Of a stretch of 48,250 bases of DNA, positions 1-48,250 are shown piece after piece. Positions within the stretch are counted from its first letter, which is position 1; every line of letters starts with the position of its first letter. This DNA is from Acidobacteriaceae bacterium (GTDB lineage: Bacteria; Acidobacteriota; Terriglobia; Terriglobales; Acidobacteriaceae): assembly GCA_027323885.1 (NCBI GenBank), contig DAHVZT010000131.1, positions 1 through 48,250 on the forward strand, read 5' to 3'. A program made the translations under genes and the position numbers. Under the pieces are notes generated by a model. The model was not told the DNA's origin. It ran no database searches and saw only the letters and a program-made list of their open reading frames with translations.

Positions 1-69
1 AAGCTAGACACTAGTGAACTGAACATTACTCAGTCAAATTATGCTCGCGCGAGTGCGTAACTGGGATGC

Positions 70-98
70 TTGACATCCGCCTCCCGGATTCCTATTCT
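70..98 (+). promoter_or_regulatory. sigma-70-type promoter of the his operon leader
   Basis: A perfect -35 hexamer TTGACA (70-75) is followed after exactly 17 bases by TATTCT (93-98), which matches the -10 consensus at four of six positions. A start seven bases past the -10 would be A105, the first base of the ATG of the His-rich leader ORF. That predicts a leaderless transcript whose first translated product is the attenuator peptide. The promoter call rests on hexamers and spacing only. Confidence 0.6.
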
Positions 99-104
99 CA
101 AAGC

Positions 105-194
105 ATGCGCTCTGAACGCCTGCATCGCCATCCTGTCCATCATCCCCACGCGGCGAACGTATCAGCGGCGCATCCTGAGCAGCTTCCTAAGTAA
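105..194 (+). CDS. hisL: His-rich leader peptide of the histidine operon (HisL-like)
   Basis: This 29-codon ORF runs from ATG 105 to TAA 192-194. Residues 7-15 read HRHPVHHPH, so five of nine codons are histidine (positions 123-149), and a sixth His is at codon 23. It sits between a good promoter and an intrinsic terminator, directly before a complete his operon. This is the classical layout in which a ribosome short of charged His-tRNA stalls and prevents termination. No Shine-Dalgarno precedes ATG 105, and the predicted transcription start is at that same base. An in-frame ATG at 66 would give a 42-residue version but lies upstream of the best promoter. I gave the symbol by analogy of role; the sequence is not homologous to enterobacterial HisL. 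Confidence 0.72.
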   Translation: MRSERLHRHPVHHPHAANVSAAHPEQLPK

Positions 195-230
195 CAAGCC
201 CGTTCAGAAGAGATCCTGGCCCGCTGATGC
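159..230 (+). promoter_or_regulatory. antiterminator pairing of the his attenuator
   Basis: Bases 159-168 (GTATCAGCGG) can pair with 221-230 (CCGCTGATGC) over ten consecutive positions, nine Watson-Crick and one G-U. The second strand is the 5' arm of the terminator hairpin, so the two structures exclude each other. A competing upstream stem is possible: 105-110 (ATGCGC) with 168-173 (GCGCAT), plus 112-115 with 162-165. This would sequester the antiterminator when no ribosome occupies the leader. A ribosome stalled on the His codons (123-149) would break that stem and free 159-168. The pairings are seen directly; the switching model is inferred from known amino-acid attenuators. Confidence 0.65.
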
Positions 231-256
231 CAACGCATCCGCGGGTTTCGTTTTTT
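220..256 (+). terminator. intrinsic terminator (attenuator) before hisI
   Basis: The hairpin has arms 220-230 and 235-245. CCCGC pairs with GCGGG and GATGC pairs with GCATC, with a single T/C mismatch (225/240) between them and a CAAC loop. It is followed by TTTCGTTTTTT (246-256). The terminator lies 30 bases before the hisI ATG and after the His-rich ORF, so its natural role is premature termination of the his mRNA when histidine is plentiful. Confidence 0.8.
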
Positions 257-285
257 AACCCGGCACATGCAACGCGAGGATAACT

Positions 286-672
286 ATGAGCACGCAGACG
301 CAACCTGCAACAGCCATTGACTTTTCCAAGCTGGATGGACTGGCGCCCGGAATCGTACAGGACGCAGCGACCGGCGAAGTCCTTATGGTGGGCTTTCTCA
401 ATGAAGAGAGCTACCGCAAGACCCTCGAATCGGGGTTCGTCACATTTTGGAGCCGTACCCGTAAAAAGCTATGGATGAAAGGTGAAACCAGCGGGAACCG
501 GCTTCGCATCGTAAACGCATCAACGGATTGCGATCGCGACACGCTGCTGTTCCGCGTAGTTGTCGAAGGCGACGGCCTGGTCTGCCATGAAGGCACCGTA
601 AGCTGCTTCACCAGACCCATTCCGATCCACGACGATGCTTCATCCGATCGCGCGGGGAGGGCAACGGCATGA
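286..672 (+). CDS. hisI: phosphoribosyl-AMP cyclohydrolase
   Basis: HisI opens the ring of 1-(5-phosphoribosyl)-AMP in the third step of histidine synthesis, a cytosolic zinc/magnesium enzyme. The 128-residue protein shows family motifs: the [11 protein letters not shown] stretch near residue 33, [18 protein letters not shown] near 55-72, and the metal-binding Cys/His stretch ending CHEGTVSCF near 105. It is the short monofunctional form. The HisE pyrophosphohydrolase domain often fused in other bacteria is absent, and no hisE occurs elsewhere in the window. ATG 286 has a GAGGA ribosome site five bases upstream. It is the first structural gene after the attenuator, and its TGA overlaps the hisG ATG by four bases (ATGA). 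Confidence 0.95.
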
Positions 673-1544
673 GCCAGACACTGCGTATCGGAATTCCCAA
701 GGGCAGCCTGCAGGACGCAACCATCGCGCTCTTTGAACGAGCCGGTTGGCGCATCTTTGCCAATGGACGCTCCTACTTCCCGGGCATTGACGACCCGGAG
801 ATCGAATGCATGCTGGTGCGGGCGCAGGAAATGGCCCGCTACGTCAATCACGGCGCGCTTGACGCGGGTCTTACCGGCCGCGATTGGGTCGTCGAAAGCG
901 GCTTGTCGGTGGAGACGATCGCCAGCCTCACATATTCCAAGCAGAGCCGCCAGAAAGTACGCTGGGTCCTCGCAGTTCCCGAGGATTCCCCCTACCAGCG
1001 CGCGGAAGATCTTGCCGGCAAGATCATCGCGACGGAACTGGTTGAAGCCACCAAAAGGTATTTCGCGGAAAAAAACGTCGCGGTACAGGTGGACTTTAGC
1101 TGGGGCGCTACGGAAGTGAAGCCGCCCGTACTTGCGGACGCCATTGTCGAAGTGACGGAGACCGGCAGTTCCTTGCGCGCGAACCGTTTGCGCATTCTGG
1201 AAACCGTTCTGGAGAGCGAGACCCAACTCATCGCCAACACGAACGCATGGCGCGATCCCTGGAAGAAGAACAAGATTGAAAACATTTCTCTCATGCTGCA
1301 GGGAGCGATTGCGGCGCAGGGACAGGTCGGACTTATGATGAACGTCCGCGCCGTTGACCTGCCAGCCGTGCTCGCCGTGCTGCCCGCGCTCAACTCGCCT
1401 ACCGTCTCCACCTTGAGCGATTCCGAGTGGGTCGCCGTCAACACCATCCTGGAAGAGAGGACCGTTCGCGATGTGATTCCCCGACTCAAGACTGCGCGAG
1501 CTTCCGGAATCGTCGAATATCCGCTGAACAAGATCGTTGTCTGA
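669..1544 (+). CDS. hisG: ATP phosphoribosyltransferase, long form
   Basis: HisG joins ATP and PRPP in the first, committed step of histidine synthesis. At 291 residues it is the long, self-sufficient form carrying a C-terminal ACT-like regulatory domain for feedback by histidine. The short form needing HisZ is about 210 residues. The opening [23 protein letters not shown] and the region around [10 protein letters not shown] (about 66-75) are typical, and the PRPP-binding segment with [11 protein letters not shown] lies near 160-171. The start codon overlaps the hisI stop. With both feedback inhibition and a leader attenuator, flux would be controlled at two levels. Confidence 0.95.
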
Positions 1545-1561
1545 AAGGGGCTGCCGCACGC

Positions 1562-2851
1562 ATGAAGCTGATACGCACCTACGGAAAGAGCTCCAGCGAA
1601 GCGGAGCAACTTCTGCAGCAGATTGAAAACCGCTCCGCCGACGGCACAGCCCGGGTTGAAGCTTCGGTGAAGCGCATAGTCGCTGCGATCCGCAGCCGGG
1701 GAGACGATGCGCTGCGCCAGCATGCCATGCGGCTTGACGGGCTCGCTGCCGATGCCCCGTTTCTGGTAAGCCCGGAAGAAATGAAAGCGGCCTGGGAAGC
1801 CACGCCTTCGGAGCTCCAGAAATCACTCAAGCTCGCGGCGAAAAACATTCGCCGCTTTGCGCAATGGCAGATGCCCACATCATGGACACGAGAGGCGGGG
1901 GGCTTCCAGACCGGGCAACGTTGTTTCCCTCTGCGGTCTGCGGGCTGCTACGTTCCGGGCGGCCGCTACCCGTTGCCATCAACCCTGCTGATGACCACAA
2001 TTCCCGCTCAGGTCGCGGGTGTCGCTCGCATTGTCGTCGTTTCTCCCCGGCCCGCAAAGGAAACGCTGGCGGCGGCACATCTCGCCGGCGTGCACGAGTT
2101 CTATCGCATCGGTGGCGCGCAGGCCATCGCCGCGCTGGCTTATGGTACGGCACACATCCCTCGTGTGGATAAAATTGTCGGCCCTGGAAATCTCTATGTC
2201 ACCACGGCAAAGAAACTCGTCGCCTTCGACTGCGGGGTCGATATGTTAGCCGGGCCGACCGAGATTGTCATTGCAAGCGAAAATGGAAACCCGGAGTGGA
2301 TTGCAGCCGATCTGGTTGCACAGTCGGAGCATGATCCGGAAGCTCTTGCCATCCTGGTCACGAGCAACCAGGCGCTGGCGAAGGCGGTTTCCCAACAACT
2401 TGATGCTCAGTCTTCTTCAAGCCGAATTGCGAAGCAAGCGCTCGATAGCAACGGCGTCATTTTTGTGACTGAAAATCCGATGCAAACCACCGTTGTAACC
2501 AACCGAATCGCTCCTGAACATTTGACCATCGATGGCGAGCGCGACCTCTCCTGGGTGGAACACGCAGGCTCGCTTTTTGTTGGCACGCAAACCCCACAAA
2601 GCATGGGCGATTACGTCTCCGGGCCGAACCATGTGCTGCCCACAGGCCGCCAAGCACGGACTCGCGGCGGTCTGAGCGTGCTGGATTTTCTTCGCATCGT
2701 GACAACGCAGCAATATGATGGTGCCGGACTTGCCCAACTCGGCCCCCATGCAGCCCGGCTGGCGGAGGCGGAGGGACTGACCGCCCACGCGGCTTCTGTG
2801 CGCATCCGCGCCGCTAAATCTGGCGCGCGGACGCAAGGAAAGGTGGACTGA
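1562..2851 (+). CDS. hisD: histidinol dehydrogenase
   Basis: HisD performs the last two oxidations, from histidinol through histidinal to histidine, using two NAD+ and a zinc ion. From ATG 1562 the protein has 429 residues, the usual family length. The open frame continues 45 codons upstream into hisG, but AAAGGGG (1544-1550) precedes ATG 1562. Recognisable blocks are YVPGGRYPLPSTLLMTTIPA, the Gly-rich GPGNLYVTTAKK, DMLAGPTEIVI, the QSEHDPEA stretch that carries catalytic and zinc residues, and NRIAPEHLTI. It starts 17 bases after the hisG stop and ends four bases before hisC. Confidence 0.95.
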   Translation: MKLIRTYGKSSSEAEQLLQQIENRSADGTARVEASVKRIVAAIRSRGDDALRQHAMRLDGLAADAPFLVSPEEMKAAWEATPSELQKSLKLAAKNIRRFAQWQMPTSWTREAGGFQTGQRCFPLRSAGCYVPGGRYPLPSTLLMTTIPAQVAGVARIVVVSPRPAKETLAAAHLAGVHEFYRIGGAQAIAALAYGTAHIPRVDKIVGPGNLYVTTAKKLVAFDCGVDMLAGPTEIVIASENGNPEWIAADLVAQSEHDPEALAILVTSNQALAKAVSQQLDAQSSSSRIAKQALDSNGVIFVTENPMQTTVVTNRIAPEHLTIDGERDLSWVEHAGSLFVGTQTPQSMGDYVSGPNHVLPTGRQARTRGGLSVLDFLRIVTTQQYDGAGLAQLGPHAARLAEAEGLTAHAASVRIRAAKSGARTQGKVD

Positions 2852-2855
2852 GCCG

Positions 2856-3950
2856 ATGAGTTCCACGCCGGCATTGAGCAAATTGCGCCCCCGCATCGCA
2901 GTCGAGCGCATGCATGAGTATCATCCCCCGCTGGCGGGACGCGACGGCTTGCGCCTCGATTTCAACGAGAACACTTTGGCTCCTTCGCCTCGCGTGCAAA
3001 CAGTTCTGCAGCGAATCTCCTCAGCCAGCCTCACCAAATATCCGGAGCGCGAGCATGTCGAGCGCATTGCAGCCAGACATTTCGGCCTTGAGCCGGAATC
3101 AGTCCTGCTGACCAACGGTGTGGATGAAGCGATTCATCTGATCTGTGAAACGTACCTGGAGCCGCACCATGAAGTCGTCATCGTCACGCCGACATTCTCC
3201 ATGTATGCACTCTACGCCGAAGCCACAGGCGCGACCGTACGCGCGGTCCAGGCGGATGCGACGCTGCAATTCCCGCGCGAGCGCTTGCAGCAGTCCATCG
3301 GGCCGGAAACCAGACTGATTATGCTCGCCTCCCCCAACAACCCGACCGGCGCGGTGATCGAACCCGGCTTTCTGCTGGAGCTGGCAGCGGCCAATCCTCA
3401 AGCAGCTCTTCTGGTTGACGAGGCCTATTACCACTTCCATGGTGAGTCTGTTTTGAGCAAAACTTCCACAGTCGAAAACCTGTTAGTGGCGCGTACGTTT
3501 TCCAAAGCTTATGGCTTGGCCGGGCTCCGCATCGGTCTTCTGGCTGGCCACCCGGATGCGATGCGGTTTGTACGCAAGGTAAGTTCCCCTTACAACGTGA
3601 ACTCCATTGCCCTGGAGTGTCTGCCAGAAGCCTTGGCGGACGAGGAATACACCGCCTGGTACGCGGACCAGGTGCAGCAGAGCCGGTTGATGCTCGAGCA
3701 AAAACTGCAGAAGCTTAAGGTTCAGTACTGGCCGACCCACGCAAATTTCATCCTGATCAGGATTGGGCCTGAGCACGCGCGATTTGTCCAGGCCATGCGG
3801 CGCCAGGGCGTTCTGGTTCGCGATCGCAGTCAGGACCCAGGCTGCGAAGGATGCGTTCGCATAACGCTGGGACCTGTGGAACATACCGCATTGGGAATCG
3901 CTGCGTTGGAGAACACTATCAAGGAGATGCAATGGCAGCCAGGAAGCTAA
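2856..3950 (+). CDS. hisC: histidinol-phosphate aminotransferase
   Basis: This PLP enzyme transaminates imidazole-acetol phosphate to histidinol phosphate. The 364-residue protein starts the recognisable domain with [12 protein letters not shown], has the [10 protein letters not shown] block near residue 155 and the DEAYY motif near 189, and the PLP lysine lies in [15 protein letters not shown] near 215. The last 19 bases overlap hisB, so the two are probably translationally coupled. A second aminotransferase at the 3' end of the operon is of a different subfamily, and this one is clearly HisC by context and sequence. Confidence 0.94.
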
Positions 3951-4555
3951 GCTCCACACCTTCGAACGGCCGCGTGGCCATCGTCAAGCGGCACACAACA
4001 GAGACGCAAATTGACCTTCGCCTCACGATCGATGGCGAGGGTTCCTATGACGTGCGGACCGGCATCCGGTTTTTCGATCACATGCTGGAATTGTTCGCCC
4101 GTCACGGCGGCTTTGATCTGGCGCTGCAATGTCAGGGCGATCTCGATGTGGACCAGCATCACACGGTAGAAGACATCGGCATCGCGCTTGGCGAGGCATT
4201 CCGGCAGGCTTTGGGAGACAAGAAAGGCATTCTTCGCGCAGGATATTTCCTGATGCCCATGGATGAAACTCTTGCCGCGGCAGCGGTCGATCTGAGTGGC
4301 CGCGCGTCGTGCGTCATCGACACCAAAGTCCGGGTCAGGATCGTAGGCGATCTGCAGACCGAATTGCTTCCTGATTTCTTCGATGGCTTTGCCCGGGGAG
4401 CACAAGCGAATGTTCACCTGAAAGTACTGTACGGACGCTCCAATCATCACAAGGTTGAAGCGATCTTCAAGGCTTTCGCCCGTGCCTTGCGCTTCGCCTG
4501 TGCGCGCGACGAGAGGTTGCGATCGATGTTGCCCAGCACGAAAGGGCTGATGTAA
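3932..4555 (+). CDS. hisB: imidazoleglycerol-phosphate dehydratase
   Basis: HisB removes water from imidazole glycerol phosphate. It is the monofunctional dehydratase (207 residues), without the histidinol-phosphatase domain found in enterobacteria. Signature metal-binding repeats are visible: [35 protein letters not shown] and [22 protein letters not shown] 3932 lies inside hisC and has AAGGAG (3921-3926) five bases upstream. An upstream in-frame start at 3851 would lie deep inside hisC and adds residues foreign to the family. The TAA is immediately followed by the hisH ATG. Confidence 0.94.
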
Positions 4556-5179
4556 ATGAGCGATTCAATCACTGGTGGCAAAACCGTCGTTATCGACTAT
4601 CAAACCGGCAACCTGAATTCCGTATGCAAAGCTCTGCGCGCCGTGGGAGCGGACGTTTCCATCGCGACAACTCCCGAGGGCTTACGCAACGCGGCTCGCA
4701 TCGTACTTCCCGGTGTAGGGCATTTCTCCTCAACCGGATGCTTACAAGACTCTGGCGTGGCGGATGCGCTTCGCGAACAGGTGGCCGGTGGTACTCCGTT
4801 CCTGGGTATATGCGTAGGCCTGCAGTGGCTGTTCGGCGGCAGCACAGAGGCCCCCGGTGTTTCTGGCCTCGGCGTTTTCTCTGAAACCTGCGAGCGTTTC
4901 CCTTCCAACGTGAAATCTCCTCATGTAGGGTGGAACGCTCTGGAACGCGTAGGAGAATCGCGTCTGCTCGACGGTCTTGAAGATTCTCCCTACGTCTACT
5001 TCACCCACTCCTATCGCGCTCCACGCGTATCTGCAACCACGGCGGTTACACATTACGGAGGAGAGTTCACCGCCATCGTCGAGCGCGAAAACTGGATGGC
5101 CGTGCAGTTCCACCCCGAAAAATCCGGCGAGGCCGGCCTGACCATTCTGGAAAATTTCCTTAGGGTCTCCGCATGCTGA
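4556..5179 (+). CDS. hisH: imidazole glycerol phosphate synthase, glutaminase subunit
   Basis: HisH hydrolyses glutamine and channels ammonia to HisF. The 207-residue protein is a class I glutamine amidotransferase. Its nucleophile is Cys86 in FLGICVGLQ, the His/Glu pair is in QFHPEKSG (H186, E188), and the oxyanion region is LPGVGHFSS. It starts one base after the hisB stop and overlaps hisF by seven bases, which fits production of the two synthase subunits in equal amounts. Confidence 0.94.
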
Positions 5180-5943
5180 CGCGCCGCATTATTGCCTGCC
5201 TGGACGTCGCCGCAGGACGCGTGGTAAAAGGCATTCAATTTGTCGACCTGATTGACGCCGGAGATCCCGCGGCGCTCGCCATCCGGCACGCTCAGGGCGG
5301 CGCAGACGAGATCGTCTTCCTGGACATTACCGCGACGCATGAAAAACGGTCGTTGTTGCTCGATGCGGTCCGGCGCGCTGCCGAGCGGATCTTTGTTCCG
5401 CTTACGGTTGGCGGCGGGATCCGCACGCTGGACGATGCGCTGCGAGTCTTCGATGCCGGGGCGGACAAGGTCAGCATCAACTCCGCGGCCCTGCGGCGTC
5501 CGGAGCTCATTACAGAAATCGGTTCTCGATTCGGAGCGCAGGCTGTCGTGGTCGCTATCGATGCGCGACGCAGCGCGGACGGCCCGGAAAAAGCGGAAGT
5601 GTACCTTAACGGCGGACGTTTGCCAGCCGGGGTTGGAGTCCTTGCCTGGGCGCGGGAAGCGGAATCACGCGGCGCCGGGGAGATCCTGCTGACGTCCATG
5701 GATTCTGACGGAACGCGCAGCGGCTTCGATTGCGAACTGACTGGAGCTGTCAGCGACGCAGTCCAGATTCCCGTCATCGCCTCGGGCGGTGCAGGAACTG
5801 TGCAGCACTTTGCGGACGTTTTTACCGCCGGACGCGCGGACGCAGCCCTGGCCGCCAGCATTTTTCACTGCGGCGTTTCGGACGCCCGCACGCTAAAGCA
5901 CGAGCTTGCGCAGCTTGGCCTGCCTATGCGGCTGCCTTGCTAG
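5173..5943 (+). CDS. hisF: imidazole glycerol phosphate synthase, cyclase subunit
   Basis: HisF is the (beta/alpha)8-barrel partner of HisH that forms imidazole glycerol phosphate and AICAR from PRFAR. The 256 residues match family length. The first catalytic Asp is in [17 protein letters not shown] (Asp11), the second in VAIDARR, and the phosphate-binding motifs [13 protein letters not shown] and [13 protein letters not shown] are intact. In many operons hisA precedes hisF; here hisF comes directly after hisH and hisA follows it. Confidence 0.94.
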
Positions 5944-5999
5944 GCTAATGCGGGATAATAAGAGCTGAGTGACCAATCGAGAAAAAAGCCGGTGACGCC

Positions 6000-6725
6000 A
6001 TGCTGATTCCTTCGATCGACCTGATGGGCGGCCGCGTCGTGCAACTCGTGCAGGGCGAAAAACTCGCCCTCGGGTTCGATGATCTTGAGTACTGGATCGA
6101 TCGCTTCAAGGCCTACCCCCTGGTGCAACTGATCGACCTGGATGCGGCGAAACGGCAAGGAAACAACCGTCCGCTGCTGGAGCAAATTCTGCGACGGCTT
6201 CCCTGCCAGGTCGGGGGCGGGATACATCGCGTTGAGGATGCACGCGAGCTGCTGGCCGCGGGTGCACGCCGGGTAATTTTCGGCTCGGCGCTCTTTGCGC
6301 CGCCCGAGCACTCGCCCGCAGCCCCGCTGCAAGCGCCTGCGTTGAATCCCAAGACATGGATTCGCCACGATTTCGCGGAACAGCTTGCCGAATCCTTTGG
6401 CACGGATTGCCTCGTTTTCAGCGTGGATACCAAGCAGAATCGCGTGGCTGTGCGCGGCTGGCAAGAACGGATCGCGCTCCGGCCTGAGGACGCCATCGCC
6501 GGCCTGGAACCCTTCTGCGGCGCATTTCTCTATACAAATGTCGATACAGAGGGTACTATGCAAGGTTTCCCGATGGAGGTCGCGCGCAGCTTGCGCCGGC
6601 TCACCAGTCGGCAGCTGATCGTGGCGGGCGGTATTCGCCAGCAGTCGGAAATCGATGAACTAGACGCCATCCATGTCGATGCGGTTGCCGGCATGGCGAT
6701 CTACTCGGGTGCGATGCAGGCGTAA
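6000..6725 (+). CDS. hisA: phosphoribosylformimino-AICAR ribotide isomerase, divergent HisA
   Basis: HisA catalyses the Amadori rearrangement of ProFAR to PRFAR and is structurally related to HisF. The N-terminal Asp of LIPSIDLMGGRVVQL and a central Asp in VFSVDTK correspond to the catalytic pair, and phosphate-binding GGG and VAGGI blocks are present. It is unusual in three ways. About 20 Pro/Ala-rich residues are inserted after IFGSALF (near 100). The usual TDI-RDGT block reads TNVDTEGT. The C-terminus stops soon after the last strand (241 residues). A 56-base gap separates it from hisF; GATAAT at 5954-5959 could be an internal -10 but has no good -35. The operon position supports HisA. Confidence 0.85.
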   Translation: MLIPSIDLMGGRVVQLVQGEKLALGFDDLEYWIDRFKAYPLVQLIDLDAAKRQGNNRPLLEQILRRLPCQVGGGIHRVEDARELLAAGARRVIFGSALFAPPEHSPAAPLQAPALNPKTWIRHDFAEQLAESFGTDCLVFSVDTKQNRVAVRGWQERIALRPEDAIAGLEPFCGAFLYTNVDTEGTMQGFPMEVARSLRRLTSRQLIVAGGIRQQSEIDELDAIHVDAVAGMAIYSGAMQA

Positions 6726-6786
6726 ATACTTGGTTGTGCATTCGATCAATCTGATAAAACTGCTTTCCTGAAGGGCAATCCACAGC

Positions 6787-7953
6787 ATGAAGATCTCCGC
6801 GCTACGCGTATCGAAAAGGCTGGACGAAGTTCATTTTTCCGACATCGTGCAGGTGCGGAACAAAGTGATGGCGCTCCGGGCAGCGGGAGAAGCGGTACAC
6901 GGCTTTCATGGAGGTGAACCCTTCTTCCCCACTCCCCTGCCGGTAAAGTACGGCATCATCCAGGCACTCATTGAGAACAAAACGCGCTATGCCCCTTCTT
7001 CCGGCATGGAGCCGCTTCGAGAGGCCATTGCGCACAAGTTGCGGACGTTCAATGGAATGAAGGTCACCGCCGATCAGGTTTTACTGACCGTGGGCGGCTC
7101 TCATGCGCTGTATGCAGCGTTCCAGTGCGTCCTCGACCCCGGCGATGACGTGCTCCTGTTCTCGCCGTACTGGACGCCGATCAGGGAGTTGATTACGGGC
7201 GCTCAGGGACGGCCGCTGCTGGTGCCCACCGTCAGCGCGATCAGCCATGGCATCACAGCGTCGCTGGAACGCTACAGCACTCCGCAAACCCGGGCCATCT
7301 ACTACAACACGCCACAGAATCCGAACGGGATTGTCTTTACGCGGCAACACGCGGAAGAAGTGGCCGCCTTCGCCAGAAAACGCGACCTGGTCGTGATCGC
7401 CGATGAAGCCTACGAAGACATCGTCTATGAAGGCGAACATTTTTCCATCGCGACCCTGCCCGGCATGAGGGAACGTACCCTGACGACCTATACGCTTTCA
7501 AAGTCTTTCAGCATGACAGGCCTGCGGGTTGGCTACGTCGTGGCGGAGGAGCCGTGGATGAGTGGCCTGCGAAAAATCATCCTTTACTCGACCAATGGCG
7601 TGTCCACCCCCACGCAATGGGGGGCGCTGGAAGCCATGCGAATGCCTCGCGAATTGCTCCTCGGAAGGCGTGAAGAATACCGCCAGAGACGTGACGTACT
7701 GGTGCAGGCGTTGAATGAGGCCGGTCTGGAATGCACCCCACCCGCCGGAGCCTTTTACGTGTTCCCAAAGTGCGGGCGAATCCATAAGAACAGCCGAAAG
7801 GCAGCGGAAATCCTGCTCGACCGGGCGCGCATCGCCACAGTTCCCGGCGTTGCGTTTGGCGCTCAGGGAGAGGGGCATCTGCGCTTCAGCTACAGCTTAT
7901 CCATGCAGATGATTGAAGCTGGGATCGACGCGCTGAAAAAATTCCAGGCTTAA
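6787..7953 (+). CDS. class I/II PLP-dependent aminotransferase (aspartate aminotransferase-like)
   Basis: A 388-residue fold-type I aminotransferase. It has the substrate-site GGEPFF stretch near residue 42, YNTPQNPNGIV near 176, the PLP-contacting ADEAYEDIVYEG near 208, and the Schiff-base lysine in YTLSKSFSMTGLRVGY near 240. It resembles aspartate/aromatic aminotransferases of the type often annotated only as class I/II, and I cannot assign a substrate. It starts 61 bases after hisA on the same strand, so it may be read from the his transcript, but it is not known to be needed for histidine synthesis because hisC is present. Confidence 0.85.
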   Translation: MKISALRVSKRLDEVHFSDIVQVRNKVMALRAAGEAVHGFHGGEPFFPTPLPVKYGIIQALIENKTRYAPSSGMEPLREAIAHKLRTFNGMKVTADQVLLTVGGSHALYAAFQCVLDPGDDVLLFSPYWTPIRELITGAQGRPLLVPTVSAISHGITASLERYSTPQTRAIYYNTPQNPNGIVFTRQHAEEVAAFARKRDLVVIADEAYEDIVYEGEHFSIATLPGMRERTLTTYTLSKSFSMTGLRVGYVVAEEPWMSGLRKIILYSTNGVSTPTQWGALEAMRMPRELLLGRREEYRQRRDVLVQALNEAGLECTPPAGAFYVFPKCGRIHKNSRKAAEILLDRARIATVPGVAFGAQGEGHLRFSYSLSMQMIEAGIDALKKFQA

Positions 7954-7972
7954 TACCTGTCCATGGAAGTGG

Positions 7973-9031
7973 TCACAGAGTGACGTCGGGATTCAGCAGT
8001 GGAGAAGCATCCGGCGCGATCAGTGAGCCAGCTCCGTCGTCGTTCCAGCTGGATACAGCACCAAATCCTTCCTTTCGCGCACGCAGATCGTAATAGCACA
8101 GGGTAGTCGCAACGCCCATAAACGCAATCAGGATTCCGCTGACCACCATTCTGAACGCCGCAAGCAACAGCCCCAGAAATGCCGCCCCATGCGAAACGTG
8201 ATGGGCATGTGCCCCCATGGCGGCTCCCATCAATAACTGCACAGGCACCGTCAGCAGCGTCACCGCAATCCACAAGCAGAACGCTCCGGCAAGGACTGCG
8301 TAGATTCTTCCCCTGCTCCTTGCGCTGAGCCGAATGGATCGCCGAATCGCATTCGTCACCGTAAGGTCCTCCGCCAGGCACGCCGGGACCGAGAGAGCGT
8401 AACGCGCAACAAGCCACAACAGGAAGGCGAGATACCCGAGAAGGAAAACAAGGCCGAACAGCACCGCCAGGAGATACACACCGGCAGGCGCAGGCGATGC
8501 AGCATATTGCTGCAACTGCGCTGCGAAATGCGTTGGACCGCCGAGCGAGGCAACTGCGATGGCCAGCATGATCGTCATCGCCAGATAGAACAAGATCATG
8601 TAGCCAAACATCCGCAAAGCCACCAAGGCGGAGATGCCGACGATTCTGCCCAGCCTGGCGGCTGCCATTTGACAGGCTTCGCCCACAGAGAGAGGTGGCC
8701 CGGTAAGTTTCGAGCGGGTTGCAAAGAACAATGCGCCTTGAATGATCTGGGTGAACAGATAAATCAGTACGCCTCCCACCAGAACAATGGGCAGGAGAAA
8801 TAGGACCTTGGCAATTGGGCCTGCGGCGCCGGTATGGCGGGTCCAAACGCCGCCGAGGCCCAGTACGACGCCCACGACAATCTCCACGCCGATAACGACC
8901 AGCACGATCCCAAAAAACAGCTTGAAGTCCTCACGAAGCAGCGCGAAGGTCCTTTCGTAAAGCTGGCGAGCCGTAATGGGGCCGTAACCGTTGGGCTGCG
9001 GAAGATTTGGTGCCGGAAGTATTTCACTCAT
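7973..9031 (-). CDS. multi-pass membrane protein, function unknown
   Basis: A 352-residue integral membrane protein. After a cytosolic N-terminus (MSEILPAPNLPQPNGYGPI), about six hydrophobic segments follow, for example FKLFFGIVLVVIGVEIVVGVVLG, KVLFLLPIVLVGGVLIYLF, MFGYMILFYLAMTIMLAIAVA and VYLLAVLFGLVFLLGYLAFLLWLVA. The layout and the late VPACLAEDLTVTNAIRRSIRLS block resemble the membrane domain seen in glycerophosphodiester phosphodiesterases and related membrane proteins. I chose ATG 9031; a TTG at 9052 would add seven residues without a convincing ribosome site. It converges with the aminotransferase at its 3' end. Confidence 0.75.
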   Translation of the reverse strand: MSEILPAPNLPQPNGYGPITARQLYERTFALLREDFKLFFGIVLVVIGVEIVVGVVLGLGGVWTRHTGAAGPIAKVLFLLPIVLVGGVLIYLFTQIIQGALFFATRSKLTGPPLSVGEACQMAAARLGRIVGISALVALRMFGYMILFYLAMTIMLAIAVASLGGPTHFAAQLQQYAASPAPAGVYLLAVLFGLVFLLGYLAFLLWLVARYALSVPACLAEDLTVTNAIRRSIRLSARSRGRIYAVLAGAFCLWIAVTLLTVPVQLLMGAAMGAHAHHVSHGAAFLGLLLAAFRMVVSGILIAFMGVATTLCYYDLRARKEGFGAVSSWNDDGAGSLIAPDASPLLNPDVTL

Positions 9032-9150
9032 TGTGGCTACCCATGAAAACAAGAAAATCTCTGCGCGAAGGCTAGCACAGAGAAGGGCGCGGACGAAGTA
9101 AATTGTGGCGGCCGTATGCGACGGGCGGTTTCAGCCCACAGACACCGCTC

Positions 9151-10419
9151 TCATTTCCCAACAGGTTGCTGCTCTTTGGCCAGGGTGTCCAGCGCGTAAA
9201 TCTCAATTGCTCCATCGCGCAGTACCGCAATGTGTTTGCCGCCGGGCGAGAACGCCGCGTTTTGCCCGCTGGTATATACGGGCGTAATGCGCAGACTTCC
9301 GATCCGGGTTCCGGACAGGGTTTCATACACATCGAGGATTTCCGTATCGATCACGTCCCCGCTCAGCCGGTCGAGCGCGGCAACGGGATGATTTGCGTGC
9401 AGACTTTCAATGGCAAAATGCGCTCCATCCTGCGTGCGCAGAAACTGGGGCCGCACCCGGCCTTCACCGAAGGGAATCTGCCATAAACGCGTGCCTTGCA
9501 GATTGAACGCCTGATAGGCGAGCTCGCCGGTACCCTTCTTGCATGTCTGCGCCACAAATACGTTGTCGGTGATTGCTGTAAGCTGCGGAGCGCACCAGGA
9601 TTGAATTGTCACCACCGGGCGCTGTACGTTGTGGTAGCTTTGCTCCACAATGTCATATCCATGGTGCGGGGAAACTCCCGCGGTTTCAAGAAATCCTTCG
9701 GACAATATTGGCAAATCGACCGCAAACGGAGCCTGAGAACGCGCAATCACTGCCAAGGGATGGATTCGGATGAAATCCAGGTTGATTTGTGGCCTGGAAC
9801 GCTCGCCCAGAATCGAATCTGCCAACTGCGACAACATGTCCCCCTTCGCGCTGGGGCGCTTTGCAGCAGTGGCCTTTTCGGGCGGTTCTCCTTCAAGCAG
9901 CATGACCGAACGGTCCGGAGACAGCCCAAGCGCCACAACCGAAATGCCCATGTCGATAAACGGGGTTGGCTTTAAGGACGCATCCAGCCGGAAAAGCTGG
10001 GAACAGCGCCGAAACAGCAGCTGTCCGTTGCCGAGAGTCCACACAAAATTGGCGAAGTCATACAGCTTCCATTCTGTTTGCCTGATCGCCTTGCCAGAAG
10101 GAAGATCGAGCACCACGGCGCGCACCAGCCGTTCGGAATCCTCTGTGGAACATTGCGTGTCTCGCTGGATCAGGCCCGTGGTATTGAAAGTGAAAAGCAA
10201 TGTGTGCGCATCGATGTAATGCAGGCTGACCAGCGAATAAAACTGGAACGCGGGCAGCGGCCCCGGCGGCTGATAGCCGAGCCCGTAGACCGGAATCCGG
10301 ACCTCCGGCTGCGGATCAGGCGCGCCGGAATGCCGGCGGAGAGGGTTCTGCGCAATCAGCCGGCTGACGAAAAGGATCAGGAGCAGCGCTGCGGCCGCGT
10401 AGCGATTCGCCGACAGCAT
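9151..10419 (-). CDS. secreted beta-propeller-like protein, function unknown
   Basis: From ATG 10419 the 422-residue product begins MLSANRYAAAALLLILFVSRLIAQ, a clear export signal. It continues with repeated short beta-rich segments such as LDLPSGKAIRQTEWKLYDFANFVWTLG, LGLSPDRSVMLLEG and AAFSPGGKHIAVLRDGAIEIYALD, spaced like WD40 or similar propeller blades. No catalytic motif is visible. The frame is open for 39 more codons to an ATG at 10536, but those residues are charged and would bury the signal peptide, so I prefer the later start. Many acidobacterial genomes carry such proteins without known function. Confidence 0.6.
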   Translation of the reverse strand: MLSANRYAAAALLLILFVSRLIAQNPLRRHSGAPDPQPEVRIPVYGLGYQPPGPLPAFQFYSLVSLHYIDAHTLLFTFNTTGLIQRDTQCSTEDSERLVRAVVLDLPSGKAIRQTEWKLYDFANFVWTLGNGQLLFRRCSQLFRLDASLKPTPFIDMGISVVALGLSPDRSVMLLEGEPPEKATAAKRPSAKGDMLSQLADSILGERSRPQINLDFIRIHPLAVIARSQAPFAVDLPILSEGFLETAGVSPHHGYDIVEQSYHNVQRPVVTIQSWCAPQLTAITDNVFVAQTCKKGTGELAYQAFNLQGTRLWQIPFGEGRVRPQFLRTQDGAHFAIESLHANHPVAALDRLSGDVIDTEILDVYETLSGTRIGSLRITPVYTSGQNAAFSPGGKHIAVLRDGAIEIYALDTLAKEQQPVGK

Positions 10420-10747
10420 TTTTGCCGCACCCCACTCTGGACCATCTGCCAGACGAGCATAGGAGGCGTTTCTTCCCGCTCCAACATTGTGCCGCCTGAA
10501 CGGCAAATCTTCCTCCTCCGGTTTTCGCGCAGCCATGCTCCAGCATACCTCTGCGAGGAAAGACCTTCAGCTGCGCCAGCACGGAACCAACCATGGTCCC
10601 TTGCTGGGCACCGGGATGGCTGCGCGTGACTCAGCTTTGGACCGCTGGCACGATGTTTTGGGATTGACTTCGACCGTTGTTAAGGTTCTGATAGTACACG
10701 CGATCCCCAAAATCACTACCGCCGCACCATGAGAGGAACTGAAAGGA
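10420..10747. other. intergenic region between divergent genes
   Basis: This stretch separates the propeller-like gene (-) from the M13 peptidase (+). It includes the possible N-terminal extension of the former (to 10536). A TTGACT at 10664-10669 and GATAGT at 10690-10695 face the peptidase but are 20 bases apart, too far for a confident promoter. I see no RNA gene or repeat here. Confidence 0.4.
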
Positions 10748-12859
10748 ATGGATGTATACGGCTCCATGAATACTTCTTCGCCTGCGCTTCGATTCGCCAC
10801 GTTTCTTTGGACGTGCGTTCTGTGCTTTTCCATTCTGCCATCGCAGATTCAGGCCCAGAGCACAGCCGCGCCGGCAGCCCCACCCGCGCGGGAAATTTCT
10901 CCTATTCCCGGTTTCGACACCAGCATCATGGACACAAGCGCCGACCCCTGTACAGACTTCTATCAGTACGCATGCGGAAAGTTCCCTCAAAAATACCCGA
11001 TACCCGGCGATTTGCCCTTGAACGACCAATTTGAAAATCTGAATGAATACAACCACCAGGTGCTGCATGGGATCCTGGAGCAGGCATCGCAAGCCAATCC
11101 AGACCGTTCCCCGGCAGAGCAAAAGTCGGGCGACTACTACGCGGCCTGCATGAACACCGGCGCGATCGATGCCGCTGGCCTCAAACCCCTGCAATCGGAA
11201 TTGGACCGCATCGATGCTCTGAAAAACAAGAACCAGTTGCCGCCCCTGCTCGCGCATTATCAGAAGATCGGCGTCGGAGCGTTTTTCGACCTGGGTTCCA
11301 TGCAGGACTATAAGGACGCGACCCAGGAGATCGCCGTGGTGGATCAGGGCGGTTTGGGTCTCCCGGAAAAAGATTATTACCTGCGTACAGACGCCAAAAG
11401 CGTGAAGCTACGGCAGGAATATGTGGATCACATCGCCAGAATGCTGCAGCTTTATGGCGAGCCACCCGCGAAAGCCACCGCAAACGCGAAAGCCATTCTG
11501 GCCCTGGAGACTTCCATGGCTCGCGCCTCCATGGGAGTGGTGGAACGCCGCGACCCGTACAAGACGTATCACATGGAAACGCTCACCACGCTTGCCGCTA
11601 CCGATCCAGGTCTCCACTGGCAAACCCTGCTGCAGCGCGCCGGCACGCCACCGGTCAAGGAACTCAACGTGGCGAATCCCGCATATTTCCAGTCGCTGAA
11701 TACCATCCTGTCGCAGGCCGAGATGCCGACCATTCGCAATTATCTAAGGGTCCATCTTTTGGACTCTTTCGCATCGCGTCTGCCCAAAGCCTTTGATGAG
11801 GAGAACTTCGATTTCTACGGGCGCAAGCTCAGCGGCACGCCGCAGATGCAGGTTCGCTGGAAGCGCTGTGTCTCCGGGACCGATGCGGCCCTGGGAGAAG
11901 CGCTGGGGAAGATCTATGTGGAAAAGTACTTTGCCGGGGACAGCAAGCAGAAAACGCTCGACATGGTGAAGGCCATTGAAAGCGCGATGAACAAAGACCT
12001 GACCTCGCTCAACTGGATGAGTCCGGAAACCAGAGTGAAAGCCATCCAGAAGCTCGATCTCATCACAAACAAAATCGGCTACCCGGACAAATGGCGCGAC
12101 TATTCCAAGCTGGTCATCCATCCGAACGATGCGCTTGGCAATTCCATTCGCGCCCGGGAATTTGAATCGGCTCGGCAGTTGAACAAGATCGGCAAGCCTG
12201 TTGACAAAAAAGAATGGGACATGTCGCCGCCCACCGTCAACGCCGATTATGACCCCAGCATGAACAACATCAATTTCCCCGCCGGAATTCTGCAACCCGC
12301 CTTCTACGATAAAAACGCTCCGAACCAGGTGAATTACGGACACGTGGGCGCAGTCGTAGGCCACGAGCTGACCCATGGGTTCGATGATCAGGGTAGCCAG
12401 TTCGACGGCAATGGCAATCTGAAGGACTGGTGGACGCCCGAGGACAAGAAGCGCTTCGAGGCCCGTACTACCTGCATTGCCGACGAGTACAGCAGCTTTA
12501 CGGCTGTCGACGATCTCCACGTAAACGGCCGGCTGACCCTGGGGGAAAACACGGCGGACAACGGTGGGGCGCGTTTAGCCTATATGGCCATGGAGGCCTA
12601 CGCGGCACAGCACAATATTGACCTGACAAAAAAGATGGGCGGCTTCACCCCGGAGCAGCAATTCTTTATCGGTTACGCGCAGAATTGGTGTACAAATGCG
12701 CGCCCGCAATTTGTGCGGCTGCTGGTGCAGACGGATCCCCATGCGCCCGATCAGTTCCGCGCCAATGGGGTGGTGCGCAACATGCCGGAGTTCGCCCACG
12801 CCTTTAGCTGTAAGAAAGGCGCTCCCATGGCTCCCCTGAATCGCTGCCGCGTCTGGTAA
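10748..12859 (+). CDS. M13 family (neprilysin-like) zinc metallopeptidase
   Basis: An exported peptidase of 703 residues, normal for the family. It has a signal segment around FATFLWTCVLCFSILPSQIQA, then the M13 N-terminal DTSADPCTDFYQYACGKF. The zinc site is HELTH (539-543) with the third ligand Glu600 in GENTADNGG, and the C-terminus ends in the CxVW motif NRCRVW. Such enzymes cleave small peptides in the periplasm or at the cell surface. ATG 10748 follows AAAGGA closely; an alternative in-frame ATG is at 10766. The gene is followed by a strong intrinsic terminator. Confidence 0.93.
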   Translation: MDVYGSMNTSSPALRFATFLWTCVLCFSILPSQIQAQSTAAPAAPPAREISPIPGFDTSIMDTSADPCTDFYQYACGKFPQKYPIPGDLPLNDQFENLNEYNHQVLHGILEQASQANPDRSPAEQKSGDYYAACMNTGAIDAAGLKPLQSELDRIDALKNKNQLPPLLAHYQKIGVGAFFDLGSMQDYKDATQEIAVVDQGGLGLPEKDYYLRTDAKSVKLRQEYVDHIARMLQLYGEPPAKATANAKAILALETSMARASMGVVERRDPYKTYHMETLTTLAATDPGLHWQTLLQRAGTPPVKELNVANPAYFQSLNTILSQAEMPTIRNYLRVHLLDSFASRLPKAFDEENFDFYGRKLSGTPQMQVRWKRCVSGTDAALGEALGKIYVEKYFAGDSKQKTLDMVKAIESAMNKDLTSLNWMSPETRVKAIQKLDLITNKIGYPDKWRDYSKLVIHPNDALGNSIRAREFESARQLNKIGKPVDKKEWDMSPPTVNADYDPSMNNINFPAGILQPAFYDKNAPNQVNYGHVGAVVGHELTHGFDDQGSQFDGNGNLKDWWTPEDKKRFEARTTCIADEYSSFTAVDDLHVNGRLTLGENTADNGGARLAYMAMEAYAAQHNIDLTKKMGGFTPEQQFFIGYAQNWCTNARPQFVRLLVQTDPHAPDQFRANGVVRNMPEFAHAFSCKKGAPMAPLNRCRVW

Positions 12860-12892
12860 GTGAAGAAGAGAGCCCCCGGAAGAGATTCGTGT

Positions 12893-12925
12893 CCAGGTCT
12901 CGCCTTTGAGACCTGGCTTCTTCTC
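12893..12925 (+). terminator. intrinsic terminator after the M13 peptidase gene
   Basis: A perfect 9-base stem CCAGGTCTC (12893-12901) / GAGACCTGG (12908-12916) with loop GCCTTT is followed by CTTCTTCTC. The pyrimidine tail is T-rich but interrupted by C. It lies 34 bases after the peptidase stop and just before the start of the transporter gene. Confidence 0.75.
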
Positions 12926-12941
12926 TGTCACAGTAGAAAGG

Positions 12942-13880
12942 ATGATTTCCGCTTTAAAGACATCCCCGAGCGGCGCTCAAAGCGCGTTGGGCTATGCTTC
13001 CTGCGCGCTGGCCGGGGGCCTGTGGGGAACCGGGTTCTTCTTCGGCAAAATTGCCATGCGGGAAATGAGTTCCGCGCATATGGTGGTCTATCGTTTCCTG
13101 TTTGCGTGCCTGGGGCTTGCTCCAGTCCTGGTCTTGCGTCGCCCTGGCCTGAACGCCCGCGAATGGCGCATCCTTCTTGGCGCCGCTTTCCTTGGCGTTC
13201 CCGTGCAGTTCTTGCTGCAGTTCGCCGGCCTTGCGCGGACAACCGTCTCGCACGCGGCCCTCATGGTCGGGACGCTTCCCGTAGTGCTGGCCGTCGGCGC
13301 TGGAATTTTCGCTCACGAACGGCTGGATCGCATCAGCTGGCTGGCCCTGGCTGGGTCCACAACAGGCGCTGCACTCATCGCGCTCGGCGGGTCCCACCCC
13401 AGCTCCCGCGGAAATGCCCCAACCCTGACAGGCGACCTGATGATCGTGGTCTCCCTGATGATCTCTCTGGTGTGGATTTTGATGAATCAGCGTCTGCTGC
13501 GCGACCATTCCCCCCTGGTCGTGACGGCATACGGACTCAGCACAGGTACCGTGATGCTTGCGGCTTGGGTCTTCACGGTGGATGGGCCACCGCCGGTCCA
13601 CATCTCTCAAACCGCGTGGCTGGCGCTGGCCGCAAGCGGTCTGCTCTGCACCGCCAGCACCACCCTGCTGTGGAATTGGGGACTCACTCGCGTACCCGCG
13701 TCCCGCGCGGGAGTTTTCCTCAATCTGGAACCGATGATCGGATCACTGCTCGGAGTGGGCCTGCTGGGGGAACACCTCGGTCCCGCTGCGTGGATCGGCG
13801 GAGCCATGATCCTCACCGCCGCCCTCACGCTGACGTCGCGTCCGCACAGTCACATCGAGGAGGAGCGCCTGGTGGCGTGA
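12942..13880 (+). CDS. EamA/DMT-family transporter
   Basis: A 312-residue protein with about ten membrane segments arranged as two EamA halves. The first half contains YASCALAGGLWGTGFFFGK and the second begins near GDLMIVVSLMISLVWILMNQ. The last helices include PASRAGVFLNLEPMIGSLLGV, the usual EamA signature. These drug/metabolite transporters export metabolites or amino acids, and the substrate cannot be read from the sequence. The open frame extends to a TTG at 12906, but that lies inside the preceding terminator hairpin, so ATG 12942 (after GAAAGG) is the better start. Confidence 0.88.
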   Translation: MISALKTSPSGAQSALGYASCALAGGLWGTGFFFGKIAMREMSSAHMVVYRFLFACLGLAPVLVLRRPGLNAREWRILLGAAFLGVPVQFLLQFAGLARTTVSHAALMVGTLPVVLAVGAGIFAHERLDRISWLALAGSTTGAALIALGGSHPSSRGNAPTLTGDLMIVVSLMISLVWILMNQRLLRDHSPLVVTAYGLSTGTVMLAAWVFTVDGPPPVHISQTAWLALAASGLLCTASTTLLWNWGLTRVPASRAGVFLNLEPMIGSLLGVGLLGEHLGPAAWIGGAMILTAALTLTSRPHSHIEEERLVA

Positions 13881-13894
13881 GATTCTCACGGGGA

Positions 13895-13921
13895 TTCCCG
13901 GTGCCGGGGGTCTCGATTTTT
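13895..13921 (+). terminator. possible intrinsic terminator after the EamA gene
   Basis: CCCG (13897-13900), loop GTGC, CGGG (13905-13908), extendable by two wobble pairs, is followed by TCTCGATTTTT. The stem is short, so this is tentative. It lies in the narrow gap between the convergent transporter and holA genes. Confidence 0.35.
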
Positions 13922-13932
13922 GGACCTGGGAA

Positions 13933-15066
13933 TCAGCGGTCCGCCGCAGCCAAGGGTCGTCCCGTTCTTGCCAGATCGATCACCATGCGCTCCAAGACCA
14001 GCATTTTATCCGGAGGAGAAGACCGAATTTCCAGGTCCGCGCACGCCACTCGCTCCAGCATGCGCATCAAGTTGCCGCGCGATTTATACCGCCGCGCCTG
14101 GCGGATCAGGTCATCCACCGCAAATGGAGCCACGCGAAATCCCGGCCACAGCGCCTGCCAGATGCCGCGCGAGTCTCGCACGTTCTTTTCCTGGATGACC
14201 AGCATCTGCCGAAACGTGCGTGCCAGCATGTGCAAATGGCCGATGGCGCCATCCTCCCCGCTCTCGCTCGCATTCAGCAGACCTTGCAGCAGCAGCAGCG
14301 CGCGCCCCGCGTCGTGCGCGGAGATCGCATCGGTCAACTCATATAACGAGCGCTGCTTGGCGGAGACGACCATCAACTCCACGTCGGCCAGCGCAATCGT
14401 CCCCTTTTTGTCGACGAACAACAGCAGTTTCTCCAGTTCGGAGGAAATGCGCATCAGATCCCCGTGGAGCGCATCGACCAGCTCCCGGGCTGCATCCGTC
14501 TGTAGCCGTACGCCACGCCTTTCCGCGGTTTCTACAGCCCATCGGATCGCATCGGCCTCTTCAGGTTGGCTCAGCTCGATGATGCCGCACCCGTCCCCCA
14601 GCGTTTCCCGAATGCGTTCATAGCGGTCCTTGTCCTGCATGTCCATCCGTCGCACGTCGCTCGGAATATGGAGATGGTCGGCGACAAAAACCAGCAGCGC
14701 CTGCGGATTCGGCAGCTTAAGATATTTCTGAATTGCGGCGAACTCTTCTTTCTTTGCGCCGCGCTGGTACAGCAGCCGCACATTTCGTACGAAAATCACC
14801 TGGAACGGCGCCATCAGCGAGGGCGTACTGACCTGATCGAGAGCATCAAAAATCGTCGCTTCCGACAGGTCGACATCGCTCACGCAATATTCACGAAACT
14901 GCGGATCGATCAGCGCGTCCAGAATCCCCTGGCGGCATTGCCGCTGCAGAAACGCCTCATCGCCCAGCAGGACGTATCCGGGACGCCGGGCATCGCTGCG
15001 AACCTCCGCAAGGAGCCGTTCTACCGCCAGGAAGCCGCCGCCGAGTTTTGTTTTCGCGTCCGCCAT
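13933..15066 (-). CDS. holA: DNA polymerase III delta subunit
   Basis: HolA is the clamp-loader subunit that opens the beta sliding clamp. The 377-residue protein has the family layout: an N-terminal RPGYVLLGDEAFLQRQCRQGIL block, VSTPSLMAPFQVIFVRNV near 80, a middle domain with RGVRLQTDAARELVDALHGDLMRISSELEKLLLF, and the C-terminal oligomerisation domain with SLYELTDAISAHDAGRALLLLQGLL and LHMLARTFRQMLVIQ. It starts 13 bases after lptE on the same strand, a pairing also seen in other bacteria. Confidence 0.9.
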   Translation of the reverse strand: MADAKTKLGGGFLAVERLLAEVRSDARRPGYVLLGDEAFLQRQCRQGILDALIDPQFREYCVSDVDLSEATIFDALDQVSTPSLMAPFQVIFVRNVRLLYQRGAKKEEFAAIQKYLKLPNPQALLVFVADHLHIPSDVRRMDMQDKDRYERIRETLGDGCGIIELSQPEEADAIRWAVETAERRGVRLQTDAARELVDALHGDLMRISSELEKLLLFVDKKGTIALADVELMVVSAKQRSLYELTDAISAHDAGRALLLLQGLLNASESGEDGAIGHLHMLARTFRQMLVIQEKNVRDSRGIWQALWPGFRVAPFAVDDLIRQARRYKSRGNLMRMLERVACADLEIRSSPPDKMLVLERMVIDLARTGRPLAAADR

Positions 15067-15079
15067 TGAGTTCAGTGCC

Positions 15080-15601
15080 CTAAAACGACTCCATCATATC
15101 GCTCACCAGGGATTGCGCGAAGTCATGCGCCATGCGATGGACCGCAGGGCCATCCTCCTGAATAAAGCTGGTCAGGTCCGCTGTCTCCTGATATTGCGAA
15201 CGGAAGAGGAAATGGTCGTTCTTGTACAGCTCCTTTCCGGCGCCGTCGGTCAGCAGCACACTCGCGGTCACGGTTACCAGGTAGCTGGACGACTGCCCTG
15301 TCTGCGAGTTATAGGTCAGTGGCGTGTAAACCTCGGTCAGAATCGTCCCGTTCAGGGTAGCGGCTCCGGGATGGTGCGTTCCGCCTTCGATGACCCGGTC
15401 CCTGGTGCGGCTGGTCAACTGCTCGACCACCGCTTTCGTAAACGCGACCTCGGTATGGTAATTCGTAACGTTGGTTTGGAAGATCGGCACATCGATGGTC
15501 GTGACCGACGGTGGCAGATGCGTCGCGGTTCCTGCGGTGTGATAGCCGCAACCTAGAAGCGGAAACATCAGCAGGCACGAGAGGACGGAGACAAGGCGCA
15601 T
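15080..15601 (-). CDS. lptE: LPS-assembly lipoprotein LptE
   Basis: LptE plugs the outer-membrane LptD channel that inserts lipopolysaccharide. The 173-residue product has a lipoprotein signal with lipobox LLGC followed by GYHTAG, the typical start of mature LptE. It then has PPSVTTIDVPIFQTNVTNYHTEVAFTKAVVEQL and a DUF-like C-terminal half ending near VHRMAHDFAQSLVSDM. ATG 15601 is preferred over a TTG at 15616. It implies a diderm envelope with LPS, consistent with the TonB receptor in this window. It is cotranscribed with holA. Confidence 0.85.
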   Translation of the reverse strand: MRLVSVLSCLLMFPLLGCGYHTAGTATHLPPSVTTIDVPIFQTNVTNYHTEVAFTKAVVEQLTSRTRDRVIEGGTHHPGAATLNGTILTEVYTPLTYNSQTGQSSSYLVTVTASVLLTDGAGKELYKNDHFLFRSQYQETADLTSFIQEDGPAVHRMAHDFAQSLVSDMMESF

Positions 15602-15675
15602 AGAAACAAGAGTCAATATCGATTGTACGATTTCCGCTGCGCGATTTATTTTGCTTCACGATGGATCGAAGCGCA

Positions 15676-15858
15676 TCAGTCTTGTTGTGGCAGCGGCTCC
15701 AGGGGCCGGGCGGCCGAAACTTCTGAACTGAACGCCGTGCCGGGGAGGCGATAAAGCAAAAAGCCCAGCAGCAGGCATGCGGCGATCCCAAGTCCACCAT
15801 CCATGACAAAACTGCCCGCAACTCCGCCCTTGGAATGTCCCCATCCGTCAACCAGCAT
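15676..15858 (-). CDS. possible small single-pass membrane protein
   Basis: A 60-codon ORF lies between ftsH and lptE on the same strand. It encodes one hydrophobic segment, GLGIAACLLLGFLLYRLPG (about 22-41), then a short polar, Pro-rich tail. The upstream GAGGG is a weak ribosome site. The hydrophobic helix and the position in a same-strand run support a real gene, but the size makes this uncertain, and I recognise no family. Confidence 0.35.
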   Translation of the reverse strand: MLVDGWGHSKGGVAGSFVMDGGLGIAACLLLGFLLYRLPGTAFSSEVSAARPLEPLPQQD

Positions 15859-15922
15859 CGGCCCTCAAAACGGGAAAAGGCAACCGTTTCGGCCGCCTTT
15901 TCCGTGCAATCTGAGAAGGATA

Positions 15923-17833
15923 CTACGCCGGCGAAGGCTGTTCCCCCGCGTACCCCGGCGCGCGTCCGGCTCCCGGCTTCAGGACCTGCTGTACCCCGCC
16001 GCCCGAACCGCCGTCGTCCGGAGTGCGCATGGGCGGAAGGTCTTTGCCGGCGACGAGCAGTTTCAACTCCTCCGCATCGAGCGATTCCCGTTCCAGCAGC
16101 GCCTGCGCCATGCGATGCATGAGCGGCTTGTTGTTTTCCAGCAGAGAGTGCGCCGCCTGATACCCGGCGTCCACGAACATGCGGACCTCGGCATCGATCT
16201 GGCGCGCCGTTTCTTCACTGAAATCGCGATGCTGCGAAATCTCGCGGCCCAGGAAAATCTGCTCTTCCTTCTTGCCGAAGGTTAGCGGACCCAACCGGCT
16301 CATGCCAAATTCACAGACCATCTTGCGGGACAATTCCGTCGCCCGCTCGATGTCATTTCCCGCCCCGGTGGTCAACTGGTTCAGGAAAATCTCCTCTGCG
16401 CAACGCCCGCCCATCAGGATGGCAAGCTGCGTTTCCAGGTAGCTTTTACTTACCGTGTGCTGCTCATCCTCCGGTAATTGCATGGTCAGGCCGAGCGCCA
16501 TTCCGCGCGGAATAATTGTCACCTTGTGCAGCGGATCGGCATGGTCCCGCATGGCCGCCACGATCGCGTGACCGGCTTCATGGTAGGCCGTGGTCCGCTT
16601 TTCTTCATCCGTCAGCAGCATGGATTTGCGTTCGGCGCCCATCAGCACCTTGTCCTTGGCGGACTCGAAGTCATACATGGTGACCACTTTGCGATTGGCG
16701 CGGGCCGCATTGATGGCTGCCTCATTCACCATATTGGCCAGGTCGGCTCCGGTAAATCCGGGGGTGCCCCGGGCCAATACGCGAAGCTGAACGTCATCCG
16801 CCAAGGGAACCTTCTTGGCGTGGACCCTCAGAACCTCTTCACGGCCACGCACGTCTGGACGGCCCACGATCACCCGCCGGTCAAACCGGCCCGGACGAAG
16901 CAGCGCCGGATCGAGCACATCGGGCCGATTGGTGGAGGCGATCAGGATCACGCCATCATTCGACTCAAACCCGTCCATTTCCACCAGCAATTGATTCAGC
17001 GTCTGCTCGCGCTCGTCATGACCGCCGCCTAATCCAGCGCCGCGGTGGCGCCCGACTGCGTCAATTTCGTCGATGAAAATGATGCAGGGAGCGTTCTTTT
17101 TGCCCTGCTCAAACAAGTCGCGGACGCGGCTTGCGCCCACGCCGACGAACATCTCCACGAAATCCGACCCGGAAATGGAGAAGAATGGCACGTTTGCCTC
17201 TCCAGCCACAGCCCGGGCAAGCAGCGTTTTGCCTGTTCCCGGGGGGCCGACCAGCAGCACGCCCTTGGGAATGCGCCCGCCAAGCTTCTGGAACTTGGGC
17301 GCATCACGCAAAAATTCGATGATCTCCTTCAGCTCTTCCTTGGCCTCTTCCACCCCGGCCACGTCTTTGAAAGTGACCTTTTTCTGCTGCATAGAGAGCA
17401 GCCTGGCCTTGCTTTTGCCAAAAGACATAGCTTTGTTGCCGCCGTTCTGCATCTGCCGCAGCATGAAGAACCACAGCGCCCCAAGCAGCAGTATGGGCGA
17501 GAGCTGGAGGAGAATATTGAACCAGGCGCTGCCCTGCGAATCCTTAATGGTGACGCTTACCTGGTGGTCTTCCAGCACCTTGTACATGTCGGGGTAGTTT
17601 GCCGGGACCGTGGTGTGGAATACCTCTTTGCCGGTACGGTAGTGGCCATGCACTTCATTGCTGACCACGGTCACATCGGAGATTTGACCCTGCTGCGCAT
17701 CCGTCAGGAACTTAGAGAAAGGGATCTCCTGGTCCTTGCCCATGCCCGCACCGCTTTGCACCACATGCCAAAGCACAATCAGGCAAGTCGCAATCAGTAC
17801 CCAGAAAACAACCGTTTTTACCGTAGAATTCAC
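15923..17833 (-). CDS. ftsH: ATP-dependent zinc metalloprotease FtsH
   Basis: FtsH is the membrane-anchored AAA+ protease that extracts and degrades membrane and regulatory proteins as a hexamer. The 636-residue product has two membrane segments, [15 protein letters not shown] (8-22) and [21 protein letters not shown] (about 105-125), with a periplasmic loop between them. It also has Walker A GPPGTGKT (near 196), Walker [14 protein letters not shown], the second region of homology [20 protein letters not shown], and the zinc site HEAGH (near 420). The start is GTG 17833 with GAGG eight bases upstream. It lies downstream of tilS, a common bacterial order, but here 407 bases separate them and no hpt intervenes. 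Confidence 0.97.
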
Positions 17834-17873
17834 GAACTAACCTCTTTCCAACCTGGACCAATCACTGCAATTT

Positions 17874-17902
17874 ATTACACCTGCAATCAGCCTGCCAATC
17901 AA
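17874..17902 (-). promoter_or_regulatory. candidate ftsH promoter
   Basis: On the minus strand TTGATT (17902-17897) and TGTAAT (17879-17874) are separated by exactly 17 bases. They match the sigma-70 consensus at four and five of six positions. The start would fall about 34 bases before the GTG of ftsH. No heat-shock operator such as CIRCE is visible. Confidence 0.45.
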
Positions 17903-18127
17903 CTGTAGCCTGATATGAAACTCGCCGATTAAGCCCGATGCGCCGATAAACTGGACTTCTCCTAGCCCTGAGGTCACCCGGTCACTTTCGCGTGACGAGC
18001 TTTTTCTCTTTTAAGATTAGACGCGCGAACAGGCTCCCCGTCGCACAATCAGAAGCTCCGAATTCCCGGCAATTCGCCGGACTTGACCTCGCGCCTCGCC
18101 GAACACGGCCTGGGACGGCAGACTAAG

Positions 18128-18217
18128 CCCTCTAGATCCCCCTGGACCCAGTCGGCGATGCTCTTATTTTACTCCCGCAACAGTGACGAGAAAGCTTTCA
18201 GCGGCCAATCTAGAGGG
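18128..18217. repeat. 10-base inverted repeat enclosing 70 bases
   Basis: CCCTCTAGAT (18128-18137) is the exact reverse complement of ATCTAGAGGG (18208-18217). If transcribed it would close a 90-nucleotide structure just downstream of the tilS stop. The enclosed segment includes an AT-rich stretch (CTCTTATTTTA). Each arm contains the palindrome TCTAGA, so the arms are also partly direct repeats. Confidence 0.5.
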
Positions 18218-18240
18218 TTCCGGTTATCAAGAAGTTTAAA

Positions 18241-19758
18241 TCATAAATCGACGGATCGTTCCTCCGTAATCCGCAAACGAGCGCCCGGGCGACTGCCGGG
18301 ACCGGCGCAGGTCCCTTCCGCAAGCTCGACCCCTCTCATCCATAAGATGACGCCTTGCCACTCGATGACCGGCCAAATGCTCTTTTCTGCCCCGCGGATA
18401 CCCATTCGCTCCAGGATTTCTTTCACCTTCTTTGGCTTGCTGGAGTGGCGGACCCACACGCGATCTCCCGGCCGCCAGGCCCGAATTCGCGCAGGCTCGG
18501 CCTCCGGCGTGCCCTGGCCATCAAGCAGGCTCGCCGTATACCACGCGCCGAAAGCTGGCGCTTCGGACCTTCCCGGCACCGGCAGCTCATACACGGGAAG
18601 CAGATTTGATCCGCCGCGCGCCCCTTCTTTGTCCTTGAAATCACCATTTCTTTCCTCGGCTGGCGCGCTCTCCCGCCGCTCAAACTGCAATTCGCGGGCG
18701 GAGCGCTCCACCTGGACGTTTCCCGGAAGGCCCAACCGGCGGCCCGCGCTGGATGGCCGTCCGAGGTTCCCTTCATGCGCAATCATCCCCAACAGACGCT
18801 CGGTGGCGGCAAAATCCAGCGTCGCGCCGCAGCGTTCGGCGGTAGCTCGCAAGACCCGCCGCCGCAGCGCCAGATCCAGCGCACGCAGCCGAGGAATTTC
18901 AAGCGCGAGTTGCACCAGGCCCGGAGCCGTGCTGGCGCGGCGTCCGCCGCCGCGCACCGGCCGTCCTTCCAGCACCAATTGCGGTAACAGACGCGTCAGC
19001 TCGGCCTTCCAGTGCTGCTCCTCACACCGGGCGTTCGCCGCCAAATGAGCCAGGCTCTCCTCGATCTGCGGGTTGTAATCACGCATCGCAGGGAGCAGTT
19101 CATGCCGTACGCGATTGCGCATATATAAGTGGGACTCGTTGGTTTCATCCTGACGCCAGGGTTGGCCGAGTGCGCGCAGGTACGCCTCAATCTGCGACCG
19201 CCGCGCGCCCAGCAGCGGGCGAATGATGCTGCACTGGCGGCCGGCCACGTCCAGCCGCACTCTGGGGTGAATGCCGCTCAACCCTTCCGTCCAGGCGCCA
19301 CGCAGCAGCTTCATCAATACCGTTTCGGCCTGATCGTCCAAACTATGGGCGGTCGCAACCTGGTCGGCGATGCCGGACATCAGCAAATCCCGAAACACTC
19401 CGTACCTCAGATTGCGTGCCGCTTCCTCGACGGATTCCTTGTGTTCCGCCACTCGCCGCGGCGTATCGACGGCGGCAATTTCGCAGGGCAGCTCGAAGCT
19501 GTGCGCAAGATTCCGCACAAATTCAGCGTCTGCAATTCCGGCATCTCCGCGCAACCCATGCTCCACATGCACCACGCTGAGCACGATCCCGAGCTCCTGG
19601 CGGCGCTCCAGCAGGAGCCGCAGCAATGCCGTGGAATCCGCGCCGCCGGAAACCGCAATGCACACCCGATCACCCGGAGAAAACAGCTCCGTATCCAGCG
19701 GCACAGTGTCCTTTGCGGGTCGATTTCCAGTCGGATTTGAACTGTGGCGACGTGTCAT
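18241..19758 (-). CDS. tilS: tRNA(Ile)-lysidine synthase
   Basis: TilS attaches lysine to C34 of the CAU-anticodon tRNA-Ile so that it reads AUA. The 505-residue protein has the PP-loop ATP motif SGGADS (37-42), the VEHGLRGDAGIADAEFV block and AHSLDDQAETVLMKLLRG, all typical of the catalytic domain. It also has the C-terminal substrate-binding domain RAWRPGDRVWVRHSSKPKKVKEILERMGI and WPVIEWQGVILWMRGV. The length indicates the full multi-domain form. It is divergent from the acetyltransferase gene, with 61 bases between the two starts. Confidence 0.92.
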   Translation of the reverse strand: MTRRHSSNPTGNRPAKDTVPLDTELFSPGDRVCIAVSGGADSTALLRLLLERRQELGIVLSVVHVEHGLRGDAGIADAEFVRNLAHSFELPCEIAAVDTPRRVAEHKESVEEAARNLRYGVFRDLLMSGIADQVATAHSLDDQAETVLMKLLRGAWTEGLSGIHPRVRLDVAGRQCSIIRPLLGARRSQIEAYLRALGQPWRQDETNESHLYMRNRVRHELLPAMRDYNPQIEESLAHLAANARCEEQHWKAELTRLLPQLVLEGRPVRGGGRRASTAPGLVQLALEIPRLRALDLALRRRVLRATAERCGATLDFAATERLLGMIAHEGNLGRPSSAGRRLGLPGNVQVERSARELQFERRESAPAEERNGDFKDKEGARGGSNLLPVYELPVPGRSEAPAFGAWYTASLLDGQGTPEAEPARIRAWRPGDRVWVRHSSKPKKVKEILERMGIRGAEKSIWPVIEWQGVILWMRGVELAEGTCAGPGSRPGARLRITEERSVDL

Positions 19759-19807
19759 TCTGCTCTATGGTAAGCGCCCGCGTCTGGTGGCGCTCGCCGA
19801 CTGCTCG

Positions 19808-19813
19808 TATACT
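19808..19813 (+). promoter_or_regulatory. -10 element implying a leaderless acetyltransferase mRNA
   Basis: TATACT (five of six consensus matches) ends seven bases before A19820, the first base of the ATG. No good -35 is seen at 16-18 bases and there is no Shine-Dalgarno. The spacing equals that between the his promoter -10 and its leader ATG. Confidence 0.45.
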
Positions 19814-19819
19814 GGCCGC

Positions 19820-20302
19820 ATGGTTATGGGCAGCACCATCCACATGCGACAAGCTACGCCGGAAGATGCATCTATCATTGCGCGCCATCGTCACCGCATG
19901 TTTGTCGATGCGGGCCGGGCCGACAACAGCGCATTGCGCCGCACGACAGAGAAATTCGAATCCTGGGTTGCACCAATGATGCGCGAAGGGAAATACATGG
20001 GCTGGCTGGCAGTCCATGACGGCAAAGTTGTCGGGGGCGCGGGACTGATGATCATGGACTGGCCCCCGCATCCGCTCGACCCGGAGCCACACCGCGGCTA
20101 TTTGTTGAACGTCTACGTCGAGCCTGAATTTCGCCGCAAACGAGTTGCCAGCAATCTGATTGAATTGGCGCTCGCCGAGGCCCGGCGACGCCGCATCCGC
20201 GTCGTCTCCCTGCACGCCACAGAAGAAAGCCGCCGCATGTACGAAAGCAGCGGCTTCCGCCGCACGAACGAAATGTTCTACGTGGAGCCGGTGGAAGGCT
20301 AG
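19820..20302 (+). CDS. GNAT-family N-acetyltransferase
   Basis: A 160-residue GNAT protein that would transfer an acyl group from acyl-CoA to an amine. The fold order is readable: IHMRQATPEDASIIARHRHRMF at the start, GWLAVHDGKVVGGAGLMIM, and the CoA-binding motif A around YVEPEFRRKRVASNLIELALAEARRRRIRVVSLHAT. It ends with SRRMYESSGFRRTNEMFY. The substrate is unknown. ATG 19820 is used; another in-frame ATG is at 19826. The stop codon overlaps, on the opposite strand, the stop of a MerT remnant. Confidence 0.85.
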   Translation: MVMGSTIHMRQATPEDASIIARHRHRMFVDAGRADNSALRRTTEKFESWVAPMMREGKYMGWLAVHDGKVVGGAGLMIMDWPPHPLDPEPHRGYLLNVYVEPEFRRKRVASNLIELALAEARRRRIRVVSLHATEESRRMYESSGFRRTNEMFYVEPVEG

Positions 20303-20438
20303 ATCCCGCCTGGTGCCCACGCGCCGCTGAACCCCAGCAGCACCAATACAAGAGGCCCCAGGCAGCATGTACTCGCCAGAACTGCGGCGATGCCGCCCGC
20401 AGCCAGCGCTCCCAACCCGCTCTTCTCCGTTGCGATTA
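20299..20438 (-). pseudogene. truncated MerT-like mercuric transporter remnant
   Basis: On the minus strand the frame ending TAG 20299-20301 reads GALAAGGIAAVLASTCCLGP and continues VLVLLGFSGAW. This is the first membrane helix of MerT, with its vicinal Cys-Cys pair. A full MerT is about 115 residues with three helices, but here the frame stops after APGGI. A possible TTG start at 20415 with GGAG upstream would give 38 residues. Its upstream end overlaps the stop of the DF thioredoxin-fold gene. I read it as the stump of a transporter gene lost by deletion; a functional one-helix peptide is possible but unlikely. Confidence 0.6.
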
Positions 20439-20780
20439 CGCTCGTTCCGTGCCTCCTCCGTCGGGGGCGTCGGCTGCTTCCAGCAAAGCTTTACGGATCA
20501 TTGCCAACGGCGGAACTCCCGACCTGCGGCCACCATCCAGATAGGTGCGGCAACCAAAGTCGGCCTGCTGCCCCGCGCGCGCATCCTCTTCGATATCACG
20601 TCCGTTGATCCGGACTGAAGGCGAGCCCAGGAACCCGAGGGCCTTCGCCATATTCTCGTCCTGAACCTCAATTTCCTCGACAATGTGCGTGATTCCTTCC
20701 GCGCTCAGCGCCTGCCGCACCCGCTCGACTGTCTGGTGATGATTGGGACATCCCTGGAGATACAGCACCTCAATCTTCAT
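20436..20780 (-). CDS. small thioredoxin-fold protein of the DF (seleno)protein type
   Basis: A 114-residue protein starting MKIEVLYLQGCPNHHQTVERV and containing FLGSPSVRINGRDIEEDARAGQQADFGCRTY and GVPPLAMIRKAL. The beta-strand, the GCPNH active-site-like turn and the GSPSVRINGRD cis-Pro loop are those of a thioredoxin fold. Related proteins often sit beside MerT-type transporters, as here, and can carry selenocysteine; this copy has an ordinary Cys (TGC-type) and no in-frame UGA. A role in metal (Hg) binding or reduction is inferred from family context only. ATG 20780 is preferred over the longer open frame. Confidence 0.7.
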   Translation of the reverse strand: MKIEVLYLQGCPNHHQTVERVRQALSAEGITHIVEEIEVQDENMAKALGFLGSPSVRINGRDIEEDARAGQQADFGCRTYLDGGRRSGVPPLAMIRKALLEAADAPDGGGTERA

Positions 20781-20889
20781 CTCGTCTTCTCTCTCGCTCC
20801 GGAGTGTGGTCAGAGGTTCTGAACCCAAAAAGCGGTTCGTTTGGCTTTTTTTGACTCTCCTCCACTGTACGGCGTTTCCACCGCTCCGG

Positions 20890-20895
20890 TATACT
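20890..20895 (+). promoter_or_regulatory. -10 element close to the ispD start
   Basis: TATACT lies nine bases before the ispD ATG (20905), so the mRNA would have a leader of only about zero to four bases. No ribosome site is present. No consensus -35 is found at the usual distance. Confidence 0.4.
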
Positions 20896-20904
20896 CCTCT
20901 GTTC

Positions 20905-21615
20905 ATGCAGGTTTTTGTCATTATCCCCGCCGCAGGACTCGGCACGCGTATGGCGCCGCAAGGCGCAGCCGCGCACGCTCCCAAACAATTTCTGGAATTG
21001 GGCGACAAGCCGGTGCTGATCATCACGCTTAACAAATTTCTGCAGGTTCCCCGCGTGCATCGCATCCTGATCGCGGTTCGAAAGAATGAAACAGAGCGGG
21101 TCCAGGCGCAATTGCAACAGCACGGCTGGGACGATCGCATCGCTGTCGTGGAAGGCGGAGACACGCGGCAGGAATCCGTATGCAAAGCGTTGCGCCACCT
21201 GGACGCTGCAGACGACGACATCGTCCTTATCCATGACGCGGTGCGGCCTTTGATCGACTCCGCCACCATTGAACGGACCATCGATTCCGTGGAACGCCAT
21301 CAGGCGGCGATCGTGGGGGTGCCCGCGGTGGACACGATCAAGCAGGTCGAGCGCACTGCTGCCGGGGCGATCATCACGTCCACAATTCCACGGCAGCATA
21401 TCGTGCAGGCTCAAACCCCGCAGGGTTTCCGGTGTGGCCTGCTGCGCCGCGCTGTGGAGGAAGCCGAGGCGGACGGGTTTATCGGAACCGATGAAGCATC
21501 TCTGGTCGAGCGGCTGGGCCATGAAGTGGCTGTGGTTCCGGGCTCGCCGAAAAACTTCAAAATCACGCAACCCGGCGATCTCGCGCTCGCCGAGTTCTAT
21601 CTGCACCAGGAATAG
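20905..21615 (+). CDS. ispD: 2-C-methyl-D-erythritol 4-phosphate cytidylyltransferase
   Basis: IspD makes CDP-methylerythritol in the MEP route to isoprenoids. The 236-residue product shows the nucleotidyltransferase motif IIPAAGLGTRM, the substrate lysine in KQFLELGDKPV, IHDAVRPLI (near 110), STIPRQHIVQAQTPQGFR and TDEASLVERLG. The upstream open frame is rejected because the IspD fold begins at MQVFVIIPAAG. ispF follows 101 bases downstream, giving two successive cytidine-dependent steps (ispE is not in the window). Confidence 0.93.
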   Translation: MQVFVIIPAAGLGTRMAPQGAAAHAPKQFLELGDKPVLIITLNKFLQVPRVHRILIAVRKNETERVQAQLQQHGWDDRIAVVEGGDTRQESVCKALRHLDAADDDIVLIHDAVRPLIDSATIERTIDSVERHQAAIVGVPAVDTIKQVERTAAGAIITSTIPRQHIVQAQTPQGFRCGLLRRAVEEAEADGFIGTDEASLVERLGHEVAVVPGSPKNFKITQPGDLALAEFYLHQE

Positions 21616-21716
21616 GCGCAAGCTTTGTACGAAAGCGTGTATTCTGCAACTTTGCGGAACCGTTCCGCTTCTTTCAGAATCACCCCACAGGGGTAAGAAA
21701 GCACGACGAGCACACC

Positions 21717-22316
21717 ATGAGAATCGGTTACGGCTGGGATTCCCACGCATTTCAGGCAGGCGTTCCGCTCATCCTTGGAGGCCTTCCGTTCGATCATCCA
21801 CAGGGGCTGGCGGGCCACTCCGACGGTGACGTGCTGTTGCATGCACTCACCGACGCGCTGCTGGGCGCGGTTGCCGCGGGCGACATCGGAACGTTCTTCC
21901 CGCCGGGCGACCCTCGCTGGAAAAATGCCGATTCTGCGCTGTTCCTGCAGACTGCGCTGGAAGAGGTTGAGCATGCCGGATACAAAATTTCCAACGTCGA
22001 CACGACGCTGATTCTGGCCGCCCCGAAAATCGGGCCTGTGGCGGAAAAGCTGCGGGAAAGAGTAGCGGAACTGCTCGCCATCGATCCCGGATGTGTAGGC
22101 ATTAAGGCCAAAACGCCGGAAGGACTGCATCAGGACGATGTCGCTGTCGCTCATGCAGTGGTCCTTCTGGAGAAGTTTGAAGAGGGCGGCGCACTGGAAC
22201 AGATGGCCGCCGTTGCAGAACCGCAGAAGCAGATGGACGATGTCGTGCGCAAGCTGGTGGATCGCACCACGGAACCGGTGCGTAAGCCGGTGTTTAACAC
22301 GGATGACATTACCTGA
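21717..22316 (+). CDS. ispF: 2-C-methyl-D-erythritol 2,4-cyclodiphosphate synthase
   Basis: IspF cyclises CDP-methylerythritol phosphate and releases CMP. Metal ligands Asp8 and His10 (GYGWDSHAF) and the HSDGDVLLHALTDALLGA block with the third His are present, as are GDIGTFFPPGDPRWKNADS and IKAKTPEGL. Unlike enterobacterial IspF (about 159 residues) this one has 199. A polar tail of about 40 residues follows the enzyme core after HAVVLLEKFE and includes QKQMDDVVRKLVDRTTEPVRK. The segment corresponding to the usual GEG turn reads HQDDVA. The tail's role is unknown. Confidence 0.92.
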   Translation: MRIGYGWDSHAFQAGVPLILGGLPFDHPQGLAGHSDGDVLLHALTDALLGAVAAGDIGTFFPPGDPRWKNADSALFLQTALEEVEHAGYKISNVDTTLILAAPKIGPVAEKLRERVAELLAIDPGCVGIKAKTPEGLHQDDVAVAHAVVLLEKFEEGGALEQMAAVAEPQKQMDDVVRKLVDRTTEPVRKPVFNTDDIT

Positions 22317-22346
22317 CGGCCCGGGAAATGGCCCGGGGCGCTCCCG

Positions 22347-22892
22347 TCATTGTGCGACGACTGGCACCCATGCATCCGTGGTGTCCCAGCGAATGTGCAG
22401 TTGCGTGCTGGACCCATGGGTGTCCTCGAAGCTGATGCTCATCTTCTCCTGCGGATGTTGGAGCGTACTTTTTGACATGTCTACTCGCGCCAGATCGCGA
22501 GATGGATCGTAGCTCAGGCCCCACTGGCCAGTCTGTTTATTGATGATCAGCTTCCACGTATTTGGGGAAGGGATCGTGAATAAGGTGTAGGAACCTGCCG
22601 GCACATTCGCCGTGCCAATCTTCAGATTCACATCGGTTTTCAAAAGCGTCGCCGGATTTGCACCCGTTCGCCAGACCTTGCCATAAGGAACCAGGCCACC
22701 GAAGATTTTGCGTCCCCGCATGGAAGGCGAGTTGTAATGCACGGTGACCCGCTTGCCATTCAACATAACGGAGGCGTCCGCAGGCGGACTGGCCATCGGC
22801 TCTTTCGCGCCATTCCCGGACATCTGCGCGACCCCGAGCGGCAACAGCGCCATGCCAGCTACCACTGCAAGTACACCTGAAGTGAATTTCAT
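22347..22892 (-). CDS. DUF2911 domain secreted protein
   Basis: A 181-residue exported protein with a signal peptide MKFTSGVLAVVAGMALLPLGVAQ. It is followed by a DUF2911 domain: VTVHYNSPSMRGRKIFGGLVPYGKVWRTGANPAT, VPAGSYTLFTIPSPNTWKLIIN and GLSYDPSRDLARVDM. The domain is widespread in Bacteroidota and Acidobacteriota and has no established function. ATG 22892 is preceded by GGGGAG at good spacing. A longer frame starts at 22916. The gene converges on ispF and diverges from the DUF885 gene. Confidence 0.85.
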   Translation of the reverse strand: MKFTSGVLAVVAGMALLPLGVAQMSGNGAKEPMASPPADASVMLNGKRVTVHYNSPSMRGRKIFGGLVPYGKVWRTGANPATLLKTDVNLKIGTANVPAGSYTLFTIPSPNTWKLIINKQTGQWGLSYDPSRDLARVDMSKSTLQHPQEKMSISFEDTHGSSTQLHIRWDTTDAWVPVVAQ

Positions 22893-22971
22893 TTCCGTCT
22901 CCCCTGAAGTTGCCACTCCAGTTTCCGGCCCGGTGGATCGCTTGTCAAAAGGATGCTTCCAAACCTTCCGC

Positions 22972-22977
22972 TATACT
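22972..22977 (+). promoter_or_regulatory. -10 element of the DUF885 gene
   Basis: TATACT lies 34 bases before the ATG at 23012. A start near 22984 would give a leader of about 28 bases that contains the TGGAG ribosome site. No convincing -35 was found. It is the third TATACT within the divergent or gap regions of this stretch, suggesting the usual local -10 form. Confidence 0.4.
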
Positions 22978-23011
22978 TTCCTTTGCGCAAAATCCGCCTC
23001 CTGGAGTGTCC

Positions 23012-24817
23012 ATGAAAATCCGCTACCTGGGTCTACTGGCCGGCGGCAGCATCGCCCTCCTGACGGCGATCATCTGGCACATTGGTCAGGTCAGCGCCGC
23101 GGAAGCTTCATCCGACCCTGCAACCTCTGGAAACCCGCGAGCGGCAGCGGAGTGGCATAGCCTGGTGGATGAATATTTCGACCAGGTTTATCTTCCCTAC
23201 AATCCCACAGCCGGAACCAGCGCAGGCCTGCATCAATATGACAGCAAGCTGGAGAACTACTCGCGAGCCAGTCTCGACCGGCAGATTCGTGACTTGCACG
23301 CCTACGAACTAAAAGTCGCCGCTTTTCCTGCTTCCGGTCTCGACGAATGGGATTCGGGCGACCGCGCTTTTCTTCTGGGCAATATCAGAAGCCAGATCCT
23401 TACTCTCGAGAAGATTCGCCCCTGGCAGAAAAATCCGGACTGGTATTCCAGCGGGCTCACCAATAGCGCGTTCACGATCATCGAACGCAACTATGCACCC
23501 CCGGAAATCCGTCTGAAAGCGCTGATTGCCCGTGAACAGCAGATGCCCGCCATGCTGCAGGCGGCGCGAGCGAACCTGGCGAACCCTCCGAAGATTTACA
23601 CGCAGATCGCTCTTGAGCAGCTCCCCGGACTCATAAGTTTCTTCCAGAACGACATTCCCGCCGCGTTCGCCCATGTCGAAGATCGCTCGCTCCTGGCGCA
23701 GTTTCATTCCTCGAATGAGAACGTGGTACGCGCGTTGACCGCGTATCGGCAATGGGTGCAAACGGAACTTCTCCCGCGATCGAATGGCGACTTCCGGATC
23801 GGCGCCGACAACTTCAGCGCCAAGCTCCACGACGATGAAATGATCGACATTCCGCTCGACCGCCTGCTGCAGATAGCATATGCCGACCTGCATAGGAATC
23901 AGGAAGAGTTCCGGAAAGTCGCGCACGATCTCGACCCGAGCAAAACGCCTATGGAGGTGCTGGCTGACCTGCAGGCTGACCATCCCGCGCCAGACCAGTT
24001 GCTGAGCAAATTTCAGCTCACCTTCAACAACCTGATCCAGTTCATCCGCACCAGGAAAATAGTAACCATCACGTCCGACGTGCAGCCCACGCTGGAAGAT
24101 ACCCCGCCGTTCATGCGCGCCACAACCTTCGCATCCATGGACCCTCCAGGCGCGTATGAAACAGGTTCGCACAAGGCTTACTTCAACGTGACCGTGCCGA
24201 GCAAGAACGAAACCCCGCGGCAGATTGCGGAAAGCATGGCCGCCTTCAACATAGGGACCATCGTAAGTACCTCCGTTCATGAGGCCTATCCGGGACATTA
24301 CGTGCAGTTTCTCTTTCTGCCGCAGGTCCACTCACGCGTGCGCAAGATGCTCTATGCCTCCTCGAATGTGGAAGGCTGGGCGCACTATTGCGAGCAGATG
24401 ATGCTGGATGAGGGCTATGGTCAGCCGGGCTGGGGCGCAAAAGACGCCCGCGAAGCCAGGCTGATCCGTCTGGGGCAGCTGGATGACGCGCTGCTGCGCG
24501 ATGCCCGGTTCATTGTCGGCATCCAAATGCACACCGGCAAAATGACCGTGGACCAGGCGGTCGATTTCTTTGAAAAGCAAGGCTATCAGACACGCGCCAA
24601 TGGATTGGTCGAGGCCAAGCGCGGCACCGCCGACCCAACGTATCTTTATTACACCCTGGGCAAACTGATGATCGTCAAGGTTCGCCATGATCTGCGGCAA
24701 AAAGAAGGAGCGGCATTCTCGCTGCAGAAATTCCACGACGATTTCCTGCGCCAGGGCGGCGTGCCTGTACCCATCGTCCGGCGTGCCCTGCTGGGGAACG
24801 ATTCCCCAGTACTGTAA
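23012..24817 (+). CDS. DUF885 family secreted putative metallopeptidase
   Basis: A 601-residue exported protein. The signal anchor MKIRYLGLLAGGSIALLTAIIW is followed by a long helical domain. The C-terminal half has the DUF885 signature VHEAYPGHYVQFLFL, with an HExxxxH-like zinc site, followed by VEGWAHYCEQMMLDEGYG and YTLGKLMIVKVR. DUF885 proteins resemble M32/M3-like peptidases, and the peptide substrate is unknown. ATG 23012 has TGGAG upstream; the longer frame from 22910 is not used. Confidence 0.87.
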   Translation: MKIRYLGLLAGGSIALLTAIIWHIGQVSAAEASSDPATSGNPRAAAEWHSLVDEYFDQVYLPYNPTAGTSAGLHQYDSKLENYSRASLDRQIRDLHAYELKVAAFPASGLDEWDSGDRAFLLGNIRSQILTLEKIRPWQKNPDWYSSGLTNSAFTIIERNYAPPEIRLKALIAREQQMPAMLQAARANLANPPKIYTQIALEQLPGLISFFQNDIPAAFAHVEDRSLLAQFHSSNENVVRALTAYRQWVQTELLPRSNGDFRIGADNFSAKLHDDEMIDIPLDRLLQIAYADLHRNQEEFRKVAHDLDPSKTPMEVLADLQADHPAPDQLLSKFQLTFNNLIQFIRTRKIVTITSDVQPTLEDTPPFMRATTFASMDPPGAYETGSHKAYFNVTVPSKNETPRQIAESMAAFNIGTIVSTSVHEAYPGHYVQFLFLPQVHSRVRKMLYASSNVEGWAHYCEQMMLDEGYGQPGWGAKDAREARLIRLGQLDDALLRDARFIVGIQMHTGKMTVDQAVDFFEKQGYQTRANGLVEAKRGTADPTYLYYTLGKLMIVKVRHDLRQKEGAAFSLQKFHDDFLRQGGVPVPIVRRALLGNDSPVL

Positions 24818-24932
24818 CTGGAGGGCCGAATACAACAATGCGGTAGCTCCTGCCATCCCATTGTGTTGCGTAAGCGAGCGCGAACATCGCCCTGCCGCGC
24901 AGCGCATGATTTGAACGGAGAGAACCTCTACA

Positions 24933-25820
24933 ATGTCGAAACCGAAAATCCGCAAGGCCGTCTTCCCTGCAGCAGGATTGGGCACACGCTTTTTGCCCGC
25001 TACCAAGGCCATTCCCAAAGAAATGCTACCTGTCGTCGACAAGCCCATCATCCAGTACGGGGTGGAGGAGGCGATCGCCGCCGGCTGCGAACAGATCATC
25101 ATCGTCACAGGCCGCGGCAAAACCGTCATTGAAGACCACTTCGACATCAGCGTCGAGCTGGAAAGCCAGCTTGAGTCGCGTGGCAAGACCGACCTGCTCG
25201 CCATGGCGCGTCACATCTCGAACCTTGGCCGCGTGGCCTACATCCGCCAGAAAGAAGCGATGGGTCTGGGCCACGCCGTTCTGATGGCCCGCGATCTGGT
25301 CGGCGATGAGCCGTTTGCGGTCATCCTGCCCGATGACGTCATCGATGCTCCCACCCCGTGCCTGAAACAGATGATTGAGGTTTTTGAGGACGTGCAGTGT
25401 TCCATTCTCGCCACACAGGTGGTGGAAGGACCGGGAATCTCCGCCTATGGCGTAATCGATGGCCAACCGCTGGAGAGCAACCCGCGAGTGCTGGAGGTTC
25501 GCGGACTGGTGGAGAAGCCCAAGCCCGCCGCCGCCCCCTCCAAGAACGCGATTATCGGACGATATATTCTGACCCCAAGAATCTTCGAACTCCTGGAAAA
25601 GACGCCCTTAGGCGCGGGCGGAGAGCTTCAGTTGACCGACGGCATCAAGGCACTGCTGGAGCATGAAAGGGTCTGCGGCTACAGTTTCGAAGGCACCCGC
25701 TACGATGCCGGCGATAAGCTTGGCTTTCTCAAGGCGACTGTCGAGTTTGCATTGCAACGGGAGGACCTGGGCGAGGCGTTCCGGCAGTGGCTGCATGACC
25801 TGCCGGCCCTGAGTAACTGA
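24933..25820 (+). CDS. galU: UTP-glucose-1-phosphate uridylyltransferase
   Basis: GalU makes UDP-glucose for envelope polysaccharides and nucleotide-sugar metabolism. The 295-residue protein opens with KAVFPAAGLGTRFLPATKAIPKEMLPVVDKP, the nucleotide-binding signature. It contains EAMGLGHAVLMARDLVGDEPFAVILPDD and the late LTDGIKALLEHERVCGYSFEGTRYDAGDKLGFLKATVEFAL. The length matches the bacterial family. GGAGAG lies about 11 bases upstream of the ATG. It converges with the polysaccharide deacetylase gene. Confidence 0.94.
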   Translation: MSKPKIRKAVFPAAGLGTRFLPATKAIPKEMLPVVDKPIIQYGVEEAIAAGCEQIIIVTGRGKTVIEDHFDISVELESQLESRGKTDLLAMARHISNLGRVAYIRQKEAMGLGHAVLMARDLVGDEPFAVILPDDVIDAPTPCLKQMIEVFEDVQCSILATQVVEGPGISAYGVIDGQPLESNPRVLEVRGLVEKPKPAAAPSKNAIIGRYILTPRIFELLEKTPLGAGGELQLTDGIKALLEHERVCGYSFEGTRYDAGDKLGFLKATVEFALQREDLGEAFRQWLHDLPALSN

Positions 25821-25931
25821 TTGGATTCAGCCCCGGTGGTCCGCCGACGCAGGTGATCGTCCTTGTTCGGCGCTCACTTGGGGTACGGAGTCCCAGCCAG
25901 GGCCCCGGATCTGCGCCGCATTTGGTTGTTC

Positions 25932-26717
25932 TCAATCCGTTGAGATGCGTCCGCAGCTCGTCTCCGCCCACGCTTCCGGCGTGACGAATTCGCAAAGCTC
26001 GCCACGCCGGGCGAGTTCGTCGCGCCAGGTAGCGATCAAGTGCGCGGTGGCGGCGACCGTGCGGCTTCGGTCCTGACCCAGGCATTGCTGTCCGCCATCG
26101 TGCAGCAATACATTCGTCCCGAAGCCGCGGGTCCGGTTTTTCCGGTAGCCCCGCATCACATTCTGCACAATCGTTTGCGACGCGATCGGTTTCCAATCGT
26201 AGCCCATCGCATTCCACATCACCGGGGTCAGGCCAAGCTCGCGCGCAGTGCGCAGAACGTCCGGCCTTCGCCCGCCATGGGGAGGACGAAACCATTGCAC
26301 CGGCTGACCCAGGGCATCCTCCAGCGCGGCGTTGCAGTCGCCTATCTCCTGGCGAACGGCGCGGCGGGAACGGAGTGGGAGCAGAGGGTGCGTCATCGTG
26401 TGGTTGCCGATCAGGTGCCCTGCAGCGGCGACCGCGCGGGCCAGCTCCGGCCGCTGGCGGACGAAGCGCCCGATCATAAAAAAGGTAGCCCGAACGTCAT
26501 TCTTCGCAAGAACATCCAGCAGATGCATCGTGTCCGGATCGTTCGGGCCATCGTCGAAGGTCAGCGCGATCTGGCGCGGGTTCTTGCCGGCGACTACGCA
26601 GCGTCCGAAAATCTGCGATGCCGGCCACATCGCCGCATACGCGTACGCACCCGCGGCCAGAGCCGCAGCCCCGCCGGCGGCCAGCAAGGTTCCAGGAATT
26701 GACGATGAACGGGCCAT
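25932..26717 (-). CDS. polysaccharide deacetylase (NodB/CE4 family)
   Basis: A 261-residue enzyme with an N-terminal membrane anchor or signal rich in Ala/Gly (IPGTLLAAGGAAALAAGAYAYA), followed by a NodB domain that removes N- or O-acetyl groups from glycans. Motif 1 TFDDGP (53-58) has the catalytic and metal Asp. Motif 2 is HTMTH (106-110). Motif 3 RPPHG (144-148) has His where Tyr or Trp is common. Motif 5 is LLHDGG (H206). The longer open frame to 26909 adds a low-quality N-terminus, and ATG 26717 follows AAGGA. Substrate unknown (peptidoglycan or exopolysaccharide). Confidence 0.85.
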   Translation of the reverse strand: MARSSSIPGTLLAAGGAAALAAGAYAYAAMWPASQIFGRCVVAGKNPRQIALTFDDGPNDPDTMHLLDVLAKNDVRATFFMIGRFVRQRPELARAVAAAGHLIGNHTMTHPLLPLRSRRAVRQEIGDCNAALEDALGQPVQWFRPPHGGRRPDVLRTARELGLTPVMWNAMGYDWKPIASQTIVQNVMRGYRKNRTRGFGTNVLLHDGGQQCLGQDRSRTVAATAHLIATWRDELARRGELCEFVTPEAWAETSCGRISTD

Positions 26718-26910
26718 TCCTTCGAGTGTACCGAAGCTGCCCTGGGCTGGCCTGGGGTGGGATGGGCCGCCATGTTGGCGGAGGTGAGTTCCCGCTCCGC
26801 ACCGGAATCCGCTATCCTCTAGCTGTTCCCCAGTCGTACACTTCAATGGGAGGCACTGGAGCAACTCTGTCATTCCTGTAAGACCGCTGCTCGGTTGCTT
26901 TTGGAACACA

Positions 26911-29142
26911 ATGCAGAGACAGATCCACCGAGCCGCTCCCTTGAACCCAAAGCTTCTCCGGGTGATCCTCGTTTTGCTTTTTACAGCACTCTGTTGCCCT
27001 GCCCGGCTGCATCCGCAAACCGTACCGCCGCAATCGGACCCATCCTCGCCGCACAGCGAATACTCGAACAGAATTCGCCAAAATTATAGCTTCCCGTTCG
27101 GCAAAGACATGCTCTCTGCTCCAGGAAATGCCTCGATCGAGGGCAACGATTTCGTGGAACCGGGCGCATTCCCCACTGCCACCTACTGTGCGCACTGCCA
27201 TCAGGAAGCGTATCGCCAGTGGCGGCAGGCACTCCATTCCAACTCCTTTCGCACGCCCTTCTATCGCACCAGCGTCAACCTGCTGATGAACACCAAGGGA
27301 ATCGAATTCGCCCGCCACTGCGACAGTTGCCACAACCCGATTGGAGTTTTCGCCGGAGCTCTGACAAAAAACTCGCAGGTCAACCATTCTTTTGATGAAG
27401 ATGGGCTGACGTGCATGACGTGTCATTCCATTCAGCAACTGAAGTCAACGAGCGGAAATGGGAGTTACGTCATGGGCATTCCGTCCGTGATGGTCAACGC
27501 GGAAGGGAAAAGAATTCCCGGTGAGGTCCCGTATTACCAGATCATGAACCACCCGGAAAGGCACTCCGCCGCAGTGATGAAAGATATCTACCGCAAGCCG
27601 GAGTTTTGTGCGGCGTGCCACAAAGCAAGCTTGCCCCATTCCATGAACGACTACAAATTCATTCGGGCCTTCACCGTCTACGACGAGTGGCAGACTTCCA
27701 AATTTTCGCAGCGCAATCCCCTGAATTTTTATCAGGCGGACTATGCCACATGTCAGAACTGCCACATGCCCCGGAATCCTCTTAACGGGTCGGACTACGG
27801 CGCGAAGCACGGCACGTTCGCATCCCACAGGTGGCTGGCGGGCAATACAGCAGTCCCGTTTTACTATGGCTTCGACACCCAGTTGCAAAAGACAATCGAT
27901 TTCCTTCGCTCGGGCAATTATCTGGACGTGGATCTATTCGCGCTCAAGCTGGGCGACGCACTGATCGCGCCATTAGGTACAAAGCCGTTCCGGCTGGAGC
28001 CGAAGGAAACTCTCGAGGTTCGAGTCGTCATTCAAAACAAAAACATCGGCCACTCGCTCGTCCCCGAGGTGCGCGACCTGTACGAGGCCTGGGTTGAATT
28101 TCTCGTCCAGGACGCCTCCGGCAAGGAGATTTATCACAGCGGATTCATCAAACCCGACGGCATGCTTGACCAGCGCGCACACAGCTTCACCAATCGGCCG
28201 GTGGACATCTATGGAGACTTCGTCGACAACCACGAGGTATGGACGATCCATTCCGTGGCCTATGACAACACCATCCAGTCAGGCAGGTCAGCGCTGGTGC
28301 GCTATCAATTCCAGATTCCTGGCAACGTAAAAGGCCCTCTGACCGTGACCGCGCGGGTGAACTATCGCCATTTTCGGCAGAGCTATCTGAACAACGTATT
28401 TGGCCCGGATCATCCCGCCTACCCGGTGGTCCAGATGGCCTCGCGCACGCAAACCTTCGCAATTGGAGAGAATGCGCCAACTCCGCCAAAGCCTGGCGAG
28501 AATCCGGAATGGATGCGATGGAACAATTACGGTATCGGACTGATGGACGAGCAGCAATACGCTGAAGCGATTCAGGCTTTTCAGCAGGTTGTCAGGCTTC
28601 GGCCGGATTACGCGGACGGCTACACCAACATAGCTCTCACCAATCTCCAGTGGGAGAAATACTCCGCCGCGCGCCCTGACCTCGAGAAGGCTCTCGCCCT
28701 CAGTCCTCACAATGCCCGCGCCCTCTATTATCTGGCCATCATTGAAAAGCGTTCCGGACACCCGGCTGCCGAACTGGCGGATTTGCAGCAGGTGATCACC
28801 CAATATCCGCAGGCGCGAGATCCCCGGCGGGAACTTGGCGTCTACTACATGCAGCAGCATGAGTACAAAGAAGCATTGACGCAGTTCAAAACCCTGCAGG
28901 CGATCGACCCGGACGACGTAGCTGCGCACTACAATCTTTCTCTTCTTTACCGCCGCATGGGACTCAAGGACAAAGCCGCCGAGCAGGCCGCGCTTTACGC
29001 GTCCAAGGTGGTGGATCCCCGGGCGCCTACGTATTCCCTGGACTATCTTCGCAGCCACCCGGAGATCGGCCCGGAAAGCGATCTCTGGCACCTTCATACC
29101 GACATGGCTGACCCCGCGCCGCCTGTTCCTAAGCCGCAGTAG
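26911..29142 (+). CDS. exported pentaheme cytochrome c fused to TPR domain
   Basis: A 743-residue protein with a signal segment (LLRVILVLLFTALCCPARLHP). It carries five CXXCH heme-binding motifs: CAHCH (Cys93), CDSCH (137), CMTCH (168), CAACH (233) and CQNCH (281). The region around Y-C-x-x-C-H plus QWRQALHSNSFRTPF resembles cytochrome c554-type domains. A beta-rich domain follows (about 350-530). TPR repeats from about 540 (YGIGLMDEQQYAEAIQAFQQVVRLRPDYADGY onward) end the protein. Such fusions are frequent in Acidobacteriota and Verrucomicrobiota, and their electron partners are unknown. The CRTAC1 gene starts 18 bases downstream. ATG 26911 lacks an obvious ribosome site. Confidence 0.88.
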   Translation: MQRQIHRAAPLNPKLLRVILVLLFTALCCPARLHPQTVPPQSDPSSPHSEYSNRIRQNYSFPFGKDMLSAPGNASIEGNDFVEPGAFPTATYCAHCHQEAYRQWRQALHSNSFRTPFYRTSVNLLMNTKGIEFARHCDSCHNPIGVFAGALTKNSQVNHSFDEDGLTCMTCHSIQQLKSTSGNGSYVMGIPSVMVNAEGKRIPGEVPYYQIMNHPERHSAAVMKDIYRKPEFCAACHKASLPHSMNDYKFIRAFTVYDEWQTSKFSQRNPLNFYQADYATCQNCHMPRNPLNGSDYGAKHGTFASHRWLAGNTAVPFYYGFDTQLQKTIDFLRSGNYLDVDLFALKLGDALIAPLGTKPFRLEPKETLEVRVVIQNKNIGHSLVPEVRDLYEAWVEFLVQDASGKEIYHSGFIKPDGMLDQRAHSFTNRPVDIYGDFVDNHEVWTIHSVAYDNTIQSGRSALVRYQFQIPGNVKGPLTVTARVNYRHFRQSYLNNVFGPDHPAYPVVQMASRTQTFAIGENAPTPPKPGENPEWMRWNNYGIGLMDEQQYAEAIQAFQQVVRLRPDYADGYTNIALTNLQWEKYSAARPDLEKALALSPHNARALYYLAIIEKRSGHPAAELADLQQVITQYPQARDPRRELGVYYMQQHEYKEALTQFKTLQAIDPDDVAAHYNLSLLYRRMGLKDKAAEQAALYASKVVDPRAPTYSLDYLRSHPEIGPESDLWHLHTDMADPAPPVPKPQ

Positions 29143-29160
29143 TCTGAGACAATACCCATC

Positions 29161-31086
29161 ATGCGTTGGACTCGCCGCAGTTTCCTCCATTCCTTAAGCC
29201 GCACCGCTCTTGTTCTCCCCTTGGCCGACGTGCTCGCCATGGCAACCCCGCCCTGGGCAAGAGGGCAGCAGGCGCAGACAGGCGCGCCGGCAATCGGCCC
29301 AACAGAGCGGAAGTATGACGCAAAACCGATGCCTCCTCCGCCCGGCCCGCGCTCGCCCATTGAAGGAACCCCGCTGGGCGTCAGTTTTGTGGATGTCGCG
29401 AAACAGTCGGGCCTGGATGTTGAGATCATCTATGGAGGCGTGGGAGAGAACAAATATCTGCTTGAAACCACTGGCTGCGGCGTCGCGTTCTACGACTACG
29501 ACGATGATGGATGGATCGATATTTTTCTGGTAAACGGCTGGAGGCTGGAAGGATTCGAAAAAGGTGCGGAGCCGCACTGTCACCTTTTCAAAAACAATCG
29601 TGACGGCACCTTTACGGACGTATCGAAAGGCTCCGGCCTGGAACATCGAACCGGTTGGGGTCAGGCTTGTTGTGTCGGTGACTACGATAATGATGGCCGC
29701 GACGACCTGTTCGTCACCTACTACGGACAGAACGCGCTCTACCGTAATAACGGCGACGGCACCTTCACCGACGTCACCGAGAAAGCAGGCCTGATCCAGC
29801 CGGGTCCCAAGACGCGCTGGAACACCGGTTGTACTTTCGTGGATTACGATCGCGATGGCCATCTCGACCTTTTTGTCGCCAACTACGTCGATCTTCAGCT
29901 CGCCGACTGGCCATTGCCGAAAGCCGGGCCATGCACCTATAAAGGAATCCTCGTAGCCTGCGGGCCGCCTGGCCTGCCCGGCGGAAAAAATATCCTGTAC
30001 CACAATAACGGCAATGGAACTTTCACCGATGTCAGCCAGAAAGCCGGCATTTGGAACGTCATCGGCACCTACGGCCTGAGCGTTGCCGCCTCCGACCTGA
30101 ACAACAGCGGCTGGCCTGATATTTACGTGGCCAACGACTCCGCCGCGGCGACTCTTTACGAGAACCAGAAGGACGGCACCTTCAAAGACGTTGCTGTGGA
30201 TTCGGGCGCTGCTCTCTCGCCCAGCGGTCTTCCGCAGGCCGGGATGGGCGTGGCCATTGGAGACTACAACCGCGACGGCACTCTGGACATCGTGAAAACG
30301 AACTTTTCCGGCGATACCGATTCCCTGTACGCAAACCTGGGAGACGGCAGCTTCGAGGACCGGACCTATCCCGGCGGACTGGGAATGAACACTCGACTGC
30401 TCGGCTGGGGAGTCGGCTTTTTCGACATGGACAACGACGGATGGCTGGACATTCTCATGTCGAACGGCCATGTGTATCCGGAGGTGGACAAGTCCAACGC
30501 CGACCTGACCTACGCGGAACACAAATATCTATACCGTAACCTGCACAACGGACGTTTTGAAGATGTCACCAAGGAGAGTGGCCCCGGAATTATGGAGCGC
30601 GCGCCAGCCAGGGGCTGCGCTTTCGGAGATTATGACAACGATGGTGTCATCGATGTGGTCGTCAATTGCGTGAACTCAATCCCGCAATTGCTGCGATGCG
30701 ACTCCACATTGTCCCGCAACTGGGTCAAGATCAAGCTGGCTGGCGTGAAGTCGAACCGAACAGGAATCGGGAGCCGGGTGACCGTGAAAGCCCGGACCAC
30801 CGCCGGATCGCAACAACCACTGGTACAAATAGACGAGCTGCGCAGCGGAGGCAGCTACTTCTCTCAAAATGATCTACGCATGCACTTCGGTCTTGACCAG
30901 GCCAAGGTCGTCGATTTGATCGAAGTTCGATGGCTGAGCGGTCAGGTGGACCAATGGAAAAATCTCGATGTCAATCGCCTGTATGTCTTGCAGGAAGGTG
31001 GAAAACTTCTGCGCGCGGAGACGCTGAAGCCTGCGCGAGGAAGAAAGACAAACTCGGGTTCCAAGAGTAGTGCGCGTGGTCTTTAG
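29161..31086 (+). CDS. Tat-exported CRTAC1-type protein (VCBS/FG-GAP repeats, ASPIC/UnbV)
   Basis: 641 residues. The N-terminus WTRRSFLHSLSRTALVLPLADVLA is a twin-arginine signal. The body is a seven-bladed-propeller type array of FG-GAP/VCBS repeats. Many have the calcium-binding pattern D-x-D-x-D-G, for example YDYDDDGWIDIFLVNG, GDYDNDGRDDLFV, DYDRDGHLDLFVANY and FDMDNDGWLDILMSNGHVYPE. The end (SNRTGIGSRVTVKAR ... DELRSGGSYFSQNDLRMHFGLDQAKVVDLIEVRWLSG) is the ASPIC/UnbV domain. The function of bacterial CRTAC1 proteins is not established; surface binding is a reasonable guess. It follows the pentaheme gene by 18 bases and overlaps the next gene. Confidence 0.9.
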   Translation: MRWTRRSFLHSLSRTALVLPLADVLAMATPPWARGQQAQTGAPAIGPTERKYDAKPMPPPPGPRSPIEGTPLGVSFVDVAKQSGLDVEIIYGGVGENKYLLETTGCGVAFYDYDDDGWIDIFLVNGWRLEGFEKGAEPHCHLFKNNRDGTFTDVSKGSGLEHRTGWGQACCVGDYDNDGRDDLFVTYYGQNALYRNNGDGTFTDVTEKAGLIQPGPKTRWNTGCTFVDYDRDGHLDLFVANYVDLQLADWPLPKAGPCTYKGILVACGPPGLPGGKNILYHNNGNGTFTDVSQKAGIWNVIGTYGLSVAASDLNNSGWPDIYVANDSAAATLYENQKDGTFKDVAVDSGAALSPSGLPQAGMGVAIGDYNRDGTLDIVKTNFSGDTDSLYANLGDGSFEDRTYPGGLGMNTRLLGWGVGFFDMDNDGWLDILMSNGHVYPEVDKSNADLTYAEHKYLYRNLHNGRFEDVTKESGPGIMERAPARGCAFGDYDNDGVIDVVVNCVNSIPQLLRCDSTLSRNWVKIKLAGVKSNRTGIGSRVTVKARTTAGSQQPLVQIDELRSGGSYFSQNDLRMHFGLDQAKVVDLIEVRWLSGQVDQWKNLDVNRLYVLQEGGKLLRAETLKPARGRKTNSGSKSSARGL

Positions 31087-31582
31087 ATTTCCTGCGCCGC
31101 GCTGGGTCGCGTTGGTTGCTGCGCTGTTCCTCTCCGCATCTTGCCACGCCCAGAAGACTTGCCCCTGGATGAATGCTGCCACAGCGGCAGGATTTCTCGG
31201 TGGTCCTGTCACGAGTGCCGTTCTTCCCGCAGGCAAGGATTCCCAGGATGCCACCTGCGATTTCGTCTCGCAACATGCAAAAGGACAGTCCACACTGAAG
31301 ATCGTCGTGGCGACCATGGGCCATCCACGCCAGCAATTTGAAAGCTATGCGCGGCAGTGCGGCACCAACGCGGTACCGCTCAAAGCGATCGGGAATGAGG
31401 CAATCGAATGTGCGGCCGATACCAGCAGCGGAAGGTCGGTGCGCGTGATCGGCAGAGTACGAAATCGTGCCTTTGTTGTCACGGTCAACAATCTTCTGTC
31501 GGATGGTGTGGCAGCTTCACAAAACGAGCAGATGGAGAAAACGAGACATGTTGCGGAGCAGGTCTCCGAGGCCCTGTATTGA
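31070..31582 (+). CDS. secreted protein of unknown function
   Basis: 170 residues. It starts with GTG 31070 inside the CRTAC1 gene (17-base overlap) and has a signal peptide WVALVAALFLSASCHAQ. The mature part has four Cys (TCPWMN, ATCDFV, RQCGTN, IECAAD) that could form two disulfides, and an alternating beta/alpha pattern ending MEKTRHVAEQVSEALY. I recognise no family. It is translationally coupled to the CRTAC1 gene, and its other side faces a convergent CRTAC1 paralogue. Confidence 0.65.
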   Translation: MRVVFRFPAPRWVALVAALFLSASCHAQKTCPWMNAATAAGFLGGPVTSAVLPAGKDSQDATCDFVSQHAKGQSTLKIVVATMGHPRQQFESYARQCGTNAVPLKAIGNEAIECAADTSSGRSVRVIGRVRNRAFVVTVNNLLSDGVAASQNEQMEKTRHVAEQVSEALY

Positions 31583-31626
31583 TGTTGATCCAAATGCCTG
31601 CAGAGCTATTTCACTTCCTGCAACTT

Positions 31627-33510
31627 TCATCGCAGGCGGACGGCCTTCTTTTGTAGTCCCGGCAGGATGACACTTTCCACGGCCGGACTGCCTTCTGTAG
31701 CTACGTAGAGACGGTTCACCTCCAAATTTCTGAACGTGTCCACATGGCCCGACGGCCACTTGATCTCCAGCAAATCCACAACCTGTGCGTCGTTGAGCCC
31801 GAAGTGAATTCTCAGGTCATTCTGCGAGAAATAACTGCCTCCGCTGCGCACCTCGTCGATCTGTATCAGTGGCTGTTTCGAATCCGGGGTCATTTTCGCC
31901 AACACCCGGATGCGCGCGCCGATTCCCGAACGGTTCGACTTCACGCCGACGGTTTTCACCTTGATCCAGCTTCGTTTCCATTGCGATTCGCAACGCAGAA
32001 GTTGAGGAAAAGTATTCACGCAGTTTACAATAATATCGACAACTCCGTCGTTGTCGTAATCTCCAAAAGCACATCCGCGCCCCGGAACGGGTTTCGCCAT
32101 GCCCGGTCCGGCCTGATCCGTCACATCCTGGAATCTTCCGTTGTGTAAATTTCGATAAAGATACTTGTGCTCGGCATAGGGAGCCTCTGTTTTCGAACCG
32201 TTCACCTCCGGATAGACATGGCCGTTCGTCATAAAAATATCCAGCCAGCCGTCATTATCCATGTCGAAGAACCCTACACCCCAGCCCAAATAACGAGTAT
32301 TAATTCCCAGGCCGGAGAGATAGGTATGATCTTCAAATGTTCCGTCCCCCAGGTTGGTATATAAGGAATCCGTATCACCCGCGAAATTGGTTTTAACAAT
32401 GTCGAGATTGCCATCTCTGTTGTAATCGCCGACGCCCACGCCCATGCCCGCCTGCGGTCTTCCATCGGGAGAAAGGGCCGCGCCCGCTTCAATCGCAACG
32501 TCCTTGAAGGTCCCATCTTTTTGGTTTTGATAAAGCGTCGCTGCCGTCGAATCGTTCGCCACATAGATATCGGGCCAGCCATCGTTGTTGAAATCCGCTA
32601 CGGCTACGCTCAACCCGTAGGTTCCCTCCGTATCCCACATGCCGGCCTTTTCTGAAACGTCGGAAAACGTTCCATCGCCGTTGTTGTGGTAAAGCAGGTT
32701 TTTGCCGCCGGGGAGGCCGGGCGGCCCACACGCAACCGGGATGCTTTTGTATCGGCAGGCGCCGGATGCTGATGTTGGCGCAGTCTTCAAATCCAGGTCA
32801 ATGTAATTGGCCACAAAGAGATCGAGATGCCCGTCGCGGTCATAATCCAGAAAAGCGCAGCCGGTATTCCATCGTGTTCTGGATTGGCGCAAGCCCGCCT
32901 TCTCCGTTACATCATGAAATGTTCCGTCTCCGTTGTTGTGAAACAGAGAATTTTGCCCATAGTAGCTGACGAACAGGTCGTCGTATCCGTCGTTGTCGTA
33001 ATCGCCGACACAGCATCCCTGTCCCCATCCGCTCCGGGCCAGTCCTGCCTTGTGGGTAACATCCTGAAATGTACCGTCGCGATTGTTTTTGAAGAGGTGG
33101 CAGGTCGGAATGTTCGCTCCGGTGAAGCCTTCCAGACGCCATCCGTTGACCAGAAAGATATCCAGCCACCCGTCATGGTCGTAATCGTAGAAGGCAACGC
33201 CGCACCCGGTCGTTTCCAGCAGGTATTTGTTGTTCTTTACGCCTCCATAGATCGTCTCCACGTTGAGTCCCGCGCGGTGAACCTCGTCAAAGAAGGCGAC
33301 GCCAAGAGGCGTGCCTGCGATGGGCGAGGCCGGACCGGGCGGAGGCGGCTTCGGAGTTGCCTCGTAGGCGCGCTCGGCTCCCGCGGTCTGCTGCGCGGCT
33401 GCAGCCGCCCTGTTCCATGGCGGCACAGCCATCCAAAGCACCTCCGCAAACGGCAGCACCAGGGCAGTCTTGCTAAGGGACTGGAGAAATTTCCGGCGAG
33501 TAAAAGACAT
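31627..33510 (-). CDS. Tat-exported CRTAC1-type protein, close paralogue of the 29161 gene
   Basis: 627 residues from ATG 33510 (GGAAAG upstream); a longer open frame to 33561 is not used. The signal FTRRKFLQSLSKTALVLPFAE matches the Tat pattern. The protein follows the 29161 product almost block for block (GTPLGVAFFDE, YGGVKNNKYLLETTGCGVAFYDYDHDGW, WGVGFFDMDNDGWLDIFMTNGHVYPEV, RSGGSYFSQNDLRIHFGL). By eye it is identical at clearly more than half of positions, so the two are recent-looking paralogues placed in inverted orientation. Upstream on the same strand are two TPR genes and the TonB receptor. Confidence 0.9.
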   Translation of the reverse strand: MSFTRRKFLQSLSKTALVLPFAEVLWMAVPPWNRAAAAAQQTAGAERAYEATPKPPPPGPASPIAGTPLGVAFFDEVHRAGLNVETIYGGVKNNKYLLETTGCGVAFYDYDHDGWLDIFLVNGWRLEGFTGANIPTCHLFKNNRDGTFQDVTHKAGLARSGWGQGCCVGDYDNDGYDDLFVSYYGQNSLFHNNGDGTFHDVTEKAGLRQSRTRWNTGCAFLDYDRDGHLDLFVANYIDLDLKTAPTSASGACRYKSIPVACGPPGLPGGKNLLYHNNGDGTFSDVSEKAGMWDTEGTYGLSVAVADFNNDGWPDIYVANDSTAATLYQNQKDGTFKDVAIEAGAALSPDGRPQAGMGVGVGDYNRDGNLDIVKTNFAGDTDSLYTNLGDGTFEDHTYLSGLGINTRYLGWGVGFFDMDNDGWLDIFMTNGHVYPEVNGSKTEAPYAEHKYLYRNLHNGRFQDVTDQAGPGMAKPVPGRGCAFGDYDNDGVVDIIVNCVNTFPQLLRCESQWKRSWIKVKTVGVKSNRSGIGARIRVLAKMTPDSKQPLIQIDEVRSGGSYFSQNDLRIHFGLNDAQVVDLLEIKWPSGHVDTFRNLEVNRLYVATEGSPAVESVILPGLQKKAVRLR

Positions 33511-33591
33511 TCCAACTTTCCTGCGGCAACGCGACTCGCATTCCGTCAGCCGGAGCCGCATTCATTCCGTAAAGGTGAGCGCCTCTGGGCC

Positions 33592-35430
33592 TTAGTGGCT
33601 GGGCGATTGCAAAGCGTCCGCGCTGCGCCGTGCTGCTGCCGCGTCGGCCGATTTTCCCTGTTTGTCCAAAGCTGCGGCGAGTCCAAGATAAGCCTCAGCA
33701 TATTTCGGGTCGTCCCGAATCGCGTCCTGGTACTGCTCGATCGCCTGACTGATGTCGCCTTTCTCCATGAGCGATTTTGCGGTGTTGGTCGCAAATGTGG
33801 CTCGCTGGTGGTTGGCTCCCTGCCTCATAAGGTCCGCAGCTTTCTTGCGGTAAGTTGCCGCCTCCGCTCTCTTGCCTTGCTGGGCCAGAATGCTGGCCAG
33901 GGTGATATAACCGCTGGGCTGGTCCGGCTGCTGCTGAATGGATTCCGTCAATGCTGCGACAGCCTGGGGCAGCTTGTTCTGCTGCCGATAGACACTGCCT
34001 AGGATTGACCATCCATCCGCGTTCCTCGGACGCATCTGCAGGGCGGTCTGCAACTGCTTCTCGGAATCGTCAAACCTGCCCTCCTGCATATAAAGAATAC
34101 CCAGCGTGTAGTGCGGCTCCGGCAAATCGGGGTCGAGATTGGAAGCAAGCTCCAGCTCTTTTACGGCAGCCGAGACGTTGTCCTTGAGCTTATAGGCTAA
34201 CCCCAAATCATAATGGAGCTGAGCATCTTGCGGGCTGACCTGCAGTCCCGACTCGAAGCTTGCGATCGCATCATCCAGATCGCTTTCCTGCAAATAGGCG
34301 GACCCAAGATCCTGATAGATCGTCGTGTCCTTCGGATTGAGCCGCATTGCGTTCCGATACAGTCCAACCGCTTCTTTCGCGTTTCCCGTCTGCACCAGCG
34401 CCAGGGCTAAATCGATCATGGTGCTAACGTCCGAAGGGCGCGCGGCAAGCACTTCGCGAAACAGCGGAATCGCTTCTTTTTCATGGTCCGCCCCCTGCAG
34501 CGCGACTGCAAGACGATATTTCGTTTCGGGCGAGCTGGGATCCAGGGCGAGCGCTTTCTGCAGTGGCGCAATCGCTTTCTCGTCCTCACCCATCGCGATC
34601 CACGCGTCTCCCAGTTCCAATTCCGGCTGCGGGCTTTGCGGCAGGAGTTTCGCCGCCGTTTCCAGCTCTGGCGTTGCATCCTGCGCCTGCCCGTCGGCCA
34701 GCATGGCCACTCCGAGATGCAGGTGAGCGTTGCCATTGTTCTGGTCCACCGTGATCGCCTGACGGAATTCTTCCTTCGCCTCTGCCCAACGCTTCTGCTG
34801 GGCGTAGAGCGATCCGAGCTCATCGTGAATCTCACTCGAATTCTGCCCCTGATTTTCGTGCCGCTGCAAGAGCGCCATCGCTTCCGTTGTGCGGCCAGTT
34901 CCCGCCAGACAACGCGCATAGGCGAGCGTCACATCCTGGGGCAACGAATCACCCCGCTTCGCACCATTTGCCTGGTCCAGGCGCTGAAAGAGCGGGATGG
35001 CTTTCCGGTACTCCCCAGTCGCCGCGTATGCCATTGCCAGGTTCGTCCTTGCGGAGCGATCCTCCGGCTTAAGAGCAACGGATCGGCGAAGCTCGGCAAT
35101 CGCTGCCGGATACCTCCCCGCTTGCAAGAGCACCGCCCCCAGGGCGCTATGGCCCTCCTCAAGCTGCGGCATCAATCGCACCACCTGTTCGAAATCCCGA
35201 AGCGCCGAAGCGAGATCGTTACGGGCAACAGCCGCATAACCGGCATGGAAAGCCACATCCGCCTGGTGAATACGCACACTTTGCGGCGGCGTAGCGCCCG
35301 CGGACCCCTGAGGCGATTGCATCGCATAGAGATAAGGAAGAGAACAGAGCGACAGAGACACTCCCGCGGAGATCTTGAGAACGGGCAATACTTTTGAGCA
35401 TTTCCGCCAGGTTGCAGATACGAAATGCAT
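33592..35430 (-). CDS. exported TPR-repeat protein (612 aa)
   Basis: After an N-terminal hydrophobic segment (VLPVLKISAGVSLSLCSLPYLYAM) the rest is made almost wholly of 34-residue TPR units, about a dozen or more. Examples are HSALGAVLLQAGRYPAAIAELRRSVALKPED, IYQDLGSAYLQESDLDDAIASFESGLQVSPQ and PHYTLGILYMQEGRFDDSEKQLQTALQMRP. TPRs are protein-protein scaffolds, and no catalytic domain is present. It lies 19 bases after another TPR gene and 81 bases before the CRTAC1 gene, so it likely serves the same complex. Confidence 0.88.
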   Translation of the reverse strand: MHFVSATWRKCSKVLPVLKISAGVSLSLCSLPYLYAMQSPQGSAGATPPQSVRIHQADVAFHAGYAAVARNDLASALRDFEQVVRLMPQLEEGHSALGAVLLQAGRYPAAIAELRRSVALKPEDRSARTNLAMAYAATGEYRKAIPLFQRLDQANGAKRGDSLPQDVTLAYARCLAGTGRTTEAMALLQRHENQGQNSSEIHDELGSLYAQQKRWAEAKEEFRQAITVDQNNGNAHLHLGVAMLADGQAQDATPELETAAKLLPQSPQPELELGDAWIAMGEDEKAIAPLQKALALDPSSPETKYRLAVALQGADHEKEAIPLFREVLAARPSDVSTMIDLALALVQTGNAKEAVGLYRNAMRLNPKDTTIYQDLGSAYLQESDLDDAIASFESGLQVSPQDAQLHYDLGLAYKLKDNVSAAVKELELASNLDPDLPEPHYTLGILYMQEGRFDDSEKQLQTALQMRPRNADGWSILGSVYRQQNKLPQAVAALTESIQQQPDQPSGYITLASILAQQGKRAEAATYRKKAADLMRQGANHQRATFATNTAKSLMEKGDISQAIEQYQDAIRDDPKYAEAYLGLAAALDKQGKSADAAAARRSADALQSPSH

Positions 35431-35449
35431 GGTTGGATACTACCGCAAT

Positions 35450-36490
35450 TCAGTGGGCGGCCTGCGGCGCAGGCGCCGTGGCGGCCTGAATTTTTTCGGC
35501 GATCTGAAATTCCCGAGACGCGTCCTCCGTCCGTCCAACCGCTCGATAAGCCTGCCCTAGCAAGGCGTGCGTCATATAGTTGGAGGGATCCATCTTCAGC
35601 GCTCGGTTCAGATACATGATCGCCATCGCGGGGTTCTTCTGCTTCAGCAGGGTTTTCCCCAACAGAATGAACGGTCCCGTGGAGGTAGGCTCCAGAATGA
35701 CAGCCCGATCCAGAGATTGCTGCGCGTTTGCGTAGTCACCCGATCGAACATAAGCATCTCCCATGCGATCATAAAGGCCAGGATAGAGCGGGTTCAGCGC
35801 ACGCTCGGCTTGAAACTCCGCAATCGCCTCGGGAAGCTTGGATTCCGCTAGATCAATTTCGCCAAGCAACAGATGGGCCAGCGGCAATGTGGAGCTAAGG
35901 GAAATCGCCTTGCGGGTAAATTGCTCGGCAACCGGCAGATATTCTCGACGGAGCATTAAGCGGGCCGCCAGAAGGTACGCCGAAGGCGAATCCGCGGGGA
36001 ATCCATATTCCGCGGCAAAGGAGCGCCGAGCATCGTCGTAGCGCCTGGTGTCCATATAACACAGTCCCAGGACATAGTTTGCGTCCACGTTGGTGGCTGC
36101 CACGGAACCGTTGGAGCGTTCGAGGAGCGGGATCGCCTCCGCCGGGTGGCCCATGCGAAACAGCGTCACGCCTTCCATCAGAGCGGCCAGTCGATCGCCT
36201 GGGTCCTGGGCCACAGCTTTGGCAAAGGCGGGTTGGGCCGCGGCCAAATTCGCTTGCTCGTAATACACCATCCCGCGCATTCGCTCCACGCCCGGCGGTT
36301 CGGGCGTTCGGGCGGCAAGAAGACTCAATTGTTGAAGCGCTTCGGCGGAGTGGCCGCTATCGATCAGTTGCTGAATGCGCGCAGTGGAAGGGGGACTGTC
36401 CGAGAGGTTTGGAGCGGCTACCTGTTGCGCGTTGAGGGGAAGCAAGCCCAACATGAAGATGAAAATAAATGAATATAGACGCTTTAACAT
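35450..36490 (-). CDS. exported TPR-repeat protein (346 aa)
   Basis: The chosen ATG 36490 gives a signal peptide KRLYSFIFIFMLGLLPLNAQQ. The longer open frame (to 36547) would translate the preceding terminator hairpin. Roughly eight TPR-like repeats follow, including GLCYMDTRRYDDARRSFAAEYG, AEQFTRKAISLSSTLPLAHLLLGE and YDRMGDAYVRSGDYANAQQSLDRAVILEP. There is no visible Shine-Dalgarno. It sits directly behind the TonB receptor's terminator and is followed by a second TPR gene. Confidence 0.82.
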   Translation of the reverse strand: MLKRLYSFIFIFMLGLLPLNAQQVAAPNLSDSPPSTARIQQLIDSGHSAEALQQLSLLAARTPEPPGVERMRGMVYYEQANLAAAQPAFAKAVAQDPGDRLAALMEGVTLFRMGHPAEAIPLLERSNGSVAATNVDANYVLGLCYMDTRRYDDARRSFAAEYGFPADSPSAYLLAARLMLRREYLPVAEQFTRKAISLSSTLPLAHLLLGEIDLAESKLPEAIAEFQAERALNPLYPGLYDRMGDAYVRSGDYANAQQSLDRAVILEPTSTGPFILLGKTLLKQKNPAMAIMYLNRALKMDPSNYMTHALLGQAYRAVGRTEDASREFQIAEKIQAATAPAPQAAH

Positions 36491-36504
36491 GGAATGCACG
36501 GCAC

Positions 36505-36544
36505 AACTAAAATATACAGGGAGGCGCCTTGATTGGCCTCCCTG
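36505..36544 (-). terminator. intrinsic terminator after the TonB receptor gene
   Basis: Reading the minus strand, CAGGGAGGC (36544-36536) pairs perfectly with GCCTCCCTG (36525-36517) around a 10-base loop, followed by TATATTTTAGTT. The hairpin begins 18 bases after the receptor stop and ends about 26 bases before the ATG of the next, same-strand TPR gene. It therefore separates or attenuates expression within what otherwise looks like an operon. Confidence 0.75.
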
Positions 36545-36561
36545 CATCGGTACTACTGCGA

Positions 36562-39500
36562 TCAGTGCGTAAAGCGGAGAGCGAATTGCAGTTGGCGGGG
36601 GTTTCCGCCAGGCGCCAGTCCAAATATCTGTCCAGCCCCGGAGCCCAGCGTACAGTCGACACAGTTACTTGGGTTGCCAGGGTTCGTGTGGTTGAATGCA
36701 TTGAACGCATCCATGCGGAGCGTGATGATGGCGTCGCTCTTGAGGGAGATGTTCTTCTGCAGGGTGAGATCGTCGTCCCAAAAGCCCGGGCCGGTAAACG
36801 CATCTCTCTGGATATCTCCGATCTGATCGAGAAAGGGGCGTCGGAACGGTCCGGAAACCTGGCCCTGGTTGTTCATCGTCGGCACTGGGGTAAACCAAGT
36901 CCGGGTATGGAGTGCTGGGTTGTATCCCGACAGGTGCTGCGAGAAATGGGCGTTTTGGATCAAATTCGGACCGCGCGTCGGACCGGTATCGCGGTCCTGG
37001 CCTTGGTCCTGGTAGCCGGGGGTCCACGGCAGGCCGCTTTGCACCGTCAGGATGGTGTCCAGCTCCCAGCCGCCGATGAAGGCGTTCGCGATTGGCCCGA
37101 CGTTGCTGCCGATCACACCGTTGCGGCCAATCGGCAGCAGCCAGGTGGCAAAGGAGGTAAGGGACTGCTCACGTAGATTGCCGTCGAGGCCATAGGTGGT
37201 CGCCGGGTCAATGGAATAGTAGTTGCTGCCATAGTTGTAGGCCCGTTGCCATGCGTAATTGGCGGTCAACTGCAGGCCACGGGACAACTGCTTTTGCACC
37301 GTAAGCTGCAGGGCGTTGTAATGCGTGTTGCTGCTGTCGGCATAGTAGGTGATGCCCTGCGTCCAGCCATACTTGTAGTAGTACGGCAGACGTCTGACAT
37401 CGCCCGACGGACTGATGGGCAGGTTCGGGTTCTCTCCAACTGCTGGATTGGTGGCCGAAGGCGGGTTAAACGTGAAGCCGTTGGCACTGATCGCCAGTTG
37501 GTTGGGATTGACGGCTGGGCCACCGCTCGTAAACGTATGGCTGCCTTTGTTGCCGACATACGCCAGTGTGACCGCGACCGTTCTGGAGACCTGATTTTCC
37601 AGGGACAGGTTCCAGGCGTCGAGGGTTGGCAGGCGCTCTGTCATGGGACGAGAGTGGGCGTTGATCCCATTGGGCAACGGAATGTTGCCGGTCGTGGGGT
37701 TCAGATTGCCGAAGAATGCCTTCGGAGGGGCCCCTCCGAAGGTAAAGGCGGGGGTGAAGTTGTTGGCCCCCACGGAGTCCTGCGCTGCCAGGACAGGCAG
37801 GTTCTGGGTGGAGGCGTGGCCGAAGATGGAGCCGAAGACGCCGATGTCGTAACTGCGTCCGTACCCGGCCCGGATGACTGTTTTGGGATTGGGTTGATAC
37901 GCCACGCCGAGTCTTGGGGCAAACAGCGAGTAATTGTTGGAGATACCCATGTTGGTGCCGTACGGCCCCTCGCCCGCCACCTGTAAATTGCCGGTGTGGA
38001 GGTTCAGCAGGGCCCCATGTTCCTTGCCGTTCACCGTTTCCGGGAAGTAGATTTCATACCGCAACCCGTAGTTGAGCGTCCAGTTGGAGTTTGGGTGCCA
38101 TGTGTCCTGGGCATAGAAGAAGGTGCGCTTCTGCTGCTCGGACGCATTGAACACGTTGCTGACGTAGCGCGAAAGTTGGTCCACGTCGCCCAGCATGAAG
38201 GTGGCAAAACCCAGACCGCCATTCCCGTTCGATGCCGCAGTTTCGCTGGAGTTGATGGAAAGATCGCCGGCGCGGTTGCTATCGCTGGGGATGCGAAGGT
38301 TGGTGGCGTAGCGCAGGTCCGCGCCGAATTTGATCGTGTGGTTGCCCGCGGTCTTGGTCCAGTCGTTCACGATCTGCCACTGCTGCTCATTCTCCGTCAA
38401 GGGACAATTGCAACGGTTGATGCCCAGGCTGGAGCCGAACTGAGTCCCGCCATTGCCATTGACATAGAAGCCCGGAGCACCGCCAGTTTCCCCAGGACCG
38501 CCAACGTTGAGCCCTGGAATCCCTGCGTCTGTGGCGAAAGGTTGCTGTCCGTCATACTTGCTGGTCAGGATTTTATATTGGTGCCAGCCGAACCGCAGAT
38601 CCGCGAACAGCGTGGGATGAATGGCATAATCCGCGCCCGCGGCAACGCTTTGATTGCGGCCAGTCGCGTTGCCGCCATATCCACCGATTCCGAAGCCGAC
38701 ACCACCTAGGGGACCGAAGATGGGGGCCCCGAACTCGTGGTCTCTAAAAAAGCTATACCGGCCAAATGCGTGCATGTTCTGGCTCGTCACATCGTCGATG
38801 CGGACATCGAATTGGTCGGTATTGAATATGCCGTTGCCGGACGCTGTGTAGTTGTTGAAGACCTGCCCTACCGCTCCCACGTTCGGGTTCGGGAATTGCT
38901 TGATCAATCCAGCCGAGGCACCATTCACTCTGCTGGACGGAATGATGTTCCCGCTAAACGGCGTCGTCCCGGCAGTCGTCGGGTCGTAAATCTGTCCCGC
39001 CACAGGCCCATAGCCGGTAGTGGGGTTCAGGTAGTCGCTCAGATTGCAAGCTATACCCGGCGTGGAACAAGTGCTCTTGGCCAGCGGAGTGGGAACGGTG
39101 ACAAGGTTGGTTGTTCCGACCCGTTGCCGGAACCCCTCATACCCGCCAAAATAGAAGAGCTTATTTTTCTTGATGGGGCCACCGATGGCGCCGCCAAACT
39201 GGTTCTGCAGGGCGGGCGGGATCGCGCTCTTGGTGAATTGATTGAAAGAATCGCGGGCCAGGTTGGCGGAGCTTTGCCGATAATCGTAGGCGGTCCCGTG
39301 AATCTGGTTCGTGCCGGACTTCGTGGACACGGTGATCATCGAACTGACCGCCATGCCAAATTCCGAATCGTAGTTCTGGGTGGTCATTTTGGCTTCGTTG
39401 ACGTCGTCCGGAATCGGATTGATGATGATGATTCCAAGAATCGGGTCCTGATTGTCCGTGCCATCCAACTCATATCCCACGCCGTTGAAGTACTGGCCGT

Positions 39501-40065
39501 CGATCTGGATCTGGCGGCTGCCCTGCGGATTTTCGTCCGAAGCATGGCTCCAGCCGAGGAGTTGGGCGCCCGGCAGCAACAATTCCATGCTGGTAAAGTT
39601 GCGGTTTTGGACCGGCAGGTTGACCATGTACTTGTCATTCAGGATCATGGCGACGTCCGCTTTGCTGGTATTGAGTAGCGGAGCGGCCGAGGTGACTTGC
39701 ACCGTCTGGGACGCGGCGCCCACCTTGAGCACCACATCGACTTTCGGAGCAGTGTCGACGTACACATGCACATGGGGATTGTCCGCCGCTTCAAAGCCGG
39801 GCGCGGTGACCTTAACGTCGTAGTAATCGACGATAAGATGCTGCACCGTGTATGCGCCACTTGCATTTGTGGTCGCAGTAACGGAATCCCCTTTGCTTTC
39901 GTCCGTCACGGTCACGGTCGCACCGGGAACAGCGGCACCGGTACTGTCGGTCACCGTTCCGTAAATCGATCCGTAGACTGCCTGCGCGTGGGAGATGTTT
40001 GGGGACAGGAAAAACACTGCCAACAGGGCGCTGAACGCACCCAACACGATACGCCTGAGAATCAT
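36562..40065 (-). CDS. TonB-dependent receptor with carboxypeptidase-regulatory-like domain
   Basis: A 1167-residue outer-membrane protein. After the signal peptide (RIVLGAFSALLAVFFLSPNISHAQ) comes a carboxypeptidase-regulatory-like beta-sandwich (SIYGTVTDSTGAAVPGATVTV, about 32-115). Then come a plug domain (NLPVQNRNFTSMELLLPG, QIDGQYFNGVGYELDGTDNQDP) and a long beta-barrel ending in FALRFTH with a terminal aromatic-containing strand. Receptors of this Oar-like architecture are expanded in Acidobacteriota. They are usually assigned to uptake of large ligands such as glycans, peptides or chelates. A strong GGAGG lies about eight bases before the ATG. The ligand is unknown. Confidence 0.93.
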   Translation of the reverse strand: MILRRIVLGAFSALLAVFFLSPNISHAQAVYGSIYGTVTDSTGAAVPGATVTVTDESKGDSVTATTNASGAYTVQHLIVDYYDVKVTAPGFEAADNPHVHVYVDTAPKVDVVLKVGAASQTVQVTSAAPLLNTSKADVAMILNDKYMVNLPVQNRNFTSMELLLPGAQLLGWSHASDENPQGSRQIQIDGQYFNGVGYELDGTDNQDPILGIIIINPIPDDVNEAKMTTQNYDSEFGMAVSSMITVSTKSGTNQIHGTAYDYRQSSANLARDSFNQFTKSAIPPALQNQFGGAIGGPIKKNKLFYFGGYEGFRQRVGTTNLVTVPTPLAKSTCSTPGIACNLSDYLNPTTGYGPVAGQIYDPTTAGTTPFSGNIIPSSRVNGASAGLIKQFPNPNVGAVGQVFNNYTASGNGIFNTDQFDVRIDDVTSQNMHAFGRYSFFRDHEFGAPIFGPLGGVGFGIGGYGGNATGRNQSVAAGADYAIHPTLFADLRFGWHQYKILTSKYDGQQPFATDAGIPGLNVGGPGETGGAPGFYVNGNGGTQFGSSLGINRCNCPLTENEQQWQIVNDWTKTAGNHTIKFGADLRYATNLRIPSDSNRAGDLSINSSETAASNGNGGLGFATFMLGDVDQLSRYVSNVFNASEQQKRTFFYAQDTWHPNSNWTLNYGLRYEIYFPETVNGKEHGALLNLHTGNLQVAGEGPYGTNMGISNNYSLFAPRLGVAYQPNPKTVIRAGYGRSYDIGVFGSIFGHASTQNLPVLAAQDSVGANNFTPAFTFGGAPPKAFFGNLNPTTGNIPLPNGINAHSRPMTERLPTLDAWNLSLENQVSRTVAVTLAYVGNKGSHTFTSGGPAVNPNQLAISANGFTFNPPSATNPAVGENPNLPISPSGDVRRLPYYYKYGWTQGITYYADSSNTHYNALQLTVQKQLSRGLQLTANYAWQRAYNYGSNYYSIDPATTYGLDGNLREQSLTSFATWLLPIGRNGVIGSNVGPIANAFIGGWELDTILTVQSGLPWTPGYQDQGQDRDTGPTRGPNLIQNAHFSQHLSGYNPALHTRTWFTPVPTMNNQGQVSGPFRRPFLDQIGDIQRDAFTGPGFWDDDLTLQKNISLKSDAIITLRMDAFNAFNHTNPGNPSNCVDCTLGSGAGQIFGLAPGGNPRQLQFALRFTH

Positions 40066-40383
40066 CTTTTCGCCTCCTGCAAATTACATCCAATTACGAC
40101 TGTTTCCGGATCGGGTACAGGTCGGGTGCCTCGCTTAGGTTCGGCTCCGCTCCATGTCCCGATTTATTCGTGTTTCAGTTTGCGTGTCCCTAGTCTAATG
40201 CAATCCAGTCCAGCCTTTGAATCGTATTTCCTCTTGGCCAATGCCACTTGCGGAACGCAGAAGTACGCAAACCGGCCTAGGCGAGGAGTATGCTGCACTA
40301 GACCATGCAATGTCAACCAGGAAATGGAATGGGATAATGGGGATATACAAAGCAGCAGAACAAATCGTTTCAATACGTTGAGT
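40066..40383. other. 318-base divergent intergenic region
   Basis: This lies between the TonB receptor (-) and a CRTAC1 gene (+). Seen directly are a near direct repeat TCGGGTACAGG/TCGGGTGCC (40111-40129) and a candidate promoter on the plus strand (40310-40338). The plus frame is open throughout, but I see no signal-peptide or family reason to start the CRTAC1 protein inside it. No RNA gene was recognised. Confidence 0.45.
40310..40338 (+). promoter_or_regulatory. candidate promoter of the third CRTAC1 gene
   Basis: ATGTCA (40310-40315; four of six matches) and GATAAT (40333-40338; five of six) are separated by 17 bases. A start near 40345 would leave a leader of about 39 bases to ATG 40384, without an obvious Shine-Dalgarno. 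The call is based on hexamers only. Confidence 0.35.
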
Positions 40384-42207
40384 ATGGATTTCTCCCCGCT
40401 CCCAAAGCCGCACCTGCCCGCGGCTCGAATCTTCTCCATTACACTCGCAGCGCTCCTGCTCTCCGCATGGACATCGCTTGCGCGGTGTCAGGCCGGCGAG
40501 AAACCGCGCGCGAAATCTGGATCGAATCCCGCTGGCGCGCAACCTTCCGGGCACCCCTATCCGGCCAGCCCGGCGCACTCCGGCCCGGCGTGGTTTATCG
40601 ATGTAGCGGACCGCTCAGGCCTTCAGGCCCTCAACGTAAACGGAAGTTTGACTAAAAAACGCTACATTCTTGAGGCCACTGGCAGCGGAGTAGCCATTCT
40701 GGATTACGACAAGGATGGCTGGCCGGACATTTTCATCGTGAATGGCACTTACCTTGATAAACACGCTCCTGCCGGGACCGCTCCTCCGACCAGCCATCTG
40801 TACCATAACAACCACGACGGCACGTTTACTGATGTGACAACACGCGCGGGCCTGGCCGATACGGGATGGGGACAGGGAGCCTGCGTCGGCGATTATGACA
40901 ATGACGGTTACGATGACATCTATGTCACGGGCTACGGCAAAAACCGGCTCTATCACAACCAGGGAAATGGGACCTTCCGGCAAGTAGCGGAAAATGCGGG
41001 TGTTGCCGGCTCGGGCAAGGAGTGGGGAACAGGCTGCGCGTTCGTAGACTATGACCGCGACGGCAAACTGGACCTGATGGTGTCCAACTACGTGCATCTC
41101 GATCTGGCGACCACGCCCGCGCCGGGCCAGGCGGTGGACTGTACCTGGAAAGGTGTTGCCGTCATGTGCGGACCGCGGGGGCTTCCCAGCGCTCCAAACA
41201 TTCTTTACCACAACCTGGGGAACGGAAAGTTTGAGGACGTCAGCAAGAGCAGCGGTATCCAAAATACTCCCGGCCATTACTGTTTCAGCGTGTCCACGCT
41301 CGATTATGACGACGATGGGTGGCCGGACATCTTTGTGGCCTGCGACTCGACGCCCTCGATTCTTTACCACAACAACCATAACGGAACCTTCACAGACAAA
41401 GCCGCGGATGCCGGAGTCGCGTTCAATGAGGATGGCCGCGAACAGGCCGGAATGGGCTCGACCATCGGCGACTACGATGGGGATGGGCGCCCGGACATCT
41501 TCAAAACAAATTTTTCCGACGATACTTCGACCCTGTATCACAATGAGGGAGACGGCACCTTCACGGACGTGACGGCTCCGGCCGGAATAGGCATCAACAC
41601 GCAATATCTGGGTTGGGGAACCATGTTCCTGGACGTGGACAACGACGGCTGGCCGGATCTGCTTCTGGTGAACGGACACGTTTACCCCGAGGTCGATAGC
41701 GGCAATCTTGGTTCTGCGTATAGGGAACCTCGCGTTCTGTACCACAATCTGGCCAATGGGAAATTTCAGGACCTATCCAAGACGTCCGGCCCCGCGATCA
41801 CAGTCCCGGAATCCAGCCGCGGTCTTGCCATCGCGGATCTGTGGAATGACGGCCGTCTGGAAGCGGTGGTGAATAACATTAGTGCCCGGCCCATGCTGCT
41901 GGTCAACGTGGCCCCAAACCAGAACCACTGGCTGGGCGTCCAACTGCGTGGAACGCAATCCAATCGCGATGGCATTGGCGCCAAGGTCACCGTGATTGCA
42001 GAGTCGCGCCGGTGGACCGCTGAAGTGCGAAGCGGGTCGAGCTACGACTCCAGCAACGACCTTCGGCTGCACTTCGGCCTGGGTCAGGAGAGCAAGGTGA
42101 ACAGCATTCAAGTCCGCTGGCCCAGCGGGCGGAAAGAATCATTTGCGGGCACAACGGCGGACCATTTCGTGACTCTCCGCGAAGGGAGTGGCCATGCCGA
42201 ACAGTAG
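40384..42207 (+). CDS. Sec-exported CRTAC1-type protein (third paralogue)
   Basis: From ATG 40384 the product has 607 residues with a Sec-type signal (ARIFSITLAALLLSAWTSLARC) rather than the twin-arginine signals of the two other paralogues. The FG-GAP/VCBS array is clear (LDYDKDGWPDIFIVNG, GDYDNDGYDDIYVTGYG, DYDRDGKLDLMVSNY, LDVDNDGWPDLLLVNGHVYPEV). The C-terminal ASPIC/UnbV domain reads RGTQSNRDGIGAKVTV ... VRSGSSYDSSNDLRLHFGLG. It is more distant from the other two than they are from each other. The open frame continues far upstream into the divergent receptor gene and is ignored there. It overlaps the redoxin frame by 14 bases. Confidence 0.88.
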   Translation: MDFSPLPKPHLPAARIFSITLAALLLSAWTSLARCQAGEKPRAKSGSNPAGAQPSGHPYPASPAHSGPAWFIDVADRSGLQALNVNGSLTKKRYILEATGSGVAILDYDKDGWPDIFIVNGTYLDKHAPAGTAPPTSHLYHNNHDGTFTDVTTRAGLADTGWGQGACVGDYDNDGYDDIYVTGYGKNRLYHNQGNGTFRQVAENAGVAGSGKEWGTGCAFVDYDRDGKLDLMVSNYVHLDLATTPAPGQAVDCTWKGVAVMCGPRGLPSAPNILYHNLGNGKFEDVSKSSGIQNTPGHYCFSVSTLDYDDDGWPDIFVACDSTPSILYHNNHNGTFTDKAADAGVAFNEDGREQAGMGSTIGDYDGDGRPDIFKTNFSDDTSTLYHNEGDGTFTDVTAPAGIGINTQYLGWGTMFLDVDNDGWPDLLLVNGHVYPEVDSGNLGSAYREPRVLYHNLANGKFQDLSKTSGPAITVPESSRGLAIADLWNDGRLEAVVNNISARPMLLVNVAPNQNHWLGVQLRGTQSNRDGIGAKVTVIAESRRWTAEVRSGSSYDSSNDLRLHFGLGQESKVNSIQVRWPSGRKESFAGTTADHFVTLREGSGHAEQ

Positions 42208-42799
42208 CTCGCTTGCTTATTTTCGGAAATGCCTGACCGTTCTGCTGCTTTTCCCGGTTCTTTCGCTTCCTGCCTTCGCTGCACCCGCCCCAAAGGCTCC
42301 GTATGGCGTGGACCTGTCGGGGCAGCCCATTCTGCGGCTCTCAGATTCCAGCACCAAAGTCGTTGTGCTATAGTTTGTCGCAACAGACTGTCCGGTCTCC
42401 AATCGTTATGTCCCGCAGATCAGGCGTCTGCAGTCGGAGTTCGAGCCGCAACACGTGGCATTTTGGGTCATTTGCCCCAATCCAGCGGACACCTCTGCCG
42501 TCATTCGCCAACATCGGCAGGACTTCGGCAAAGTAGCCACTGAAATCCGGGACCCGGATCACACGCTCGTCCAATTGGCCCACGCAAAGATCACACCGGA
42601 AGCTGCGGTTCTGATGCCCGACAAAAGCGGATTTCATGAAATTTACCTCGGACGGATCGATAACCGGTACATCGATTTTGGCCGGCAGCGCCCCCAGGCC
42701 ACACAGCACGACCTGCAGGACGCCATCAGCGCTGCCTTACAAGGCAGCACGCTCACGCGGCCCTCACATCGTCCGGTCGGCTGGTATATCGTGAACTAG
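42194..42799 (+). pseudogene. redoxin-domain (thioredoxin-like) gene interrupted by an in-frame amber codon
   Basis: One frame runs from ATG 42194 to TAG 42797-42799 and would encode 201 residues, broken only by TAG at 42371-42373 (codon 60). Before it is a signal peptide (FRKCLTVLLLFPVLSLPAFAA) and the lead-in LSGQPILRLSDSSTKVVVL. After it come FVATDCPVSNRYVPQI with redox Cys66, VICPNPADTSAVIRQH, IRDPDHTLVQLAHAKITPEAAVL, EIYLGRIDNRYIDFG and a typical C-terminus. Both sides are intact, so a single nonsense change, readthrough or a base error explains it. It lies between a CRTAC1 gene (overlap) and a copper-enzyme gene (2-base gap). Confidence 0.8.
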
Positions 42800-42801
42800 G
42801 T

Positions 42802-45033
42802 ATGCGGAATTCGGTCTGGATTGCCGCAATCTGCCTGGCTCTTCCGCTCGTCGCCGGCAGTAATCGAATCGCCGTAACGAGCGCAGCCGAATCCCCTGTT
42901 ACCTTCAGCCGCCAGATCGCGCCCATCCTGTACAAGAACTGCACATCCTGCCACCACCCCGGCGGAGCAGGCCCATTTAGCCTGGTTACCTACGCGGACG
43001 CGCGGCGCTGGGCGCCACAAATTGTGCGCGTCACCCAGACCCGCTTTATGCCGCCATGGCTGCCTGAGCCGGGCTATGGCGACTTTGCGGATGAAAGGCG
43101 GTTGAGCACCGCCGACATCGATTTGATTCGCCGCTGGGCGAACTCCGGCATGGCGGAAGGCGATCCGGCGGAAGCTCCTAAGCCTCCGCAGTTTACCTCC
43201 GCATGGCTGCTGGGAACGCCGGACCTCGTGCTGTCAGTTCAGAAACCCTTCCGCGTTCCTCCGTCCGGCAGCGATGTTTTCATCAATTTCATCCTGCCCT
43301 ACCCACTCCAGCAAACCCACTACATCCGTGCCATGGAGATCCTGCCCGGAAGTCCCAAAGTAGTGCATCACGCCAACGTCCTGATCGACCGCACTGCATC
43401 CTTCCGCCACGCGCATTCAGGCACTTGGAAAGATGGAGTACCAGGGATGGAACTGGCGGTGGATTCCGGCGACAGCTTCGACCCAGACAGCCATTTCCTG
43501 TTCTGGAAGCCCGACTCTCCGCTATTGACGGAACCCGAAGGTATGCCATGGAGGCTGAGCCCCGGAAATGACCTGATTCTGAACATGCATCTGAAGCCCA
43601 CCGGCAAGCCGGAAATTGCCGACGCAAAGATTGGTCTTTATTTCACGGACAAACCGCCCACGCAACATCCCATCCTTCTGGAAATGGAACATGACAGCGC
43701 GCTCGACATTCCTGCCGGAGCCCACGACTTCGTTGTTCAGGATCAAATCAGACTGCCGGTCGATGTGAAGGTCCTGGGTGTCTATCCCCATGCCCATTAC
43801 CTGGGAAAAGACCTGAAGGGATATGCAATTCTTCCCGGTGGCCAAAAAAAGTGGCTCCTATGGATTCGCAACTGGGACATTGACCGCCAATCGGTGTACA
43901 GCTACAAGCATCCGGTTTTCCTGCCCAAAGGTACAGTGCTGCACATGCGCTATACCTATGACAACTCCGCCAGCAACATTCATAATCCAAACAGCCCACC
44001 CATACGCGTGAGAGCGGGAAATCGTTCCGTTGACGAGATGGGACATCTTTGGCTCCAGGTCCTGCCGGTCGGCAGCACTTCGGTTTCGGCGGGAAAGACG
44101 AAGGATGCGCGACTTCTGCTGGAACATGCATGGATGGAGGACCGACTACGAAATGATGCCGGAGATCCAATCGCCCTGTATAACCTGGCTGCGGTTGACC
44201 TGGCCGAAGGCAATTACGACCAGTCCATCGAGATCGACAGGCGTCTGCTGCAACACAATCCAGCGGACGCCAGGACATTAACAGCACTGGGCGTAGCGGA
44301 AGCGGAAAAAGGCGATTGGCAACAGGCGAAGAAGGCTTACGAGCAAGCTTTGGCAGCCAATCCGGACTCGACAGACACCCGCTTCGATCTGGCCCGGCTG
44401 GAAACGAATCACGCGGAGTTTCACGAAGCTGCATCCCAGTTCCGCATTCTGCTCGCCGGGAATCCCAACGATGCGGCAGCCCGCAGCGGTCTTGGCGTGG
44501 CGCTGCTAAACGAAGGCGACATCGAGGGTGCGCGGCAGGAGTTGCGCAATGCGCTGGCGGCAAATCCACAAGACTTTACCGCATTCGAAACCCTGGGTCA
44601 GATTGACATCAGTGCAGGACAGCTGCCGCAGGCGATCGAGCGGCTGCAGGCTGCCATCCACGTGCAAAACGATCCTGACGCCCGCCAGTTACTGGCCATG
44701 GCGTATGCACAATCGGGAAAGCTTGAAGAAGCAGCCGATCAGTTGCGCCAGGCGCTTCGGGTGCGGCCGAACAGCGCCATCACGTACGCGCTTCTTTCTC
44801 GCGTTTACTCCTCCATGAGCCGATGGAATGACGCGCTGGCGGCGAGGCAGCGGGCCCTGCAACTGAATCCCGACGACGGCGATGGATGGAACGCTCTTGG
44901 CGTGCTTCACGTTCACCTGAACCAGCTAGTCCTGGCGCAGCAGGACTTTCTTCACGCCCTTCGTATCAGTCCCGGCAATCAGATGGCTCGCGCCAATCTG
45001 GATCGTCTTCGGAACCAGTCCCGGAGCCACTGA
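42802..45033 (+). CDS. exported heme c, copper monooxygenase-like and TPR fusion protein
   Basis: 743 residues with three visible modules. A signal peptide precedes a cytochrome-type segment with one CXXCH (CTSCHH, Cys47). Next is a peptidylglycine-monooxygenase-like (copper type II, ascorbate-dependent) region. It has KVVHHANVL (H189, H190), HxH in YPHAHYLGK (H330, H332) and a downstream Met413 in SVDEMGH, which match the ligands of the two copper sites of that family. From about 440 to the end are TPR repeats (YNLAAVDLAEGNYDQSIEIDRRLLQHNP and others). The hydroxylase activity is inferred from the ligand pattern. It begins two bases after the redoxin frame, so translation coupling is likely. 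Confidence 0.85.
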   Translation: MRNSVWIAAICLALPLVAGSNRIAVTSAAESPVTFSRQIAPILYKNCTSCHHPGGAGPFSLVTYADARRWAPQIVRVTQTRFMPPWLPEPGYGDFADERRLSTADIDLIRRWANSGMAEGDPAEAPKPPQFTSAWLLGTPDLVLSVQKPFRVPPSGSDVFINFILPYPLQQTHYIRAMEILPGSPKVVHHANVLIDRTASFRHAHSGTWKDGVPGMELAVDSGDSFDPDSHFLFWKPDSPLLTEPEGMPWRLSPGNDLILNMHLKPTGKPEIADAKIGLYFTDKPPTQHPILLEMEHDSALDIPAGAHDFVVQDQIRLPVDVKVLGVYPHAHYLGKDLKGYAILPGGQKKWLLWIRNWDIDRQSVYSYKHPVFLPKGTVLHMRYTYDNSASNIHNPNSPPIRVRAGNRSVDEMGHLWLQVLPVGSTSVSAGKTKDARLLLEHAWMEDRLRNDAGDPIALYNLAAVDLAEGNYDQSIEIDRRLLQHNPADARTLTALGVAEAEKGDWQQAKKAYEQALAANPDSTDTRFDLARLETNHAEFHEAASQFRILLAGNPNDAAARSGLGVALLNEGDIEGARQELRNALAANPQDFTAFETLGQIDISAGQLPQAIERLQAAIHVQNDPDARQLLAMAYAQSGKLEEAADQLRQALRVRPNSAITYALLSRVYSSMSRWNDALAARQRALQLNPDDGDGWNALGVLHVHLNQLVLAQQDFLHALRISPGNQMARANLDRLRNQSRSH

Positions 45034-45042
45034 TTTTCCCGC

Positions 45043-46737
45043 TTATTTCGATTTGCAGGCCTGAGTTCCGTTCGCGATGTTCCGCATCAGCCGCTTGGCC
45101 TTCGGATCGTCTGGAGAGAATGTAACCACACGCTGAAGCGTTCGGATTGCACTGGCGGGATCCCCGATCGCGCAATATCCAACCGCCAGATCGAAACCGG
45201 CGGCGGGAATGTCGGGATTTTGTTGAAACGCACTCTGCCACAACGGGACCGCTTCGGACACTTTGCCGGACTGGGCCAAGAGCACCGCAAGATCCCCGGC
45301 AGCGGTCCCATCCACAGGAGTCATGGCGATGGCCAGGCGATACTCACGTTCCGCTGCGGGAATATTGCCTGACATCTGATCCAAAAATCCAAGTTCCGTG
45401 TGCAACTCCGGGTCCTTGGCGTCTGGCTTCTCCTGCCGTTCCGCCTGCTGGAGAAGTTGCATGGCGCGCTCACCTGCTGCCTGGTTGCCATGCTGGGCAA
45501 ATTGCGCATAGGCCAGTCCCAGATCCCGCGCGCTGGCCTGAGCGCCCCCGATCGGAACGATTTCAAAGTCCGCCGAATCGGGCTTCTGCACAACGGGATG
45601 CGCCCGCTTCTGGATTCGATGGTCCGTCACCTGCTCATGCGCAATGTCCCGGGTCTTTTCTCGCGGCATGTGGCATGCTGTACAGTCCTGCTGCTCGGGA
45701 TGGTGCTGCTCCGAAAACTTCACGCCGGTATGGCAGGCAAGGCATTTCCCGCGATAGTAGAGGACGCGCTGCTCCGGTGAAGGTGTGCTGTGCGGATCGT
45801 GGCAGGTGGTGCACGTCAGCTTATCGCCGCTCCTGCGCTTGCATTTACTTTGCAGGAGCGCTTCCCACTCGCTGGCGGCACGAAGGTTCGAGCCTATTTC
45901 TCCCTTGCGCACGAAGTACACGACGTCCGAATACAGATCGGCGCCGGGGCGATAGTCGATCAGGGAACGGCCCAGCCGGTTGACTGCTGTGTCCCCCTCC
46001 AAGTGACACTGCAGGCACACGAAATCCCGTCGCGCAGCAGGCAGCCTGACCGGGTTCAGAATCGGGCCTTTGCCGCGCTGCGCCAGGTGCGCGCCCGGAT
46101 CTCCATGGCAGGCTTCGCATGTGATGCCCGCATGGAGAAACGGTGGGCCCGCGAAGTGATTGCGGCTGCCCGGCACGGAGGGCTGAACGTTGCTGGTGTG
46201 GCAATGCAGGCAACCACCATCGACCGGTAGCGTAAAGGGCATGTGCTTCGCGTTTCCGTAGCCCGGCGCCATGTCCCAGACACTCTGCTTGCTGTACCAA
46301 TTTACAGGCGCTTCAAACCAGAAGCCGTCCGTCTGGAATAGATAGGTTCGGCCTCGCTTCCCGGATCCGATGTAATAGACCAATCTTTTTTCGCCATGCA
46401 ACGACTGCTCTTCGTCCGGCGTACTGCGGTCATATTGCAGAAAAGCCTGCTGGTCGCGCAAAAACAGGCGGTAGTGAATTCCGGACGCTGGATGGATGAA
46501 ATCGCCGGTCAGCAAACCGTTGGCTGCGGCCCCGCTGGCGCGTGCCATCGGGGTTTGCTCATACCGGTCATAAATCTGTTGGTGACAGGCCGCACAGACC
46601 AGATCGGGATTTGCCGTGGCATCCGCTGTGGAAGAGCCACGGGAAACCCGCGCGGACGCGGGCAAACCCCAACTCAACAGAAAGCACCACGCACATGCGA
46701 TCAGGAATGTCTGAACGGAATGGGTTTTGCGCGACAT
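45043..46737 (-). CDS. exported heptaheme cytochrome c with C-terminal TPRs
   Basis: From ATG 46737 the product has 564 residues with a signal peptide (THSVQTFLIACAWCFLLSWGLPASA). It has seven CXXCH motifs: CAACH (Cys48), CLHCH, CEACH, CLQCH, CTTCH, CLACH and CTACH. The first motif in LVCAACHQQIYDRYEQTPMARA is of the cytochrome c554 type. TPR units follow (HTELGFLDQMSGNIPAAEREYRLAIAMTP, AGDLAVLLAQSGKVSEAVPLWQSAF). A GTG at 46815 would extend it by 26 residues without a ribosome site. It converges on the copper-enzyme gene with a 9-base gap. Electron partners are unknown. Confidence 0.85.
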   Translation of the reverse strand: MSRKTHSVQTFLIACAWCFLLSWGLPASARVSRGSSTADATANPDLVCAACHQQIYDRYEQTPMARASGAAANGLLTGDFIHPASGIHYRLFLRDQQAFLQYDRSTPDEEQSLHGEKRLVYYIGSGKRGRTYLFQTDGFWFEAPVNWYSKQSVWDMAPGYGNAKHMPFTLPVDGGCLHCHTSNVQPSVPGSRNHFAGPPFLHAGITCEACHGDPGAHLAQRGKGPILNPVRLPAARRDFVCLQCHLEGDTAVNRLGRSLIDYRPGADLYSDVVYFVRKGEIGSNLRAASEWEALLQSKCKRRSGDKLTCTTCHDPHSTPSPEQRVLYYRGKCLACHTGVKFSEQHHPEQQDCTACHMPREKTRDIAHEQVTDHRIQKRAHPVVQKPDSADFEIVPIGGAQASARDLGLAYAQFAQHGNQAAGERAMQLLQQAERQEKPDAKDPELHTELGFLDQMSGNIPAAEREYRLAIAMTPVDGTAAGDLAVLLAQSGKVSEAVPLWQSAFQQNPDIPAAGFDLAVGYCAIGDPASAIRTLQRVVTFSPDDPKAKRLMRNIANGTQACKSK

Positions 46738-46822
46738 GGACGGGGAATATTTCAAGTAGCCCTGGAAACTCTTCCCTGTATACCACTGAGCTTGCCCGTG
46801 TCGCTTCGGCACCACAGGTACA

Positions 46823-48250
46823 TCACCAGCCGATCGAGACCTGCTGCCGCTGATAACCCTCTCCCGCTGGAAACTGCACGAGCAGGGACTCTCGCGCAGA
46901 GCCGCCGTTCACAACCGCTCCCTGAACGATAAGCTTCCCTGCCGTACCATTGCGGCGAAAAGGAAGACTCAGCTTAGACCCGCCCTGGCCTTCGAGCACC
47001 AGCCGCAGCGAATGCCCGCTGTAGGTCTCCGTCACGACCTTTGCCATCGCGGTACGGCTTCCTGGCTCCGGCAATGTGGAAGGAACCTCAACCTCGACGG
47101 CAGGCAACGGGACGCGGAGAGAATTGCCTGCTTTGCCAATGTGCGTGCCGGGGACGCTGCTCGCCAGACGAGCACCATGGAGATCGCCATCCGCTGTAAT
47201 GTCCATCTCTCCTGCGTGACGCTGGAACTGCAGATCGAAGATGGATGCTCCAAGCGCCACATGATGAAGGGTCGCGTGGTCCCAGGTCGCGGGCAGATGT
47301 GGCGTGACGGACAACGTTTTGCGCGCCGCATCCCACTGCAACCCGAACATACCGCGAAGCAGCGGAGAAACCACCATTGCCGACGACCAGAGTTGATGAG
47401 AGGTAGACCGGCCCAGCGTCTGGTAGAAGGCGCCCGACAACAGCTCGGTCACCGCTCCGAGGTCCTGCGCAAATGTCAGGTTCGCGTTCTGCATCAGGTG
47501 CGCGTAGCCGGAGAGAGTGCGGCCCGTGCGATATTCGGCCAGCGATGTCCATCCGGTAAACAGCGGCCAGACCGATCCCTGATGGTAGCTGATCGGATCG
47601 TAAAATCTGGCGTCCTCGCTCAAGTCGCGTGTACCCCAGTCGGTCGAGAACTCCTTGGAAGCCCAGCGGGAAAACATCGCGCCGGAGTTCGGAAGAGAAT
47701 AATTGCCATCCCACCATGCCACCGCCGGATAGATCGTTGCGGTCTTGTCGAGGGATCCGTTGGCGTTGCGGCTGAACGCATAAAAGCCCGAGTTCCCTTG
47801 ATACTCCTTGGGCACCGCAGCGCGAATTTGCGCGGCGCGTGCCTGCGCCTGCCTGGCGACTGCCTGATCGCCCTCCGCTGCCGCCAGTGCGCTCATTGCT
47901 GTGGACGCCTGCTCATCCAGAGCCGCCAGATAAATCTCCTGCTTCGGCATGCCTCCCGGCCAGCTCTCCACCCAACCCGTGCCGTTCGAATTGTTGTAGA
48001 TCCCGTCGGCGCTGTCGTGGCTCGTTTCGTACTGCCATGCTTTCTGGAGCTGGGGCCAATGGTCCCGCAGGAACGGGAGGTCCCCGCTGGCGCTCAGGTA
48101 ATCGGCAGCCGCCATCAGCAGCAGCGGCGTCGCGTCCGCCGCCGCATATTCATACGGCAAGCTCTTCCAGTCGACAGCTTCCGCAGTCTGGGCGTACTCA
48201 TGCATCATCTTGCCGTCGGTCCGCTGCCGCTTCAGTAGAAACTCCATGGC
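46823..48250 (-). CDS. six-hairpin glycosidase (amylo-alpha-1,6-glucosidase-like), 5' end outside the window
   Basis: About 475 residues are visible and the frame runs off the right edge, so the start is missing. The Met at 48247 is probably internal. The visible part is an (alpha/alpha)6 catalytic domain: MEFLLKRQRTDGKMMHEYAQT, YEYAAADATPLLLMAAADYL, YNNSNGTGWVESWPGGMPK and YDPISYHQGSVWPLFTGW. The YHxGSVWP pattern is typical of glycogen-debranching and related enzymes. A beta-sandwich C-terminal domain follows (about 310-475). It would hydrolyse an alpha-linked glucan or oligosaccharide; the exact family is not certain. The next gene downstream starts 85 bases after its stop. Confidence 0.75.
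   Translation of the reverse strand, partial: AMEFLLKRQRTDGKMMHEYAQTAEAVDWKSLPYEYAAADATPLLLMAAADYLSASGDLPFLRDHWPQLQKAWQYETSHDSADGIYNNSNGTGWVESWPGGMPKQEIYLAALDEQASTAMSALAAAEGDQAVARQAQARAAQIRAAVPKEYQGNSGFYAFSRNANGSLDKTATIYPAVAWWDGNYSLPNSGAMFSRWASKEFSTDWGTRDLSEDARFYDPISYHQGSVWPLFTGWTSLAEYRTGRTLSGYAHLMQNANLTFAQDLGAVTELLSGAFYQTLGRSTSHQLWSSAMVVSPLLRGMFGLQWDAARKTLSVTPHLPATWDHATLHHVALGASIFDLQFQRHAGEMDITADGDLHGARLASSVPGTHIGKAGNSLRVPLPAVEVEVPSTLPEPGSRTAMAKVVTETYSGHSLRLVLEGQGGSKLSLPFRRNGTAGKLIVQGAVVNGGSARESLLVQFPAGEGYQRQQVSIGW

Follow-up and report, generated by a model that had tools for sequence, protein, structure and literature searches.

The DNA analysed here (the window, 48,250 nucleotides in full) is the start of a contig in a fragmented genome of 2.26 Mb, split into 152 contigs and 73.6% complete, whose closest named matches were Acidobacteriaceae and other Acidobacteria. 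Annotation with NCBIfam models revealed a hisIGDCBHFA operon on the forward strand, directly behind the putative attenuator described below, with hisI as its first gene and an aminotransferase gene after hisA. The first structural gene, hisI, occupies positions 286–672 (NF000768, 128.7 bits for a cut-off of 126), and the part of the operon after it (669–6725) comprises hisG (669–1544), hisD (about 1562–2851), hisC (2856–3950), hisB (about 3932–4555), hisH (4556–5179), hisF (5173–5943), and hisA (6000–6725), with the starts of hisD and hisB placed from the reading frame. Two of these genes scored below their cut-offs, hisC by 0.25 bits and hisA by 82 bits, yet in both cases the top-scoring models were those of hisC and hisA. 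The product of the latter matched TIGR00007 along two separate stretches (147.1 bits, cut-off 228.95), and it is apparently a divergent HisA with extra residues between them. Further downstream, positions 6787–7953 encode a PLP-dependent aminotransferase in the same direction as hisA (best NCBIfam model asp_aminotase_Arch, below cut-off), a gene that may be a member of the his operon.

A sequence-only reading of the region preceding hisI had taken it for a ribosome-mediated his attenuator, and our analysis supports that this device is real and was mostly rightly read, with its parts seen in the window and conserved in relatives. The region, also on the forward strand, begins with a sigma70-type promoter, TTGACA-N17-TATTCT (70–98, with the boxes at 70–75 and 93–98), the single promoter-like match within positions 1–1500, where shuffled sequences predict 0.4. 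After a gap of 6 nt from the -10 box, an ORF of 29 codons plus the stop (105–194, with ATG at 105 and TAA at 192–194) encodes the His-rich leader peptide MRSERLHRHPVHHPHAANVSAAHPEQLPK, which includes the presumptive regulatory His codons of the run HRHPVHHPH (123–149), read directly from the sequence as that reading had it. The 5′ strand of an antiterminator (segment 2, 159–168) lies within this ORF and forms ten pairs, one of them G-U, with segment 3 (221–230), which can pair alternatively with segment 4 in an intrinsic terminator (220–256). The latter consists of a stem at 220–245, seen in front of hisI, and a T-run, TTTCGTTTTTT (246–256). A simple terminator scan did not flag 220–245, probably because of an internal mismatch in the hairpin. 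The RNA from 95 to 262 folded with −51.8 kcal/mol (z −2.65; 2 of 200 shuffles equally good), and the predicted fold includes the terminator and a 5′ stem. The region presents sequence features of a ribosome-mediated attenuator: the genes for making an amino acid are preceded by a short ORF enriched in codons for that same amino acid, a predicted intrinsic terminator separates this ORF from the first gene, and the pairing of a mutually exclusive antiterminator is conserved.

The hisI gene of the window was used as query to gather 110 loci (80 named ones and 30 from the same order, the window's own included), which are the best hisI matches with duplicates included and represent a biased draw. 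A His-dense leader, with at least five His per ten codons, preceded hisI in 109 of these 110 loci, the window among them, as the proposal of a his attenuator anticipated for related genomes. The densest ten codons of these 109 leaders contained 5 to 8 His. In the lone exception, L105, the contig begins inside the leader, and this locus was excluded from all later leader counts. The loci with a leader include those of the cultured relatives Terriglobus roseus (L092) and Silvibacterium bohemicum (L079). The set yielded 91 distinct leaders of 22 to 30 codons, with the start as chosen here, and the 77 leaders that were aligned carried a median of 8 His (range 5–10).

Alignment A1 was made with MAFFT from these 77 leaders, less than 92% identical to each other, a rule by which 14 of the 91 distinct leaders were dropped. 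When RNAalifold was run on the whole of A1 with no structure supplied, it proposed the antiterminator and nothing else. In this helix, 87.8% of 919 cells were paired, compared with 31.5–50.0% in controls in which the strands were slid, two-sided changes appeared in 7 of 12 pairs, and all five measures beat at least 495 of 500 column shuffles. The pair counts of the same alignment supported segment 3 and the terminator, the latter paired in 89.1% of 908 cells (slid controls, 29.8–49.5%), with its three central pairs present throughout the 77 rows and a single cell among them U-G. Two-sided changes were found in 5 of 12 terminator pairs, and three covariation measures beat all column shuffles, while two measures were no better than the shuffles (258 of 500 for the number of two-sided pairs and 494 of 500 for that of pair types). 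As an example of the variation, columns 67/177 showed C-G in 31 leaders, U-A in 28, and U-G in 11, although paired cells of this kind do not equal independent events. A tree-based test on the hisI-hisG tree, counting independent compensatory changes, was not significant, the 7 column pairs read out of 15 having 1–6 supported pairs, too few for a test; on that tree, columns 67/177 gave 1.1 of 3 changes toward pairing and none opposed, and for columns 69/175, with 2 supported pairs, the values were 0.0 toward pairing and 0.1 away from it. Compensatory changes had been named beforehand as a check on the proposal, and both the 2:3 and 3:4 helices were indeed paired far above the slid controls, with two-sided changes. 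The conclusions on the terminator are taken from A1, and not from a per-row terminator finder, which returned clearly wrong or partial hairpins in several rows (L006, L077, L024, L045, and L053 among them).

The same alignment argued against one element of the sequence-only reading, a competing 5′ stem (105–118 with 158–173) regarded there as part of the device. This stem, which can hold the antiterminator strand, has 14 of 14 positions paired in the window, and a mean of 4.3 of 14 over the 77 leaders; six close relatives keep 4–8 of the 14 pairs, three of these rows beginning at an inner ATG and losing pairs for that reason. It therefore appears to be specific to this genome, where it loses to the antiterminator on RNA ending upstream of segment 4 and could hold segment 2 after the departure of the ribosome. 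The leaders of relatives offer segment 2 alternative partners among their upstream bases, one arrangement being paired in 83.6% of cells; the 2:3 duplex was stronger than such pairing in 67 of 77 leaders, and RNAalifold found no consensus structure in the leader part alone. Two minor hairpins were also considered. A small one between the last His codon and segment 2 (columns 52–56 with 62–66) was well paired in relatives (92.7%) and has just three pairs in the window. The other one (175–207) contains the stop codon of the leader and lies between segments 2 and 3; it was rejected as a conserved part and kept as a weak feature, with 61.1% of cells paired against 61.2% for a slide of −1, and a mean folding z of −0.79.

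The distribution of the element was analysed with a model, R1, derived from the Acidobacteriaceae leader alignment and run on 297 genomes of the phylum with E-values up to 0.01, of which 71 showed matches. Within the Acidobacteriaceae of this sample, a better draw than the hisI loci, R1 found the element in 29 of 31 genomes; the other two, G035 and G043, lacked hisG and hisI too at the thresholds used, and these near-complete genomes possibly belong to histidine auxotrophs. A second sampled family of the order presented leaders at 10 of 10 hisG loci, with 2 of its 12 genomes lacking hisG. Among 20 of the best distant R1 matches that were examined, 14 contained His-rich ORFs (13 preceding hisI-hisG-hisD and one preceding hisG-hisC), one a Trp-rich ORF, and five no such run.

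Independently of R1, a survey anchored on hisG was carried out outside the order, looking for at least four His per ten codons (locus L177, of 174 bases, was dropped). Of the 69 loci surveyed, 29 had a short His-rich ORF in front of hisG; the reverse strand gave 2 of 69 and shuffled sequences gave 3 of 345, rates by which one or two of the 29 loci may be due to chance. Survey and model covered 83 of the 160 hisG-bearing genomes outside Acidobacteriaceae (69 by the hisG survey and 14 chosen by R1), and outside the order they revealed 43 leader loci in 13 further acidobacterial families: f3, f16, f22 (14 of 14 loci), f25, f26, f29 (1 of 4), f45, f47, f59, and f63 from the survey, and f34, f68, and f76 among the R1 matches. 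The least sure of these families is f26, in which no his gene lies directly downstream. For another 20 families (f5, f10, f11, f12, f13, f21, f24, f33, f35, f40, f51, f54, f55, f56, f61, f62, f70, f71, f73, and f84; 1–4 loci each), no leader was detected in the bases before hisG, which need not be the first gene. In two loci of f22, L162 and L202, the His-rich leader was located about 1.3–1.5 kb upstream of the hisG match, probably with another gene in between; that of L162 may be hisZ-like, to judge from an impression of its N-terminus.

Terminator-like hairpins followed all 53 leaders found outside Acidobacteriaceae, under lenient criteria and with no control. The complementarity between leader and terminator arm had a mean z of 1.48 over shuffles and exceeded 1.5 in 22 of the 53. 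The highest values came from f3 and from some loci of f2 and f47, those of f16 and f25 were mixed, and most f22 loci and the two of f26 were near zero, a point against the attenuator reading. Judged by its sequence features, the device is shared by many acidobacterial families, which goes beyond what had been claimed for it, and this distribution could go back either to a single ancient origin followed by losses or to more than one origin.

On the start of the leader, the sequence-only reading was right about the promoter and the ORF, and overlooked that the ORF looks leaderless. A TAnnnT box about 10–12 bp upstream of the start codon marks leaderless genes, according to PMC3160421, and in the window such a box begins 12 nt upstream of the ATG, with no Shine-Dalgarno (SD) sequence. 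A TTGACA-like box with a TAnnnT just upstream of the ATG was present in all 91 distinct leaders, TTGACA being perfect in 88. With the same scan, such a pair turned up in 3 of 87 control windows located further upstream, in 47 of 910 shuffles, and in 4 of the 91 stretches preceding the hisI match. The gap from the -10 box to the ATG was 6–11 nt in 81 of the 91, and SD-like 4-mers preceded 8 of 91 leader ATGs compared with 53 of 82 assignable hisI starts. Among the 53 leaders from other families, looser criteria detected the promoter in 33, of which 27 had a gap of 8–9 nt, and an SD-like sequence lay upstream of four. Because the promoter gap is short and SD-like sequences are rare, a near-zero 5′ UTR is predicted, likely of roughly 0–4 nt, and the leader ORF is probably leaderless. 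The alternative is that the ORF has an ordinary, longer 5′ UTR made from another promoter, the TTGACA/TAnnnT pair not being the start, in which case attenuation would hold and the leader would not be leaderless. In its favour, the start used here is a predicted one, 10 of 91 leaders have gaps beyond 6–11 nt, and 20 of 53 leaders outside the family show no such promoter even by loose criteria; f22, f2, and f25 account for 18 of these 20. Against it stand the positioned promoter of every family leader and its scarcity in the control windows, as well as the narrow gap and near lack of SD-like sequences in the distant leaders; we consider this alternative unlikely, and favour the leaderless start.

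Taken together, these data make it very probable that the his operon is under the control of a ribosome-mediated transcription attenuator. From the observed parts, their conservation, and their mutually exclusive helices, we infer a switch in which transcription would begin at the leader ATG or a few nt from it, so that the ribosome would load on the extreme 5′ end of the nascent RNA without an SD site. When charged tRNA-His is scarce, the ribosome would stall on the His codons and leave free segment 2, located just downstream; the free segment 2 would then pair with the emerging segment 3, no terminator would form, and the polymerase would enter hisIGDCBHFA. When His-tRNA is plentiful, segment 2 would be covered by the ribosome or held by upstream leader RNA, segment 3 would pair with segment 4, and transcription would end near 256.

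This scheme was modelled by blocking a ribosome footprint at each codon of the 77 leaders and folding the remaining RNA. With RNA ending before segment 4 and the A-site at His codons 1–5, the mean probability of the antiterminator was 0.93–0.95; it dropped through codons 14–15 and reached 0.00–0.07 at codons 16–24, where the ribosome covers segment 2. In the window, the change occurred between codons 16 (0.97) and 17 (0.04). On the same RNA ending before segment 4, the antiterminator was also predicted with the ribosome on codons 2–5 (0.91–0.93); without any ribosome its mean probability was 0.73 (0.99 in the window), and a ribosome placed at the stop codon gave a mean of 0.75 (0.98 in the window). 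Folding thus separates positions before segment 2 from those on it, and does not single out the His codons, so these models do not account cleanly for a leader whose ribosome has been released or that is not translated. At equilibrium, the full-length RNA formed the terminator in 77 of 77 leaders with no ribosome; when a ribosome occupied the first five His codons, the terminator still prevailed in 70 of 77 and the antiterminator in 7. Given this dominance of the terminator, the switch must work kinetically, and the model would need the right timing, with the advancing ribosome on segment 2 when segment 3 emerges.

Two other readings of the region were weighed. Control could be mainly Rho-dependent, with the C-rich, G-poor His run acting as a Rho loading site when untranslated; His codons do give a C-rich tract, as follows from the sequence and general knowledge, and possible Rho-binding sites are discussed, as a weak prediction, for terminator-less actinobacterial cys leaders in PMC1262725. 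Rho requires neither a GC-rich hairpin with a T-run nor a competing helix, and both are present across the 77 aligned leaders, which makes this option very improbable. Slightly less credible still is that the His-rich ORF encodes a functional small peptide, for instance a metal-binding one, and that the terminator serves that small gene alone. The Acidobacteriaceae peptide is in fact conserved outside the His run too (VSAD, MPAD, and similar motifs); this conserved tail, however, is encoded by segment 2, whose nucleotides are accounted for by the pairing with segment 3, and between families the peptide varies freely while the His run stays.

The his leader of Escherichia coli is the type case of classical attenuation, and a survey of attenuators in Proteobacteria is said to date from 2004. 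The Rfam model of the E. coli hisL leader, RF00514 (His_leader), represents a layout like that of the window, with a His-run leader peptide, a terminator, and alternative hairpins directly before the his operon. Model R1 in turn aligned to E. coli hisL from the ATG through the terminator region (46.3 bits, E 1.3e-9), so that a match to R1 shows a similar layout and not descent, and R1 was rejected as a proof of homology. RF00514 itself gave no match in positions 1–400 of the window with E-values up to 10 (its cut-off of 49 bits was not reached), nor in 20 related loci at its gathering score, whereas it recovered E. coli hisL at 131.6 bits as a positive control. The window differs from hisL in having hisI and not hisG as first gene, an interrupted His run, the antiterminator strand inside the leader ORF, and no SD-like site. 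More generally, no Rfam 15 family, T-box included, was found at gathering thresholds in the whole window or in the 20 related loci. A T-box or a metabolite riboswitch instead of a ribosome-sensing attenuator was also weighed, as there are T-box-regulated his operons in Lactococcus lactis and Corynebacterium glutamicum (PMC9413887); with no such Rfam match and a His-rich ORF of kept length as the conserved element, we give it hardly any credence.

Leader-peptide attenuators with His codons have been predicted in Firmicutes by sequence comparison, for his operons of the Bacillus cereus group, Peptostreptococcaceae, and Erysipelotrichales, there also with terminator and antiterminator (PMC9413887), and for hisS/hisZ in bacilli (PMC2965389); these resemble the ribosome-mediated attenuator described here and belong to another phylum. 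The main text of PMC9413887 does not mention Acidobacteria, and for the attenuators predicted in this phylum PMC2965389 gives almost none with an associated function. Actinobacterial His leaders are the subject of a conference paper cited in PMC4833913, which also provides bulk counts of leader genes near structural genes in Acidobacteria and, as far as its accessible text goes, names no his leader among them. The main texts of two extensive surveys of novel bacterial RNAs (PMC11109978 and PMC8632094) lack the terms acidobacter, histidine, and hisG. A leaderless attenuator has a precedent in trpL (rnTrpL/peTrpL) of Sinorhizobium meliloti, an alphaproteobacterium, where the attenuated RNA starts with the ATG of the leader ORF (PMC7298713); the start is known there and predicted here, and the codons are Trp rather than His. 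No earlier description of an acidobacterial his attenuator was found in the open-access literature, with most subscription papers beyond reach and a prior mention being possible, in agreement with the impression of the sequence-only reading that the device is little described in this phylum. The mechanism would be classical and ordinary, the phylum new as far as searched, and the start, predicted to be leaderless, unusual.

A broader interpretation is that Acidobacteriota own an old his attenuator that was formerly present across the phylum and has disappeared from many of its families. Its leaderless ORF would be part of the mechanism and, by letting ribosomes load on the 5′ end of the nascent RNA, would set the leading ribosome and the polymerase in step from the first nucleotides without an SD sequence or a pausing hairpin; we offer it tentatively, and would at present lean slightly against it. 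The narrower results assign a regulatory mechanism to a common and poorly studied soil phylum, and extend His-sensing attenuation past the phyla for which reports were found. They also provide over a hundred natural leaders (91 distinct in the family and 53 outside it) for the study of attenuation seemingly without a ribosome-binding site, and point to an RNA family overlooked by current models, as seen with Rfam 15 on the window and the 20 related loci.

Finally, leaders of other amino acid operons were searched for in relatives from the order, within the first 1,500 bases of each locus, a scan that would miss a leader placed before another first operon gene. Upstream of trpE (24 loci), Trp-rich leaders did not recur, and none rich in Leu/Ile/Val was found in front of leuA (24 loci) or ilvB homologues (24 loci). 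Scattered Trp pairs were present before trpE, together with one short ORF common to two loci of one genus. In another acidobacterial class, locus L126 (genome G377) contains at about positions 627–792 a Trp-rich leader-like ORF (AWYWW) followed by a terminator, which is a candidate trp attenuator by its sequence; the genes after it are, as we take them to be from recognition by eye, those of a DAHP synthase and trpE.
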